64,000 bases of DNA from Mycolicibacterium insubricum. GTDB lineage: Bacteria; Actinomycetota; Actinomycetes; Mycobacteriales; Mycobacteriaceae. Numbering within the stretch: the first letter of the stretch is position 1; each line of letters begins with the position of its first letter. Location: assembly GCF_010731615.1 (NCBI RefSeq), contig NZ_AP022618.1, positions 3,348,001-3,412,000 on the forward strand, written 5' to 3'. Position numbers and translations under genes: made by a program. The notes beneath the pieces are model-generated. The model did no database searches. It worked only from the letters and a program-made list of their open reading frames with translations, and was not told the DNA's origin. This document shows, piece by piece, positions 1 through 64,000 of the stretch.

Positions 1-459
1 TACAAGCGCCTGGTGCCCGGCTACGAGGCCCCGATCAACCTGGTGTACAGCCAGCGCAACCGGTCCGCCTGCGTGCGTATCCCGATCACCGGCAACAACC
101 CGAAGGCCAAGCGCCTGGAGTTCCGTTGCCCGGACAGCTCGGGTAACCCGTACCTGGCCTTCGCAGCCATGCTGATGGCCGGTATCGACGGCATCAAGAA
201 CAAGATCGAGCCGCTGGCCCCGGTCGACAAGGACCTCTACGAGCTGCCGCCGGACGAGGCCGCCAACATCCCGCAGGCGCCCACCTCGCTGGCCGCGGTG
301 ATCGACAAGCTCGAAGAGGACCACGAATACCTCACCGAGGGTGGCGTGTTCACCGAGGACCTGATCGAGACCTACATCGCCTACAAGCGGGAGAACGAGA
401 TCCTGCCGGTGCAGATCCGTCCTCACCCGTACGAGTTCAGCCTGTACTACGACTGCTGA
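1..459 (+). CDS. glnA1: Glutamine synthetase type I (GlnA1), C-terminal part
   Basis: Only the last 152 codons are present; the gene runs in from the left edge. Glutamine synthetase makes glutamine from glutamate, ammonia and ATP in the cytoplasm. The fragment has the conserved stretch with NRSACVRIP and [17 protein letters not shown], which lines the active site in GSI enzymes, and ends in the family-typical EFSLYYDC. The motif [10 protein letters not shown] carries the tyrosine (codon 238-240) that is adenylylated in GSI-beta enzymes. The adenylyltransferase GlnE is encoded about 3.8 kb downstream, so this enzyme is expected to be under covalent control. A perfect hairpin terminator follows 15 bases after the stop codon. 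Confidence 0.96.
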
Positions 460-473
460 GACAGGTGGGAAAA

Positions 474-506
474 GCCGGGCGGCGCGCGAGTGCCGCCCGG
501 CTTTTT
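474..506 (+). terminator. Rho-independent terminator after glnA1
   Basis: A perfect 10-bp stem (GCCGGGCGGC at 474-483 with its complement at 492-501), an 8-base loop and five T residues. It sits just after the glnA1 stop. A GTG at 490 that could open the next reading frame lies inside this hairpin, which argues against that start. Confidence 0.85.
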
Positions 507-528
507 CTCGAGCGATAGGGTGATCGGC

Positions 529-945
529 GTGGCTGCGACAACACCGAACCCCTGGCAACGCATCACCTACGCCTACGGTCGCCGGCTGCCCGACTCGATG
601 AGGGATTGGGTGCGCCAGGACCTCACCGGCCCGGGCGCGGTCCGCCGTCACCTCATCCGGATGGCGATTCCGTCGGCGCTGGTGCTGGCTCCGGTGTGGT
701 TGCTGCCGGCCCCGGTGTCGATCCTGCTCCAGATGACGGGACCGCTGTTCTTCTGGGCGGTGGTGATGGCGATGGCGCTGAACAAGCCGTGGCGGCGCCA
801 CCGGCTGGCTCAGCACGGCCTGCCGATGGAGCTGATCGAGGCCAAGAAGTCCAAGCGCGCCCAACGGATGCACGACAACTACATCGAGAAGTATGGGCCG
901 CGCCCCGAAGAGGCGCGCTGGCAGGCCAACAGCAGCCCGTTCTGA
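529..945 (+). CDS. DUF5313-like small membrane protein
   Basis: A 138-residue protein starting MAATTPNPWQRITYAYGRRLP, resembling a family of mycobacterial proteins of unknown function (DUF5313). One or two hydrophobic segments lie around residues 45-85 (IPSALVLAPVWLLPAPVSIL, then GPLFFWAVVMAMAL), followed by a basic cytosolic-looking tail. I chose the GTG at 529 because AGGG stands 8 bases upstream. Longer frames from GTG 490 or 520 would overlap the glnA1 terminator. The stop is three bases before dtd, so the two genes are probably cotranscribed. No function can be assigned. Confidence 0.75.
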   Translation: MAATTPNPWQRITYAYGRRLPDSMRDWVRQDLTGPGAVRRHLIRMAIPSALVLAPVWLLPAPVSILLQMTGPLFFWAVVMAMALNKPWRRHRLAQHGLPMELIEAKKSKRAQRMHDNYIEKYGPRPEEARWQANSSPF

Positions 946-948
946 CCC

Positions 949-1386
949 GTGCGGGTTCTGCTGCAGCGCGTCACGTCCGCGCAGGTGCACGTCGACGGTG
1001 AGGTCGTCGGGGCCATTTCGCCCGCCACCCAGGGCCTGGTGGCTCTGGTGGGTGTCACCCACACCGACGACGCCGCGGTGGCCGCCAAGCTGGCCGAGAA
1101 GTTGTGGCGGCTGCGGATCCTCGACGACGAGCGCAGCGCCGCCGATATCGGCGCCCCGATCCTGGTGATCAGCCAGTTCACCCTGTATGCCAACACTGCC
1201 AAGGGCCGGCGACCGGCGTGGAACGCCGCCGCGCCCGGGCCGGTGGCCGAACCCCTGGTCGAGGCGTTCGCCGAGGCGCTGCGGGGGCTCGGCGCCGAGG
1301 TCGCCACCGGCGTGTTCGGCGCCCATATGCACGTCGAGCTGATCAACGACGGCCCCGTGACCCTGCTCCTCGAATCAGAAAGATAG
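949..1386 (+). CDS. dtd: D-aminoacyl-tRNA deacylase
   Basis: Dtd hydrolyses D-amino acids (and glycine on tRNA-Ala) from mischarged tRNAs in the cytoplasm. The 145-residue product has the usual length and both signature motifs: SQFTLY at about 75-80 and NDGPVT at about 133-138, the latter corresponding to the cross-subunit Gly-Pro motif of the homodimer. It starts with GTG ([13 protein letters not shown]), typical of the family N-terminus. It follows the upstream membrane-protein gene by 3 bases and is followed at once by the acyl-CoA dehydrogenase gene, so a short operon is likely. Confidence 0.95.
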
Positions 1387-1396
1387 AGTGATCTAT

Positions 1397-2548
1397 ATGG
1401 TGACGAAGTACATCCCCTCCTGGTACGACGACGAGGTCAGCGCCCTCTACGAGCTGGCGCTGGGCTTCTTCGAGCGCGAGGTCGTCGGGCAGCACGAGAA
1501 GTGGGACGCCCAGCGTCACATCGACCGCAGCGTGTGGCTGGAGGCCGGCAAGCTGGGTCTGCTGCTGTGCTCGGTGCCCGCCGAGTACGGCGGCGGCGGT
1601 GGCACCTTCGCCCACGACCTGGCCGTGCTGGAGGCCCAGGGCTACGCCGGGGACCTGTCGCTCGGGGTGGGCGTGCACAGCGGGATCGTCGCGCACTACG
1701 TCCTGGCCTACGGCTCCGAGGAGCAGAAGCGCTACTGGCTGCCGCTGATGGCCAGCGGTGAGGTGCTCGGCGCGATCGGTATGACCGAGCCCGGCGCCGG
1801 TTCCGACCTGAAGGCCATCCGCGCCACCGCCATCCGCGAGGACGACCAGTATGTGATCAACGGCTCCAAGACCTTCATCACCAACGGTGGTTCGGCCGAC
1901 ATGATCGTGCTCGCGGTCAAGACCGACCCGAAGGCCGGCGCGCGCGGTGTGTCGCTGCTGATCGTCGACCTGCGCGATTGCCCCGGCTACCAGGTGACCC
2001 GTGTGCTGGACAAGGTCGGTATCCACGGCGGTGACACCGCCGAGTTGGCGTTCACCGATGTGCGGGTACCGGTCAGCGCACTGCTGGGCCCCGAGGAGGG
2101 TAAGGGCTTCGGCCAGCTGATGGCCCAGCTGCGCCAGGAGCGGCTCACCATCGCCGCCTCCGGAGTGGCCGGCATGGAGCGCGCCGTCGACGACACCGTG
2201 GCCTACACCAAGTCTCGGGAAGCGTTCGGGCACAGCATCTTCGAGTTCCAGAACACCGCGTTCGAGCTGGCCGAGTGCAAGACCATCGCGCGGACCGGGC
2301 GGATCTTCTACGACCACTGCGTCCAATCCCATTTGCGCGGCGAGCTTTCCGACACCGACGCCGCGATGGCCAAGTACTGGCTGACCGACCGCAAATGCGA
2401 GGTCATCGACCGGTGCGTGCAGCTCTACGGCGGCTACGGCTACATGCGCGAGTACCTGATCGCGCGGATGTACGAGGATGCCCGGGTGGAGCGCATCTAC
2501 GGCGGCGCCAACGAGGTGATGAAGCAGATCATCGCCCGCTCGCTGTAG
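1397..2548 (+). CDS. Acyl-CoA dehydrogenase (FadE, long-chain type)
   Basis: An FAD-dependent dehydrogenase catalysing the first oxidation of beta-oxidation or a related acyl-CoA desaturation; about 383 residues, a normal length. The middle domain has GAIGMTEPGAGSDL and NGSKTFITNG. The C-terminal domain has the FAD/dimer motif QLYGGYGYMREY and ends ERIYGGANEVMKQIIARSL. The glutamate used as base by medium-chain enzymes is replaced by glycine in RIYGGA, as in the LCAD and isovaleryl-type branch. In that branch the base lies in the helix corresponding to LRQERLTIAA, where a glutamate is present. ATG 1397 is preferred; GTG 1388 and GTG 1400 are alternatives. The substrate cannot be read from sequence. 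Confidence 0.92.
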   Translation: MVTKYIPSWYDDEVSALYELALGFFEREVVGQHEKWDAQRHIDRSVWLEAGKLGLLLCSVPAEYGGGGGTFAHDLAVLEAQGYAGDLSLGVGVHSGIVAHYVLAYGSEEQKRYWLPLMASGEVLGAIGMTEPGAGSDLKAIRATAIREDDQYVINGSKTFITNGGSADMIVLAVKTDPKAGARGVSLLIVDLRDCPGYQVTRVLDKVGIHGGDTAELAFTDVRVPVSALLGPEEGKGFGQLMAQLRQERLTIAASGVAGMERAVDDTVAYTKSREAFGHSIFEFQNTAFELAECKTIARTGRIFYDHCVQSHLRGELSDTDAAMAKYWLTDRKCEVIDRCVQLYGGYGYMREYLIARMYEDARVERIYGGANEVMKQIIARSL

Positions 2549-2571
2549 CGGGAGTTCCGCGGCCGCCACTG

Positions 2572-2691
2572 CTAGAAGGGCGGGGCGTCGTCCCAGGGTT
2601 CGCTGGTGATCTCGGTGGCGCCCACACCGAACCCCGGCGCAGTCGGGTCACACCACCGATCGAGGTAGTCGACGATTGAGCGGCCGGACAA
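2572..2691 (-). CDS. Possible 39-residue small protein downstream of the F420-type oxidoreductase
   Basis: A short frame starting at a TTG eight bases past the stop of the oxidoreductase gene and ending EPWDDAPPF. It has strong GC preference at third positions and a protein-like, acidic composition (IVDYLDRWCDPTAPG, ATEITSEPWDD). GAGGGG stands only 3 bases upstream of the TTG, which is close for a ribosome site. The same frame stays open into the oxidoreductase gene, so the true start could lie elsewhere. No family is recognised. Confidence 0.4.
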   Translation of the reverse strand: MSGRSIVDYLDRWCDPTAPGFGVGATEITSEPWDDAPPF

Positions 2692-2698
2692 CGGCCCC

Positions 2699-3556
2699 TC
2701 AGTCCAGCCCGTTGTCCACCCGGAAGCGGCGCAGCCCGTCGATCTTCTCGGCCAGGGGCGCATCGGGTGTGCAGTAGAACATCCACGGGGCGGTCAGCAC
2801 GGCGCTGACTCCCCCGGCCTCGGCCCGCGCGTACTGCTCGGGGGTGAAGGCGTCGGCCAGCGGCGTGATGACGGTGAAATCATCCATGCCCAAGCCCTTT
2901 TCGGCCCGCAGATCCCGAATCCGGGCGATCGAGGCGATGACCCGGTCGGTACTCAGCAGGTCGCCGATCCAGCCGTCGTAGCGGGCGGCGCGGCGCAGCG
3001 CGATGTCGGACTGGCCACCGATGTAGATCGGGATCCGCGGCGGTGTGGGTTCCATCTCCAGGCGCGGCGCCCGGTAGAACTCGCCGTCGAACTCGGTCCA
3101 GCCCGGCGACCACAGCCGCCGCATCAGTTCCAGCATCTCGTCGGTGCGCCGGCCACGGTTGCCGAAATCCTGTTCCATCAATGCGAATTCGTCGGCGCAC
3201 CAGCCCACTCCGGCACCGAGCTCGACCCGGCCGCCGGCCAGTTCGGCCGCCGTGCCGATGGATTTGGCGGCCAGGTACGGGTTGCGCAGCGCCGGGACCG
3301 TGACGGTGGTGACGAACCGGATCTGCCGGGTGACGGCGGCCATCGCGCCGATCAGCACCCACGGGTCGGGCCACGGGGTGAACGGCTGCCAGCGGGGCTT
3401 GCCGTCGCTGGTGTACGGGTAGGGGGTGGTGAGGGTTTCCAGGTTCACCACATGCTCGGGAATGGCGATCCCGTCGTAACCCAGATCATCGGCCGCCCGG
3501 GCGATCTCGACCGCCTCGTGGACGTCCATGAAGGCCGTTCCGACGTAGAACCGCAT
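2699..3556 (-). CDS. LLM-class F420-dependent oxidoreductase
   Basis: A luciferase-like monooxygenase-fold protein of 285 residues. It begins MRFYVGTAFMDVHEAVEIAR and carries DLGYDGIAIPEHV, TTVTVPALRNPYLAAKSIGT, GGRVELGAGVGWCADEFALM and PIYIGGQSDIALRRAARYDGW, the usual order for mycobacterial F420-dependent members of this family (Rossmann-lacking TIM barrel, cofactor F420). The ATG at 3556 shares one base with the TGA of the upstream thioesterase-like gene, so translation is probably coupled and an upstream GTG at 3577 is less likely. The substrate is unknown; actinobacteria carry dozens of such paralogues. Confidence 0.88.
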   Translation of the reverse strand: MRFYVGTAFMDVHEAVEIARAADDLGYDGIAIPEHVVNLETLTTPYPYTSDGKPRWQPFTPWPDPWVLIGAMAAVTRQIRFVTTVTVPALRNPYLAAKSIGTAAELAGGRVELGAGVGWCADEFALMEQDFGNRGRRTDEMLELMRRLWSPGWTEFDGEFYRAPRLEMEPTPPRIPIYIGGQSDIALRRAARYDGWIGDLLSTDRVIASIARIRDLRAEKGLGMDDFTVITPLADAFTPEQYARAEAGGVSAVLTAPWMFYCTPDAPLAEKIDGLRRFRVDNGLD

Positions 3557-4185
3557 CAATTCTCCTCTCGTGCCCACGCGGGTGTGATGAACACGCCTTC
3601 GGCCTGCACGGTGGGCCCGTCGGCGTCGGCGATATGACCGCGCGCGTAGGTCTTCACCCCGTCGACGCGTTCGATGAACGCCTCGGCCCGCAGCGCACCC
3701 AGCGGGGTGCCGCGCAGATAGCGACAGCTGATGGTGCCAGTGAAGTTCGGCTTGGTCAGCCCGTCGCTGGCGGCCTCACCCAGCAGGTGGTCGAGGATCA
3801 GGGCGCTCATGCCACCGTGCACGTGCCCGGGCGGACCCTCGTACGGCGCGCCGAGGACGAACTCGGTCCAGACCCGCCCGCCGGGTTCGCGGTGGATCTC
3901 CACCGGCGGCGCGATCGGGTTGCGCACCCCGATCACCGGATTCCCCCAGGTGACCCCCTGGCCGTCGGGCATGAAACGCACTCCGTGCGTGCCGTCGATC
4001 TGGCGCTCGGTCAGTAACGCGGTGACCTCGTCGATCGTCCGGCGCGCCCGGTCCACCTCGTCCTGGTCGGCCTCGGTCCGGATACACGCATCGATGAGTG
4101 CGCGCACCGACTGGGCCAGCGGCTCGTAGCGGGCGCGCAGCCGCTGGTATTCGGCGGTGTCGATTAGTTCCTCGGAGAACTTCAC
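3556..4185 (-). CDS. PaaI-type hotdog-fold thioesterase
   Basis: About 209 residues with a helical N-terminal region and a C-terminal 4HBT hotdog domain. The hotdog signature is GHVHGGMSALILDHLLGEAA, followed by the strand TGTISCRYLRGTPLGALRAEAFIERVDG split over the fold. Such enzymes hydrolyse acyl-CoA thioesters in the cytoplasm. The GTG at 4185 has AAGG about 6 bases upstream and gives a compact start (MKFSEELIDTAEYQRL). GTG 4230 would add 15 less typical residues. The stop overlaps the start of the downstream oxidoreductase by one base, so the pair forms a unit. Confidence 0.82.
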   Translation of the reverse strand: MKFSEELIDTAEYQRLRARYEPLAQSVRALIDACIRTEADQDEVDRARRTIDEVTALLTERQIDGTHGVRFMPDGQGVTWGNPVIGVRNPIAPPVEIHREPGGRVWTEFVLGAPYEGPPGHVHGGMSALILDHLLGEAASDGLTKPNFTGTISCRYLRGTPLGALRAEAFIERVDGVKTYARGHIADADGPTVQAEGVFITPAWAREEN

Positions 4186-4251
4186 CGAACCTTCATAACA
4201 CCGCGCAGTTTCGACGGCGCCCGCGGACACCCAAACGCCTCAGGCGAAGCG

Positions 4252-7233
4252 TCAGCCGAACACCTCTCGGACCACGGCCTTGGCCCGCCGTGTCACCCGC
4301 AGGTAGTTGTCCAGGAACTCGCCGCCGTCGTCGGTGGGCCAGCCGGCGGCGACGGCGACCGCGTTGAGGAATCGTCCCGGACCGGGCAGTTGATCGATCG
4401 GTTTCCCCTTGACCAGCACCAGCGCATTGCGGCTGGCGGTGGCTGTCAGCCAGGCCCAGCGCAACTGCGCCACCTGGCCCGAATCGAGCAGACCGGCCTC
4501 CTCGATCGCGTCCAGGGTGTCCAGCGTCGAGGTGTTGTGCAGACCGGGCACGTCGTGGGCGTGTCGCAGCTGCAGCAGCTGGACGGTCCATTCGACGTCG
4601 GCCAGTCCGCCGCGGCCCAGCTTGGTGTGGGTGTTGGGATCCGCGCCGCGTGGCAGGCGCTCGGCGTCGACGCGGGCCTTGATCCGGCGGATCTCCTGCA
4701 CCGTGGCGGGCGAGATGCCGTCGGCCGGATAGCGGAATTCGTCGATCATCAGCAGGAACCGGTCACCGAGATCCAGATCGCCGGCCACCCGGTGGGCGCG
4801 CAGCAGCGCCTGGATCTCCCACGCCTGGGCCCACTGGGTGTAGTAGGCCTGATAGGAGGCCAACGTGCGCACCAGCGGCCCATTGCGGCCCTCCGGGCGC
4901 AGGTTCGCGTCCACCTCCAGCGGCGGATCGGCGCTCGGGGTGCCCAGCAGGGCGCGTACCTGCTCGGCGATGGTCGTCGACCATTTGACCGCGGCGACGT
5001 CGTCGAATCCCTCGTTGGCCTCGCAGACGAACATCACGTCGGCGTCCGAGCCGTAGCCGAGTTCGCCGCCCCCGAGCCGGCCCATCGCGATCACCGCGAA
5101 CCGCGCCGGAACCCGCCCGTCGGCGGGTGTGTGCGCCCGGATCACCGCGTCCAGCGACGCCTGCAGCACCGCCACCCACACCGAGGTCAGCGCCGCGCAC
5201 ACCGACCGCACGTCCAGCAGGCCCAGCAGGTCCGCCGAGGCGATCCGGGCCAGTTCCCGGCGGCGCAGGCTGCGCGCGGCCTGGATGGCGTGCACCGGAT
5301 CGCGGTGCCGGGCGGCGGCGGCCACCAGCGACTTGGCCACCCCGTCGGGATCGGTGTCGAGCAGCTTCGGCCCGGTGGGCCCGTCGCCGTAGGCCTGAAT
5401 GATCTCTGGGGCCCGGATCAGCAAATCCGGGAGGTACGCCGAGGTGCCCAGCACGTGCATCAGCCGCTTGGCGACCGCGCTCTCGTCGCGCAGGGTGGCC
5501 AGATACCAGCGCTGGTCCGACAGCGCCTCGCTGAGCTTGCGGTAGGACAGCAGCCCGCCGTCGGGATCCGGGGTGTCCGACAGCCAGTCCAGCAGCGTCG
5601 GCAGCAGCACCGTTTGGACCCGGCCGCGCCGGCCGGTCTGGTTGCTCAGCGCCGACAGGTGTGTCAACGCGCTCGCCGGTGCCCGGTAGCCCAGGGCGGC
5701 GAGCTGACGCTCGGCCGCCTCGGTGTTCAGTCCGGAACCCAATTCGACTGCGCCGCCGACGCTTTCCAACAGTGGTTGGTAGAAGAGCTTGGCGTGCAGC
5801 CGGGACACCCGCAGGCTGTGCCGCTTGAGGTCCTCGCGCAGCATGCCCAGGGCGTCGTAGTTGCCGCCGGGGCGGATGTGCGCCGCACGCGCCAGCCAGC
5901 GCAGCGCCTCGGCATCGTCGGGTGCGGGCAGCAGGTGGGTCCGCTTGAGCCGCTGCAACTGCAGCCGGTGCTCCAGCAACCTCAGGAACTCGTACGACGC
6001 CGTCAGGTTCGCGGCGTCGTCGCGCCCGATGTAGCCGCCCGCGGCCAGTGCGCCCAGCGCGTCGACGGTGGAGGCGACCTGCAGCGACGTGTCGTTGCGG
6101 CCGTGCACGAGTTGCAGTAGCTGAACGGCGAATTCGACGTCGCGCAGTCCCCCGGTGCCCAGTTTCAGTTCCCGGTCGCGCACCTCCGCGGGTACCAGTG
6201 CCTCCACCCGGCGACGCATGGCCTGCACGTCGGGGACGAAGTCCTCGCGTTCGCGGGCGTTCCACACCATCGGCATCAGCGCGTCGATGTAGGCGCGGCC
6301 CAGCTCCGGGTCGCCGACGGCCGCCCGGGCCTTCAGAAGTGCCTGAAACTCCCAGGTTTTGGCCCATCGCTGGTAGTAGGCGATGTGACTGTCCAGGGTG
6401 CGGACGAGTTGTCCGGCCTTGCCCTCGGGCCGCAGCGCGGCGTCGACCTCGAAGAAGGTGTCCGAGGCGAACCGCATCATCTCCCCGGCCACCCGGGTGG
6501 TGACCGAATCCGCCTCCGCGCCGACGAAGATGATGTCGACGTCGGACACGTAGTTCAGTTCGCGCGCACCGCATTTGCCCATGGCGATGACGGCCAGCCG
6601 GGGCGCCTCCACACCGTCGGTGCACACGGTCGCCACGGCGATCTGCAACGACGCGGCCAGCGCCGCGTCGGCGAGATCCGACAGGTGCGCACCGACCGCC
6701 GGGAACGCCAGCACCGGTTCGTTCTCCACCGTCGGGGCGGTGTCGAGTGCGGCGAGCACCAGCAACCGGTCCCGGTAGAGCTTGCGCAACGCCGAAGACA
6801 CTGCCGGACCGGCGTTTTCGTCCGCGCAGGCGCAGAACACGGTGCGCAGCTCGTCGGCCGACGGCAGCCGCACCGAACCGGCCAGCAGTTTCCACGACTG
6901 CGGGTGGGCGACCAGGTGGTCGCCGAGGGCCAGTGACGACCCGAGCACCCCGAACAGCCTGCCGCGCAATCCCCGGTCGGCCAACAAAGCGGCGGCCAGC
7001 TCGTCGAAATCAGGCCCCAGCGACTCCGCGAGCCGCACCATCGCCTTCAGCGCGGCGTCGGCGTCGGGTGCGCGCGACAGCGACCACAACAGTTCGACGT
7101 GCCCGGGGGTGTCCCACCCCAGCTGGGTCAGGCTCGCCCGCGCCCCTGGATCGACCAGTCCCAGCCGTCCGGTACCGGGGATGGTGGGGCGACCGGTCGC
7201 CGGCCGGGCGGGAGACTCGCGCACGTTCGCCAC
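4252..7233 (-). CDS. glnE: Bifunctional glutamine synthetase adenylyltransferase/adenylyl-removing enzyme
   Basis: GlnE adds and removes AMP on the regulatory tyrosine of GlnA1 in response to nitrogen status. The 993-residue product has two nucleotidyltransferase domains in tandem. The N-terminal one has [21 protein letters not shown] and the C-terminal one [20 protein letters not shown], each supplying the paired metal-binding aspartates. Each is followed by the [19 protein letters not shown] type segment and [17 protein letters not shown] or [17 protein letters not shown]. The N-terminal domain normally removes AMP and the C-terminal one adds it. It starts (GTG) about 33 bases after glnA2, so the genes are an operon. 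M. tuberculosis glnE is known to be essential. Confidence 0.97.
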
Positions 7234-7266
7234 CGTAACGCACCGCCGAACCCCGAACGGGGCCGG

Positions 7267-8610
7267 TTACAGCGACAGGTACTGCTTGAGCTCGTACGGC
7301 GTGACGTTGCTGCGGTAGTTCTCCCACTCGGTGCGCTTGTTGCGCAGGAAGAAGTCAAACACATGCTCACCGAGGGCCTCGGCCACCAGCTCGCTGCGCT
7401 CCATCGCCTCCAGCGCCTGGCCCAGGCTGTTGGGCAGCTCCCGGAAGCCCATCGCGCGGCGCTCCTCGGGGGTCAGGGTCCACACGTTGTCCTCGGCCTC
7501 GGGCCCCAGCACATAACCCTGCTCGACGCCGCGCAGCCCGGCGGCCAGCAGCACCGCGAAGGTCAGGTACGGGTTGCACGCCGAGTCGGGGCTGCGCACC
7601 TCGATGCGCCGCGACGACGCCTTGTTCAGCGTGTACATCGGCACCCGGACCAGCGCCGAGCGGTTGGCCGCACCCCAGGACGCCGCCGTCGGCGCCTCGC
7701 CGCCGTGCACCAGCCGCTTGTAGGAATTCACCCACTGGTTGGTGACGGCGCTGATCTCCACGGCGTGCTCCAGGATGCCGGCGATGAACGACTTGCCGAC
7801 GTTGGACAACTGCAGCGGATCGTCGGGGCTGTGAAAGGCGTTGTTCTCCCCCTCGAACAGGCTGATGTGGGTGTGCATCGCCGAGCCGGGGTAGTCGGTG
7901 AACGGCTTGGGCATGAACGACGCCCGCACCCCCTCGCCGAGGGCGACCTCCTTGACCAGGTGCCGGAAGGTCATCACGTTGTCGGCCATGGACAGCGCGT
8001 CGGCGTAGCGCAGGTCGATCTCCTGCTGGCCGGGAGCGCCCTCGTGATGGCTGAATTCGACGGAGATGCCCATCTTCTCTAGCGCCTCGATGGCGTGCCG
8101 CCGGAAGTTGGGGGCACCCTCGTGCACGGACTGGTCGAAGTAGCCGCCATTGTCCGCGGGCACCGGCACGCTGCCGTCGTACGGGCCGGGTTCGAGTAGG
8201 AAGAACTCGATCTCCGGGTGCACGTAGCAGGAGAACCCCAGATCGCCGGCCTTGGCGAGCTGGCGGCGCAGCACGTGCCGGGAGTCCGCCCACGACGGCG
8301 ACCCGTCGGGCATGGTGATGTCGCAGAACATGCGTGCGGTGTGGAACGCGCCGTCCTCGCTGGCCCGCCACGGCAGGATCTGGAAGGTCGACGGGTCGGG
8401 CCGGGCCACCGTGTCCGATTCCGACACCCGGGCGAAACCCTCGATGGAGGAACCGTCGAAGCCGATGCCCTCCTCGAAGGCACCCTCGAGTTCGGCGGGC
8501 GCGATCGCCACCGACTTGAGAAATCCGAGCACATCGGTGAACCACAGCCGGACGAAGCGAATGTCGCGTTCCTCCAGCGTGCGCAGCACGAATTCCATCT
8601 GGCGATCCAT
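7267..8610 (-). CDS. glnA2: Glutamine synthetase type I paralogue GlnA2
   Basis: A 447-residue GSI-type enzyme, slightly shorter than GlnA1. It has GFDGSSIEGFARVSESD (beta-grasp and phosphate loop region), YVHPEIEFFLLEPG, SHHEGAPGQQEIDLRYADAL, KPFTDYPGSAMHTHISLF and RRIEVRSPDSACNPYLTFAV. In the position of the adenylylated tyrosine it reads NVWTLTPEERRA, so a tryptophan replaces the modification site and GlnE is not expected to act on it. The gene precedes glnE on the same strand. Mycobacterial GlnA2 homologues are dispensable in culture and their physiological product is debated. Confidence 0.95.
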   Translation of the reverse strand: MDRQMEFVLRTLEERDIRFVRLWFTDVLGFLKSVAIAPAELEGAFEEGIGFDGSSIEGFARVSESDTVARPDPSTFQILPWRASEDGAFHTARMFCDITMPDGSPSWADSRHVLRRQLAKAGDLGFSCYVHPEIEFFLLEPGPYDGSVPVPADNGGYFDQSVHEGAPNFRRHAIEALEKMGISVEFSHHEGAPGQQEIDLRYADALSMADNVMTFRHLVKEVALGEGVRASFMPKPFTDYPGSAMHTHISLFEGENNAFHSPDDPLQLSNVGKSFIAGILEHAVEISAVTNQWVNSYKRLVHGGEAPTAASWGAANRSALVRVPMYTLNKASSRRIEVRSPDSACNPYLTFAVLLAAGLRGVEQGYVLGPEAEDNVWTLTPEERRAMGFRELPNSLGQALEAMERSELVAEALGEHVFDFFLRNKRTEWENYRSNVTPYELKQYLSL

Positions 8611-8745
8611 GCTGGCGACCCTAGGCGTCGGCTGTTAATTCCGTGTTACGGCCCGGGCGGTTCGGCGAGGCTCGGCGGCGGTGGCGCGAGCGGAGCGAGT
8701 GCCGGCGCAGCCGAGGGGAAGCCGGGACCGACCGCAAAAAAACCG

Positions 8746-10257
8746 TCAGGCGCGGCACGTCAACCCGGACTGCGGCACCGTCTGGTTGAGCAGGAAGTCC
8801 AGGATCGCGGTGTCGATGCATTCGTAGCCGTTGAACACCACCGTGTGCTGGGTGCCCTCGAAGCTGACCAGTGAGGCGCCGAGCTGTCGGGCCAGGTCCA
8901 CACCGGACTGGTACGGGGTAGCCGGGTCGTGGGTCGTGGAGACCACCACCACCTGACCGGGTGCGGCCGGGCTGGCCGCCTTGGGTGTCGAGGTTGCCGG
9001 CACCGGCCAGAACGAGCAGATGTCGCGCGGGGCATTGCCGGTGAACTGACCGTACGACGAGAACGGGGACACCTGGCGGACCCGCTTGTCGGCGGCAATC
9101 CACACCGCGGGGTCCGTCGGTGACGGCGCGTCCACGCAGCGCACCGCGTTGAAGGCGTCCTGGTCATTGCTGTAGTGCCCGCGTTCGTCGCGACCCTGAT
9201 ATTCGTCGGCCAGCATCAGCAGGTCGCCGGGGTCGGTGCCGCGGGCCAGGCCCAGCAGGCCGCTGGTCAGGAACCGCCAGAACTGCGGCGTGTAGAGCGC
9301 GTTGAAGGTGCCGGTCAGCGCGTCGGCGTAGGACAGCCCGCGCGGGTCGGCGGTGCGGGCCGGTTTGGTGACCAGCGGATCGACCAGCTGGTGGTAGCGG
9401 GTGACGGCCTGGGCCGGGTCGTTGCCCAGCGGGCAGCCCGCGCTCTGCGCGCAGTCGGCGGCGTAGTCGTCGAAGGCGGCCTGGAATCCGGCCATCTGCC
9501 GGATCATCGACTCCACCGGGTCGATGCTGGGGTCGATCGCGCCGTCGAGCACCATGGCCCGCACGTGCGAGCCGAACTGGTTGACGTACTGGGTACCGAT
9601 CGCCGTGCCGTAGCTGAAGCCCAGGTAGTTGATCTTGTCGTCGCCGAGCATGCGGCGCACCGAATCCATGTCGCGGGCGACCTCGCGGGTGCCGACGTGC
9701 CCGAGTACCGCGGTCCCCATCCGCGCGGCGCAGCTCTGCGCGTACTGCTTGTTGAGCGCGTCGATACGCGCCACCCCGGCGGGGCTGAAGTCGACCATGG
9801 GTTCGCGCCGCCACGCGTCGAACTCGGCGTCGGTGCGGCAGCGCAGCTCCGGGGTGGAGTAGCCGACGCCGCGCGGGTCGAAGCCGACGAGGTCGAAGTG
9901 GTCGGTGATCGGGCTGCCGGCCAGCGCCGAGCCGATGCCGACGACGGTGTCCACCGCCGAGGCGCCCGGCCCACCCGGGTTGACGAACAGCGAACCGATG
10001 CGTTGTCCGGTCGCCGGGATCCGGATGACGGCGAGCTTGACCGTTCCGGTGGAGGGCGCGTCGTAGTCGATGGGGACGCTGAGCATGGTGCACTGGGCGC
10101 CCGGCAGATCGGCCGCGGTCTTCACCGCCGGGGTGCAACTACCCCAATTCGCCTGTGCCACCGCAGGGCTGGGTTCCGCGGCGGCGATCGGTGCGGACAT
10201 GCTGAAGACAAGCGCCGCCGAGAGCAGCGCAGAGCCCAGCCGAGCGGTGCGCTGCAT
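8746..10257 (-). CDS. Exported alpha/beta hydrolase (tripeptidyl aminopeptidase-like, Rv2223c-type)
   Basis: A 503-residue secreted hydrolase. The N-terminus (MQRTARLGSALLSAALVFSM then SAPIAAAEP) is a signal peptide with an AxA cleavage site near residue 26-28. The alpha/beta-hydrolase fold shows NPGGPGAS (oxyanion region), VGFDPRGVGYS, the nucleophile elbow GFSYGTAIG, an aspartate near THDPATPY and the catalytic histidine in GTQHTVVF. The family (TAP-like C-terminal domain) cleaves peptides from N-termini. It is a tandem paralogue of the lipoprotein gene just upstream but lacks a lipobox, so it is probably released or soluble in the periplasm. The ATG at 10257 is preferred over the one two codons upstream. 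Confidence 0.9.
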   Translation of the reverse strand: MQRTARLGSALLSAALVFSMSAPIAAAEPSPAVAQANWGSCTPAVKTAADLPGAQCTMLSVPIDYDAPSTGTVKLAVIRIPATGQRIGSLFVNPGGPGASAVDTVVGIGSALAGSPITDHFDLVGFDPRGVGYSTPELRCRTDAEFDAWRREPMVDFSPAGVARIDALNKQYAQSCAARMGTAVLGHVGTREVARDMDSVRRMLGDDKINYLGFSYGTAIGTQYVNQFGSHVRAMVLDGAIDPSIDPVESMIRQMAGFQAAFDDYAADCAQSAGCPLGNDPAQAVTRYHQLVDPLVTKPARTADPRGLSYADALTGTFNALYTPQFWRFLTSGLLGLARGTDPGDLLMLADEYQGRDERGHYSNDQDAFNAVRCVDAPSPTDPAVWIAADKRVRQVSPFSSYGQFTGNAPRDICSFWPVPATSTPKAASPAAPGQVVVVSTTHDPATPYQSGVDLARQLGASLVSFEGTQHTVVFNGYECIDTAILDFLLNQTVPQSGLTCRA

Positions 10258-10332
10258 GTGCACATCGTCGCATGCCGAAGGTGCACAACCCGCACCGACG
10301 AGGTCACGCGTCGATTGCGATCCGCGGCCCGG

Positions 10333-11871
10333 CTACGGGCACTTGGCGCCCTCCGGCGGCAGGGTGTTGTCGATCAGGTAGGCGGTTGCGTAGTCGTCAA
10401 CGCACTTCTGCCCCTGGAACACCACGGTGTGCTGGGTGCCGTCGTAGGTCAGCAGCGCGCCGCCGAGCTGACGGGCCAGTTCCACGCCGGCCTGGTACGG
10501 GGTGGCCGGGTCACCGGTGACCGACACCACCAGCGGTGGGGCCAGCCCCTCGACCTTCACCTCATGCGGCTGGCTGGTCGGCGCCACCGGCCAGAACGCG
10601 CACGTGCCCAGCGGGGCGTGGCCGGTGAATTCGCCGTAGCTCATGAACGGTGCGACCTCGCGGCTGCGCCGGTCGGCTTCGATGACCTTCTCCCGGTCGG
10701 TGACCGCGGGCCGGTCCACACAGTTGATGGCCACCCGCGCGTCGGTGGAGTTGTCGTAGTGCCCGTCCTTGTCGCGGCGCATGTACAGGTCGGCCATCTT
10801 CAGCAGGGTGTCGCCCTCGCCGTTGCGCAGCTCGGTCAGCCCGGTCTTCAGATGCGGCCAGAAATTCGGCGAGTACATCGCCAGGATGGTGCCGACGATG
10901 GCGTCGTTGTAGCTCAGGCCGCGCGGATCCTTGGTCTTGGCCGGATTCTTGGCCAGCGGTTGCACCATCGACAGGTACTCGGCGACCGCCTGGTCCGGGT
11001 CGGTGCCCAGCGGGCAGTCCGCACTCTTGGCGCAGTCGGCGGCAAAACTGTTGAACGCCTTCTGGAATGCGGCGGCTTGGTCGATCTCGGCTTCGATCGG
11101 ATCGGCGTTGGGATCGATCGCGCCGTCGAGGATCAGCGCCCGCACGTTGTGCGGGAACATCTCGGCGTACACCGCGCCGATCCGGGTGCCGTAGGAGTAG
11201 CCGAGGTAGGTCAACTTGTCGTCGCCGAGGGACGCCCGCAGCGCATCGAGATCCTTGGCCACGTTGACGGTTCCGACGTTGGCCAGGAAGTCCTTGCCCA
11301 TCTTGTCGACGCAGCGCTGGACGAACGCCTTGGTCTCGGACTCCATGTGCTCGACGCCCTCGGGGGTGTACTCCACGATCTGGTCGGCCCGGGACTTGTC
11401 GTTGTCGGCGTCGGAGTTGCACCACAGTGCCGGCTTGGACCGGGCGACCCCGCGCGGGTCGAAGCCGACCAGGTCGAACCGCTGGCGGATCGCCTCGGGC
11501 ATGCCCTGCACGAGGTTCATCGCGGCCTCCAGGCCGGACTCGCCGGGGCCGCCGGGATTGATCACCAGCGAGCCGATCTTGTCCCCGGTGGCCGGGAACC
11601 GGATCAGCGCCAGCGTGACGATGCCGTCGTCGGGCTTGTCGTAGTTCACCGGGACTGTGATGGTGCCGCACTGCCCCGAGCGCAGGTAGTCCGGCGCGGC
11701 GTCGGTGAAGGCGCACGGATGCCACTCGACCGGGGCCCCGATCTGCGGGGCTTCCCGCACCGCCTGCCCGTCGACGACCTGAGCGCAGCCGGACAGCAGC
11801 GTCAGCGTCGACGCCACGGCGACGGCCAGGCCCGCCCTGGTGCCCGGGCGCGCTCGTTTTCGCGGGTTCAT
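10333..11871 (-). CDS. caeA: CaeA/Hip1-like lipoprotein serine hydrolase
   Basis: A 512-residue lipoprotein: the signal sequence ends TLTLLSGC, a clear lipobox. Mature protein motifs are NPGGPGESG, GFDPRGVARS, the nucleophile elbow GYSYGTRIG, TGDPATPYQAG with the acid residue, and GTQHTVVFQG with the histidine. M. tuberculosis CaeA (Hip1, Rv2224c) is a cell-envelope serine protease that cleaves GroEL2 and affects host responses; this is its positional and sequence counterpart. It lies 75 bases upstream of its secreted paralogue on the same strand. ATG 11871 is chosen because it gives a standard basic n-region (MNPRKRARPGTR). Confidence 0.9.
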   Translation of the reverse strand: MNPRKRARPGTRAGLAVAVASTLTLLSGCAQVVDGQAVREAPQIGAPVEWHPCAFTDAAPDYLRSGQCGTITVPVNYDKPDDGIVTLALIRFPATGDKIGSLVINPGGPGESGLEAAMNLVQGMPEAIRQRFDLVGFDPRGVARSKPALWCNSDADNDKSRADQIVEYTPEGVEHMESETKAFVQRCVDKMGKDFLANVGTVNVAKDLDALRASLGDDKLTYLGYSYGTRIGAVYAEMFPHNVRALILDGAIDPNADPIEAEIDQAAAFQKAFNSFAADCAKSADCPLGTDPDQAVAEYLSMVQPLAKNPAKTKDPRGLSYNDAIVGTILAMYSPNFWPHLKTGLTELRNGEGDTLLKMADLYMRRDKDGHYDNSTDARVAINCVDRPAVTDREKVIEADRRSREVAPFMSYGEFTGHAPLGTCAFWPVAPTSQPHEVKVEGLAPPLVVSVTGDPATPYQAGVELARQLGGALLTYDGTQHTVVFQGQKCVDDYATAYLIDNTLPPEGAKCP

Positions 11872-11918
11872 GGCACCACATGCTGCCATGCGTACCCAGC
11901 GAAGCCGCTGAGCGTCGC

Positions 11919-13325
11919 TCAGTCGCGGGTCGCGGCGACCAGCGCGGCGAGCTCGGTGGCGAATCCGTCGGCCATGTCCCAGAGGTCCGGCAGCAGGTCC
12001 GGACAGGAGATGATGCCGACGTCGAGCTGCCCGGACAGCGACATGACGGTGATGTTGAGCCCCGATCCGTGGAACAGCGGCCCCAGCGGGTACATGGCCG
12101 ACACCTCGGCGCCCAGGAAGTACAGCGATTCCTGCGGGCCCGGGACGTTGGAGACGACGAGGTTGTGCACGGGACGGGCCTCGGTCAGCCGGGAGCTGGC
12201 GTAGACCCGCATGGCGACACCGAATACCGCGGGCGCGGCGAATTGGGACCAGTCCTGCAGCAGGCTGGCGGGGATCGCCGAGCTGTGTTCCTTGGCGACG
12301 GCGCTGGCCGCGGCGATCGCCCGCAGCCGCTCGGCCGGGTCGGCGATGTCGCTGTGCAGGCCGGTGAACATACCCGACACCTTGTTGCGGCCGGGTCGGT
12401 CCGAACGCCCGTGCACCGACACCGGGACCATCGCGACCAGCTGCTGTTCGGGCAGTTCACCGCGGTTGAGCAGGTATTGCCGCAGCACCCCGGCGACCAG
12501 CACCATCACCACGTCGTTGACCTTCACATCGAAGTGGTTCTTCACGGTCTTGACGTCGTCGAGGTCGAGCCGGGCGAACGCGACGTTGCGCCGCGGGGTG
12601 ACGGTGGCGTTGAAGGCGGTCTTCGGGGCATTGAACGGGCTGGCCATCGCCGCGCCGTTCACCGCGCGGCGCACGGTGTCCACCACGGTCCCGACGGTGT
12701 CCGGCAGCACCCGGGTGGCCAGGTTCACCGGCCGGGTGGCGAAGCGGGCGAATCCGCGGGCCGCGATGACCAGCGCTCCCGCCCCGCCCGGGGCCTCCAC
12801 CGGCTCGGGTGCGGGGGCGTCGGGCTCGGTGGAACACAACTGCGACATCAGGTTCGCCCCGGTCACGCCGTCGACGGCGGCGTGGTGGACCTTGGTGACC
12901 ACCGCCAGCGGGCCGCCGGCGCGCGCATCGGTGCCGTCGATGTTCTCCACCACCAGCATCTCCCACAGCGGCCGGCTGCGGTCCAGCGGCAGCGACGCGA
13001 AATGCCCGACCATCTCGGCGAGTTCCTCGCGGCCGCCCGGGGCGGGCAGGCCGATCCGGTGCACGTGGTGGTCGACGGCGAATTCGGGGTCCTCCACCCA
13101 GACCGGATGGTCGATGTTGAGGAAGCTGTCGGACAGTTTCATCCGGAACTCCGGCATCGCCCGGACCCGTTCGGCCAGGGTCGCCAACAGGCCGTCGAAG
13201 GTGTAGCCGCCCGGGATGCTGGTGGTGTCCAGCTCCAGGATCGAGCAGACGTGCAGCGGCTGGCTGGTGTTTTCGAGGTAGAGAAAGCTGGCGTCCAGGC
13301 CGCTGAGTCTCTGATATCCGGGCAT
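11919..13325 (-). CDS. Wax ester synthase/diacylglycerol acyltransferase (WS/DGAT)
   Basis: A 468-residue member of the WS/DGAT family, which transfers acyl groups from acyl-CoA to diacylglycerol or fatty alcohols to form storage triacylglycerol or wax esters. It starts [18 protein letters not shown], the standard family N-terminus, and holds the catalytic HHxxxDG motif in KVHHAAVDG at residues 147-153. Further conserved stretches are [41 protein letters not shown] and [19 protein letters not shown]. Mycobacteria carry many paralogues, so a Tgs number is not assigned. It diverges from panB across about 160 bases. Confidence 0.93.
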
Positions 13326-13486
13326 GGCGCCGATGCTATGTCGTGCACCGCGGCGATTGTGAGGAAGTCCACTCACCTGGCGTGTTCTTTCCCGTGGTCA
13401 CCGATGGCAGACTGAACGGGTCAGACGACCCGGGGACCCGGATGGGCCTCGAGGAAACGAACCGACAAACAACACTGAGGACGATG

Positions 13487-14332
13487 ATGTCTGAAACACC
13501 GGTATACGGCGCTGTCGCCGACTCCACCGTCACCCGCCCCACCAAGGTCCGCACCCACCACCTGCAGCAGTGGAAGGCCGAAGGGCACAAGTGGGCCATG
13601 CTCACCGCCTACGACTACTCCACCGCGTGCGCCTTCTCCGACGCCGGCATCCCGGTGCTGCTGGTCGGCGATTCCGCCGCCAACGTGGTCTACGGCTACG
13701 ACACGACGGTGCCGATCTCGGTCGACGAGCTGATCCCGCTGGCCCGCGGCGTGGTGCGTGGCGCGCCGAACGCGCTGGTCGTCGTCGATCTGCCGTTCGG
13801 CAGCTACGAAGCCGGGCCCACCCAGGCACTGGCGACGGCGACCCGGTTCCTCAAGGAGACCGGTGCGCATGCGGTGAAGGTCGAGGGCGGCGAGCGGATC
13901 GTCGACCAGATCGCCACCTTGACCCAGGCCGGGATTCCCGTCGTCGGCCATCTGGGCTTCACCCCGCAGAGCGTCAACAGCCTGGGCGGGTTCCGCGTGC
14001 AGGGCCGCGGGGACACCGGCGAACAGATCATTCACGACGCCATCGCCGTCGCCGAGGCCGGCGCCATCGCCGTCGTTCTGGAGATGGTGCCCGCCGATCT
14101 GGCCACCCAGATCACCGGCAAGCTCACCATCCCCACCGTCGGGATCGGCGCCGGGCCCAACTGCGACGCCCAGGTTCTGGTGTGGCAGGACATGGCCGGG
14201 ATGACGACCGGACGGACCGCGAAGTTCGTCAAGCGGTTCGGCGACGTGGGTGCCGAGTTGCGCCGCGCGGCCGGCGACTACGCGGCCGAGGTGGCCAGCG
14301 GGGCGTTCCCGGCGGAACAGCACAGCTTCTGA
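13487..14332 (+). CDS. panB: 3-methyl-2-oxobutanoate hydroxymethyltransferase
   Basis: PanB makes ketopantoate from 2-oxoisovalerate and methylene-tetrahydrofolate, the first committed step of pantothenate and CoA synthesis. The 281-residue product has [36 protein letters not shown] (Mg-binding aspartate), [38 protein letters not shown] and [20 protein letters not shown], covering the whole (beta-alpha)8 barrel. The second of two adjacent ATG codons is chosen because GAGG ends 6 bases upstream of it. The DUF2252 gene starts 18 bases downstream on the same strand. Confidence 0.96.
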
Positions 14333-14350
14333 GGCGTACGCTGCGCGGTC

Positions 14351-15751
14351 ATGTCGGATTTGCAACTGCGCGACCGCGCAATCGTCGTTGACGATCCCCA
14401 ATACGACATCGATCGCGGCCGGGCGCTGCGCAGCCAGTCACCGCGCAAGGCACTGGCCGAACTCACCGTCGCCGACCGGACCGCGACCGAGATCCTGGTC
14501 GACCAGAACCGCTCCCGGGTGCCCGAGCTGATCGGGCTCCGGTTCGCCCGGATGCTGGTCAGCCCGCTGACCTTCTACCGCGGCGCGGCGGCGGTGATGG
14601 CCGCCGATCTCGCCGCCAGCCCGACCAGCAACATCGAAGTGATGTCCTGCGGCGACGCCCACCTGTCGAACTTCGGGGTCTTCGCCACCCCCGACCGGGC
14701 GCTGGTGTTCGACCTGAACGACTTCGACGAGGCGGCCATGGCCCCGGCCGAATGGGACCTGAAACGGCTGGTCACCAGCGCGATCCTGGGTGCCCGGCAG
14801 CTGAAGTTCCCGGAAACCGCCGTCAGCGACATCGCCCACGGGGCCGCCGGAGCGTACCGCGATGCACTGGTGGCGATGATGCAGATGAGCGTGCTGGACC
14901 GCTTCTACCTGCGGGCCGAGCCGATCAAGCAGAGCGACCTGGTCTCCGCCCCGTTCGGCGAAGTCATCCACCGGACCGTCGAGCGGGCGCGCAAGCGCAC
15001 CTCGGAACGAGCCTTCGCCAAGCTCACCGAGCTGGATGCCGAGGGCACCCCCCGGTTCCGGGAGGACCCTCCGCTGACCCGGCATGTGCCGCTGTCGGAT
15101 GAAACCGCGCTGCTGCAGGCCGTCGACGAGTACATGACGTCGGTCCCGGTGGACGTCCGGCTGCTGCTGGCGCACTTCCGCGCGACCGACATCGCCATGC
15201 GGGTGGTGGGGGTCGGCAGTGTCGGCACCCGCTGCTATCTGGCCTCGGTGGTCGACCGGTACGGCACCCCGCTGATCCTGCAGATCAAGGAGGCCAAGCG
15301 ATCGGTCCTGCAGGAGTACGGGAAGCGCACCCAGCTCCCGTTGCTGACCGCCGCGATCGCCGCCCACGGCGAGGGCCGCCGCGTCGTCGACGGGCAGCGG
15401 ATCCTGCAGTCCATGTCCGATCTGCTGCTGGGCACCATCCGCATCGACGGGGCCGACTTCTACGTGCGCCAATTCCACGACATGAAGGGCAGCGTCGACC
15501 TCGGCGAACTCAACGCAGAGACGTTCGCCGAATACGCCGCCGGCTGCGCGGCGATCCTGGCCCGCGCACACGCCCAGAGCGCCAACGCCGCGGTGCTGCG
15601 CGGCTACTTCGGCAGCGGCGGCAAGGCCGCCGAAGCCGTCGTCACCTGGTGCTACCGCTACGCCGACAAGACGGTCGACGATTTCGATCAGCTGACCGCG
15701 GCCGCCCGCGACGGTGCCATCGAGGTCGCCGACAGCCCGGAGATGAAATAG
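14351..15751 (+). CDS. DUF2252 family protein with kinase-like motifs
   Basis: A 466-residue DUF2252-type protein of unknown function. The core reads VMSCGDAHLSNFGVFATPD then LVFDLNDFDEA, followed by WDLKRLVTSA. This order (GDxHxxN, then DFNDFDE) resembles the catalytic and metal-binding loops of aminoglycoside-phosphotransferase-like kinases (HGDxHxxN and DFD), so a small-molecule or protein kinase-like fold is possible; that is inference. A later conserved piece is ILQIKEAKRSVLQEY with a candidate lysine. It lies just downstream of panB and converges on the enoyl-CoA isomerase gene with one base between stop codons. Confidence 0.85.
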   Translation: MSDLQLRDRAIVVDDPQYDIDRGRALRSQSPRKALAELTVADRTATEILVDQNRSRVPELIGLRFARMLVSPLTFYRGAAAVMAADLAASPTSNIEVMSCGDAHLSNFGVFATPDRALVFDLNDFDEAAMAPAEWDLKRLVTSAILGARQLKFPETAVSDIAHGAAGAYRDALVAMMQMSVLDRFYLRAEPIKQSDLVSAPFGEVIHRTVERARKRTSERAFAKLTELDAEGTPRFREDPPLTRHVPLSDETALLQAVDEYMTSVPVDVRLLLAHFRATDIAMRVVGVGSVGTRCYLASVVDRYGTPLILQIKEAKRSVLQEYGKRTQLPLLTAAIAAHGEGRRVVDGQRILQSMSDLLLGTIRIDGADFYVRQFHDMKGSVDLGELNAETFAEYAAGCAAILARAHAQSANAAVLRGYFGSGGKAAEAVVTWCYRYADKTVDDFDQLTAAARDGAIEVADSPEMK

Positions 15752-15752
15752 C

Positions 15753-16529
15753 TCAGCCGAAAAGCGGCGCCCGCTTGTTGACGAACGCGTCGATGCCTTC
15801 GCGGCCGTCGGCGGCCTCGGCGTTGCCGGAGATCGTCGCCGACTCCAGGTCCAGCTGGGTGGCGTAGTCGTTGTGCTGGCTGGCCGACAGCAGCCGGCGG
15901 ACCGACGACTGGGCGGTGCCCGATCCGGCGGCCATCGCCTCGGCCAGCGCGTCGGCGCGGGCGGCCAGCTCGGCGTCGGAGACCACCTCGGTCACCATCC
16001 CCCAGTCCAGGCCCTGCGCGGCCGAGAGCCGCCGGTTGGTGAGTATCAGCTCCTGCGCGCGCCGCAGCCCGACCAGGCGCGGCAGCAGGTAGGAGGCGCC
16101 GCCGTCGGGGCTCAGTCCGGCGCGGGTGTAGGCCATGGTGAACGACGCCGATTCGGCCGCGAGCACCAGATCGCCGGTCACCGCGAGGGAGAAGCCGGCA
16201 CCGGCGGCGGCCCCGTTGACGGCGGTGATCAGCACCGCGTCCATCTGCGCGAAGGCCTTCAGCGCGGCGTGCAGGTCGTCGGCGATGCCCTTGACGAACG
16301 CGCTCGGCCCCAGCGGGGAGGACGCCATGGCCTTGAGGTCGCCTCCGGCGCAGAAGAACCGACCGGTGCCGGTCAGCAGGACCACCTTGACGTCCGGATC
16401 GGCGCACCGGCGCGCGGCGTCGGCGAGCTCGGTGCACAGCGCGTCGTCGAGGCCGTTGGCCGCGTCCGGCCGGTTCAGCGTGATGCGGGTGATGCGGCCC
16501 GGCTCGAACAGCAGCGTCTGGTATGCCAT
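15753..16529 (-). CDS. Enoyl-CoA hydratase/isomerase family protein
   Basis: A 258-residue crotonase-fold enzyme acting on acyl-CoA. The oxyanion-hole segments are FFCAGGDLKAM and AVNGAAAGAGFSLAV. At the catalytic position it reads LSPDGGASYLLPRLVG: aspartate rather than glutamate, as in PaaG-type 1,2-epoxyphenylacetyl-CoA isomerases and delta-isomerases, and the second hydratase glutamate is not obvious. An isomerase is therefore more likely than a classical hydratase. The length and start (MAYQTLLFEPGRITRITLNR) are typical. It stands alone on the minus strand and diverges from the CYTH-CHAD gene. Confidence 0.9.
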   Translation of the reverse strand: MAYQTLLFEPGRITRITLNRPDAANGLDDALCTELADAARRCADPDVKVVLLTGTGRFFCAGGDLKAMASSPLGPSAFVKGIADDLHAALKAFAQMDAVLITAVNGAAAGAGFSLAVTGDLVLAAESASFTMAYTRAGLSPDGGASYLLPRLVGLRRAQELILTNRRLSAAQGLDWGMVTEVVSDAELAARADALAEAMAAGSGTAQSSVRRLLSASQHNDYATQLDLESATISGNAEAADGREGIDAFVNKRAPLFG

Positions 16530-16641
16530 CCGCCGACGGTAGCCGGTGCGCCGTCACCGACCGCCGCCGGGTTGCCACCGACCTCCGGCGGTTATGGCAG
16601 GGTAGGGAGTAATCCCCGAGCGAAGGTGACGTGAGCCGGTC

Positions 16642-18084
16642 ATGGCCAAAAAATCCAAGGAAGTTGAACGCAAGTACGACGTCGCGGACGCCACCGTGTC
16701 GCCGTCGTTCGAGGGCCTTGCGTCGGTGTTGCGCATCGAGCAGCTACCGGCCCAGCAGCTGGACGCCGTGTACTACGACACCGCCGATCATCGCCTTGCC
16801 GCACACCGGATCACGCTGCGGCGCCGCACCGGTGGCGACGACGCCGGCTGGCACCTGAAGCTGCCCGCCGGCACCGACGCCCGCACCGAAATCCACGCCC
16901 CGCTGGCCGACACCGTGCCCGAGGAACTCCGCGACGTGGTGCTGGCCATCGTGCGCGACACCGAACTGGTCCCGGTGGCCCGGATCCGCAACGAGCGATT
17001 CGCCCAGCGGCTCTACGGCGCCGACGAGGCGGTGCTCGCCGAGTTCTGCGACGACCATGTGCACTCCACCGCCGGAGACGACGAACAACGTTGGCGGGAA
17101 TGGGAATTGGAGCTGGTGGCCGATCCCGAGGACCGCGAGCTGCTGGAACGCCTCGGCCATCGGCTGCTCGACGCCGGCGCGACGCCGTCCCGCTCGGCCG
17201 CCAAGCTGGCCCGCGTGCTCGGCGATCCGCCCGCGTCGGCGCCCGTCCCGGCCGACCCGATCCACCGCGCCGTCGCCGAACACGTCGACGAACTGATCGT
17301 CTGGGACCGGGCGGTGCGCGCCGACGAGTGGGACTCGGTGCACCAGATGCGGGTGACCACCCGCAAGCTGCGCAGCCTGCTCAAGGACTCCGAGGCGTCG
17401 TTCGGGCTGACCGACGACGCCTGGGTGCTCGACGAGCTGCGGGTGCTGGCCGCGATTCTCGGGGTCGCGCGCGACGCCGAGGTGCTGGCCGAGAAGTACG
17501 AACACGCCCTCGGCGAGCTGGAGCCCGGGCTGATCCGCGGACCCGTGCGGGAACGGCTGGTCGACGGGTCACGACGGCGCTACGAGGCCGGATGGCGGCG
17601 TTCCCTGGCCGCGATGCGCACCCCCCGGTACTTCCGCCTGCTCGACGCCCTCGACGAACTGGCCACCGCCGCGCCGGTCCCGGTCGAGCAGCACGGTGAG
17701 CAGCCGGGCAACCTGAGCGGCGCATACGCGCGGCTGCGCAAATCGGTGCGAACCGCCAAGGCGGCCGAGAAGTCCCACGACCCGCACCGGGACGAGGCGC
17801 TGCACCGGATCCGCAAGACTGCCAAGCGGCTGCGCTACACCGCCGCGGCGGTCGGCCGGCGCCGGGTGACCGATGCCGCCAAGACCATTCAGACGCTGCT
17901 GGGCGACCACCAGGACGCCACCGTCAGTCGCACCCACTTGGCGCATCAGGCCGAGGTCGCGCACGCCGCCGGTGAGGACACCTTCACCTACGGGTTGCTG
18001 TATCAGCGCGAGGACGACCTGGCCCACCGCTGCCGCGCCGAGCTCGACGACGCCTTGGCCAAGCTGAAGCGGGCGATGAAGTAG
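16642..18084 (+). CDS. CYTH and CHAD domain protein (Rv2226-like)
   Basis: A 480-residue two-domain protein. The N-terminal CYTH domain (about residues 1-200) opens with the signature ExExK as EVERKYDV (residues 7-11) and has YYDTADHRL, HRITLRRRTGG and WHLKLPAG, which form the triphosphate tunnel. The C-terminal CHAD domain (about 215-475) is helical with histidine and basic residues, for example HQMRVTTRKLRSLLKD, HRIRKTAKRLRYTAAAVG and LGDHQDATVSR. CYTH enzymes hydrolyse inorganic or organic triphosphates and CHAD domains bind polyphosphate, so a role in polyphosphate or triphosphate metabolism is likely. It ends 3 bases before the 3' end of RNase P RNA on the opposite strand. Confidence 0.92.
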   Translation: MAKKSKEVERKYDVADATVSPSFEGLASVLRIEQLPAQQLDAVYYDTADHRLAAHRITLRRRTGGDDAGWHLKLPAGTDARTEIHAPLADTVPEELRDVVLAIVRDTELVPVARIRNERFAQRLYGADEAVLAEFCDDHVHSTAGDDEQRWREWELELVADPEDRELLERLGHRLLDAGATPSRSAAKLARVLGDPPASAPVPADPIHRAVAEHVDELIVWDRAVRADEWDSVHQMRVTTRKLRSLLKDSEASFGLTDDAWVLDELRVLAAILGVARDAEVLAEKYEHALGELEPGLIRGPVRERLVDGSRRRYEAGWRRSLAAMRTPRYFRLLDALDELATAAPVPVEQHGEQPGNLSGAYARLRKSVRTAKAAEKSHDPHRDEALHRIRKTAKRLRYTAAAVGRRRVTDAAKTIQTLLGDHQDATVSRTHLAHQAEVAHAAGEDTFTYGLLYQREDDLAHRCRAELDDALAKLKRAMK

Positions 18085-18087
18085 GGG

Positions 18088-18461
<374 letters not shown>

Positions 18462-18510
18462 GCTGGTCATGGTAGTGCCAATTGCCGCCGCGGGCCAGCG
18501 GCGGCCGCGC

Positions 18511-19152
18511 TCAGCCGCGCGGCACCCGCTGCACCACGATGACGTTGTCGATCAGGTGCGCCGGCTTGTCGTCGGGCCCGATGGCGTCGCGTTCGGCCGG
18601 CCCGCACCGCAGCACCCGCCAGCCCTCGCCCAGCGCGAGCCCGTCGAGCACCTGCTGCGCGCTGGGGAACTCGTGGTGGTGGGCGGCCATGGTCGACGCC
18701 CACGGCGGGGCCTCGCCGTGATCCACGATCAGCAGGATGCCGTCGGGTGCCACCGCGGCCGCCGCCCGTCGCAGGATCTGCTCCCGCTCCAGCGGGGCGT
18801 GCGAGTGCAGGAACTGCGCCGACACCAGGTCGTACTCCCCGTCGGGAAACGAGGTGTTCAGGTCGTGCTGCTGGAATTCGATGCGCTCGGCCAGTGCCCC
18901 GGCGTCCTCGGCGCCGCGGGCCAGCGCGGTTTCGGAGATGTCGACGGCCACCACCCGCCAGCCCGCCCGGGCCAGCCAGATCGCGTCGGCGCCCTCGCCG
19001 GCGCCCAGATCCAGCGCCCGGCCCGGCGCCAACCCGTCGGCCACCTCGGCCAGCCGGGCATTGACCCGGCCGCTCCAGATCCGCTCGGATTCGGCGTAGC
19101 GCTGCTCCCAGCTGGTGTGCGCGTCGCCGTGGGTGTCGTGTCCGTCGGTCAC
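18511..19152 (-). CDS. Class I SAM-dependent methyltransferase
   Basis: A 213-residue Rossmann-fold methyltransferase. Motif I is ALDLGAGEGADAIWLA, followed by WRVVAVDIS (motif II acid residue), FQQHDLNTSF and YDLVSAQFLHSHAPLEREQIL. The N-terminus has WEQRYAESERIWSGR, seen in thiopurine or tellurite-resistance-like methyltransferases of actinobacteria. The substrate is unknown. It begins 4 bases after the stop of the RNase H-phosphatase gene and so is the last gene of a five-gene minus-strand operon. Confidence 0.88.
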   Translation of the reverse strand: MTDGHDTHGDAHTSWEQRYAESERIWSGRVNARLAEVADGLAPGRALDLGAGEGADAIWLARAGWRVVAVDISETALARGAEDAGALAERIEFQQHDLNTSFPDGEYDLVSAQFLHSHAPLEREQILRRAAAAVAPDGILLIVDHGEAPPWASTMAAHHHEFPSAQQVLDGLALGEGWRVLRCGPAERDAIGPDDKPAHLIDNVIVVQRVPRG

Positions 19153-19156
19153 GGTG

Positions 19157-20287
19157 TCACCGTCCCAGGTAGTCGGTCTGATTGACCAGGCGCACCGAGC
19201 TCAGCCCGTCGGAGTAGAACTCGGCGATGCTCAGCGACGCGAGGTCCAGGTGCAGCCGGTAGAGCAGGTCGGGGCCGGCGTTGAGCGCCATCCGCAGTAG
19301 CGTCTTGATCGGCGTGACGTGCGAGACCACCAGCACCGTCGCACCACCGTAGCTGGCGATGAGCCGGTTGCGGGCCCGTCGTACCCGGTCGCCGACGGCG
19401 TCGAAGCTCTCCCCGCCCGGCGGCACGATGCTGGTGTCCCCCAGCCAGTTTCGGTGCAGTTCCGGATGCGCATCGGCGGCCTCGGTGAACGTCAGGCCCT
19501 CCCAGGCACCGAAATCCGTCTCGGTCAGGTCCTCGTCGACGGTCACCGGCAGACCCAGCGCATCGGCCGCGGCGGTGGCGGTCTGGCGGGCCCGGTCCAG
19601 CGGCGAGGACACCACGGCGGCGATGCCGCCGCGGGCGGCCAGATACGACGCGGCCAACGACGCCTGCCGCCGACCCAGGTCGGTCAGTTCCGGGTTGCCG
19701 CGCCCGGAGTAGCGGCGCTGCACCGACAATTCGGTCTGCCCGTGACGCAGCAGCAGCAGCCGGGTGGGAGTTCCGCGAGCACCCGTCCAACCGGGGGCCT
19801 TGAGGGCCGAATCAGGTTGGACTTTGGGCTCTTTCGGCGACTCGGCGGGCCGGTGGACGGTGGGTTCGGCGTCGGCTAGGCCCTCGGCCGCCGCATCCAT
19901 CGCCTCGTTGGCCAGCCGGTCGGCGTGCGAGTTCTTGGCCCGGGGAATCCAGCCGTAGGAGATGCGGGAGAACCCCGACGCCAACTGGCGGGCCTGCCGG
20001 TTCAACTCGGCCATGTCCGGGTTCTTCACCTTCCAGCGCCCGGACATCTGCTCGACGACCAGCTTGGAGTCCATCCGGACCTCGACCTCGGTGGCGCCCA
20101 GTTCGGCGGCCTCGGTCAAACCCGCGATCAGACCGCGGTATTCGGCGACGTTGTTCGTCGCCCGCCCGATGGCCTGTTTGCTTTCGGCCAGCACCGTGGC
20201 GCGGTCGGCCGACCACACCACCGCCCCGAAACCGGCCGGGCCCGGGTTACCGCGCGATCCGCCGTCGGCCTCGATGAGCACCCGCAC
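19157..20287 (-). CDS. Bifunctional RNase H and histidine phosphatase (Rv2228c-type)
   Basis: A 376-residue fusion. Residues 1-140 form an RNase HI domain with catalytic acids at D8 (IEADGGSRGNPG), E49 (NVAEYRGL), D73 (RMDSKLVVEQ) and D123 (HADRLANEAMD); it removes RNA from RNA-DNA hybrids. After a linker, residues 175-376 are a histidine-phosphatase domain with LLLLRHGQTE (H182 nucleophile) and VVSHVTPIKTLL near the end. The phosphatase half resembles alpha-ribazole phosphatase, fitting the neighbouring cobalamin genes; in M. tuberculosis Rv2228c both activities have been reported. It starts 3 bases after the zinc-ribbon gene. Confidence 0.95.
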   Translation of the reverse strand: MRVLIEADGGSRGNPGPAGFGAVVWSADRATVLAESKQAIGRATNNVAEYRGLIAGLTEAAELGATEVEVRMDSKLVVEQMSGRWKVKNPDMAELNRQARQLASGFSRISYGWIPRAKNSHADRLANEAMDAAAEGLADAEPTVHRPAESPKEPKVQPDSALKAPGWTGARGTPTRLLLLRHGQTELSVQRRYSGRGNPELTDLGRRQASLAASYLAARGGIAAVVSSPLDRARQTATAAADALGLPVTVDEDLTETDFGAWEGLTFTEAADAHPELHRNWLGDTSIVPPGGESFDAVGDRVRRARNRLIASYGGATVLVVSHVTPIKTLLRMALNAGPDLLYRLHLDLASLSIAEFYSDGLSSVRLVNQTDYLGR

Positions 20288-20290
20288 CGC

Positions 20291-21016
20291 TCAGGCCTCG
20301 ATTCGCAGCAGGATCGCTCCGCATTCCGGGCAGCGCACGACCTCGTCGGCGGCGGCCGCGGCGATCCGCGCCGATTCCCCGCGGTCGATCTCGATCCGGC
20401 AGGCGCCGCACCGGCGGCCCTGCAGCACACCGGCGCCCGATCCCGTCGTCGCCCGCTGGCGCTCGTAGAGGGCCAGCAGATCGGCATCGATCTGGCCGGT
20501 GAGCTCACTGCGTTCAGCGGCCAGACGTGTTTGGCTGGACTCGATCTCGGTGCGCGCGGCATCCCGGGCGGCGATCGCCTCGGCGAGGTCGGTGCGCGCC
20601 TGCTCGCATGTCGTGGTGTTCTCGTCGCGGCGCGCAGTCAGCGTCTCGCGTTCCTCCATGATCTCCAGTTCGGAGTCCTCCAGCGCCGACTGCCGTCGTT
20701 CCAGCGTTTCCAGCTCGTGGGCCAGCTCGGCCTGCGCCTTGCCGTCCACCCCGGAGTCGAGCAGCTTGCGGTCGCGCTCCTCGCGTTTGCGGACCCCGTC
20801 GATCTCGCTCTCCAGCTTGGCGATCGCCCCGTCCAGGTCATCGAGGGCCAGGCCGACGACGGCGACGGCATCCTCGGCGGCGGTCACCGCCACGGTGAGC
20901 TCATCGACGCGTTTCTGCTCGGCCAGGTTCGCGGCGCGGTGGGCGGCGCGGGCCAGCTCGGTGTCGAGCTCGACGAGCTTGCGCAGGTGATGCTGTTGCC
21001 ACGGATCGGCTTTCAT
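20291..21016 (-). CDS. Coiled-coil protein with C-terminal zinc ribbon (Rv2229c-type)
   Basis: A 241-residue protein: residues about 10-190 are a long charged coiled coil (heptads of Leu, Ala, Glu and Arg), ending in a C4 zinc ribbon with RRCGACRIE and [11 protein letters not shown]. It resembles the C4-type zinc-ribbon family seen across actinobacteria, whose members resemble nucleic-acid-binding or type-III-secretion-like coiled coils but lack an assigned role. The ATG at 21016 overlaps the stop of the Nif3-like gene by four bases (ATGA), which fixes the start and implies coupling. It lies within the conserved cobC to RNase H operon. Confidence 0.9.
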
Positions 21017-22146
21017 CGATCGTCCTTCGGTGGGTGGGTCCCCATGTTCCAGGGGTCGGTTCGAATGGTGCTGACGCTCACCGGGAGCCGGTCGCCGAAC
21101 GCGCCGCGCAGCAGCCCCGCGGCCTGCGCGCACCACGGGTACTCCCCCGCCCAGTGCGCGACGTCGACCAGCGCCATCGGGCTGCGGCGGCGCTGTTCGT
21201 CGGCCGGGTGGTGCCGCAGATCCGAGGTCAGGTAGACGTCGACGCCGGCCGCCGCGGCGGCGCCCAGCAGGGAGTCCCCGGAGCCACCGGACACCGCGAC
21301 CCGGGAGACCACGGCGTCGGGATCACCGCTGGCGCGCACACCCCAGCTGGTGGCCGGCAGCCGGGCACCCACCCGGGCGACGAACGCGGCGAGGGTTTCC
21401 GGCTCGGGCAGCACCCCGATGCGGCCGATACCCACCGGCGCCGGCAGCGGGGCCAGTTCCAGGACGTCGAACGCGGGTTCCTCGTAGGGGTGCGCTGCGC
21501 GCATGGCGGCCAGGATCTGCGCCCGCAGGCGTGCAGGAGCGATGACCTCGACCCGATCTTCGGCCAGACGCTCCACCTGCCCGACGGTTCCGATGGCCGG
21601 GTTGGCGCCGTCGTGGGGCAGGAACTGGCCGGTGCCGCCGACGCTCCAGCTGCATTGCGAGTAGTCGCCGATGCGCCCGGCGCCGGCGGCGAACACCGCG
21701 GCGCGCACCGCTTCGGCGTCCGCGGCGGGCACGAAGATCACCCACTTGTCCAGGGCCGGGCCCGCCGGCACCGGTTCCAGCACGTCGGTGACGGTGATGC
21801 CGAGGGTTTCGGCGAGTGCGTCGGACACCCCGGGGTTGGCGGCGTCGGCGTTGGTGTGGGCGGTGAACAGCGAGGCGCCGGTGCGGATCAGCCGGTGCAG
21901 CAGGGCACCCTTGGCGGTGGAGGCGGCGACGGTGTCGACGCCGCGCAGCAGCAGCGGGTGGTGTACCAGCAGCAGTCCGCCGTCCGGCACGGTGTCGACG
22001 ACGGCGTCGGTGGCGTCCACGGCGATGGTCACCGACGTGACGCGATCGCACGGGTCCCCGCAGACCAGGCCGACCGAGTCCCAGGACTGGGCCAGCGCCG
22101 GTGGGTACGCGGCGTCGAGCACCGCGATGATCTCGGCCAGTGTCAT
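21013..22146 (-). CDS. Nif3-like dinuclear metal-centre hexameric protein
   Basis: A 377-residue Nif3/DUF34 protein, often mis-labelled GTP cyclohydrolase I type 2. Metal-ligand regions are [12 protein letters not shown] near residue 70 and, toward the end, [14 protein letters not shown] and DVAHWAGE. An inserted middle domain (around 130-250, with [20 protein letters not shown] and [13 protein letters not shown]) matches the PII-like insertion of the long Nif3 type. The precise reaction is unknown. Its ATG overlaps the cobC stop by four bases (ATGA), and it likewise overlaps the next gene by four. Confidence 0.92.
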
Positions 22147-23189
22147 CGCATCACCTCCGCAAGAGCCTCGACCAGCAGCGGCCACTCCGGGCGTACCGTG
22201 GCCCGCAGGTACCGGTCCGTCAAGCCGACGAAGGTGTCGCCGCGGCGGATCGCAATCCCGTTGTCCGCCAGTCGGTTACGCACCAGTTCGGCGTCCTCGA
22301 CGGTGAACAGCACGAACGGCGCCTGGCCCGGGACCACGTCGACGCCGATCCCGGTCAGCCCGGCGGCCATCTGCGTGCGCAGTTCGGCCAGGTCCGCGGC
22401 CTCCGCGGCGGCTTGGGCCACCGCCTCCGGGGCGCAGCACGCCGCGATGGCCTCCAGCGCCAGGGTGTTGACCGGCCAGTGCTGGCGCCGGGCGGCCAGT
22501 CGGGTCAGCAGCGCCGGGTCACCGAGGGCGTAGCCGACCCGCAGGCCGGCCAGGCCCCAGGTCTTGGTGAGGCTGCGTAGCACCAGCACGTCGCCGTCTG
22601 CCGGATCCAGCCGCTGCCCGGCCAGCGACTGCGGTTCGCCGGGGATGGCGTCGGCGAACGCCTCGTCGACCACCAGCAGCCGGCCGGGCCGGCGCAACGC
22701 CAGGATGTCGGCCCGGGTGTGTGTCACGCCGGTGGGATTGGTCGGGTTGCCGACGACGACGAGATCGGCCTGCTCGGGGACCCGGGCGCCGGCCAGCCCG
22801 AACGGCGGGTCCAGCACCACGTGTTCGATCGGCACCCCGGCGGCGGCCAGCAGCGCCTCCGGTTCGGTGAACGACGGGGCGATCAGCGCCGCGCACCGCG
22901 GGCTCAGCGCGGGCAGCAGGGCGAACGCCTCGGCCGCGCCGGTCAGCGGCAGCACCTCGTCGGCGCTTCGGCCGTGCCGGGCCGCCACGGCGTCGACGGC
23001 GGCCTCGGTGTCGGCTGCGCTGGGATAGTTCCCCAGGTCGGCCAGCCGAAACGCCAGCCGTCGGGTCAGCCAGCCGGGTGGGCGGGCCCGGCGGACGTTG
23101 ACGGCGAAGTCCAGCAGGCCGGGCGCGGCCGCGGCGTCGCCGTGGTAGCGCGCCCCGGCCCGGACGGTATCGACGCCGGTGATGGACAC
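22143..23189 (-). CDS. cobC: Aminotransferase-like cobalamin biosynthesis protein
   Basis: A 348-residue fold-type I PLP enzyme in the CobC/CobD (threonine-phosphate decarboxylase) group that supplies the aminopropanol arm of cobalamin. Visible are [14 protein letters not shown] (N-terminal nucleotide-loop-like cap), [26 protein letters not shown] and the Schiff-base lysine in [19 protein letters not shown]. The start is GTG ([18 protein letters not shown]). It is the first gene of a minus-strand operon and is 42 bases from the divergent ptkA-like gene. In M. tuberculosis Rv2231c the exact substrate is not settled, so the cobalamin role is by family and context, supported by cobD 2 kb away. 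Confidence 0.87.
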
Positions 23190-23231
23190 GGTGCAAACAG
23201 TAGTGGTCGCCGCATCGGGGACAATGGAGGC

Positions 23232-23891
23232 GTGACCGATCTCTGCTGCGCCACCAGACCCGAGCTGGTGCTGTTCGACCTGGACGGCACCCTGACCGAT
23301 TCGGCGCCCGGGATCGTGGCCAGTTTCTGCCACGCCCTGGCCCAGGTGGGGATGCCGGCACCCGACGGTGACATCGCCGCCCGGATCGTCGGGCCGCCGA
23401 TGCACCACACCATGGGCGCGCTCGGCCTCGGCGGTCCCGGGGACCCCGCGATGCTCGCCTACCGGGCGCACTACACCAGCGAGGGCTGGTCGATGAACAC
23501 CCCGTTCGACGGGATCGCCGAACTGCTGGCGGATCTGCGGGCGGCCGGGGTGCGGCTGGCGGTGGCGACGTCGAAGTCGGAGCCGACGGCGGTGCGGATT
23601 CTGGAGCATTTCGGCTTCGCCGGGTTCTTCGAGGTGATCGCCGGCGCCACCCCCGACGGGTCCCGCTCGGCCAAGTCCGACGTGATCGCGCATGCCCTGG
23701 CCCAGCTGGGGCCGCTGCCGGAGCGGGTGCTGATGGTCGGTGACCGCAGTCACGACGTGGAGGGCGCCGCCGAGCACGGCATCGACACCGTCGTCGTCGG
23801 ATGGGGTTACGGCGCGGGTGATTTCGACGATGACGCGGCAATCGAGCGGATCGCCGACGTCGCGACCTTGCGCGAGGTGCTCGGTGTCTGA
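23232..23891 (+). CDS. ptkA: HAD-family hydrolase, PtkA-like
   Basis: A 219-residue HAD-superfamily protein with motif I LVLFDLDGTLTDS, motif II VAVATSKSE, the motif III lysine near SAKSDVIAHAL and motif IV VLMVGDRSHDVEGA. It is positionally equivalent to M. tuberculosis ptkA (Rv2232), which has been described as a protein tyrosine kinase acting on PtpA. This one is shorter and lacks the N-terminal extension, so it reads as a phosphoglycolate-phosphatase-like HAD enzyme and the kinase role is inferred from context only. It overlaps ptpA by 8 bases, so the two are co-translated. Confidence 0.85.
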   Translation: MTDLCCATRPELVLFDLDGTLTDSAPGIVASFCHALAQVGMPAPDGDIAARIVGPPMHHTMGALGLGGPGDPAMLAYRAHYTSEGWSMNTPFDGIAELLADLRAAGVRLAVATSKSEPTAVRILEHFGFAGFFEVIAGATPDGSRSAKSDVIAHALAQLGPLPERVLMVGDRSHDVEGAAEHGIDTVVVGWGYGAGDFDDDAAIERIADVATLREVLGV

Positions 23892-24363
23892 GCTGCACGT
23901 TACCTTCATCTGCTCGGGGAACATCTGCCGCTCCCCGATGGCGGAGAAGATGTTCGCCCACCAGCTCGCGCAGCGCGGCCTGGCCGAGCGGGTGCGGGTG
24001 TCCAGCGCGGGCACCGGCGGCTGGCACATTGGCTCCGGCGCCGATGAGCGGGCGGTGGCGGTACTGCGCGGGCACGGATATCCCAGCGAGCACCGCGCCG
24101 CACAGATGGACGACGAGCACCTGTCGGCCGACCTGGTGATCGCCCTGGGCCGCAACCACGAGCGGCTGTTGCGCCAGGCCGGGGTGGATCCGGTGCGGCT
24201 GGCGATGCTGCGGTCCTTCGATCCCCGGTCCGGGGCGCACCCCGAGGATGTCGAGGACCCGTACTACGGAACCATCGCCGACTTCGAGGAGACCTTCACC
24301 GTCATCACCGCGGCGCTGCCCGGGCTGCATGACTGGGTCGATGAGCAGCTGGGCGCGTCGTGA
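23884..24363 (+). CDS. ptpA: Low molecular weight protein tyrosine phosphatase
   Basis: A 159-residue LMW-PTP. The P-loop CX5R is at C10-R16 (FICSGNICRSPMAEKM) and the general acid loop is PEDVEDPYYGT with paired Asp and tyrosines. In pathogenic mycobacteria PtpA is secreted into macrophages and blocks phagosome acidification; no signal peptide is visible here, which is normal for PtpA. The GTG start lies within the end of the upstream HAD gene, and the stop overlaps the SURF1 start as GTGA. Regulation by the upstream PtkA-like protein is plausible from M. tuberculosis work. Confidence 0.93.
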   Translation: MSELHVTFICSGNICRSPMAEKMFAHQLAQRGLAERVRVSSAGTGGWHIGSGADERAVAVLRGHGYPSEHRAAQMDDEHLSADLVIALGRNHERLLRQAGVDPVRLAMLRSFDPRSGAHPEDVEDPYYGTIADFEETFTVITAALPGLHDWVDEQLGAS

Positions 24364-25229
24364 AAAGACTCGCGTTCCTCTTGCGCCCGAGCTGGCTGGC
24401 CCTGGCCGCCGTCGTCGCGCTGTTCGCCTACCTGTGCTTCACCGTGCTCGCGCCCTGGCAGCTCGGCAAGAACGCGCGGGTGTCCAAGGAGAACGACCAG
24501 ATCAGCGCGTCGATGACGGCCGACCCGGTGCCGGTGGCCACGCTGCTGCCGCACCAGGATTCGACCGCCACCGATCACGAGTGGAGCCGGGTCACCGCCA
24601 CCGGTCACTATCTGCCCGGCAAGCAGGCGCTGGCCCGGTTGCGGATGGTGCAGGGCGCCACGGTGTTCGAGGTGGTGGCCCCGTTCGCGGTGGACGGCGG
24701 GCCGACGGTGCTGGTCGACCGCGGTTGGGTGGCACCGCAGGCCGGTTCGCGGCCGCCGGAGATCGACGCGCCGCCGTCGGGCACCGTCACCTTGGCGGCG
24801 CGTCTGCGCGACGGCGAGACCGCCCCGCCGGATAAGGCTCCGTTCGTCGCCGATGGCGCCCAGCAGGTCTACGCGATCGACCCGGGCCAGTTGTCGTCGT
24901 TGCTCGGTGTCCCGCTGGCCGGGTCGTATCTGCAGTTGGCGGCCGATCAGCCGGGTGGGCTGGGGGTGCTGGAGTTGCCGCATCTGGACAGCGGGCCGTT
25001 CCTGTCCTACGGGATCCAGTGGATCGCGTTCGGCATCGTCGCACCGCTCGGGCTGGGCTATTTCGCCTGGTCGGAAATACAGGCCCGGCGCCGCGAGCGC
25101 GCGGCCGCCGAGGCGTTGTCGGCCGGTGAACCAGCCGGTGAGGACACGCCGGAACCGCAGGCGCAGCCCGCGCCGCGTGCGCCCAGCGTCGAGCAGAAGC
25201 TCACCGACCGCTACGGCCGCCGCCGATAG
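24360..25229 (+). CDS. SURF1 family cytochrome oxidase assembly protein (Rv2235-like)
   Basis: A 289-residue membrane protein with the SURF1 layout: an N-terminal transmembrane helix (WLALAAVVALFAYLCFTVLA) followed by PWQLGKN, an extracytoplasmic domain of about 170 residues (ATGHYLPGKQALARL, VLVDRGWVAP), and a C-terminal helix (LSYGIQWIAFGIVAPLGLGY). SURF1 proteins help insert haem a into the aa3 oxidase. A charged, Pro- and Ala-rich cytosolic tail follows. It overlaps ptpA by 4 bases at its start and overlaps the end of cobD on the other strand by 29 bases. Confidence 0.92.
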   Translation: MKRLAFLLRPSWLALAAVVALFAYLCFTVLAPWQLGKNARVSKENDQISASMTADPVPVATLLPHQDSTATDHEWSRVTATGHYLPGKQALARLRMVQGATVFEVVAPFAVDGGPTVLVDRGWVAPQAGSRPPEIDAPPSGTVTLAARLRDGETAPPDKAPFVADGAQQVYAIDPGQLSSLLGVPLAGSYLQLAADQPGGLGVLELPHLDSGPFLSYGIQWIAFGIVAPLGLGYFAWSEIQARRRERAAAEALSAGEPAGEDTPEPQAQPAPRAPSVEQKLTDRYGRRR

Positions 25230-26136
25230 CCAGTGCCACGGCGGCCACCAGAGCGGCGGCGCACCCCTGCACCAGGGTGGACAGTCGTACGGCGCGGCGC
25301 AGGTCCGCCGTCGTGGGCGGGTGCCCGTCGCCGAGGGTCGGCCGGTTCTCGACGCCGTGGCGGTACGGCGTGCGCCCGCCGAGCTGCACCCCGAGCGCAC
25401 CGGCGAAGCTCGCCTCCACCACCCCGGCGTTCGGGCTGGGATGGCGGGCCGCGTCGCGTCGCCAGGCCAGGGTCGCCGTCGACGGCGCACCGCCGATCAG
25501 CGGAGCGCAGGCCGCGACCAGCAGCCCGGTGACCCGGGCCGGCAGGTAGTTCGTCATATCGTCGAATCGTGCTGCCGCCCAACCGAATCGGGTGTAGCGG
25601 TCGGATCGGTAGCCGATCATCGCGTCGAGGGTGTTGGCGCCGCGGTAGACCAGCACCCCGGGCAGCCCGGCCACGGCTCCCCAAAGCAGCGGTGCGACGG
25701 TCGCGTCAGCGGTGTTCTCCGCCACCGATTCCAGGGCGGCGCGCGCCAGCCCGTCGGCGTCCAGGGTTGCCGGGTCGCGTCCGCACAGCGACGGCAGCAA
25801 GGCGCGGGCGGCGTCGATGTCACCCGAGTCGAGCAGGTCGGCCATCCTGGCTCCGGTGCGGGCCAGCGACCGGCCACCGAGGCTGGCCCAGGTGCCCAAC
25901 CCGACCGCCACCGCACCCGAGACGCCGCGCTTCGGCGCAGCAGTGGCCAGGATTGCCAGGCCACCGAGCAGGACGACGACGTGCCCGACCCCGGCGGCAC
26001 GGTCGTCGCGGTAGTCGGCGCGCTCCAGCGCGGCCGCGACGGCGCCGAACCCGGCGACCGGGTGGCCGCGGCGCGGGTCGGCGAACGCCAGGTCGGCCAG
26101 GTATCCGGCCAGCAGCCCGGCGGCGCGTGCAATCAC
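25201..26136 (-). CDS. cobD: Adenosylcobinamide-phosphate synthase (CobD/CbiB)
   Basis: A 311-residue integral membrane enzyme that attaches the aminopropanol (phosphate) arm to adenosylcobyric acid. Characteristic stretches are ESVAENTADATVAPLLWGAV, LPGVLVYRGANTLDAMIGY, RFGWAAARFDDMTNYLPARV and HPSPNAGVVEASFAGALGVQ, with several hydrophobic helices between. The start is a GTG giving MIARAAGLLAGYLADLAFAD with DPRRGHPVAGFG after it. With cobC 2 kb away it indicates cobalamin assembly. The last 29 bases overlap the convergent SURF1 gene. Confidence 0.94.
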   Translation of the reverse strand: MIARAAGLLAGYLADLAFADPRRGHPVAGFGAVAAALERADYRDDRAAGVGHVVVLLGGLAILATAAPKRGVSGAVAVGLGTWASLGGRSLARTGARMADLLDSGDIDAARALLPSLCGRDPATLDADGLARAALESVAENTADATVAPLLWGAVAGLPGVLVYRGANTLDAMIGYRSDRYTRFGWAAARFDDMTNYLPARVTGLLVAACAPLIGGAPSTATLAWRRDAARHPSPNAGVVEASFAGALGVQLGGRTPYRHGVENRPTLGDGHPPTTADLRRAVRLSTLVQGCAAALVAAVALAIGGGRSGR

Positions 26137-26196
26137 CCCGGCAGCGTCTCACAAACTCTCGACCCCACGGGGCGGCCGGACCCTAGGCTGGGCGGC

Positions 26197-27894
26197 ATGA
26201 CCGATGCCGTCCTCGCCGCCGGAACCGTCGTGACCATGAACGAGGCCGCGCCGCGGGCGCAGGCCGTCGCGGTCTCCGGCGGGCGGATCGTCGCCGTCGG
26301 GACACTCGCCGAGTGCCGCGCCGCACTCCCGGAGGCCGAGGTGGTCGACACCGGGGCGGCCGTGCTGGCACCGGGTTTCGTCGAGCCGCACGGTCACCCG
26401 CTGATCTCCGGTATCGCCACCCAGCCCCCGGTGCGTTCCATCGCACCGTGGGACACCCCCACCTGGGCCGACGTGCTGGACTGTTTCGCCGACGCCCTGG
26501 CTGGCGCGCCCGCGTCGGAGCCATTGTGGTTCAACGGTTTCGACGCGCTGCTGCACGGCCGGCCGGCGCCGCGGGCGACAGACATCGACGCCATCTTCGG
26601 TGACCGCGAGGTGATGATCACCGACAACTCCGGGCACGGGGTGTACTTCAGCACGGCGTTGATCCGCGCCCGCGGCTGGGATGTCAGCCCGCCGCCGGAT
26701 CCCGTCGCCGCACATTTCGGCCGCAATCCGGACGGATCGCTCAACGGCCAGGGCTTCGAGCTGCCCGTCGTCACCGCGGTCGCCGGGCCGCTGTTGGCCA
26801 CCCTCGGCAATCCCCTGGTCTCCGGGGCGGAGTTCTACGTGCAGATGGCCCGCGGCGGGTACACCAGCACCTCGGACATGACCTTCGACCCGGGGTTCGC
26901 CGCCGGCTACCGGGCGCTGGCCGCGGCCCCGTCGTGCCCGCTGCGGGTCAGCATGTGGGAGGTGTCGAGTTCGGCCAGCTACCCCGAGCCGGTGGCGTTC
27001 GAGGACCCGCTGATGCTGACCAAGGCCGGGGTCAAGCTGTGGACCGACGGATCCCCCTGGGTCGGCAACATCGCGATCTCGTTCCCCTATCTGGACACCG
27101 AGGTCACCCGCACGGCCGGGATCGACCCGGCGACGGCCGGTGGAGCGCGGTCGATGAACTACACCCGCGAACAACTCGACGCCATCATCGACCGGGCCGT
27201 TCCGGCGGGCTGGCCGCTGGCCTTTCACGCCAACGGGGACCTGGCGATCGATCTGGCCCTGGACGCCTACGCCGACGCCCTGGCCAGGCACGGGCTGCTC
27301 GGCACCGACCACCGCTGGCGGCTGGAGCACTGCGGTGCCGGTACCCGCGCCCAGTTCGACCGGGCCGCCGCGCTCGGTGTGCACGTGTCGCTGGCGCCGT
27401 TCCAGTACTACTACTGGGGCGACCTGCTCGACGGCGCGATGTTCGACCACGCGCACGGGGCCCGATGGGCGGCGTTCGCCGACGCCGTCGGGTCCGGTGC
27501 GTGCGTTTCCCTGCACAACGACGGGTCGGTGTCCCCGCCGCTGCCGGTCACCAATGTTGCGACCGCGGTCACCCGTCGTACCCGATCCGGCGCGATCCAC
27601 GATGCGGCACAGGCGATTTCGCTGGACCAGGCGTGGCGGGCGCAGACCATCGACGCCGCGCGCACGCTGCGCCGCGACCACCTCGTCGGGTCCATCGAGG
27701 TCGGCAAGCTCGCCGATTTCGTCGAGCTCAGCGCCGACCCGTGGGCGGTGGACCGGGACCGGTTGATCGACGAGGTGCAGGTGGCCGGCACCTGGCTGGG
27801 CGGACGGCGCATCGACCTCGACGAGTTCCTGAGCGCCGTCGCCGCGGCCAGCCATCCGGGCCTTCCGCCTCGGACGCACCAGGGGTGCTGCTGA
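26197..27894 (+). CDS. Amidohydrolase family protein (YtcJ-like)
   Basis: A 565-residue metal-dependent amidohydrolase. The N-terminal beta-sandwich contains VLAAGTVVTMNEAAPRAQAV; the first metal site is GFVEPHGHPLIS. Later ligands are the histidine in LAFHANGDLAIDLALD and the histidine in WRLEHCGAG, and the acid in SLHNDGSVSPPLP. The end returns to the sandwich with VGSIEVGKLADFVELSADPW. This is the N-acyl-D-amino acid/exoenzyme-regulatory YtcJ type; the substrate is unknown. It stands alone, divergent from cobD by 60 bases. Confidence 0.87.
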   Translation: MTDAVLAAGTVVTMNEAAPRAQAVAVSGGRIVAVGTLAECRAALPEAEVVDTGAAVLAPGFVEPHGHPLISGIATQPPVRSIAPWDTPTWADVLDCFADALAGAPASEPLWFNGFDALLHGRPAPRATDIDAIFGDREVMITDNSGHGVYFSTALIRARGWDVSPPPDPVAAHFGRNPDGSLNGQGFELPVVTAVAGPLLATLGNPLVSGAEFYVQMARGGYTSTSDMTFDPGFAAGYRALAAAPSCPLRVSMWEVSSSASYPEPVAFEDPLMLTKAGVKLWTDGSPWVGNIAISFPYLDTEVTRTAGIDPATAGGARSMNYTREQLDAIIDRAVPAGWPLAFHANGDLAIDLALDAYADALARHGLLGTDHRWRLEHCGAGTRAQFDRAAALGVHVSLAPFQYYYWGDLLDGAMFDHAHGARWAAFADAVGSGACVSLHNDGSVSPPLPVTNVATAVTRRTRSGAIHDAAQAISLDQAWRAQTIDAARTLRRDHLVGSIEVGKLADFVELSADPWAVDRDRLIDEVQVAGTWLGGRRIDLDEFLSAVAAASHPGLPPRTHQGCC

Positions 27895-27942
27895 GCGAGG
27901 TACGCCGCGCACCCCCCGATCAACCTCCCGATACAGCATCTC

Positions 27943-27952
27943 CTGAATTCAG
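27943..27952. promoter_or_regulatory. Palindrome upstream of the ArsR/CmtR-like gene, candidate operator
   Basis: A perfect 10-bp palindrome CTGAATTCAG lies 7 bases before the first possible start of the metal-sensor gene and 22 bases before the alternative GTG. ArsR-family sensors usually bind inverted repeats overlapping their own promoter, so it is a candidate autoregulatory site; no -35/-10 pair is certain. Confidence 0.35.
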
Positions 27953-27958
27953 ATTTCG

Positions 27959-28312
27959 ATGTACGGTATTGCGGTGCAGACGCTCACCCACACCGATGCG
28001 CTGGCGCGCTTCGGTCATGCACTGTCGGACACCACCCGCACCCGGATTCTGCTGGCGCTCGCCGAGTCGCCGAACTATCCGGCGGAGCTGGCCGATCAGA
28101 TCGGCGTGTCCCGGCAGACGCTGTCCAACCATCTGGCCTGCCTGCGCGGCTGCGGTCTGGTGGTTGCCGCGCCCGAGGGACGGCGAACCCGCTACGAACT
28201 CGCCGACGCCCGCATCGGAAAGGCGCTCGGCGACCTGTTGGGCCTGGTGCTGGCGGTGGACCCGAACTGCCGATGCGTCGGCGCCGACGGTGAACCCTGC
28301 GGGTGCCGGTGA
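27959..28312 (+). CDS. ArsR/SmtB-family metal sensor, CmtR-like
   Basis: A 117-residue winged-helix repressor. The DNA-recognition region is ADQIGVSRQTLSNHLACLRG, followed by the wing GRRTRYELADARIG. The recognition helix bears Cys61 and Cys65 in HLACLRGCGLV, matching the Cys57/Cys61 pair that binds Cd(II) or Pb(II) in M. tuberculosis CmtR. More cysteines close the protein (DPNCRCVGAD then EPCGCR), one of which could play the part of CmtR Cys102. GTG 27974 is an alternative start that would match the CmtR N-terminus better. Its TGA shares one base with the next ATG, so it controls and is cotranscribed with the transporter gene. Confidence 0.88.
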   Translation: MYGIAVQTLTHTDALARFGHALSDTTRTRILLALAESPNYPAELADQIGVSRQTLSNHLACLRGCGLVVAAPEGRRTRYELADARIGKALGDLLGLVLAVDPNCRCVGADGEPCGCR

Positions 28313-28998
28313 TGGCCGCCGTGCCCACGCTCTCCCCGGACCGGCGCGCGCTGCTGGCCCGGCGGATCCGGTGGTTCGTCGCCGCGACGATCAGCTACAA
28401 CGTCATCGAGGCCGTCGTCGCGCTGTCGGAGGGCGCCCGGGTGTCCTCGACCGCCCTCATCGGGTTCGGTCTGGACTCGGTGATCGAGGTGTCCTCGGCG
28501 GCCGCGGTCGCCTGGCAGTTCGCATCGCCGACCCCGGAGGACCGGGAGAGGGTTGCGCTACGGATCATTGCGTTCTCGTTCTTCGGGCTCGCCGTCTACG
28601 TCACGGTCGACGCCGTGCGTTCGCTGCTCGGCGTCGGCGAGGCGCAACATTCCACCGTGGGCCTCGTACTGGCCGGACTCAGCCTGGTGATCATGCCGGT
28701 GCTGTCCTACGCGCAGCGACGGGCCGGGCGCGAACTCGGATCACTGTCGGCGGTGGCCGATTCCAAACAGACGCTGCTGTGCACCTACCTGTCGGCGGTG
28801 CTGCTGGTCGGCTTGGCGCTCAACAGCCTGTTCGGCTGGTCCTGGGCCGACCCGATCGCCGGTCTGGTCATCGCCGGCATCGCCGTGAAGGAGGGCATCA
28901 ACGCTTGGCGGGGCGATACCTGTTGCCCGGCCCCGGGGTCCCTGCTCGCTGCCGAGACCACCGGTGATGAGTGCGGGTGCGACTGCTGCCCGGACTAA
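28312..28998 (+). CDS. CDF-like cation transporter with cysteine-rich C-terminus
   Basis: A 228-residue polytopic protein with about five to six hydrophobic helices and motifs recalling cation diffusion facilitators: GFGLDSVIEVSSAAAVAW (DxxxE in place of HxxxD) and SAVADSKQTLLCTYLS then DPIAGLVIAGIAVKEG. The usual histidine ligands are replaced by Asp, Glu and Cys, and the tail carries two CC pairs and CGC (WRGDTCCPA, ECGCDCCPD), suggesting a soft metal such as cadmium, lead or copper. It is translationally coupled (TGATG) to the CmtR-like sensor. Family membership is by motif; the metal is inference. Confidence 0.82.
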   Translation: MAAVPTLSPDRRALLARRIRWFVAATISYNVIEAVVALSEGARVSSTALIGFGLDSVIEVSSAAAVAWQFASPTPEDRERVALRIIAFSFFGLAVYVTVDAVRSLLGVGEAQHSTVGLVLAGLSLVIMPVLSYAQRRAGRELGSLSAVADSKQTLLCTYLSAVLLVGLALNSLFGWSWADPIAGLVIAGIAVKEGINAWRGDTCCPAPGSLLAAETTGDECGCDCCPD

Positions 28999-29026
28999 GT
29001 CAAGCGCCCGCGTAGGTTCTTCAACC

Positions 29027-29977
29027 ATGAGAATCGGTTTGATGGTCGGCTCGGACCGGGAGCGTTCGCGCGCCGATCGACTGCCGGGCCTGCTGGACGA
29101 CGCCCGCGGCGCCGAGGCGGCCGGTTTCGACTCCTTCTGGATGCCGCAGGTGCCCGGCTATCTCGACGCGTTGACCGCCGTGGCGCTGATCGGCCAGGTG
29201 ACCGAGCGCATCGAACTCGGTACCGCCGTCGTGCCCATCCAGACCCGGCACCCGCTGATCATGGCGCAGCAGGCACTGACCACCGACCTCGCCTGCGGCG
29301 GCCGGTTCACCCTGGGCCTGGGCCCGTCGCACCACTGGATCATCAGCGATCAACTGGGTCTGTCCTACGACCGTCCCGCCAAGCAGGTGCGCGACTACCT
29401 CGACGTGCTCACTGCCTCGGTCACCGCTCCCGGGCCCGTTCAGGTGAGCAACGACGGCTTCACCGTCAACGCGTCGATCGACGTCGCGGATGCCCCGAGC
29501 ATGCCGATTCTGCTTGCCGCACTGGGGAACACGATGTTGCGGATCGCGGGCGAACGCGCCGACGGCACCATTTTGTGGATGGCCGATGAGCGCACCATCG
29601 CCGATCACGTCGTGCCTCGGATCACCGCCGCGGCCGGCAGCACCGGGCGGCCGGCGCCGCGGATCGTCGCGGGCGTTCCCGTCGCACTGTGCGGAGCCGA
29701 CGAGACCGACCGGGCCCGCGCCTACGCCAGTGAAGTTCTCGGGCACGCGGAGCTCTCGCCGAACTATGTGCGGCTGCTGGAGCACGGCGACGCCCGGGAC
29801 GTCGGCGACACCATGGCAGCCGGTGACGAGGCGGCCGTGCTGGCCCGGCTGCGCCGCTACCGCGATGCCGGTGTCACCGACCTCGCCGCCCGGATCGTGC
29901 CGCTCGGCGACGACGCCGCGGCCCGGGCCGCCTCACGCGCGCGGACCAGTGAGTTCCTGGCCTCGATCAGACTGTGA
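29027..29977 (+). CDS. LLM-class F420-dependent oxidoreductase
   Basis: A 316-residue luciferase-like protein starting MRIGLMVGSDRERSRADRLP. It has AEAAGFDSFWMPQVPGYLDAL, ERIELGTAVVPIQTRHPLIM and LTTDLACGGRFTLGLGPSHHW, followed by PSMPILLAALGNTMLRIAGERADGTILW split over two strands. This order is typical of an F420-dependent LLM subfamily common in mycobacteria. The substrate is unknown. It is the last chromosomal gene before the tRNA-Val insertion, 16 bases before the left 46-bp repeat. Confidence 0.88.
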   Translation: MRIGLMVGSDRERSRADRLPGLLDDARGAEAAGFDSFWMPQVPGYLDALTAVALIGQVTERIELGTAVVPIQTRHPLIMAQQALTTDLACGGRFTLGLGPSHHWIISDQLGLSYDRPAKQVRDYLDVLTASVTAPGPVQVSNDGFTVNASIDVADAPSMPILLAALGNTMLRIAGERADGTILWMADERTIADHVVPRITAAAGSTGRPAPRIVAGVPVALCGADETDRARAYASEVLGHAELSPNYVRLLEHGDARDVGDTMAAGDEAAVLARLRRYRDAGVTDLAARIVPLGDDAAARAASRARTSEFLASIRL

Positions 29978-29992
29978 CGGCCCGGGAAATTC

Positions 29993-30038
29993 CTGGTGGG
30001 CGCGGACGGTATCGAACCGCCGACCGCTGGTGTGTAAA
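29993..30038. repeat. Left attachment repeat (partial tRNA-Val 3' end)
   Basis: 46 bases identical to 33286-33331. They contain the T-arm, variable region and 3' half of the anticodon arm of tRNA-Val with its encoded CCA, but no 5' half, so this copy cannot form a tRNA. Identity ends at 30038, where G replaces A. Confidence 0.93.
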
Positions 30039-30053
30039 GGAACCGTAGAAAGT

Positions 30054-30065
30054 GAACACCCGTTC
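30054..30065. repeat. GAACACCCGTTC copy 1 (SOS-box-like inverted repeat)
   Basis: The 12-mer GAACACCCGTTC has inverted ends (GAAC-N4-GTTC), the core form of the Gram-positive and mycobacterial LexA box. It begins 16 bases inside the left attachment repeat. It could equally be an integrase arm-type site. Confidence 0.45.
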
Positions 30066-30168
30066 TACCGTGTCCAGTGTGTGCAGCTCAGAGCGGCGCG
30101 CGTGTCCGGCCGATGGCGTCGTGTCCACTGCGTTAGGCGGTGTCTTGGCAACTTGGCGGCAACACGAC

Positions 30169-30180
30169 GAACACCCGTTC
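30169..30180. repeat. GAACACCCGTTC copy 2 (SOS-box-like inverted repeat)
   Basis: A second identical 12-mer 115 bases after the first, here with flanking C and G that extend the symmetry to CGAAC-N4-GTTCG, close to the mycobacterial SOS consensus. No plus-strand gene follows closely that would obviously be controlled by it. Confidence 0.5.
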
Positions 30181-30198
30181 GGCGGTCTCGCGGCGCTG

Positions 30199-30636
30199 CT
30201 ACCCGGTCATGAGGTTGCCGCCAGCGCCTCCGAGAGCGCCGACCGCAATCTGGTACGCCGCACCGCGCAGCGACAGCGCGAGTTGGCGGAACCGCCCGCG
30301 TTCCTCGTCCTGGCGCGACTCGTCGTCAGCGGCGCTCTCGATTGCGACGATCAGTCGTTCGAGCTGCGCCTCGGGCGACGGCCACTGTCCTGCGACCCTC
30401 AGCGCCTCGCTGGTCGGGGTGCCAACCATGATGAGTCCGCCGCCCCACGACCCGTTGCCCTTCGTGAAATAGGGCTGGGTGTAGAGAGCGCGCAACGCCC
30501 GTTGCACCGTGTCACCGTCAAACCCGGTGCGCTGCTGGACGGCGGTCACTCGCGGACCTCTGCCGGTTTCCTCGTACAGCTCCACAACGGCCCTAAGCAC
30601 AGGCAGGTCTCGGGATGTCCAAGTGTCGTCAGTCAT
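30199..30636 (-). CDS. Winged-helix-like protein of the island operon
   Basis: A 145-residue protein of unknown function. The N-terminal 70 residues (LPVLRAVVELYEETGRGPRV, then TGFDGDTVQRALRALYTQPYF) look like a winged helix in which the helix pair TAVQQRTGFDGDTVQRALRAL could bind DNA, followed by a hairpin with GSWGGGLIMVG. The remainder is helical (SPEAQLERLIVAIESAADDE, RFRQLALSLRGAAYQIAVGA). It starts 47 bases after the upstream 327-residue gene ends, so it is probably cotranscribed. It may regulate the module or be part of it. Base composition is lower in GC than the surrounding core. Confidence 0.7.
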   Translation of the reverse strand: MTDDTWTSRDLPVLRAVVELYEETGRGPRVTAVQQRTGFDGDTVQRALRALYTQPYFTKGNGSWGGGLIMVGTPTSEALRVAGQWPSPEAQLERLIVAIESAADDESRQDEERGRFRQLALSLRGAAYQIAVGALGGAGGNLMTG

Positions 30637-30683
30637 GCCGGGAGTATCGCGCATCGCTGCGACATCCACCGGCGAGCCCGCGG

Positions 30684-31667
30684 TCAGTCGGGCAACCGCT
30701 CCACACGCAGTCCGTCATAGGTGGTCTTCGATACGCCAGCTGTGGACACCGAGGTCTTCATCTGCGCGGTGATACGAACCCGATCGAGAATTGCAATTCC
30801 CACGGTCTGCTCATGCGGGATGCTTGCGTGCTTGATCGCGACCGGGTCGCCGTCGGTCGGTTCGATTAGCCATTGTTGGCTCTGGACAGTACTGACGGTC
30901 AGCACGCGTCCTTCGATGATGACTGGCTCGGTATCGGACTCTGAAAGCTCGATGGCCCTGGCGATCAGATCAGCTTTACCCGCGCCGAGGTGGACCCGCG
31001 CTGTCGCCCGCTGAGGCTGTCGCCACTCGACATCTACGTCGAACTGGCTGCGGTGAACAGAACGCGTGAAATCACGCATACAAGCGGCAGTGCGAGGCCC
31101 CAACTCAACGATGCCGTCGATGAAGTCCGAGCCGGTCAGTTCCGGCGATAAGTCATTACCCCTCGTCAGCAGGGTGATTGCCTCAACGACGGCATGGTCG
31201 ATCTGTTGGTCGTCATCGCTGGGCTCGCGAAACATGGATACGGCTCCCTGCGGGCCGTCTCCGACCTCGTCGGCTGGCGACGACTCGGGCATGAGGTCGA
31301 ACACCAGTGATCCCCGACCAGGGCTTCCAGCGATCATCAGTCTGCTTTTGCGCATCACCGCGGCACTGGCCTGCTTCCCAAGTTCCTTGTCGCCGTCCTC
31401 TGCCGCGGCTATCGCAGTGGTGAGCCGCTGGAAGTGGTGCAGTGCTCGGGTCACCTCGGATAGTGGTGCGGCCGAGTGCATTACACCTGAGCCGCTGAAT
31501 CGCAAAACGCCTAGCGACGGCAGCGTGCGAACGATCGACAGATCGGCAGCGAGTGCCTCGAAGCTCATCCGGCTCACGTCGCCCGGTGTCTGCCAGCCCG
31601 CGGGTCCGGACGCCGACGCCATGATGACGTGTTCGAGGTCTTCGAGGCTCGGATCATTTAAAGCCAT
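30684..31667 (-). CDS. Unknown 327-residue protein paired with a nucleotidyltransferase-like gene
   Basis: I do not recognise the family. The protein has a helical N-terminal third (SEVTRALHHFQRLTTAIAAA around residue 70-90), a segment GSPGRGSLVFDLMPESSPADE near 115-135, an acidic linker, a second helical part (IDHAVVEAITLLTRGNDLSP) and a beta-rich C-terminal part (ARVHLGAGKADLIARAIE, EPVIIEGRVLTVSTVQ, AILDRVRITAQMKTSVS). No signal peptide, membrane helix or zinc motif is seen. Its first 14 bases overlap the end of the DUF6932-like gene, so the two products are made together and may form a complex. Codon use is less GC-rich than neighbouring core genes. Confidence 0.75.
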   Translation of the reverse strand: MALNDPSLEDLEHVIMASASGPAGWQTPGDVSRMSFEALAADLSIVRTLPSLGVLRFSGSGVMHSAAPLSEVTRALHHFQRLTTAIAAAEDGDKELGKQASAAVMRKSRLMIAGSPGRGSLVFDLMPESSPADEVGDGPQGAVSMFREPSDDDQQIDHAVVEAITLLTRGNDLSPELTGSDFIDGIVELGPRTAACMRDFTRSVHRSQFDVDVEWRQPQRATARVHLGAGKADLIARAIELSESDTEPVIIEGRVLTVSTVQSQQWLIEPTDGDPVAIKHASIPHEQTVGIAILDRVRITAQMKTSVSTAGVSKTTYDGLRVERLPD

Positions 31668-32202
31668 CGAAGATCACCTCCAAGTAGCCACGGCGCGGTA
31701 AAGCGTCGGTCCGGACGGCTGGCGCGCCCTTGGGACCAGACCTCATTCTGGCCCAAAAGTCGTCCCAGTGACCACGTGCCGCCCAATAATCCCTGGTATC
31801 GGGCATCGCCTGAGTGATATCTGGGCAGCAGTTCCAGGCGACGACGAAAGTATCTACCCGAAGGCCGACAAGTCCCCGAAGCTGATCCTTCTTCGAGAAC
31901 ACCTCGACCATGTGCGCGCTCGCCGGGTTTAGCTGCGCAATCTTCAATGCCATGTAGTCGACCCAATACACGCAGTCGATGTCATCCGGCGCATCCTTGC
32001 TGGTGAAAAAGCTGCCGCTGACCCATGTCGCCAGAATCGCGACATGCTGTTGAAGCAGCGCCGTGGCCTTCTGCCAGTCGTTCCACACCTGTTCGCGAGC
32101 AGACCCCTTGCCGTCGACAAATTCAGCCTGGATCTCGGCGAGCTGTGCGGGGTAACGCCCGACCGGCAACGCGCCGGTCGACGCGTCGAGTGCTGGAATC
32201 AA
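31654..32202 (-). CDS. Nucleotidyltransferase-like DUF6932-type protein
   Basis: A 182-residue protein starting at a TTG (MIPALDASTGALPVGRYPAQ) with a G-rich ribosome site just upstream. The N-terminal IPALD...LPVGRYPA pattern and the core ATWVSGSFFTSKDAPDDIDC resemble the DUF6932 family. The core supplies Gly63-Ser64 and, nine residues on, Asp74-Ile-Asp76: GS-X9-DxD, the active-site pattern of the polymerase-beta nucleotidyltransferase fold, as in minimal nucleotidyltransferases of toxin-antitoxin and abortive-infection systems. The substrate is unknown. It heads a three-gene operon inside the tRNA-Val island and overlaps the next gene by 14 bases. Confidence 0.75.
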   Translation of the reverse strand: MIPALDASTGALPVGRYPAQLAEIQAEFVDGKGSAREQVWNDWQKATALLQQHVAILATWVSGSFFTSKDAPDDIDCVYWVDYMALKIAQLNPASAHMVEVFSKKDQLRGLVGLRVDTFVVAWNCCPDITQAMPDTRDYWAARGHWDDFWARMRSGPKGAPAVRTDALPRRGYLEVIFDGFK

Positions 32203-32367
32203 CGTCCCCCCGAACCATCACCGCTCCGACTATGTGCTGACGATCTGCCATCATCGCCGCTGTGGTCAGCAACCGGGTCAACAACCGGATATCAAAGGGA
32301 TCACGATAACGCCTACGCCGTCGGGCTCCGCATACTGCTCAGGCACACGGGACGCTCGCCCGACCGG

Positions 32368-32542
32368 TCAGCAGTGGGTCGGGCAGCCGCCGCCGTCGAT
32401 CGACGCGGCCACCGCCCCGAGCGCGTACAGCACGGCCTCGCGGTCGCTGACGTGGCGCAGCGTCAGCTCGGCCTCGATGCCGCCCAGCGGGGCGTCCCTC
32501 GCCGCACACCGCGGACAGCGGCAGCCCGACCCCGACGGCGGG
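32368..32542 (-). pseudogene. C-terminal fragment of an unidentified gene abutting the IS remnant
   Basis: In one minus-strand frame the segment reads as a plausible protein end (RDAPLGGIEAELTLRHVSDR, then EAVLYALGAVAASIDGGGCP) finishing THC and a stop. It has no start of its own and begins exactly where similarity to an ISL3 transposase stops, in a different frame. I read it as the remaining tail of a gene cut by the IS or by a deletion. The family is not recognised. Confidence 0.4.
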
Positions 32543-33178
32543 GACATAGCTTCGGGTGGGCAGGATTTCGATGATCTGGTGGTTGGCGACATCGGCGACG
32601 GTGGTCGCATACGAGCGGCCCCGACGGCCGGCGAGTTTGACGAACGAGGTCTCGTCCAAGCCGATCGCGGTGGTGGCGTTGAGGCGACGCCGATCAGCAG
32701 CCAGCAGCGCCGCACCGTAGGTCATGACTGCGTCGTTGACGGTATGCCAGTCACACGAGAGCTCACCGGCGACATCGGAGACCGCACGACCGGTCCCGAC
32801 CTGCAGAGTCGCCCATTTGGCGCACCGGGTCGTCAGCAGGCAGTTCTTAGCGGCGATGCGGTGATCGGCACTGGTCCAGCTCGCCCCCGCACAGTCGGGT
32901 CGCCGGCAGATCAACCGGTGCTTGCGCCACGCCAGCCGCATCGGCTGGCCGTACACGGGCAGGTCAACATAGCGCACGGTCGGCCGTTCCTTGATCTGGC
33001 CGGGAACCCCGCAGGTCGGGCAGGTTCGCTCGACGACGGTCTGCTCGATCACCAGCTCGACATCGGGACCGATGCGCCGGTAGGCCAACACGCGGACGTC
33101 CTTGAGCCCGACCAGGGCTTCGACGATCTGACTAGGCTCACAACCGACGAAGGTGCTTTTGGATTTGATGGTCGCGCT
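32543..33178 (-). pseudogene. Truncated ISL3-family transposase
   Basis: The open frame reads TFVGCEPSQIVEALVGLKDV, a zinc finger (CPTCG then CRRPDC with upstream cysteines), RYVDLPVYGQPMRLAWRKHR, a helix-turn-helix (AVSDVAGELSCDWHTVNDAV) and the first catalytic aspartate in AIGLDETSFVKL, then DVANHQIIEILPTRSY, all in ISL3 order. It breaks at about 32543, losing the second aspartate, the glutamate and roughly the C-terminal half. No ATG or GTG lies between the upstream TGA (33179) and GTG 33091, so the N-terminus may also be damaged. The copy cannot transpose on its own. Confidence 0.82.
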
Positions 33179-33285
33179 TCAAAGACTCAGGCACCTTCGC
33201 CCCTCACAACCGCAGGGCACGCCGACCTCAAAGCCAACACCGGACCCCGCTGCAATCCGAAGAACCGCTAAATCCCCCTGTTGAG

Positions 33286-33331
33286 CTGGTGGGCGCGGAC
33301 GGTATCGAACCGCCGACCGCTGGTGTGTAAA
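33286..33331. repeat. Right attachment repeat (3' part of intact tRNA-Val)
   Basis: 46 bases identical to 29993-30038. Here the repeat is continuous with the 5' half of the tRNA gene, so integration restored a working tRNA. Confidence 0.93.
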
Positions 33332-33361
33332 ACCAGAGCTCTACCACTGAGCTACGCGCCC
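33287..33361 (-). tRNA. tRNA-Val (anticodon TAC)
   Basis: Read on the minus strand: acceptor GGGCGCG pairs with CGCGCCC; D-arm GCTCAGTGGTAGAGC; anticodon stem CTGGT/ACCAG around the loop TTTACAC with anticodon TAC; T-arm CGGCGGTTCGATACCG region; encoded CCA at the 3' end (33287-33289). All standard features of a valine tRNA are present. It is the integration target of the neighbouring island. Confidence 0.95.
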
Positions 33362-33390
33362 GGACCGGTGCAGGTTACCCGCCGCGGGCG

Positions 33391-33452
33391 GCAACCCCCA
33401 AAACCGCAAGCCCCGGAAACCGCAACCCGCGGAAACCTCAGCCCCGGGAAAC
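33391..33452. repeat. Degenerate 16-bp tandem repeat
   Basis: Four successive units of the form CGCAACCCCGGGAAAC with one to four changes each (first unit 14 bases, then three of 16). They fill the gap between tRNA-Val and the end of ahpE. No function is evident. Confidence 0.6.
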
Positions 33453-33454
33453 CG

Positions 33455-33913
33455 TCAGGCCAGGGAAGCTAGCGCGGCGGTCCACACGCTCTGGTCGCGG
33501 ACCTCACCGGGCTGCTTGCACTCGGCGAAGCGGACCACGCCGGCCTTGTCGATGACGAAGGTGCCGCGGTTGGCCACGCCCGCGCCGTCGTTGAACACCC
33601 CGTAGGACTGCGCGACGGCCCCGTGCGGCCAGAAGTCCGACAGCAGCGGGAAGGTGAACCCGTTGGTCAACGCCCACACCTTGTGGGTGGGCGACGGCCC
33701 GACGGAGATCGCCAGGGTGACGGTGTCCTCGTTCTCGTAGACGTCCAGGTTGTCCCGGATCTCGTCGAGTTCGCCCTGGCAGATGCCGGTGAACGCCAGC
33801 GGGTAGAAGACCAGCAGCACGTTGCGCCCGCCGCGGAAATCCGCCAAGCGCACCGGCTGGTTGTTCTGATCCTTGAGGGTGAAATCCGGTGCCTCATCGC
33901 CGACCGCAACCAC
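33455..33913 (-). CDS. ahpE: One-cysteine peroxiredoxin AhpE
   Basis: AhpE reduces peroxides, with preference for fatty-acid hydroperoxides and peroxynitrite, in the cytoplasm. The 152-residue product starts with GTG as MVAVGDEAPDFTLKDQNNQP and has the peroxidatic cysteine C45 in PLAFTGICQGELDEI, preceded by the conserved threonine. LLSDFWPHGAVAQSYGVF and RGTFVIDKAGVVRF follow the M. tuberculosis protein closely. A second cysteine occurs in AECKQPGEV but not in the typical 2-Cys position. Recycling in mycobacteria is by mycoredoxin-1 or mycothiol. It stands one base after the DUF3052 gene. Confidence 0.95.
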   Translation of the reverse strand: MVAVGDEAPDFTLKDQNNQPVRLADFRGGRNVLLVFYPLAFTGICQGELDEIRDNLDVYENEDTVTLAISVGPSPTHKVWALTNGFTFPLLSDFWPHGAVAQSYGVFNDGAGVANRGTFVIDKAGVVRFAECKQPGEVRDQSVWTAALASLA

Positions 33914-33914
33914 G

Positions 33915-34337
33915 TCAGCGTTGCTTTCCGGCGGCCCGGGGTTGCACCAGCCGGCTGCCGATCCAGGTTCCCAGGTTGGCCGAGGAGGTCTGCATCAGGC
34001 CCGCCGTCGGCGCGCTCTCGGCGATGTCAGCGGGCTGCACGTGTCCGGGCCGGCCGGTCTTGGGTGTCAGCACCCAGATGACACCGTCATCGGCCAGCGG
34101 GGTGATCGCGTCCATCAGCGCGTCGACCAGGTCGCCGTCCTCGTCGCGCCACCACAGCAGGACCACGTCGACGACCTCGTCGGTGTCGTCGTCGAGCAAC
34201 TCCGATCCGCAGGCCTCCTCCAGGTCGGCGCGGATGTCGTCGTCGGTGTCGGAGTCCCAGCCCAACTCCTGGACCACCTGACCTTTTTGCACGCCCAGGC
34301 GCTGGGCGTAGTTCGGGGCGCCATCGGCCGCCACCAC
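33915..34337 (-). CDS. DUF3052 family protein (Rv2239c-like)
   Basis: A 140-residue soluble, acidic protein (QVVQELGWDSDTDDDIRADL, TDEVVDVVLLWWRDEDGDLV, GVIWVLTPKTGRPGHVQPAD, TAGLMQTSSANLGTWIGSRL). It belongs to DUF3052, a conserved actinobacterial family without known function. It lies directly upstream of ahpE with one base between, as in M. tuberculosis, so the two are probably cotranscribed. Confidence 0.9.
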   Translation of the reverse strand: MVAADGAPNYAQRLGVQKGQVVQELGWDSDTDDDIRADLEEACGSELLDDDTDEVVDVVLLWWRDEDGDLVDALMDAITPLADDGVIWVLTPKTGRPGHVQPADIAESAPTAGLMQTSSANLGTWIGSRLVQPRAAGKQR

Positions 34338-34418
34338 CGTGAGTCCTCCTCGAAGATTCGTCGCTCACCGATACCGACTGCCTATCGTCGCACAGCGAGC
34401 CCCGCCAGAAAACGGGCA

Positions 34419-34982
34419 TCACCGATACGTTGCATCACAGAGCTCCAGCGCTCGCTTGCGGGTGGTGTTCACCTGGTCCACCGCGGTGTTGAAATCGGCC
34501 GGCGCGGCATCGGTGGTGATCGCGGTGGCGGTCGCCCGCGACGCCGTCACCCAGGCGGTCAGCGCATCGCGCAGGTCCCCGGTGACCGGATCCGAGAGCG
34601 TCTTCTCGACGTTGTCGGCGCTGTTGTTGAGGGCGTCGACGGCCGGCTTCTTGGCGGCCTCCACGTCGCCGTCGCCGTTGACCGCCGACACGTAGGTGTT
34701 GACGGCGCTGACCGCGTCGGCGCTGCCGGTCGCCAGCGTCTCGCACACCGCGTGGATGGCCTTGGTCGTCGAGGTGGCGGCCCGCTCGGCGGCCAGCGCG
34801 CTGGAGGTGGCCGCCGACGCCGACGCCGACCGCGACATCGAGGTGCGGAACACCGGCGCATCGGCGGCATTGGGAGTGGCGGTGCCGCCGGTCATGACGG
34901 TGCAGCCGATGACCCCCATCGAGATGATCGCGACGCCACCGGCCAGCCGGCCGGCCAGCCGGATTCGGCGCGCATCGATCAC
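34419..34982 (-). CDS. Putative lipoprotein (Rv2240c-like)
   Basis: A 187-residue exported protein. The N-terminus (MIDARRIRLAGRLAGGVAII) runs into SMGVIGC, an acceptable lipobox. The mature part is Ala-, Ser- and Thr-rich and helical with two further cysteines (HAVCETLA, ALELCDATYR), resembling a small helical bundle. No enzyme motif is seen. It diverges from aceE across a 161-base promoter region. Confidence 0.8.
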   Translation of the reverse strand: MIDARRIRLAGRLAGGVAIISMGVIGCTVMTGGTATPNAADAPVFRTSMSRSASASAATSSALAAERAATSTTKAIHAVCETLATGSADAVSAVNTYVSAVNGDGDVEAAKKPAVDALNNSADNVEKTLSDPVTGDLRDALTAWVTASRATATAITTDAAPADFNTAVDQVNTTRKRALELCDATYR

Positions 34983-35143
34983 AGACGCAGACGTTACCGG
35001 CTGGCACCGCCGCGCACCGATACACCGTCCGCGCGGTCGAGAAAAAAGTTACCCACCGGTACCCCAGGCGACCGAACACGACGGTCCGCGTTGGGGTTTG
35101 ATAGGAGGTGCACCACGCACTTGTCTATACCGAGGAGCCGACG

Positions 35144-37930
<2,787 letters not shown>

Positions 37931-37940
37931 CGTTTCCTCT

Positions 37941-39233
37941 GTGCCCGATACCCGGTTCGTGCCCCGCTCGGCGCTCGAGGTGCTGGAGAACGTCCCGGAG
38001 TCGACGCTGCGCCGGATCAAGCAGTACTCGGGGCGCCTGGCCACCGACGCCGTCGGGGTGATGGCCGAACGGCTGAGCTTCTTCGAGGACCTGACGGCCG
38101 ATCAGCGGGCCAGCGTGCAACTCGTGGTGCAGACCGCGGTGGCCAAGTTCGTCGAGTGGATGGCCGACCCGCAGTCCAACACCGACCACACCGCCGAGGC
38201 GTTCGCGCTGGTCCCGGCGGATCTGACCCGGACCATCTCGTTGCGTCACACCGTCGACATGGTCCGGGTGGCCATGGAGTACTTCGAGCAGGTGGTGCCG
38301 CTGCTGGCCCGCTCCGAGGAGCAGCTGACCGCACTGACCGTCGGCATCCTGCGCTATTCGCGGGACCTGGCGTTCGCGGCGGCCTCGGGCTACGCCAACG
38401 CCGCCGAGGCTCGGGGCAGCTGGGACGCGAGGATGGAGGCCAGCGTCGTCGACGCCGTCGTCCGCGGTGACACCGGCCCCGAGCTGCTGTCCCGGGCGGC
38501 GACGCTGAACTGGGACACCACCGCGCCGGCCACCGTCGTCGTCGGCACCCCGCACCCGGGCACCGACGAGAAACACGCGATCGACGAGATCCGCCGGATC
38601 GCCACCCGGCACGGCCGCGCCGCCCTCAGCGACATCCACGGAACCCTGCTGGTGACCATCGTCTCCGGCCAGCTCGGCCCCACCGACCGGTTCCGCTCCG
38701 ATCTGCTGACGGCGTTCTCCGACGGCCCGGTGGTGCTCGGGCCGACGGCGCCGACGCTGACCGCCGCCTCGCACAGCGCCCGCGAGGCGATCTCCGGTAT
38801 GAACGCCGTCGCCGGCTGGTCCGGGGCACCGCGGCCGGTCGCCGCGCGCGAGCTGCTGCCCGAGCGTGCGCTGATCGGCGATCCGACCGCGATTGCGACG
38901 TTGCAGCTCGACGTCATGCGTCCGCTTGCCGAGGCCGGACCGGCACTGACCGAGACCCTGGACGCATATCTCGATTCCGGCGGCGCCATCGAGGCGTGTG
39001 CGCGCCGGTTGTTCGTCCACCCCAACACCGTGCGCTACCGACTGCGCCGGATCGCCGACTTCACCGGCCGCGACCCCGCCGTCCCGCGCGACGGGTATGT
39101 CTTGCGGATCGCCTCCACCCTGGGCCGGCTGGGCCTGCAGTCGTCCGGGCCGCAGCACGCGGACGTCGCGGAGCCGGCGGCCGTCGACCCGGGGCATCCC
39201 GACGGTTTCCCGCCTGTGGAGTCCCTAAATTAA
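37941..39233 (+). CDS. mabR: PucR/CdaR-type transcriptional regulator MabR
   Basis: A 430-residue regulator equivalent to Rv2242. The N-terminal part (RSALEVLENVPESTLRRIKQ, SFFEDLTADQRASVQLVVQT) is the sensory region. The C-terminus has the PucR-type helix-turn-helix AIEACARRLFVHPNTVRYRL followed by RRIADFTGRDP. MabR is known to control the FAS-II operon and to respond to long-chain acyl-CoA. Here the gene stands directly upstream of fabD, with a matching operator in the 156-base gap. The GTG at 37941 gives MPDTRFVPRSALEVLENVP. Confidence 0.92.
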   Translation: MPDTRFVPRSALEVLENVPESTLRRIKQYSGRLATDAVGVMAERLSFFEDLTADQRASVQLVVQTAVAKFVEWMADPQSNTDHTAEAFALVPADLTRTISLRHTVDMVRVAMEYFEQVVPLLARSEEQLTALTVGILRYSRDLAFAAASGYANAAEARGSWDARMEASVVDAVVRGDTGPELLSRAATLNWDTTAPATVVVGTPHPGTDEKHAIDEIRRIATRHGRAALSDIHGTLLVTIVSGQLGPTDRFRSDLLTAFSDGPVVLGPTAPTLTAASHSAREAISGMNAVAGWSGAPRPVAARELLPERALIGDPTAIATLQLDVMRPLAEAGPALTETLDAYLDSGGAIEACARRLFVHPNTVRYRLRRIADFTGRDPAVPRDGYVLRIASTLGRLGLQSSGPQHADVAEPAAVDPGHPDGFPPVESLN

Positions 39234-39302
39234 GGAAGTAACCCGTCTTTCTGGAGAGATCCGAGACACAACCGGCCTACTTCCTAGCTCCCCCACCCGC
39301 CG

Positions 39303-39323
39303 TTTTGTGGGATACCTACAAAA
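39303..39323. promoter_or_regulatory. MabR operator upstream of fabD
   Basis: Inverted repeat TTTTGT at 39303-39308 and ACAAAA at 39318-39323 with a 9-base spacer. This is the form reported for MabR binding at the M. tuberculosis fabD promoter. It lies about 67 bases before the fabD start and 70 after the mabR stop. Confidence 0.8.
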
Positions 39324-39389
39324 ATCCAAGACGACATTCATAATGTCGCACACCGCGCAAAACACCCTTCACAGTGTTCTCTTAATTAC

Positions 39390-40310
39390 GTGCCCGAATC
39401 GACTATTGCGCTGCTCGCACCCGGCCAGGGATCTCAGACCCCCGGGATGCTGAGCCCTTGGCTCGAACTGCCCGGCGCCGTCGACCAGATCGCGGCCTGG
39501 TCCGCCGCCAGCGGCCTGGACCTGGCCCGCCTCGGCACCACCGCCGAGGCCGACGAGATCACCGATACCGCCATCACTCAGCCGCTGGTGGTCGCCGCGA
39601 CCCTGCTGGCCGCCCGTCAGCTGCGCGAACGCGGGCTGCTGGCCGACCGCCCGACCATCCTCGCCGGCCACTCCGTGGGCGAGATCGCCGCCTACGCCAT
39701 CGCTGGGGTGATCAGCCCCGACGATGCCGTCGCGCTGGCCGCCACCCGCGGCCGGGAGATGGCCAAGGCCTGCGCCGAGGTGCCCACCGGCATGTCCGCG
39801 GTGCTCGGCGGTGACGAGACCGAGGTGCTGGCGGCGCTGGCCGATTTGGACCTGGTCCCGGCCAACCGCAACGCCGCCGGCCAGATCGTCGCCGCCGGCC
39901 GGGTCGAGGCACTGGCCAAGCTGGCCGAGAACCCGCCGGCCAAGGCCCGGGTCCGCCCGCTGGCCACCGCCGGCGCGTTCCACACCCACTTCATGGCATC
40001 GGCCCAGGACGCCTACGCCGCCGCGGCGGCCGGGATCGCCCCCAGCGAGCCGACCACCACGCTGCTGTCCAACGCCGACGGCCGGCCGGTCACCTCCGCC
40101 GCGGACGCGATGGAAAAGCTGGTCGCGCAGATGACCCGCCCGGTGCGTTGGGACCTGTGCACCGCCACCATGCGCGACGCCGGCGTCGCCGCCGTCGTCG
40201 AGTTCCCGCCGGCCGGAGCGCTGGCCGGGATCGCCAAGCGGGAGCTGAAGGGCACCCCGACGCACGCCATCAAGACCCCGTCCGACCTGGACGGACTCGC
40301 CGAGATCTGA
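39390..40310 (+). CDS. fabD: Malonyl-CoA:ACP transacylase
   Basis: FabD loads malonate from CoA onto AcpM to feed FAS-II chain elongation. The 306-residue protein has APGQGSQTPGM (oxyanion region), the nucleophile Ser95 in LAGHSVGEIAAYA, the malonate-binding arginine region in ATRGREMAKAC and the catalytic histidine in AGAFHTHFM. GTG at 39390 is used; no clear ribosome site precedes it (CTTAATTAC), so a leaderless or weakly initiated start is possible. First gene of the mycolate elongation operon under MabR. Confidence 0.95.
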   Translation: MPESTIALLAPGQGSQTPGMLSPWLELPGAVDQIAAWSAASGLDLARLGTTAEADEITDTAITQPLVVAATLLAARQLRERGLLADRPTILAGHSVGEIAAYAIAGVISPDDAVALAATRGREMAKACAEVPTGMSAVLGGDETEVLAALADLDLVPANRNAAGQIVAAGRVEALAKLAENPPAKARVRPLATAGAFHTHFMASAQDAYAAAAAGIAPSEPTTTLLSNADGRPVTSAADAMEKLVAQMTRPVRWDLCTATMRDAGVAAVVEFPPAGALAGIAKRELKGTPTHAIKTPSDLDGLAEI

Positions 40311-40323
40311 CCGTCCAGGACGA

Positions 40324-40357
40324 AAAGACCAGCACCACCGAAAGACCAGCACCACCG
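40324..40357. repeat. Two perfect 17-bp tandem repeats in the fabD-acpM gap
   Basis: AAAGACCAGCACCACCG occurs twice head to tail, followed by a degenerate third piece (TACCAGCACTACCTG). It lies in the 115-base gap between fabD and acpM. Role unknown; it may be replication slippage. Confidence 0.75.
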
Positions 40358-40425
40358 CAGTACCAGCACTACCTGAAAGCAGCTGGCAACCGTCAGCTGT
40401 CCGTTGATAAATAGAAGGAGCCCCC

Positions 40426-40731
40426 GTGGCCACCACCCCCGAGCAGGAACGAATCATCGCCGGCATCGCCGAGATCATCGAAGAAGTGACCGGCATCGAG
40501 CCGTCCGAGGTCACCATGGAGAAGTCCTTCGTCGACGACCTGGACATCGACTCGCTGTCGATGGTCGAGATCGCCGTGCAGACCGAGGACAAGTACGGCG
40601 TGAAGATCCCCGACGAGGACCTGGCCGGTCTGCGTACCGTCGGTGACGTCGTCGCCTACATCCAGAAGCTGGAAGAAGAGAACCCCGAGGCCGCCGCCGC
40701 GCTGCGCGAGAAGTTCGGTTCGGACTCGTGA
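40426..40731 (+). CDS. acpM: Meromycolate-extension acyl carrier protein
   Basis: AcpM carries growing meromycolate chains for FAS-II. The 101-residue acidic protein has the phosphopantetheine serine S43 in [13 protein letters not shown] and the C-terminal extension ([19 protein letters not shown]) typical of mycobacterial AcpM over E. coli ACP. GTG start with AAGGAG upstream. Its stop overlaps the kasA GTG by four bases (GTGA). Confidence 0.97.
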
Positions 40732-41978
40732 CCCGTCCTTCCACTGCCAATGGCGGTTTCCCCTCGGTCGTCGTAACGGCTGTCGAGGCCACCACGGCGC
40801 TCGCGGCGGATGCCGAGGGCACGTGGAAGGCCCTGCTGGCCGGCGAGAGCGGTATCCGCGTCCTCGAGGACGATTTCGTCACCAAGTGGGACCTTCCGGT
40901 CCGCATCGGCGGCCACCTCGTGGACGACATCGACGACCACATGACGCGAATCGACATGCGCCGCATGTCCTACGTCCAGCGGATGTCCAAGCTGGTCTCC
41001 GGTCGACTGTGGGAGTCCGCGGGTAATCCCGAGGTCGACCCCGACCGGTTCGCGGTGGTCATCGGTACCGGTCTCGGCGGCGGCGAGAAGATCGTCGAAA
41101 CCTACGACGCGATGAACGAGGGCGGGCCCCGCAAGGTGTCCCCGCTCGCCGTTCAGATGATCATGCCCAACGGCGCTGCCGCCGTGGCCGGCCTGCAGCT
41201 CGGCGCCCGCGCCGGGGTCGTCACCCCGGTCTCGGCGTGTTCGTCGGGCTCGGAGGCCATCGCCCACGCGTGGCGCCACATCGTCATGGGTGACGCCGAC
41301 TTCGTCGTCTGCGGCGGCGTGGAGGGCGGCATCGAGGCGTTGCCGATCGCGGCGTTCTCGATGATGCGCGCCATGTCCACCCGCAACGATGACCCGGCCG
41401 GGGCGTCGCGCCCGTTCGACAAGGACCGCGACGGCTTCGTGTTCGGTGAGGCCGGGGCCATGATGATCATCGAGACCGAGGAGCATGCACTGGCCCGCGG
41501 CGCCAAGCCGCTGGCCCGCCTGATGGGTGCGGGCATCACCTCCGACGCGTTCCACATGGTGGCTCCGGCCTCCGACGGTGCACGCGCCGGCCAGGCGATG
41601 AAGCGGGCGATCGAGACGGCGGGCTTGTCCGCCGGCGACATCTCCCACGTCAACGCGCACGCCACCGCCACTCCGATCGGCGACGTCGCCGAGGCCAACG
41701 CCCTGCGCGTGGCCGGTGTGGACCACGCCGCCGTGTATGCCCCGAAGTCGGCGCTGGGTCACTCGATCGGCGCCGTCGGTGCCCTCGAGTCGATCCTGAC
41801 CGTGCTCGCCCTGCGCGACGGCGTCATCCCGCCGACGCTCAACTACGAGACACCGGATCCGGAGATCGACCTCGACGTCGTCGCCAAGGAACCGCGCTAC
41901 GGTGACTACCAGTACGCCATCAACAACTCGTTCGGGTTCGGTGGCCACAACGTCGCGCTGGCATTCGGAAAGTACTGA
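40728..41978 (+). CDS. kasA: Beta-ketoacyl-ACP synthase KasA
   Basis: Condensing enzyme that elongates acyl-AcpM with malonyl-AcpM. The 416-residue thiolase-fold protein has the nucleophile C171 in [16 protein letters not shown], the first histidine in [11 protein letters not shown] and the lysine-histidine motif in [13 protein letters not shown], giving the Cys-His-His set of KAS I/II. C171 matches the residue number in M. tuberculosis KasA, the target of thiolactomycin. It is coupled to acpM and followed by its paralogue kasB after 29 bases. Confidence 0.97.
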
Positions 41979-42007
41979 TCGCAGCAGAAGGGACCTGAGC
42001 TAGATCC

Positions 42008-43261
42008 ATGGCACCGCTGGCTACGGGCAACGGTCTGCCCAACGTCGTCGTCACCGGAATTGCGATGACGACCGCGTTGGGGACCAGCGCCGAAGACACC
42101 TGGAAGAACCTGCTCGACGGGCAGTCCGGCATTCGCACCCTCACCGACTCGTTCGTCGAGGAGTACGACCTCCCGGTCCGCATCGGAGGTCACCTCCTCG
42201 AGGAGTTCGACGACGAGTTGTCCAAGGTGGAACGCCGGCGGATGTCCTATCTGCAGAAGATGGCGGTCGTACTGGGCCGCCGGGTCTGGGAGAACGCCGG
42301 TAATCCGGAGGTCGACACCAACCGTCTGATGGTGTCGGTCGGCACCGGGCTGGGATCGGCCGAGGAGCTGGTCTTCGCCTACGACGGCATGCGGTCCCGC
42401 GGTCTGCGGGCGGTGTCCCCGCTCGTCGTGCAGATGTACATGCCCAACGGCGCCGCGGCGGTCATCGGCCTGGACCGCGGCGCCAAGGCCGGCGTCTGCA
42501 CCTCGATCTCGGCGTGCGCGTCGGGCTCGGAGGCGATCGCCAACGCCTGGCGCAACATCGCCTACGGCGAGGCCGACATCGCCATCTGCGGCGGCGTGGA
42601 GACCAAGATCGAGGCGGTGCCGATCGCCGGCTTCGCCCAGATGCGGATCGTGCTGTCCAACTCCAACGACGACCCCCAGGGCGCCTGCCGGCCGTTCGAC
42701 CGGGACCGCAACGGGTTCGTCTTCGGTGAGGCCGGCGCGCTGCTGGTCATCGAGACCGAGGAGCACGCCAAGGCCCGCGGCGCCAACATCCTGGCCCGCA
42801 TCATGGGTGCCTCGGTCACCTCCGACGGTTTCCACATGGTGGCTCCGGACCCCAACGGGGAACGCGCCGGGCACGCCATGAGCCGGGCCATCGAACTGGC
42901 CGGCCTGGTGCCCACCGACATCGACCACATCAACGCCCACGCGACGGGCACCAACGTCGGTGACGTCGCCGAGGGCAAGGCCATCAACCGGGCGATGCGC
43001 GGGCACAAGCCCGCGGTGTACGCGCCCAAGTCGGCGCTGGGCCACTCGGTCGGCGCCGTCGGTGCGGTCGAGTCCATCCTGACCGTCCAGGCGCTGCGCG
43101 ACGGGATCGTCCCCGCCACCCGCAACCTGGTCAATCTCGACCCCGAGATCGATCTCGATGTCGTCGCGGGTTCCCCGCGTACCGGTGACTACCAGTACGC
43201 CATCAACAACTCTTTCGGATTTGGCGGGCACAACGTCGCGATCGCCTTCGGAAAGTACTGA
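42008..43261 (+). CDS. kasB: Beta-ketoacyl-ACP synthase KasB
   Basis: Paralogue of KasA used for the last elongation steps that give full-length mycolates. The 417-residue protein has the active cysteine C170 in [16 protein letters not shown], histidines in [11 protein letters not shown] and [13 protein letters not shown]. It has the same length as KasA, without the N-terminal extension annotated on the 438-residue M. tuberculosis KasB. It sits in the FAS-II operon between kasA and accD6. Confidence 0.96.
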
Positions 43262-43278
43262 TCACATCTAGGAGTTCC

Positions 43279-44703
43279 ATGACAGCCCCGGCCCCCGACG
43301 CGGTGAACGAGTCCGTAGACCCCCGTGACCCGCTGCTGCGGCTGTCCACGTTCTTCGACGACGGCACCGTCGAGCTGCTGCACGAGCGCGACAAGTCGGG
43401 CGTGCTGGCCGCCGGCGGCAACGTCAACGGCGTGCGCACCATCGCCTTCGCCACCGACGGGACCGTGATGGGCGGCGCCATGGGCGTCGACGGCTGCGCG
43501 CACATCGTCAACGCCTACGACGTCGCCATCAACGAGGGCAGCCCGATCGTCGGCATCTGGCACTCCGGTGGCGCCCGGCTGGCCGAGGGCGTGCGCGCCC
43601 TGCACGCCGTCGGCCTTGTCTTCGAGGCGATGATCCGGGCGTCCGGCTTCATCCCGCAGATCTCGGTGGTCGTCGGCTTCGCGGCCGGCGGCGCGGCCTA
43701 CGGCCCGGCGCTGACCGACATCGTCATCATGGCGCCCGAGGGCCGGGTGTTCGTCACCGGTCCGGACGTGGTGCGCAGCGTCACCGGCGAGGACGTCGAC
43801 ATGGAGTCCCTCGGCGGCCCGAACACCCATCACCGCAAGTCCGGTGTCTGTCACATCGTCGCCGACGACGAGCTCGACGCCTACGAGCGCGGCCGCCGGT
43901 TGATCGGCTACTTCTGCCAGCAGGGTCACTTCGACCGGTCCAAGGCCGAGGCCGGCGACACCGACCTGCACGCCCTGCTGCCCGAGTCCGCCAAGCGCGC
44001 CTACGACGTGCATCCGCTGGTCGAGGCGCTGCTCGACGCCGACGCGCCGTTCGAGGAGTTCCAGGCCAAGTGGGCGCCGTCGATGGTGGTGGGGCTGGGC
44101 CGGCTGGCCGGGCGCACCGTCGGTGTGCTGGCCAACAACCCGCTGCGCCTCGGTGGCTGCCTGAACTCCGAGAGCGCGGAGAAGGCCGCCCGGTTCGTCC
44201 GGCTGTGCAACGCGTTCGGCATCCCGCTGGTCGTGGTGGTCGACGTGCCCGGGTATCTGCCCGGCGTGGACCAGGAGTGGGGCGGCGTGGTTCGCCGCGG
44301 CGCCAAGCTGCTGCACGCCTTCGGTGAGGCGTCGGTCCCCCGCGTCACCCTGGTGACCCGCAAGATCTACGGCGGCGCGTACATCGCGATGAACTCTCGC
44401 TCGCTGGGCGCCACCAAGGTGTTCGCCTGGCCGGACGCCGAGGTCGCCGTCATGGGCGCCAAGGCCGCCGTCGGGATCCTGCACAAGCGCAAGCTGGCCG
44501 CCGTCGAGGACGCCGCCGAGCGCGACGCCCTGCACGAGGAACTCGCGCTCGAGCACGAGCGGATCGCCGGCGGCGTGGACTCGGCCGTCGAGATCGGCGT
44601 CGTCGACGAGAAGATCGATCCCGCGCACACCCGGTCGGCACTGGCCCAGGCACTGGCCGAGGCCCCGACCCGACGCGGGCGGCACAAGAACATCCCGCTG
44701 TAA
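43279..44703 (+). CDS. accD6: Acetyl/propionyl-CoA carboxylase beta subunit AccD6
   Basis: Carboxyltransferase subunit that, with an AccA biotin subunit encoded elsewhere, makes malonyl-CoA for FAS. The 474-residue protein has the two crotonase-fold halves: IVGIWHSGGARLAEGV and VVVGFAAGGAAYGPAL in the first, VVVVDVPGYLPGVDQEWGGV and VTRKIYGGAYIAMNSRSLGA in the second, which form the acyl-CoA and biotin pockets. AGGAG precedes the ATG. Last gene of the operon, before a strong terminator. Confidence 0.96.
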   Translation: MTAPAPDAVNESVDPRDPLLRLSTFFDDGTVELLHERDKSGVLAAGGNVNGVRTIAFATDGTVMGGAMGVDGCAHIVNAYDVAINEGSPIVGIWHSGGARLAEGVRALHAVGLVFEAMIRASGFIPQISVVVGFAAGGAAYGPALTDIVIMAPEGRVFVTGPDVVRSVTGEDVDMESLGGPNTHHRKSGVCHIVADDELDAYERGRRLIGYFCQQGHFDRSKAEAGDTDLHALLPESAKRAYDVHPLVEALLDADAPFEEFQAKWAPSMVVGLGRLAGRTVGVLANNPLRLGGCLNSESAEKAARFVRLCNAFGIPLVVVVDVPGYLPGVDQEWGGVVRRGAKLLHAFGEASVPRVTLVTRKIYGGAYIAMNSRSLGATKVFAWPDAEVAVMGAKAAVGILHKRKLAAVEDAAERDALHEELALEHERIAGGVDSAVEIGVVDEKIDPAHTRSALAQALAEAPTRRGRHKNIPL

Positions 44704-44716
44704 TCCCCAACCGACG

Positions 44717-44757
44717 CGATCGCCCGGGCTCATGCGAGCCCGGGCGATCGTGTTTTT
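44717..44757 (+). terminator. Terminator of the FAS-II operon
   Basis: A perfect 15-bp stem (44717-44731 with 44736-44750), a 4-base loop ATGC and then TGTTTTT. It lies 13 bases after the accD6 stop and separates it from the convergent secreted-protein gene. Confidence 0.92.
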
Positions 44758-44771
44758 CGCGAGGTGGCCGT

Positions 44772-45041
44772 TTACAGCGCGTTCCAGCGCCCCTGTTCCC
44801 AGTAGCCCCAACCGCGGCCGTCCCCCGAGCGCATCGGGTCGACGCGGTGACCGTTGTGCCAGAACGCCTGGTGGTCGCGGCGGGCGTCCTCGAGGCCGCG
44901 CTGCTCCAGCGGACGTCCGCCGACCTGGCAACCCGGGTGGTCGCAGCGGCCGTAGTCGGCACTGGCGGTGCCCATGGCCAGACCCAGCCCGGCCGCACCC
45001 AGCCCGGCCACCAAGGCCGATGCCACGAAATAACGACTCAT
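44772..45041 (-). CDS. Small secreted protein, copy A of a tandem pair
   Basis: An 89-residue precursor. MSRYFVASALVAGLGAAGLG then LAMGTASA is a signal peptide with an AxA site before DYGRCDHPGCQ. The mature ~60 residues have two cysteines (CDHPGC) and a conserved half FWHNGHRVDPMRSGDGRGWG ending YWEQGRWNAL. It is closely similar to the gene 356 bases upstream and both precursors share the same layout. No family function is known to me. The ATG at 45041 is chosen for the clean signal peptide. Confidence 0.82.
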   Translation of the reverse strand: MSRYFVASALVAGLGAAGLGLAMGTASADYGRCDHPGCQVGGRPLEQRGLEDARRDHQAFWHNGHRVDPMRSGDGRGWGYWEQGRWNAL

Positions 45042-45144
45042 TGTCACAATGTTCTCCTTGCTTTTCGATGCTCGGGTGTTCACCCCGATGCGAGTGAAAT
45101 TAGGGAGACGACGTTGGTGATCGCTGCGCCGGCGCTGGCGGCGG

Positions 45145-45158
45145 GCTGGCAAACCGGT
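45145..45158 (-). repeat. Motif GCTGGCAAACCGGT, copy 1, upstream of copy A gene
   Basis: Read on the minus strand as ACCGGTTTGCCAGC. It is 104 bases before the copy A start. A matching motif with similar downstream bases (CGCCAGCGC, ACGTC, CTCCCTA) occurs before copy B, so the promoter region was duplicated with the gene. Confidence 0.6.
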
Positions 45159-45303
45159 CGCGTTTGGGTGTCGATACCGTCTCGGAAAGAGTTTTGCGCT
45201 TTACGGTCAAGCCTGACACGGATGTGGTTTATGTGATCTCTGTTGCAGGGGTGGCGGGTGTTTCAGGTACTGAACTGCGACTATCAGGACCTGCTGCACG
45301 ACG

Positions 45304-45317
45304 GCTGGCAAACGGGT
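45304..45317 (-). repeat. Motif GCTGGCAAACGGGT, copy 2
   Basis: Identical to the copy 3 motif in all 14 bases. It lies between the copy B terminator and copy A, with no gene start close behind it. Confidence 0.55.
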
Positions 45318-45334
45318 GGGAGCCGAAGGGGGCG

Positions 45335-45372
45335 AAAAGAGAATCGCCCGGACCCCGTTCGGGGTCCGGGCG
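45335..45372 (-). terminator. Terminator downstream of secreted copy B
   Basis: A perfect 12-bp stem (45345-45356 with 45361-45372), loop of 4, followed on the minus strand by ATTCTCTTTT. It ends transcription from copy B. Confidence 0.82.
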
Positions 45373-45397
45373 ACTCGCCGGCAAGTCTGCGGAGGGG

Positions 45398-45673
45398 TTA
45401 CAGCCAGTTCCAGATGCCGCCGTCCCAGTAGCCCCAGCCACGGCCATCACCCGAGCGCATCGGGTCGACCCGGTGGCCGTTGTGCCAGAACGGCTGGTGG
45501 TCACGGCGAGCGTCGTCGATGCCGCGCTGCTCGATCGGACGTCCCCCAATCTGGCAGCCCGGGTGATCGCAGCGGCCGGGGTCGGCGGCGGCGGTGCCCA
45601 TGGCCAGGCCCAGGCCCGCGGCGCCCAGACCCGCCGCCAGCGCGGAGGCGGCAACAATGCGGCTGATCGTCAT
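45398..45673 (-). CDS. Small secreted protein, copy B of a tandem pair
   Basis: A 91-residue precursor with signal peptide MTISRIVAASALAAGLGAAG then LGLAMGTAAA, cleaved before DPGRCDHPGCQ. The mature part repeats copy A: CDHPGC, GGRPIEQRGIDDARRDHQ, FWHNGHRVDPMRSGDGRGWG, then ends YWDGGIWNWL. Differences are mostly conservative, so the pair arose by tandem duplication. The two cysteines are four residues apart and could bind metal or form a tight disulfide loop; that is inference. Function unknown. Confidence 0.84.
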   Translation of the reverse strand: MTISRIVAASALAAGLGAAGLGLAMGTAAADPGRCDHPGCQIGGRPIEQRGIDDARRDHQPFWHNGHRVDPMRSGDGRGWGYWDGGIWNWL

Positions 45674-45764
45674 GGTTTATCTCCTGTTCTGTCGGGCGGT
45701 CGACCCGATGGCACCGACGGTAGGGAGCGGACGTGGGTGGCAGCTTTGGCCGCGCTGGCGGGCC

Positions 45765-45778
45765 GCTGGCAAACGGGT
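45765..45778 (-). repeat. Motif GCTGGCAAACGGGT, copy 3, upstream of copy B gene
   Basis: On the minus strand it reads ACCCGTTTGCCAGC, 92 bases before the copy B start, the same relative place as copy 1 before copy A. Confidence 0.6.
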
Positions 45779-45849
45779 CACGGATCGACCACCGGAGCTG
45801 GGGCGGCACAGGATTCAAGCCTGACACGCCCGGGGCCCCTGTGAAAAAA

Positions 45850-45877
45850 GTGACAATTGTGCAGGCTGCGCTATACA
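45850..45877 (+). promoter_or_regulatory. Sigma-A-like promoter for the DUF4185 gene
   Basis: GTGACA at 45850-45855 and TATACA at 45872-45877 with a 16-base spacer. It points toward the exported protein gene starting at 45993. Confidence 0.45.
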
Positions 45878-45992
45878 GTGGTGCCGACTTTCCGAACCTG
45901 TGAGTCGTTGCGTTTTCGCTGTAAGTTCGCTGCGGCCGGGATTGGATGGCAGTCATACGTCGGGGGGTCGACGGAATTCAGGGAGCGGTTGC

Positions 45993-48635
45993 GTGAAGTC
46001 TTCAGCAATTATCGGTCGGGTCGGCACACTGGCGGTGGTGCTGGGCGTCGGCGCCGCGATATCCGGCGTGACCGGGATCGCCCAGGCCGACAACCCCAAG
46101 CACAACGACCGCAATTCCTCGGCCTCATCGGACAACAGGCCCGGCAACTCCCGGGCCGAGCGACGCGCCGCCCGGGCTGCGGGGTCGGGGCAGGACAAGG
46201 GCGCCGATGCCGGCGGCAACCAGGAATCCGGCCAGGCCCGGGCCTCGCACACCCCCAAGACCAAGACGACCCCGTCGGCCGCCGGTGACACCGACAGCAC
46301 CAGTCCGGATCCCCGGCCGCGGCTGGGCGAACGCCTGCGCACGATCACCGGCAGCCTGACCGGATCGGCCCCCTCGACCGGCGCGCCCAAGACGACCACC
46401 CGCACCGTCGAGGAGAGCGCCCCGGCCGCCCAGCCAGAAACTCGGGCCCCGCGGCCGAAGGTGCGCGACCCGTTCGCGGGCGTGCAAGAGGCCGTCGCGA
46501 ACATTCCCGCGGTCGTCGCCAAGACGCCCGCCCAGTTGGTCGACCGGTCGGCCTCCGGCCTGGGTGCCACCCCCATCACCCGCCCGGATGCCGCAGACGT
46601 CCCGACGCGCTCGAACAATCGACGCTCGATCACCGACGTCGCCGCCCGACTGGGCGCCGCGGCGACTCCGGCCGTCACCATGGCCACCGGCCGCGCGGCC
46701 GACGTGCCCGCGCTGAGCCGCGCCGCCCTGGCCAAGGCAGAGAACACCGTCGACTCCCAGGGCAGCCCGTTCCGCGGCCTGTCCGTCTTCGGCGAGAAGC
46801 AGCTGAGCGATACCCCCGCACCGGTGCAGGCGTTCGTCGCCAATGCGTCCGGCACGCTCGCGAACACTTCGCTCCCCAGCGTCGACGTTCCGGGGGTGAA
46901 GCCCGGCGCCGCGGCCACCCTGGTGTCCAGCCTGCTGGTGGCCACCGGGCTCTCGCCGCTGGCCGGCGGTGGCCCCGGGACGCCCACCCAGTCGCCGTTC
47001 GCCTGGGCGCTGGCCGCCTGGACCCGCAAGGAAGCCGACAAGGACCTCGAGATCGACGGGGTGGAGGTCAAGTCGGCCAAGGACGGCGAGTCGGTGGGAA
47101 CCGGCGCCGCGCCAATCACCGCCAGCAGCAACACCGCGATGCGGACCATGGCGGTGGCGCAGAACCAGGACAGCACACCGCAGGTCGGCGAAACCGTGAC
47201 GGGACCCGGACAGAGCAAGGCCCCGGTGCTCTCCGGCGATATGAGCTCCAAGCAGGTCGGCTGGACCACGGGCCCCAATACCAACACCATGCAGAACTGG
47301 TACGTCGGCGGCACCGACCTCGGCATCACCTGGGTCGGTGGCACCGACAAGAACGGCAACCCAGTCGTCTACTCCATCTTCGGCGACACCTACAACACCG
47401 GCGGCGCGCCGAACGAGGGCAACGGCTGGCGAGACAATGTGCTGCTGCGCTCGAACGACCTGGATCTGACCAACGGCATCCAGTACAACGACGCCGTGAT
47501 CAGCCCGGGCGGGGACTACACGAAGAACGCTTGGTGGAACCCCAGCCGCTGGAAGGTCACAGACAACCCGGACGGCAACCGGGCAGGTGCTACCCAGATC
47601 ATCCCCGACACGGAAATCGACCGGATCGACAAGACCCAGGGCAACAACGTTAAGACGTTCACCCTCATCCCGACCGCGGGACTCGGGGGGAAAGCCGTGA
47701 TTGACGAAACCGGTCAACAGGCCATCGACGAAGATGGCAACCCGGTGTTCCGGCAGTACGCCACCGTCATGTCGATCAAGCAATGGGGCCAGGCGGGTAG
47801 TTGGACCACAAACTGGTCGGCAGTGGCGCATTCCGATGACGGCGGCAAGACCTGGACGATCGATGACAGCAGCGTCCGCCCGTCGACCGGCGGTAATGCC
47901 AACTTCCAGCAGAACGCCATGACCTACGGCAAGCCGGGTGATCCCAACTCCTATGTCGACGGGGACACCGCCGGCGAACGCTATGTGTATGTGTACGGCA
48001 CCCCATCCGGGCGACAGGGCAACGCCTATCTGGCCCGGGTTCCGGAGAACTCCATCGGCGACCTCGACAGCTATCAGTACTACGCCGGTGACAACAAGGA
48101 CGGCACGGGGAACTGGGTCGTCGGCAAGCCGGACCAAGCCGTCGCCGTGATCACGGCGAATGGCACGAACACCTCGGTGTTCCCGGAGACCGGAATCATC
48201 GGCACCATCCTGAAGCCGTTCGTCGGCTTGCTGAAGCTGGTCTACCCGTCAGGCTTCAAGCCCGGTGGCATCTTCTCGTCCAGCAACGGCAACGGCAATG
48301 TCAGCGAGATGTCGGTGCAGTACAACGAGTACCTGGGCAAATACGTCGTCATGTACACCGACGGCGGGAACAACGTGGTGATGCGGGTTTCGGACACCCC
48401 TGAGGGCGCCTGGTCCAATGCGGTGGTCGTACAGGGCAATGACGGCTACCTGCCCAACACCTCGATGTACGCGCCGATGATCCACCCGCTGTCCGGCACC
48501 GGGCAACTCGCCGGCGGAAAGCAGTACCTGTACTACAACCTGTCCCAGTGGAATAACACCGGCAATGGCAGCAATGACTACAACCCGCGGATGATGCAGA
48601 CCGACCTGTCCAAGTTGAAGATCAGCTACGCCTGA
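45993..48635 (+). CDS. Exported DUF4185 protein, possible endo-D-arabinanase (GH183-like)
   Basis: An 880-residue exported protein. The signal peptide is MKSSAIIGRVGTLAVVLGVG then AAISGVTGIAQA. Residues about 30-410 are low-complexity and disordered (Ser, Thr, Ala and Pro rich, many charged). The C-terminal half (about 420-880) is a beta-propeller-like DUF4185 domain: WYVGGTDLGITWVGGTDKNG, YSIFGDTYNTGG, NVLLRSNDLDLTNGIQ, YTDGGNNVVMRVSDTPEG, GGKQYLYYNLSQW. Mycobacterial DUF4185 proteins have been described as endo-D-arabinanases that cut arabinogalactan or lipoarabinomannan. The activity here is by family. GTG 45993 has GGGAG upstream. Its TGA shares one base with the next ATG. Confidence 0.85.
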   Translation: MKSSAIIGRVGTLAVVLGVGAAISGVTGIAQADNPKHNDRNSSASSDNRPGNSRAERRAARAAGSGQDKGADAGGNQESGQARASHTPKTKTTPSAAGDTDSTSPDPRPRLGERLRTITGSLTGSAPSTGAPKTTTRTVEESAPAAQPETRAPRPKVRDPFAGVQEAVANIPAVVAKTPAQLVDRSASGLGATPITRPDAADVPTRSNNRRSITDVAARLGAAATPAVTMATGRAADVPALSRAALAKAENTVDSQGSPFRGLSVFGEKQLSDTPAPVQAFVANASGTLANTSLPSVDVPGVKPGAAATLVSSLLVATGLSPLAGGGPGTPTQSPFAWALAAWTRKEADKDLEIDGVEVKSAKDGESVGTGAAPITASSNTAMRTMAVAQNQDSTPQVGETVTGPGQSKAPVLSGDMSSKQVGWTTGPNTNTMQNWYVGGTDLGITWVGGTDKNGNPVVYSIFGDTYNTGGAPNEGNGWRDNVLLRSNDLDLTNGIQYNDAVISPGGDYTKNAWWNPSRWKVTDNPDGNRAGATQIIPDTEIDRIDKTQGNNVKTFTLIPTAGLGGKAVIDETGQQAIDEDGNPVFRQYATVMSIKQWGQAGSWTTNWSAVAHSDDGGKTWTIDDSSVRPSTGGNANFQQNAMTYGKPGDPNSYVDGDTAGERYVYVYGTPSGRQGNAYLARVPENSIGDLDSYQYYAGDNKDGTGNWVVGKPDQAVAVITANGTNTSVFPETGIIGTILKPFVGLLKLVYPSGFKPGGIFSSSNGNGNVSEMSVQYNEYLGKYVVMYTDGGNNVVMRVSDTPEGAWSNAVVVQGNDGYLPNTSMYAPMIHPLSGTGQLAGGKQYLYYNLSQWNNTGNGSNDYNPRMMQTDLSKLKISYA

Positions 48636-49168
48636 TGAACCGCCGCTCGCTCGCCCTGGCTGCTGCCACTGCAACGGTGACCGCAGCCCTCGGCGCGGCC
48701 TGCGCTTCCGCCGACCCTGGCCCTGATCCGGCACCGACTCAGGCCGGATCGCCACAGTCCGGGGCCGTGTGCGCGGCGACGCTGGACGGCGCGGTGACGC
48801 AACTGCCGGACCAGTCCACCGAGCCCGGCGCCCGCAAGAGCCTGTTGGAGTGCAAGGACGGCTCGTGGCAGGACTACCGTGCCGAGTACCCCAACTCCGA
48901 CCGGTGGCTGTCCACCGGCCCCGAGCTGGTGCTGCACGGTCAAGGGGTGCGGAACCCGGAGTTCATGGCCGGCCACTGGACGGGTACCCCGCAGGAGTCG
49001 GACGCCATCTGCCATGCGACGTATGTGCAGGGCGGCGACGACAACCCGAAGATCACCCAGACCCACGAGGTCAACGGTGATGCCGGCAAACCGGTCGAAT
49101 TCGAAGCGCCGGTCCGGCTGTTCACCGTCACGCTCACCGGCAACTGCCTCTGGGAGCGCTCCGAGTAG
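48635..49168 (+). CDS. Secreted protein coupled to the DUF4185 gene
   Basis: A 177-residue exported protein: signal MNRRSLALAAATATVTAALG then AACASA before DPGPDPAP. The mature domain has four cysteines (GAVCAAT, LLECKDG, DAICHAT, TGNCLWE), enough for two disulfides, and aromatic, Gly-rich strands (GHWTGTPQESDAICHATYVQ). No family is recognised. The start overlaps the previous stop (TGATG), so it is translated with the putative arabinanase and may assist it. The sequence around the signal-peptide cysteine is not a lipobox. Confidence 0.8.
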   Translation: MNRRSLALAAATATVTAALGAACASADPGPDPAPTQAGSPQSGAVCAATLDGAVTQLPDQSTEPGARKSLLECKDGSWQDYRAEYPNSDRWLSTGPELVLHGQGVRNPEFMAGHWTGTPQESDAICHATYVQGGDDNPKITQTHEVNGDAGKPVEFEAPVRLFTVTLTGNCLWERSE

Positions 49169-49473
49169 GTCTCGGCTGCAATGCCCGCAGCGACGTCCGT
49201 CGGGCGGTCGTCCGAACGTATGAATCTGGTTGCCGGCCCAGGATTCCCGGACACACCACGCCCATGCTGTCGGCCAGCGCCACCTGCAGAAAGGTGGGGG
49301 ACCTCAGTATCCTCTCGTTCGACAACGGCATGTGTGGTGCCGCGGGAAACAACCAATTCCTCAATCTCCGCTGACGAGTCAACCGGAGAAACGCAGTTGA
49401 GCCGCTGACGGGGTCAGCGGCTCAACCTCTCTGCCGTGGGCTTGCGCCCCAAGATCTGGGTCCCGGCCAAGTA
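49169..49473. other. 305-bp convergent gap
   Basis: Between two converging genes. Only the hairpin at 49397-49425 stands out. Short open frames here lack codon bias and are not supported. Confidence 0.6.
49397..49425. terminator. Hairpin between convergent genes, possible two-way terminator
   Basis: Perfect 12-bp stem TTGAGCCGCTGA with its complement and a 5-base loop. No T-run follows on either side, so termination is possible but not certain. Confidence 0.45.
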
Positions 49474-49989
49474 CTACGTCCCGACGGCGCGGCCCAGCCA
49501 GACGGTCTCGGCGACCTCGCCGCCGTTGCGGTAGGGCTCCAGGGCCTCGTCCCAGGCGGTGCCCAGCACGTTGTCGAGTTCGGCGGCGAGGGTGTCGGCG
49601 CCGGCGTCCATCAGCGACCGCAGGCGCATCTCCCCCACCATGATGTCGCCGTTGGCGCTCATGGTGCCGCTCCACAGGCCCAGGCTCGGGGTGTGGCAGA
49701 AACGCTGTCCGTCGACGCCCTCGCTGGGCTCCTCGGTGACCTCGAAGCGCAGCACCGACCAGGACCTCAGGGCCGACGCCAGCGCGGCGCCGGTGCCCAC
49801 CGGACCGACCCAGTTGGTGATCGCGCGCAGTTGTCCGGGCAGCGCCGGCTGCGGCGACCACTTCAGGTTCGCCCGGGCATTGAGGGTCGACGACAACGCC
49901 CACTCGACGTGTGGGCACACCGCCGCGGGTGAGGCGTGGATGTAGACCACGCCCGATGCCACGTCGGCGAATTGGTTCGACGCACGCAT
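49474..49989 (-). CDS. DUF3145 family protein
   Basis: A 171-residue soluble protein (MRASNQFADVASGVVYIHAS, CPHVEWALSSTLNARANLKW, SWSVLRFEVTEEPSEGVDGQ, PSLGLWSGTMSANGDIMVGE, WDEALEPYRNGGEVAETVWL). It matches DUF3145, an actinobacterial family of unknown role. The ATG at 49989 has GGAG five to six bases upstream, so an extension to 50028 is unlikely. It stands alone, convergent with the secreted-protein gene. Confidence 0.87.
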   Translation of the reverse strand: MRASNQFADVASGVVYIHASPAAVCPHVEWALSSTLNARANLKWSPQPALPGQLRAITNWVGPVGTGAALASALRSWSVLRFEVTEEPSEGVDGQRFCHTPSLGLWSGTMSANGDIMVGEMRLRSLMDAGADTLAAELDNVLGTAWDEALEPYRNGGEVAETVWLGRAVGT

Positions 49990-50103
49990 GACTGCTCCTT
50001 CAAGTTCGACGAGGGACGTCTTCCCCAACGACCTCTGCCGATCCGAAGCATCACAATGTGTGTGTCTCGCGTGTCTATTGTGCCTCGTGTGGCACCTGTT
50101 GCG

Positions 50104-50931
50104 CTAGTCTGCGCCGATTTCTCTCAGAACCTCATCAGAGAGCGCCGGCCACAGCGGCTTCGCCCAGTCCCCGAAGTCCCGGTCGGTCAGCACCACCAGG
50201 GCCAGCTCGGCGACCGGATCGGCCCAGATGAACGTGCCGGACTGGCCGAAATGGCCGAACGTCGACGGGGAGTTCGTCGCACCGGTCCAGTGCGGTGACT
50301 TGCCGTCGCGCAGCTCGAAGCCCAGCCCCCAGTCATTGGGCCGCTGGGAGCCGTAGCCGGGCAGGATCCCGCCCAGGCCGGGGAAGGCCACGGTGATCGC
50401 CTCGGCGTGCATCTGCGGGGACACCGTCACCGGCGAGAGCAGATCGGCGGCGAATCGGGACAGGTCGGCGACCGTCGACTCCCCGCCGTAGCCCGCGGTC
50501 TCGGCTCCCCCGGGCAACGACGAGTCGGCCATGCCCAGCGGCGCGAAGACCGCCTCGGCCAGGTACTCGCCGAACTCGATGCCCGCCCGCTCGGCCACCG
50601 TCTGCGCGGCGACCCGGAAGCCGGTGTTGGAGTAGATCCGCTTGATGCCCGGCGGGGCGAGGATCGCGTCGTCGAGCATGGCCAACCCCGACGCGTGGGC
50701 CAGCAGGTGGCGCAGCGTCGATCCGGGCGGCCCGGCCGGGGTGTCCCAGTCGCAGGCGCCCTCCTCGACGGCGACCTGCACGGCTCGGGCCACCAGCGGT
50801 TTTGTCACCGACGCCAGCCGGAACCGGCGGTTCACGTCGCCGTGGACGGCCAGCACCCGGCCGTCGACATCGATGACCGCGGCGGCGGCGTTCGGTACCG
50901 GCCAGTCCGCGATTGCGTCGAGGGCGCTCAC
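50104..50931 (-). CDS. Serine hydrolase of the beta-lactamase/penicillin-binding family
   Basis: A 275-residue protein with the class C beta-lactamase/DD-peptidase fold: nucleophile and lysine in RLASVTKPLVARA (SxxK), YSNTGFRVAAQ (YxN), and FGHFGQSGTFIWADP (HxG in place of KTG). No signal peptide is visible, so it is probably cytoplasmic and may be an esterase or peptidase rather than a true beta-lactamase. Its ATG overlaps the stop of the upstream TPR-like gene by four bases (ATGA). Confidence 0.88.
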   Translation of the reverse strand: MSALDAIADWPVPNAAAAVIDVDGRVLAVHGDVNRRFRLASVTKPLVARAVQVAVEEGACDWDTPAGPPGSTLRHLLAHASGLAMLDDAILAPPGIKRIYSNTGFRVAAQTVAERAGIEFGEYLAEAVFAPLGMADSSLPGGAETAGYGGESTVADLSRFAADLLSPVTVSPQMHAEAITVAFPGLGGILPGYGSQRPNDWGLGFELRDGKSPHWTGATNSPSTFGHFGQSGTFIWADPVAELALVVLTDRDFGDWAKPLWPALSDEVLREIGAD

Positions 50932-51890
50932 TCGCCGAGCAGCCGCCGGATGGCGGCGGCGGTGGCCGAGTCGGCCTCGGCGGCCGCCGAGTCACCGAGG
51001 CTGCGGTGGGCCATCATTCGCCACTCGTAGGCGTCGGCGACGTCACGGTGCGGCTGTAGCACTCGGTATTCGCACAATGCGGCGGACAGTGCTTCCACCG
51101 CCCGGCGGTGCGCCCCGGTGCGGACGGCGACGACACCCCGCGCGTGCGACGCCCAACCGCGATACAGCCCGCCCAGCCCCAACCGCTCACACCAGCGGTC
51201 CATGGCGTCGGCGCCGCGGGCGCTGGTTGCGAGCTCACCGTCGCGGCGCAGGTGGCGCAGCGCGGTGCCGTAGACCTCGCCGGCCCATTCGATCGGCACC
51301 CGGGGGTCGTCGGCGCCCGCCAGTGCCTGCGCCAACAGCCGGTGACCGGCATCGGCACGGTCGTCGGCCAGCGCCAGCCGGCCCCGGGCGACCAGGGTCA
51401 GCGCCCGCACGGCCGGGTTGGCCAGCAGATCGTCGAGCGCGGCGAGCTCGTCGGTCCCGGCGGTGGCGTCGTCGACCCGGTGCTCGTCGGCCAGGATCGA
51501 CACCTCCAGATAGGCCAGATAGCCACTGCCCGGTCCGGCGCCGTCGGTCAGCGCGCGCGCCCGCTGGATCCAGCCGCGCGCACTCACCCGGTCACCGCGG
51601 GTCAGCCAGGCCAGGGCCAGCTCGGTGGCCTGTTCGCCGGCCAACACCGGGTCGCGGCGGGCGTAGCGGGTGAAGACCAGCTCGGCCAAGCGGGTGGACT
51701 CGGCCAGTCGGCCCAGCCGACGGGCCGCGATCGCCAGCGCCGCCAGGTCCTCGGTGTCCAGGGGGCCCAGCGAGCTGGCGGCGGTGAAGCCCGCATAGCT
51801 GCCCTGCCAGTCGCCCGCGGCATGCGCGGTCCGCGCCGCAGCCGTCAGGCCGCGCCGCACGTCATCGCGGGATTGCGCGGAGGTGGTCAT
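50928..51890 (-). CDS. TPR-like helical-repeat protein
   Basis: A 320-residue protein composed of paired helices with TPR-like spacing ([100 protein letters not shown]). Such proteins are scaffolds. It is coupled to the serine hydrolase gene and diverges from mscR by 121 bases. No enzymatic motif is seen. Confidence 0.78.
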
Positions 51891-52011
51891 ACCACCCCAC
51901 GGTACTGCCGTCGCGGACTCGCGCAACGTGCGCCGCGCCCGCTCAGGCCACCGAGACGAGTGTTTGGACACCATTCCAACAAACCTTGCGCGGGGCGCTA
52001 GGTTGATAGCC

Positions 52012-53100
52012 ATGAGCCAGACAGTGCGCGGTGTGATTTCTCGGAAAAAGGGCGACCCGGTCGAGCTGGTCGACATCGTCATCCCCGATCCCGGCCCCGG
52101 CGAGGTCGTCGTCGACGTCATCGCGTGCGGCGTCTGCCACACCGACCTGACCTACCGCGAGGGCGGCATCAACGACGAGTACCCGTTCCTGCTGGGCCAC
52201 GAGGCCGCCGGCACGGTCTCGGCCGTCGGGCCCGGGGTCAGCCACGTCGAGGTCGGCGACTTCGTCGTGCTGAACTGGCGCGCGGTGTGCGGCGAATGCC
52301 GGGCCTGCAAGCGCGGCCGGCCGCAGTACTGCTTCGACACCTTCAACGCCACCCAGAAGATGACGCTGACCGACGGCACCGAGCTGACCCCGGCGCTGGG
52401 CATCGGCGCGTTCGCCGAGAAGACCCTGGTCCACCAGGGGCAGTGCACCAAGGTCGACGCCGCTGCCGATCCCGCGGTGGCCGGCCTGCTGGGCTGCGGC
52501 GTGATGGCCGGCCTGGGCGCGGCGGTCAACACCGGCAACGTCGGGCGCAACGACACCGTCGCGGTGATCGGCTGCGGCGGCGTGGGCGATGCCGCCATCG
52601 CCGGTGCCGCGCTGGTCGGCGCGAAGACCATCATCGCCGTCGACACCGACAACCAGAAGCTGCGCTGGGCGCGGGAATTCGGCGCCACCCACACCATCAA
52701 CGCGAAAGAGCTCGACGTCGTCGCGACCATCCAGGACCTCACCGACGGGTTCGGCACCGACGTCGTCATCGACGCGGTCGGCCGCCCGGAAACCTGGAAG
52801 CAGGCGTTCTACGCCCGCGATCTGGCCGGAACTGTTGTGCTGGTGGGTGTTCCGACGCCCGACATGCAACTGGAGATGCCGCTGGTGGACTTCTTCTCCC
52901 GCGGCGGATCACTGAAGTCGTCGTGGTACGGCGACTGCCTGCCCGAGCGCGACTTCCCCACCCTGATCAGCCTCTACCTGCAGGGTCGGCTGCCGCTGGA
53001 CAAATTCGTCACCGAGCGCATCGGCCTGGAAGCCGTCGAGGATGCCTTCCACAAGATGCACGATGGCGGGGTGCTGCGCTCCGTGGTGGTGCTCAAGTGA
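52012..53100 (+). CDS. mscR: S-(hydroxymethyl)mycothiol dehydrogenase / nitrosomycothiol reductase
   Basis: Zinc alcohol dehydrogenase that oxidises the formaldehyde-mycothiol adduct and reduces S-nitrosomycothiol. The 362-residue protein has the catalytic zinc cysteine in [15 protein letters not shown], structural zinc cysteines in [15 protein letters not shown], and the nucleotide fold [20 protein letters not shown]. It follows M. tuberculosis Rv2259 closely (MSQTVRGVI start). Its stop overlaps the next GTG (GTGA). Mycothiol dependence supports an actinobacterial, mycobacterial origin. Confidence 0.95.
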
Positions 53101-53729
53101 GTCCACAGCCCGGGATCGAGCGCGTCGTCACCCACGGCACCTTCGAACTCGACGGCGGCAGTTGGGAAGTCGACAACAACATTTGGATCGTCGGTGACGA
53201 CAAGGAGGTCATCGTCATCGACGCCGCCCACGACGCGGCGGCCATCGAGTCGGCCGTCGGCAATCGGCATGTGGTGGCGGTGGTCTGCACGCACGGCCAC
53301 AACGACCACATCACCGTCGCCCCGCAGCTGTCGAAGGACTTCGACGCACCGGTGCTGCTGAACCCGGCCGATGAGATGTTGTGGCGAATGACCCACCCGG
53401 ACAGCACATTCCGGACTCTGACCGACGGCGAGACGCTCCGCGCCGACGGTATCGAACTGCACGCCATCGCCACTCCCGGGCATTCGCCCGGATCGACCTG
53501 TCTGTACGCGCCGGACCTCGGCGCGGTGTTCTCCGGGGACACCCTGTTCCAGGGCGGGCCAGGCGCCACCGGTCGGTCGTTCTCCGACTTCCCCACCATC
53601 CTGGGGTCGATCAAGGACAAGCTGGGCAAGCTGCCCGCCGACACCGTCGTCTACACCGGACACGGGGACACCACCCGCATCGGTGACGAGATGGTGCACT
53701 ACGACGACTGGGTCGCCCGCGGTCACTGA
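53097..53729 (+). CDS. Metallo-beta-lactamase-fold hydrolase (Rv2260-like)
   Basis: A 210-residue MBL-fold protein with CTHGHNDHI (THxHxDH), [27 protein letters not shown] and [15 protein letters not shown], giving the full set of zinc ligands. It is of glyoxalase II or thioesterase type. Coupled to mscR, it probably completes the mycothiol formaldehyde pathway, for example by hydrolysing S-formylmycothiol; this is inference from context. It overlaps the convergent Hsp70-like gene by 7 bases. Confidence 0.92.
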
Positions 53730-55864
53730 CCGTGGTGGCCCCGCGCGTCGGGGTTGGCAGTGGAAGCCGGTGACCCGGCCGACGGTGCCGGCTCCTGAGG
53801 TTCGGGTTCCTGGCGCTTGGGTGCCGGGCTGGGGCTCGGAGCCGGGGCGCTGTGCGTCGGGCTGGGCGGCGTCGCGGTTGACGACGGGGCGCTCGGCTCC
53901 GGTGACTTCGGCGTCGGGCTCGGGGAACTCGGCGCCGGCTTCGGACTGGACGGCTCCGGACTCGGCTTGGGGCTGGGCGCCGGTGAGGTCGGACTCGGCG
54001 TGGGCGATGCCGGGGCCTCACGCGGCTGCGACGGCTGGTTGCCGCGCGGCAGGCCGTCGCCGAGGATCGGCAGGCCCAGCGTGAGGTCGGGGATCTGCAG
54101 GCTCGGCACCGGGAACGGCACCGCAACGGGGTCCACCGCCGGCGCGGGTATCTCGGCGGGCGCCGCGGCGGGTTCGGGTGCCGGAGCCGCCGCGATCGGC
54201 CGCTGATTGTTGACCTGGACCACCGGACCCTGGACAACCTGCGGCGCTTCGGCGACAGGTGCCGCCGGGGCGGCGACGGTCGGCGCGACGGGCGCGGTCC
54301 CGGTCTGCGCGACGGGCGTGGCCACCGGGGCCATCGTCGGCGCGTCCGCCTGCGGAGCGGGTGAAGCCGCCGGGGCGGCGGTGACCGGAGCTGCCTGCGT
54401 CGCCGTGGAGGACTCCGAGGAGGTGTAGGTGAGCGCAACGGCCACCCCGCTGATCCCGCCGGCAATCAGCGCCGCCGCCACCAGGGCCGTCAGCACCGGA
54501 TGGCGACGCCGGGTATCCGGGACGGCGGGCGGTTCCGGGACCGGGTCGAAGGCGATCAGCGGCCGGGCCGTCGTCCGGTTCTCCCCGGCCTCGGCCGGCT
54601 CCCGGTCGACATCCGGGCCGTAGCTGTCCGCGTCGTCGATGTCCGCGTCGAGGGCCGCCAGGTCGATTTCCCCGGTGAACGGCACCGGTTCGGGGGCGTC
54701 GTCGCACTCCGACCAGGCCAGCGCCAGCACGGGCGCCGCGTTGGCGAGCTCGGTCGCCGGGGCGACCGCGGGTGCGACGGCGGCGGACTGCAGTGCGGTG
54801 GCGGCCTCGGCGGCCGGGTTGCGCACGGCGCGCAGCGCCGCACCGGTGGCTGCGGTCAGCGCCGGTGCCGGCGCGGTGATCACCGGGACGCGCAGCCGCT
54901 GTGACAGCGCGGTGGTCACCGCGGGCATGGCGGCCATCCCGCCGACGGTGGCGACCGCGGCCAGCCGCGACGGCCCGATGCCGTGGTCGGTCAGCAGGCT
55001 CTCCATCTCGTCGAGCAGACGGCGCAGGCCCGGCGCGGTCAGCTCGTCGAGTTCGGCGCGGGTCAGCCGCAGCTCGGCCGGCCCGCCGGGCAGGTGCGCG
55101 GTCACGGCGGTGACCGTCGCGGCCGACAATCGGTGTTTGGCATCGCGGCATTCGCGGCGCAGTTCGCCGAGGGTGCCGATCGCGGAGGTGGCGGTGGCAT
55201 CCAACCGGCCGGGCAGCGCGTCGAGCACATGAGTCAGCACGGTGCGGTCGACCAGGTCCCCGCCGAATTCACCCGATCGCCGGGTCTCCCCCACGCGGCG
55301 GTAGCCGTTGTCGGCGTCGAGCAGGGTCAGCGATGTCCCGCTGCCGCCGATGTCGCACAGCGCGATGATTCCGTGGGTCGGCAGGCCGGGCCGTCGTATC
55401 AGCGCGGCGACGGCGGCCGCGTAGTCGGGCAGCAGCACGGGTGGGGTGCCGTCGAAATACCGGGGAAGTGCGTGGCGCAGGGCGGTGACCGCGGCCGGGC
55501 TCCAGTGGCCGGGCAGGCTGATCGCCAGGCCCGGTGGACGCCGACGGCCGCCGAGCGCGACGTCGGCGATATCGCGCAGCGCACCGGCCAGCAGGTCCTC
55601 GGCGCGATGGGCCCCGCCGCGCTCGTCGATCACGGCGATCGGGTCGCCGACCCGGTCCACGAACCCGCCGATCGGCGCGGCGCCCGCGCCCTCTGCGCCG
55701 ACTCCGCCTGAGTCTGCGGCGGACCTCGTGCTCGCGGAACTACACCGCTCGCCGAATCCGCCGGGCAACCGGCGCACCGCATCGCCGGTGATGCCGCGTT
55801 CGGCGGTCACCGCCGCCAGCCGGGTAGCACCGACCGAGAGCCCGATACCGGGGACGTCCGCCAT
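53723..55864 (-). CDS. Membrane-anchored Hsp70/actin-fold protein with Pro-rich tail (Rv2264c-like)
   Basis: A 713-residue protein. Residues about 1-350 have an Hsp70-like ATPase fold: GIGLSVGATRLAAVTAERG, LPDYAAAVAALIR, IALCDIGGSGTSLTLLD (phosphate 2 loop), GEFGGDLVDRTVLTHVLD and VATVGGMAAMPAVTTAL. A transmembrane helix near 455 (VLTALVAAALIAGGISGVAV) is followed by an extracytoplasmic region rich in Ala, Pro, Thr and Ser, with SPSPTP-like repeats at the end. There is no substrate-binding domain, so it is not a classical chaperone. ATG 55864 is preferred over 55891. Confidence 0.87.
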   Translation of the reverse strand: MADVPGIGLSVGATRLAAVTAERGITGDAVRRLPGGFGERCSSASTRSAADSGGVGAEGAGAAPIGGFVDRVGDPIAVIDERGGAHRAEDLLAGALRDIADVALGGRRRPPGLAISLPGHWSPAAVTALRHALPRYFDGTPPVLLPDYAAAVAALIRRPGLPTHGIIALCDIGGSGTSLTLLDADNGYRRVGETRRSGEFGGDLVDRTVLTHVLDALPGRLDATATSAIGTLGELRRECRDAKHRLSAATVTAVTAHLPGGPAELRLTRAELDELTAPGLRRLLDEMESLLTDHGIGPSRLAAVATVGGMAAMPAVTTALSQRLRVPVITAPAPALTAATGAALRAVRNPAAEAATALQSAAVAPAVAPATELANAAPVLALAWSECDDAPEPVPFTGEIDLAALDADIDDADSYGPDVDREPAEAGENRTTARPLIAFDPVPEPPAVPDTRRRHPVLTALVAAALIAGGISGVAVALTYTSSESSTATQAAPVTAAPAASPAPQADAPTMAPVATPVAQTGTAPVAPTVAAPAAPVAEAPQVVQGPVVQVNNQRPIAAAPAPEPAAAPAEIPAPAVDPVAVPFPVPSLQIPDLTLGLPILGDGLPRGNQPSQPREAPASPTPSPTSPAPSPKPSPEPSSPKPAPSSPSPTPKSPEPSAPSSTATPPSPTHSAPAPSPSPAPKRQEPEPQEPAPSAGSPASTANPDARGHHGQ

Positions 55865-55936
55865 CTCACCCGCCCAAGTAATTAGTTCCACGAACCTTTC
55901 GTTGGGTTTCTCGGCGGGCGGCGCGCAAGCGTTACA

Positions 55937-57004
55937 TCACCGGATGGTGCCGGTCCCCGGGATCAGCGGCAGGTCCAGCGCGGTGACCCAGCCGGGCGGC
56001 AGATCGTTGACGGCAGGCACCGCGTTGAGTGCCCGCAGCCCCGTGGCCAGGCAGCCCGCCGTCGCGGCGTCGCGACCGGACCCGTCGGTGAACCGGAACG
56101 CGGTCTCCTGCGAAATGCTGGGGGTGCCGTCGATGTCGACGCGGTAGACATCGTCCTGGGTGCCCGACGGCCAGTCCGGCGCGGCGTCGCGGCCGATGCG
56201 GTTGACGTGCTCGATCTGGATGCGGGTTTCGCCCCGGTAGACACCGTTGATGGTGAACCGGACGGCCGCGACCCGGCCGGGTTCGATCACGCCCTTGACG
56301 GTCCGGCGCGGGGTATCGGTGACCCACTTGTCCCAGGTGGTGGTGATCTCGTCGAGCTCGATCCCGGCGGCGTGGGCGATCATCGGGACCGTCGCACCCC
56401 AGGCCATGATCAGGATGTCACGGTGTTCGAGCAGCGGACGGTAGTCGGGCTCGCACCCGATGCCCATCTCGAACTCGTAGTCGCCCTCGTAGTTGGTGTA
56501 GTCGAGCAGTTCCGAGGCGCGGACCCGGCGCACCCGCGAGCACAGGCCCATCAGGGTCATCGGGAACAGGTCGTTGGCGAAGCCGGGATCGATGCCGGTG
56601 GTGAAGCAGGACGCGCCGCCCTCGGCGCAGGCCTGGGTGATGGGCTCGATCCAGCCCGGCGGGTTCAGCGACATGGCCGGCCACACCCACGGCGTCATGG
56701 CGGTGGAGCACACGTCGATGCCGGCCCGCAGGAAACGGCCGATGACCTCGATGTTGGCGTCGGCGTGCGCAGCGGTGGGCCCGTAGTGCACCAGCGCGTC
56801 GGGCCGCAGCGCGATGAGCGCGTCGATGTCCCGGGTGGCGGTGATGCCCAGGGGTTCCAGGCCGCAGATCTCGCCGGCGTCGCGACCATCCTTGTCCGCG
56901 CTGCTGACCCCGACGCCGACCAGCTCGAATCCGGGGTGGTCGACGATCTCCGCGATCACCATCTTGCCGACGAACCCGGTACCCCAGACCACCACTCGTT
57001 TCAT
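55937..57004 (-). CDS. NAD(P)-binding dehydrogenase, DapB/amine-dehydrogenase-like
   Basis: A 355-residue protein with an N-terminal Rossmann motif VVVWGTGFVGKMVIAEIVDH and a DapB-like layout (DALVHYGPTAAHADANIEVI, TGIDPGFANDLFPMTLMGL). Related proteins are annotated as dihydrodipicolinate-reductase-like or NAD(P)H-dependent amine dehydrogenases. The substrate is unknown. It stands between the Hsp70-like gene and the divergent PE-PPE hydrolase gene. Confidence 0.83.
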   Translation of the reverse strand: MKRVVVWGTGFVGKMVIAEIVDHPGFELVGVGVSSADKDGRDAGEICGLEPLGITATRDIDALIALRPDALVHYGPTAAHADANIEVIGRFLRAGIDVCSTAMTPWVWPAMSLNPPGWIEPITQACAEGGASCFTTGIDPGFANDLFPMTLMGLCSRVRRVRASELLDYTNYEGDYEFEMGIGCEPDYRPLLEHRDILIMAWGATVPMIAHAAGIELDEITTTWDKWVTDTPRRTVKGVIEPGRVAAVRFTINGVYRGETRIQIEHVNRIGRDAAPDWPSGTQDDVYRVDIDGTPSISQETAFRFTDGSGRDAATAGCLATGLRALNAVPAVNDLPPGWVTALDLPLIPGTGTIR

Positions 57005-57080
57005 GGCGTCACCATAAGCGCCCGGGGCGGCCGTGCCGTAGCATTCCCGCTGGGTCCGGGGAGATTCTGGGGATTTGGTC

Positions 57081-58700
57081 ATGGGTAACCGAGCAGGCGG
57101 CCGACACCGCGCGCAGCCGGTCCGACGGGCTCGCCGCGTTCTCCCCACTGGCCAGGTCCGCCGGGCAACGGGCCTGCCGGTCGCGGGCATCGCCGTCGCC
57201 GGGGCGACCATGCTCGCCCTGACGCCGGGGCTGGCGCCGGTTGCGCAGGCCGCGGACACGACGCGGACCGTCAGCGCGGATGCCCGGTTGGCCGGGAACG
57301 TGTACTACCTGCGCGGGACGAATATCGGCAACGAGCCCACCGACAACCAGTACGTGGACTTCGTCGATAGGGTGCTGACCGGCACGAACATCGGTGGTGT
57401 CGCGGATGATGGCGGCAAGATCAACTATCCCGCCAGCATTTGGCCCGTGTCCAAGGGTTACTTCAACGACCCGAAATGGAACGACTCGGTCGCCGAGGGC
57501 GTCGACAATCTCGGCGAAAAGCACCCAACAACCGGCGACGTGGTTTTCGGCTTCTCACAGGGCGCCGTCGTCGCGTCCAAATACAAGGCGGACCATCCCA
57601 GCACCGCGGCCAATCCCGGCCCGACATACGTCCTGGTCGAGAACCCCAGCCGACCCAATGGCGGCGTCATGGCGCGCTTCGCCGGGCTGACGGTACCGAT
57701 CATGGACCTCACCTTCAGCGGCGCGACGCCGGTGGGAGACGAAACTTCGCCGAGCAAGACGATCGACGTCGCCCGTCAGTACGACGGATGGGCCGACTTC
57801 CCGACCTATCCGCTGAACCTGCTGGCCACCGCGAACGCCATCATGGGCATCGTGCTGGTGCACGGTAAGACCCAGACCGAGCTGACCGACCAGAACCTCG
57901 TCGACGCCAAGGGCAACGGCACGGACAGCATGTACTACCAGCAGCACGGCGACACCACCTACTACCTGATCCGCACCGACACCCTCCCGCTGCTCATGCC
58001 GGTCGCGGCGATCTCCCCGCAGCTGGCCGCCGCGCTGGACCCGCCGCTGCGGGCGCTGATCGAAACCGGTTACGACCGAACCGATTACAGCAAGCCGACC
58101 ACGGCCCAATTGTTCCCGTCGCTGAGCGCACTGCAGAAGTCCCTGGACAACACCGCCACCGACGCCGACGTCATCGCGGGCAACGCCTCCGGCGCGGAGA
58201 AGCTCAGCGCGCAGGCAACCGGTTCGGTCGCCGGTGCCATCGCCACCGCGCTCAAGCCGCTGACCCCGCAAACGACGACCACCACGACCAACCAGCTGCT
58301 CCGCAAGAGCGGGCCCGCCGAAGCCGCCGCGGTCTCCAACACCGACGACCTGACGGACGGCCCCGCCGACCCCGAGAAGCCCACACCCGCCAAGCAGTTC
58401 ACGCTGCCGCAGCTCAAGGCCGGCCAGTTCACCCTGCCGAAGCTCAAGCCCACCACCGCGAGCCGCCTCTTCACGGCGAAGCCGAAGCCCGAGGCCGCAC
58501 CCGCCGTCAAGCCCGAGAACGAAACCGAGCGCCAGGCGCAGCAGCCCAACCAGAGCCAGTACTCGGCCAACGACACCACCGATCACCGGGCGTCCGGGTT
58601 CGGTCGGCACCGCAAGGGCACCGGCGATGAGTCGGCGGGCTCGAACGCACGGACCCATGCGGATCACAAGGACCGCAAGGACAACGGCGCCAGCTCCTAG
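57081..58700 (+). CDS. Exported PE-PPE-domain serine hydrolase
   Basis: A 539-residue exported protein. A long basic N-terminus leads into VAGIAVAGATMLALTPGLAP then VAQAADTT, a signal peptide. The next 230 residues match the PE-PPE C-terminal hydrolase domain: YYLRGTNIGNEPTDNQYVDF, VVFGFSQGAVVASKYK (serine in GFSQG), VLVENPSRPNGGVMARF, YDGWADFPTYPLNLLATANA. The C-terminal 200 residues are low-complexity with LPQLKAGQFTLPKLK repeats and a charged end. There is no PE or PPE N-terminal domain. Likely a cell-wall or secreted esterase. Confidence 0.86.
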   Translation: MGNRAGGRHRAQPVRRARRVLPTGQVRRATGLPVAGIAVAGATMLALTPGLAPVAQAADTTRTVSADARLAGNVYYLRGTNIGNEPTDNQYVDFVDRVLTGTNIGGVADDGGKINYPASIWPVSKGYFNDPKWNDSVAEGVDNLGEKHPTTGDVVFGFSQGAVVASKYKADHPSTAANPGPTYVLVENPSRPNGGVMARFAGLTVPIMDLTFSGATPVGDETSPSKTIDVARQYDGWADFPTYPLNLLATANAIMGIVLVHGKTQTELTDQNLVDAKGNGTDSMYYQQHGDTTYYLIRTDTLPLLMPVAAISPQLAAALDPPLRALIETGYDRTDYSKPTTAQLFPSLSALQKSLDNTATDADVIAGNASGAEKLSAQATGSVAGAIATALKPLTPQTTTTTTNQLLRKSGPAEAAAVSNTDDLTDGPADPEKPTPAKQFTLPQLKAGQFTLPKLKPTTASRLFTAKPKPEAAPAVKPENETERQAQQPNQSQYSANDTTDHRASGFGRHRKGTGDESAGSNARTHADHKDRKDNGASS

Positions 58701-58778
58701 CGGTCGGCGCATTCCGGCGGCGATCAGCCGTCGATAGTGATTCACTCATGTCAATGAGATCTGGAGGGGGCGACGAGC

Positions 58779-62596
<3,818 letters not shown>

Positions 62597-62597
62597 G

Positions 62598-63827
62598 TCA
62601 GCGGGTCTGCAGGGTCAGTCGCTCCAGCCGGCGGACCAGGATGCTGGGCAACCACTGTCCGACGTCGACGGCATCGACCCAGTTGGTGTTCTCGATCAGG
62701 TGACCCAGGACGATTCGGGCCTCCAACCGGGCCAGCGACGCGCCGACGCAGAAGTGCACGCCCTTGCCGAAGGTGATGTGCGCCTTTCCATTAGCACGAT
62801 CGAGCCGGAATTCCTCCGGGGATTCGAACTGCGCCGGATCGTGGTTCGCCGCGCCCCACAGCAGCAGCAGGTGAGAACCCGCCGGAATGTCCACCCCGCA
62901 GAGCGCCGTGTCGCGCCAGACATGCCGGTAGTGCCCCCGGAAGGGCGCCTCGAAACGCAGGGTCTCCTCGATGAACGGCCCCAGCAGAGCTGGGTCTTCG
63001 CGTACCCGCCGTTGAACGTCGGGCTCGGTGGCCAGAATCCACGCTGCGCTGCCCAGCAGGGACGCGGTGGACTCACCGGCGGCGCTGAACAGCGTCAGCA
63101 TCATGCCCATCGCTGTGATCTGCTCCAGCTCGCCCGAGGCGTACCTCTGTGCCATATCGGCGATCAGGCCGGAACCCCGTGTCGCCACGCCGGGTTCACC
63201 CGTCGCCTTCTCGAAGTTCTCCATCACATAGCCGGCCAGCTCCATCGCGGCGGCGCCCGCGGCGGCGATCTGCTCCGAATCGACGATGCCGTCGAGCAGG
63301 GTGGTCGTCGCGTAGCCCAGCCGGATGAGGTCGTCGACGTCGGTGTCGGGTAGCCCGAGCAGCCCGGCCACCACCATCATCGGCAGCCGGTTGGCGACGG
63401 CACTCATCCACTCAATCCTGTTGTCATGCAGGTTCTCCACCCACAGACGTTCGACGGTAGCGGCGGCGAACTCCTCGATGACCTGCACGCGCCGCGCCGA
63501 CAGATGCGGTAGCAGGATCTTGCGGTGCACGGCGTGCACCGGATCGTCCGCGGTGGCCAGCGAGTGGATGGACCCGCCCGGCTCCCCCATCGACAGTGCC
63601 GTCACCGAGCCGTCGGCGTTGAAGACCATGGTCGCGGTGAGGTTCGACGAGAAGTCGTCCACCCGGGTGACCGCATCGACCACCGCGTCCCAGCCGCACA
63701 CCGCGTAGAACTCGGAATCACCGACGCGGTGCACGGGCGCCTCCGCGCGCATCCGGGCGTACAGCGGATACGGGTCCTGGATGGCGTCGGCGCCGAAGAA
63801 GCTCCGGGGGTCCGCCAGCACTGTCAT
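62598..63827 (-). CDS. Cytochrome P450
   Basis: A 409-residue soluble bacterial P450. The I-helix oxygen motif is SAAGESTASLL, the K-helix ExxR is EETLRFEAPF, the heme loop is FGKGVHFCVGASLARLEARI with the thiolate cysteine, and the perf region is NHDPAQFESPEEFRLDRANG. Length and lack of a membrane anchor are standard. The reaction is unknown. It starts as MTVLADPRSFFGADAIQDPY and converges on the antigen 85-like gene. Confidence 0.95.
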   Translation of the reverse strand: MTVLADPRSFFGADAIQDPYPLYARMRAEAPVHRVGDSEFYAVCGWDAVVDAVTRVDDFSSNLTATMVFNADGSVTALSMGEPGGSIHSLATADDPVHAVHRKILLPHLSARRVQVIEEFAAATVERLWVENLHDNRIEWMSAVANRLPMMVVAGLLGLPDTDVDDLIRLGYATTTLLDGIVDSEQIAAAGAAAMELAGYVMENFEKATGEPGVATRGSGLIADMAQRYASGELEQITAMGMMLTLFSAAGESTASLLGSAAWILATEPDVQRRVREDPALLGPFIEETLRFEAPFRGHYRHVWRDTALCGVDIPAGSHLLLLWGAANHDPAQFESPEEFRLDRANGKAHITFGKGVHFCVGASLARLEARIVLGHLIENTNWVDAVDVGQWLPSILVRRLERLTLQTR

Positions 63828-64000
63828 CCGCCCAGGCTGTCCCGGACGAGTGCACGGGTCAAGGACTGAGCAGAATATTGATCATCACACCGACGTGATC
63901 TCGGGGCAGTAATTCTCACCGCACCCGTCTGGACTGCAGTTTCTTCACTCACGGTAAGGCAATCGGTTCTCACTGTGAGAATCTGACCGCCTAAGGTGTG
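63828..64000. other. Right-edge intergenic sequence
   Basis: 173 bases upstream of the P450 gene; AT-richer than coding DNA and probably its promoter region. No gene is seen before the window ends. Confidence 0.5.

Follow-up and report, generated by a model that had tools for sequence, protein, structure and literature searches.

Closest described systems

PDC-M63 is a catalogued type of phage defence candidate in PADLOC, made up of the two genes PDC-M63A and PDC-M63B. Deletion of PDC-M63AB in E. coli NILS69, assayed with 10 phages, gave no evidence of defence in the accessible part of the one published test, and limited phage diversity is named there by the authors as one possible reason (PMC12409345). 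This was the sole paper found in a literature search under the name PDC-M63. No paper naming DUF6932, the domain of the first protein of the pair studied here, was found, and the searches returned no described mechanism, nor a nucleotidyltransferase of this kind lacking its active site, beyond the papers cited. A search for DUF6575 also returned a single paper, which in the sections consulted counts DUF6575 among the domains new to defence and shows that the two overlapping open reading frames (ORFs) of PD-T4-10 constitute an abortive-infection toxin-antitoxin system with PD-T4-10B as its toxin (PMC9519451).

The locus described here was found in a 64-kb stretch of DNA, referred to as the window, from a genome whose nearest relatives mark it as mycobacterial, and has the following features.

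29993..30038, plus strand: distal 46-bp att repeat, identical to the copy at the tRNA
30199..30669, minus strand: gene C, 156 aa, possible DNA-binding protein, matching phrog_3502 (E 8.9e-6)
30684..31667, minus strand: gene B, 327 aa, PDC-M63B-like, with a predicted alpha/beta part and C-terminal OB-fold
31654..32202, minus strand: gene A, 182 aa, TTG start, DUF6932, predicted minimal Pol-beta-type nucleotidyltransferase
32339..33091, minus strand: fragment of an ISL3-family transposase, matching positions 3-160 of the 370 in the family
33286..33331, plus strand: proximal att repeat, 46 bp, at the 3' end of tRNA-Val
33287..33361, minus strand: tRNA-Val (tac), the integration target

With HEPN-MNT the locus shares a predicted minimal nucleotidyltransferase beside a partner protein; however, B is predicted to combine an alpha/beta part with an OB-fold and has no HEPN match. 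As in AbiE and MenAT, a protein of nucleotidyltransferase fold sits in a two-gene module, but A is DUF6932 by Pfam and not DUF1814, and B lacks a Pfam match. No CBASS model in PADLOC matched A or B at E<=1, and the resemblance of A to CdnE and CdnC in fold searches is weak. Judged by its sequence, the A-B pair is a member of PDC-M63, with the same two-gene make-up and a match of window A to PDC-M63A (E 1.6e-9, residues 20-107). At the level of the family, the PDC-M63B model PDLC04749 is matched at E<=0.01 by 30 of 49 B members, and further PDC-M63B models by some of them, whereas window B by itself reaches only E 0.018; these assignments were judged by E-values rather than by PADLOC's own calling thresholds. 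The earlier note had presented the locus as a candidate undescribed system, a claim overtaken by the PADLOC entry and the published deletion test.

Genes A and B

Gene A is confidently predicted to be a minimal Pol-beta-type nucleotidyltransferase. The earlier note had read the pattern GS-X9-DxD in it, which is present at G63-S64, D74 and D76 and is joined by D117, and the structure prediction that it had proposed as a check yielded a Pol-beta-type core. The window copy of A retains an intact active site. In a Pfam scan at E<=1, A matched DUF6932 only (E 1.8e-22, passing the curated cut-off), with AbiEii/DUF1814 absent. Foldseek against the PDB returned no match for A at E<=0.001, the weak matches being to a CdnE synthase (E 0.029) and to CdnC, and a sequence search of solved structures gave no believable relative (best E 0.089). 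Phage records contained no match to A. A sigma-70 promoter scan found none and is uninformative here.

Gene B overlaps A by 14 nt, as the earlier note had reported for the 327-residue gene, and is separated from C by a gap of 14 nt; all three genes lie on the minus strand. Their GC content is lower than that of the whole window (0.597 for A, 0.615 for B and 0.671 for C against 0.696), again as had been observed. In the predicted structure, B ends in an SSB-like OB-fold at approximately residues 245-327. B had no match in Pfam at E<=1 and none at E<=0.001 in Foldseek against the PDB, in which OB-fold matches took up the listing and the N-terminal part was hardly probed; a sequence search of solved structures gave no believable relative (best E 0.18).

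B proved to be homologous to the C-terminal part of DUF6575 proteins. Since the PADLOC model of the PD-T4-10 toxin matches the DUF6575 region (residues 16-123) of one such protein (L172), PD-T4-10B would itself be a DUF6575 protein. The locus resembles PD-T4-10 (Vassallo et al. 2022) in having two overlapping ORFs, the second of which is linked to B via DUF6575 proteins, but window B is without a DUF6575 domain. In a comparison with a single relative, L173, whose match to PD-T4-10_B spans positions 137-350 and is interrupted by a stop, B showed no homology to the PD-T4-10B C-terminal part. The upstream genes also differ. An ORF of 135-148 aa lies directly upstream of the DUF6575 gene in six of seven loci (L172, L175, L176, L177, L201 and L202), and A profiles found no match in the upstream ORFs of L172 and L175-L177; the seventh locus, L178, encodes a short DUF6575-only protein amid small genes. 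These two-gene DUF6575 loci occur in phage, plasmid and integrase settings and form a parallel two-gene system. Phage records held no match to the L172 DUF6575 protein, no viral locus was obtained for the cyanobacterial DUF6575 protein, and profile A7 had no match in 60 genomes of the genus, a result that is uninformative for want of a known positive.

The island and gene C

The module had been described as lying on a tRNA-integrated island, and the repeats bear this out. Two exact 46-bp copies flank it, the right-hand one forming the 3' end of tRNA-Val(tac), and the 45-bp att core has two matches in the window (<=3 mismatches) against none in 100 shuffles. The island is small and well bounded. 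Measured from repeat start to repeat start, A, B and C cover 2,004 of its 3,293 bases, and the remainder is mostly the ISL3 transposase fragment between gene A and tRNA-Val. The transposase is truncated: window DNA at 32532-33267 is ~99% identical to a second copy elsewhere in the genome, where the ORF runs to 438 codons.

A tblastn search with seven integrase queries, two Pfam-confirmed and five labelled by eye, detected no integrase in the island (best E 1.0), and the same queries had no match at E<=0.1 anywhere in the window; as a positive control, three other queries recovered the integrase of relative L126, while those from L144, L146 and L148 did not. The island resembles an integrative element whose integrase has been lost, possibly through an IS-linked deletion. 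It had no match to plasmid DNA. Short similar repeats (GAACACCCGTTC core) lie at 30054-30074 and 30169-30189, close to the distal att end, and directly outside the island, at 27959-28998, are genes labelled by eye as an ArsR-like regulator and a cation transporter.

The same tRNA-Val(tac), adjoining ahpE in relatives L125-L129, is an integration site for other elements, with inserts of ~3.7 to 15.6 kb. A second direct repeat copy lies ~9.1 kb (L125), 15.6 kb (L126), 3.7 kb (L127) and 13.6 kb (L128) from this tRNA, and in L129 an inverted copy lies at ~13.3 kb; eight other relatives (L130-L136 and L138) have a single copy within the few kb fetched. The L125 and L126 inserts carry phage-type integrases, L125 also an OLD-like gene. 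The L126 insert includes a gene with an HSP90/histidine-kinase-type ATPase domain.

Gene C had been counted as the third member of the module, and this grouping was rejected. Relatives of C occur in 28 of 297 genomes of the genus and adjoin A or B in the window only. Seven genomes, including that of the window, have both C and A; in the other six the two genes lie on different contigs (four) or ~200 kb apart (two). C had no match in the 48 A loci described below, nor in eight A-carrying stretches, and in L148-L151 it sits in other, partly element-like, settings (labels by eye). C is a passenger, outside the A-B system. Its description as winged-helix-like is suggestive only, as the LexA_DNA_bind match (E 0.14) falls under its cut-off.

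Pairing, distribution and mobility of A and B

The search through A yielded 48 loci, 45 in genomes and 3 viral, and B lies directly downstream of A in 46 of them, with L026 counted on a short weak match. The two misses are L011, whose contig ends 72 bases past the A match, and L046, where the match covers just a fragment of A. Within the genus, DUF6932 is present in 26 of 297 genomes, at 31 places, and B was found at 28 of the 30 such loci fetched, the exceptions being L053 and L074. Searching by B gave 35 places in 28 of 297 genomes, some on short and weak matches; at each of the 20 that were fetched, A or a fragment of it lies upstream. A and B distances are correlated (r 0.868; maximum of 2000 permutations, 0.138), with 58 of 72 pairs retained as non-redundant. 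No ORF matched both A and B profiles. A and B are a real pair, and the recurrent pairing and accessory rather than core placement looked for since the earlier note were both found, the distribution in the genus being patchy. At L074 and L152 (the same place as L053) the DUF6932 gene has no recognisable B; the neighbour at L152 is a different protein, of 290 aa, and a resolvase-like gene is also present there.

Beyond the island, the mobile location proposed for the pair is seen again on plasmids and on segments shared between genera. Segments of 5.2-6.3 kb carrying A-B are 94.9-99.8% identical in Kocuria, Cellulomonas, Galactobacter, Rarobacter and Microbacterium (L012, L013, L014, L015 and L035), which points to recent transfer between distant hosts; next to the pair on these segments are ORFs that, labelled by eye, resemble a metal ATPase and an ArsR-type regulator. 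Five plasmids, from Mycobacterium, Paenarthrobacter and Arthrobacter, carry relatives of A, and B follows in both of those inspected. Among 150 neighbour ORFs, six match PF00589 and five PF00239, a sum of 11 recombinases if no ORF matches both. The control listing gives every family with at least two members and lacks both, so at most one of each is present in the 134 control ORFs; the Fisher P value is 0.0007, 0.005 or 0.017 for 0, 1 or 2 control hits. Enrichment of tRNA genes across the family was unsupported (8 of 48 loci). A tRNA was present in five of eight A-carrying mycobacterial stretches that were fetched, two of which, L140 and L141, seem to duplicate L003 and L002.

Enrichment near known defence genes, a further check that had been proposed, was not found: at E<=1e-10 the PADLOC tally was 41 families in 150 neighbour ORFs against 169 in 134 controls. 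The control families listed (PD-T4-6, mad3, mad6, AriA, GajA, MkoA and a kinase model) are, we presume, general kinases and ATPases. The ORFs were predicted by a crude GC-position method, with no more than two taken to either side of A-B, and comprised 150 of 152 neighbours and 181 controls sampled to 152 and then 134; the tally left out L011, L013, L014, L015, L046 and the viral loci, and retained both L012 and L035 despite their partial near-identity. Single neighbours include JetD and a JetC-like ATPase (Wadjet) in Nocardia brasiliensis and, in a Cryobacterium, a type I HsdR that lies ~1.6 kb upstream of A.

Loss of the active site of A

Among the 153 distinct A sequences, the active site is kept in 125, substituted in 19 and gapped in 9. 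At positions 63, 64, 74, 76 and 117 the kept sites read GSDDD (104), GGDDD (12), GTDDD (2) and GSDDE (7), the last three being counted as kept by our choice. Retention of the site in most sequences suggests that catalysis usually matters. On a tree of 120 of the 153 rows, built after length, gap and redundancy filters with the site columns removed, the 14 degenerate rows require three changes: one in a GSNDS clade with Streptomyces loci among its members, one in a mycobacterial clade close to that of the window, and one in L074 by itself, which lacks B. The mycobacterial site-less forms (GRVSD, GQISD and similar) retain D117, R143, D147, D148 and R152. W146 and W150 disappear together with the site, and these tryptophans may therefore belong to catalysis.

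Across eight mycobacterial site-less loci, pairwise dN/dS (28 pairs per gene) was 0.14-0.33 in A and 0.09-0.25 in B, compared with 0.16 for window-type A (3 pairs) and 0.11-0.38 for the GSNDS type (5 of 10 pairs, the rest saturated). These values indicate that site-less A in this clade is under purifying selection, with B retained, and the best reading is that catalysis by A is dispensable in some lineages.

An HTH-like gene lies upstream in all 10 mycobacterial loci with full-length site-less A (L064 and L076 having identical scores), 35-40 nt before A in nine of them and overlapping the longest A frame in L067. It is found in four (L069-L072, three with identical scores) of 27 intact-site rows, which count two loci twice, and is absent upstream of window A. 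The HTH label was given by eye from the sequence, and Pfam had no match. The gene is conserved at ~200 aa (L144, L145, L146 and L179) and marks a mycobacterial three-gene subtype that includes plasmid pMyong1.

Broken copies of A were also seen. In L189 and L192, A is present only from about residue 62-65 on, beside a full-length B, which speaks against B being strongly toxic alone, unless the kept C-terminal part of A binds B. L195, L197 and L198 are more heavily decayed, B included.

Possible mechanisms

We tentatively favour, at somewhat less than even probability, a toxin-antitoxin-like abortive-infection pair with B as effector and A as partner; this arrangement is preferred because of the DUF6575/PD-T4-10 link and because the active site appears dispensable in some lineages. 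B would be a nucleic-acid-directed effector and A a co-translated partner binding it. Where its site is intact, as in the window, A would probably also nucleotidylate B or B-bound nucleic acid and so restrain B, and infection would upset the A/B balance. We infer A-B binding, the identity of the toxic partner, the chemistry and defence itself. Of the earlier defence or toxin-antitoxin interpretation, pairing, the nucleotidyltransferase fold and mobility stand, while the third gene and the novelty do not; its function stays at the level of inference. Several findings count against this reading: the site retained in most A sequences, the incomplete A of L189 and L192, the missing DUF6575 domain through which the link to PD-T4-10B runs, the failure of the C-terminal relative L173 to match B, A without recognisable B in L053 and L074, and the lack of defence in the one published PDC-M63AB test together with PADLOC hits that are not enriched nearby.

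The roles could be reversed, with A adding nucleotides to tRNA or another nucleic acid in the manner of MenT toxins and B serving, via its OB-fold, as antitoxin or substrate-presenting subunit. The predicted folds of both proteins, the site kept in most A sequences (Gly or Thr at 64 and Glu at 117 counted as kept) and nucleotidyltransferase toxins known from mycobacteria in the literature consulted are consistent with this. It is nevertheless unlikely, given the three losses of site residues on the tree, the purifying selection that acts on both genes in the mycobacterial clade and a Pfam match of A to DUF6932 only, not to AbiEii/DUF1814. Were A instead to produce a nucleotide signal upon infection that B senses by its OB-fold before acting as effector, as in CBASS, the weak Foldseek match to CdnE would be accounted for; however, PADLOC at E<=1 yielded PDC-M63 models only for the two proteins, and lineages have retained site-less A alongside B, so that we regard such signalling as improbable.

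The pair might also have no part in defence and serve nucleic-acid maintenance or repair, to the benefit of the element or plasmid that carries it. Its presence on islands and plasmids fits such a role, as do the unenriched PADLOC hits and the single test, in the part of that report consulted, without defence. Against it are the PADLOC listing as a defence candidate and the single Wadjet and HsdR neighbours, and we consider it rather unlikely, less so than signalling.

Returning to B as effector and A as partner, a broader and more doubtful proposal is that B is the founding member of a new class of OB-fold effectors in two families of mobile systems that differ by the upstream partner, a nucleotidyltransferase-fold protein in PDC-M63 or a ~140-residue protein in DUF6575 systems. 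The nucleotidyltransferase fold would then be mainly a binding or sensing partner, and loss of its site could recur without loss of the system, in mycobacteria with the HTH-like third gene.

Two results are new here: the homology of B to the C-terminal part of DUF6575 proteins and the three losses of active-site residues of A. PDC-M63 has been a catalogued two-gene candidate without a mechanism, and the link of its second protein to DUF6575, and thence to a proven toxin-antitoxin defence system, would provide a first testable one. The natural site-less versions of A, which selection maintains, set catalysis apart from the partner role and offer ready-made material for comparison.
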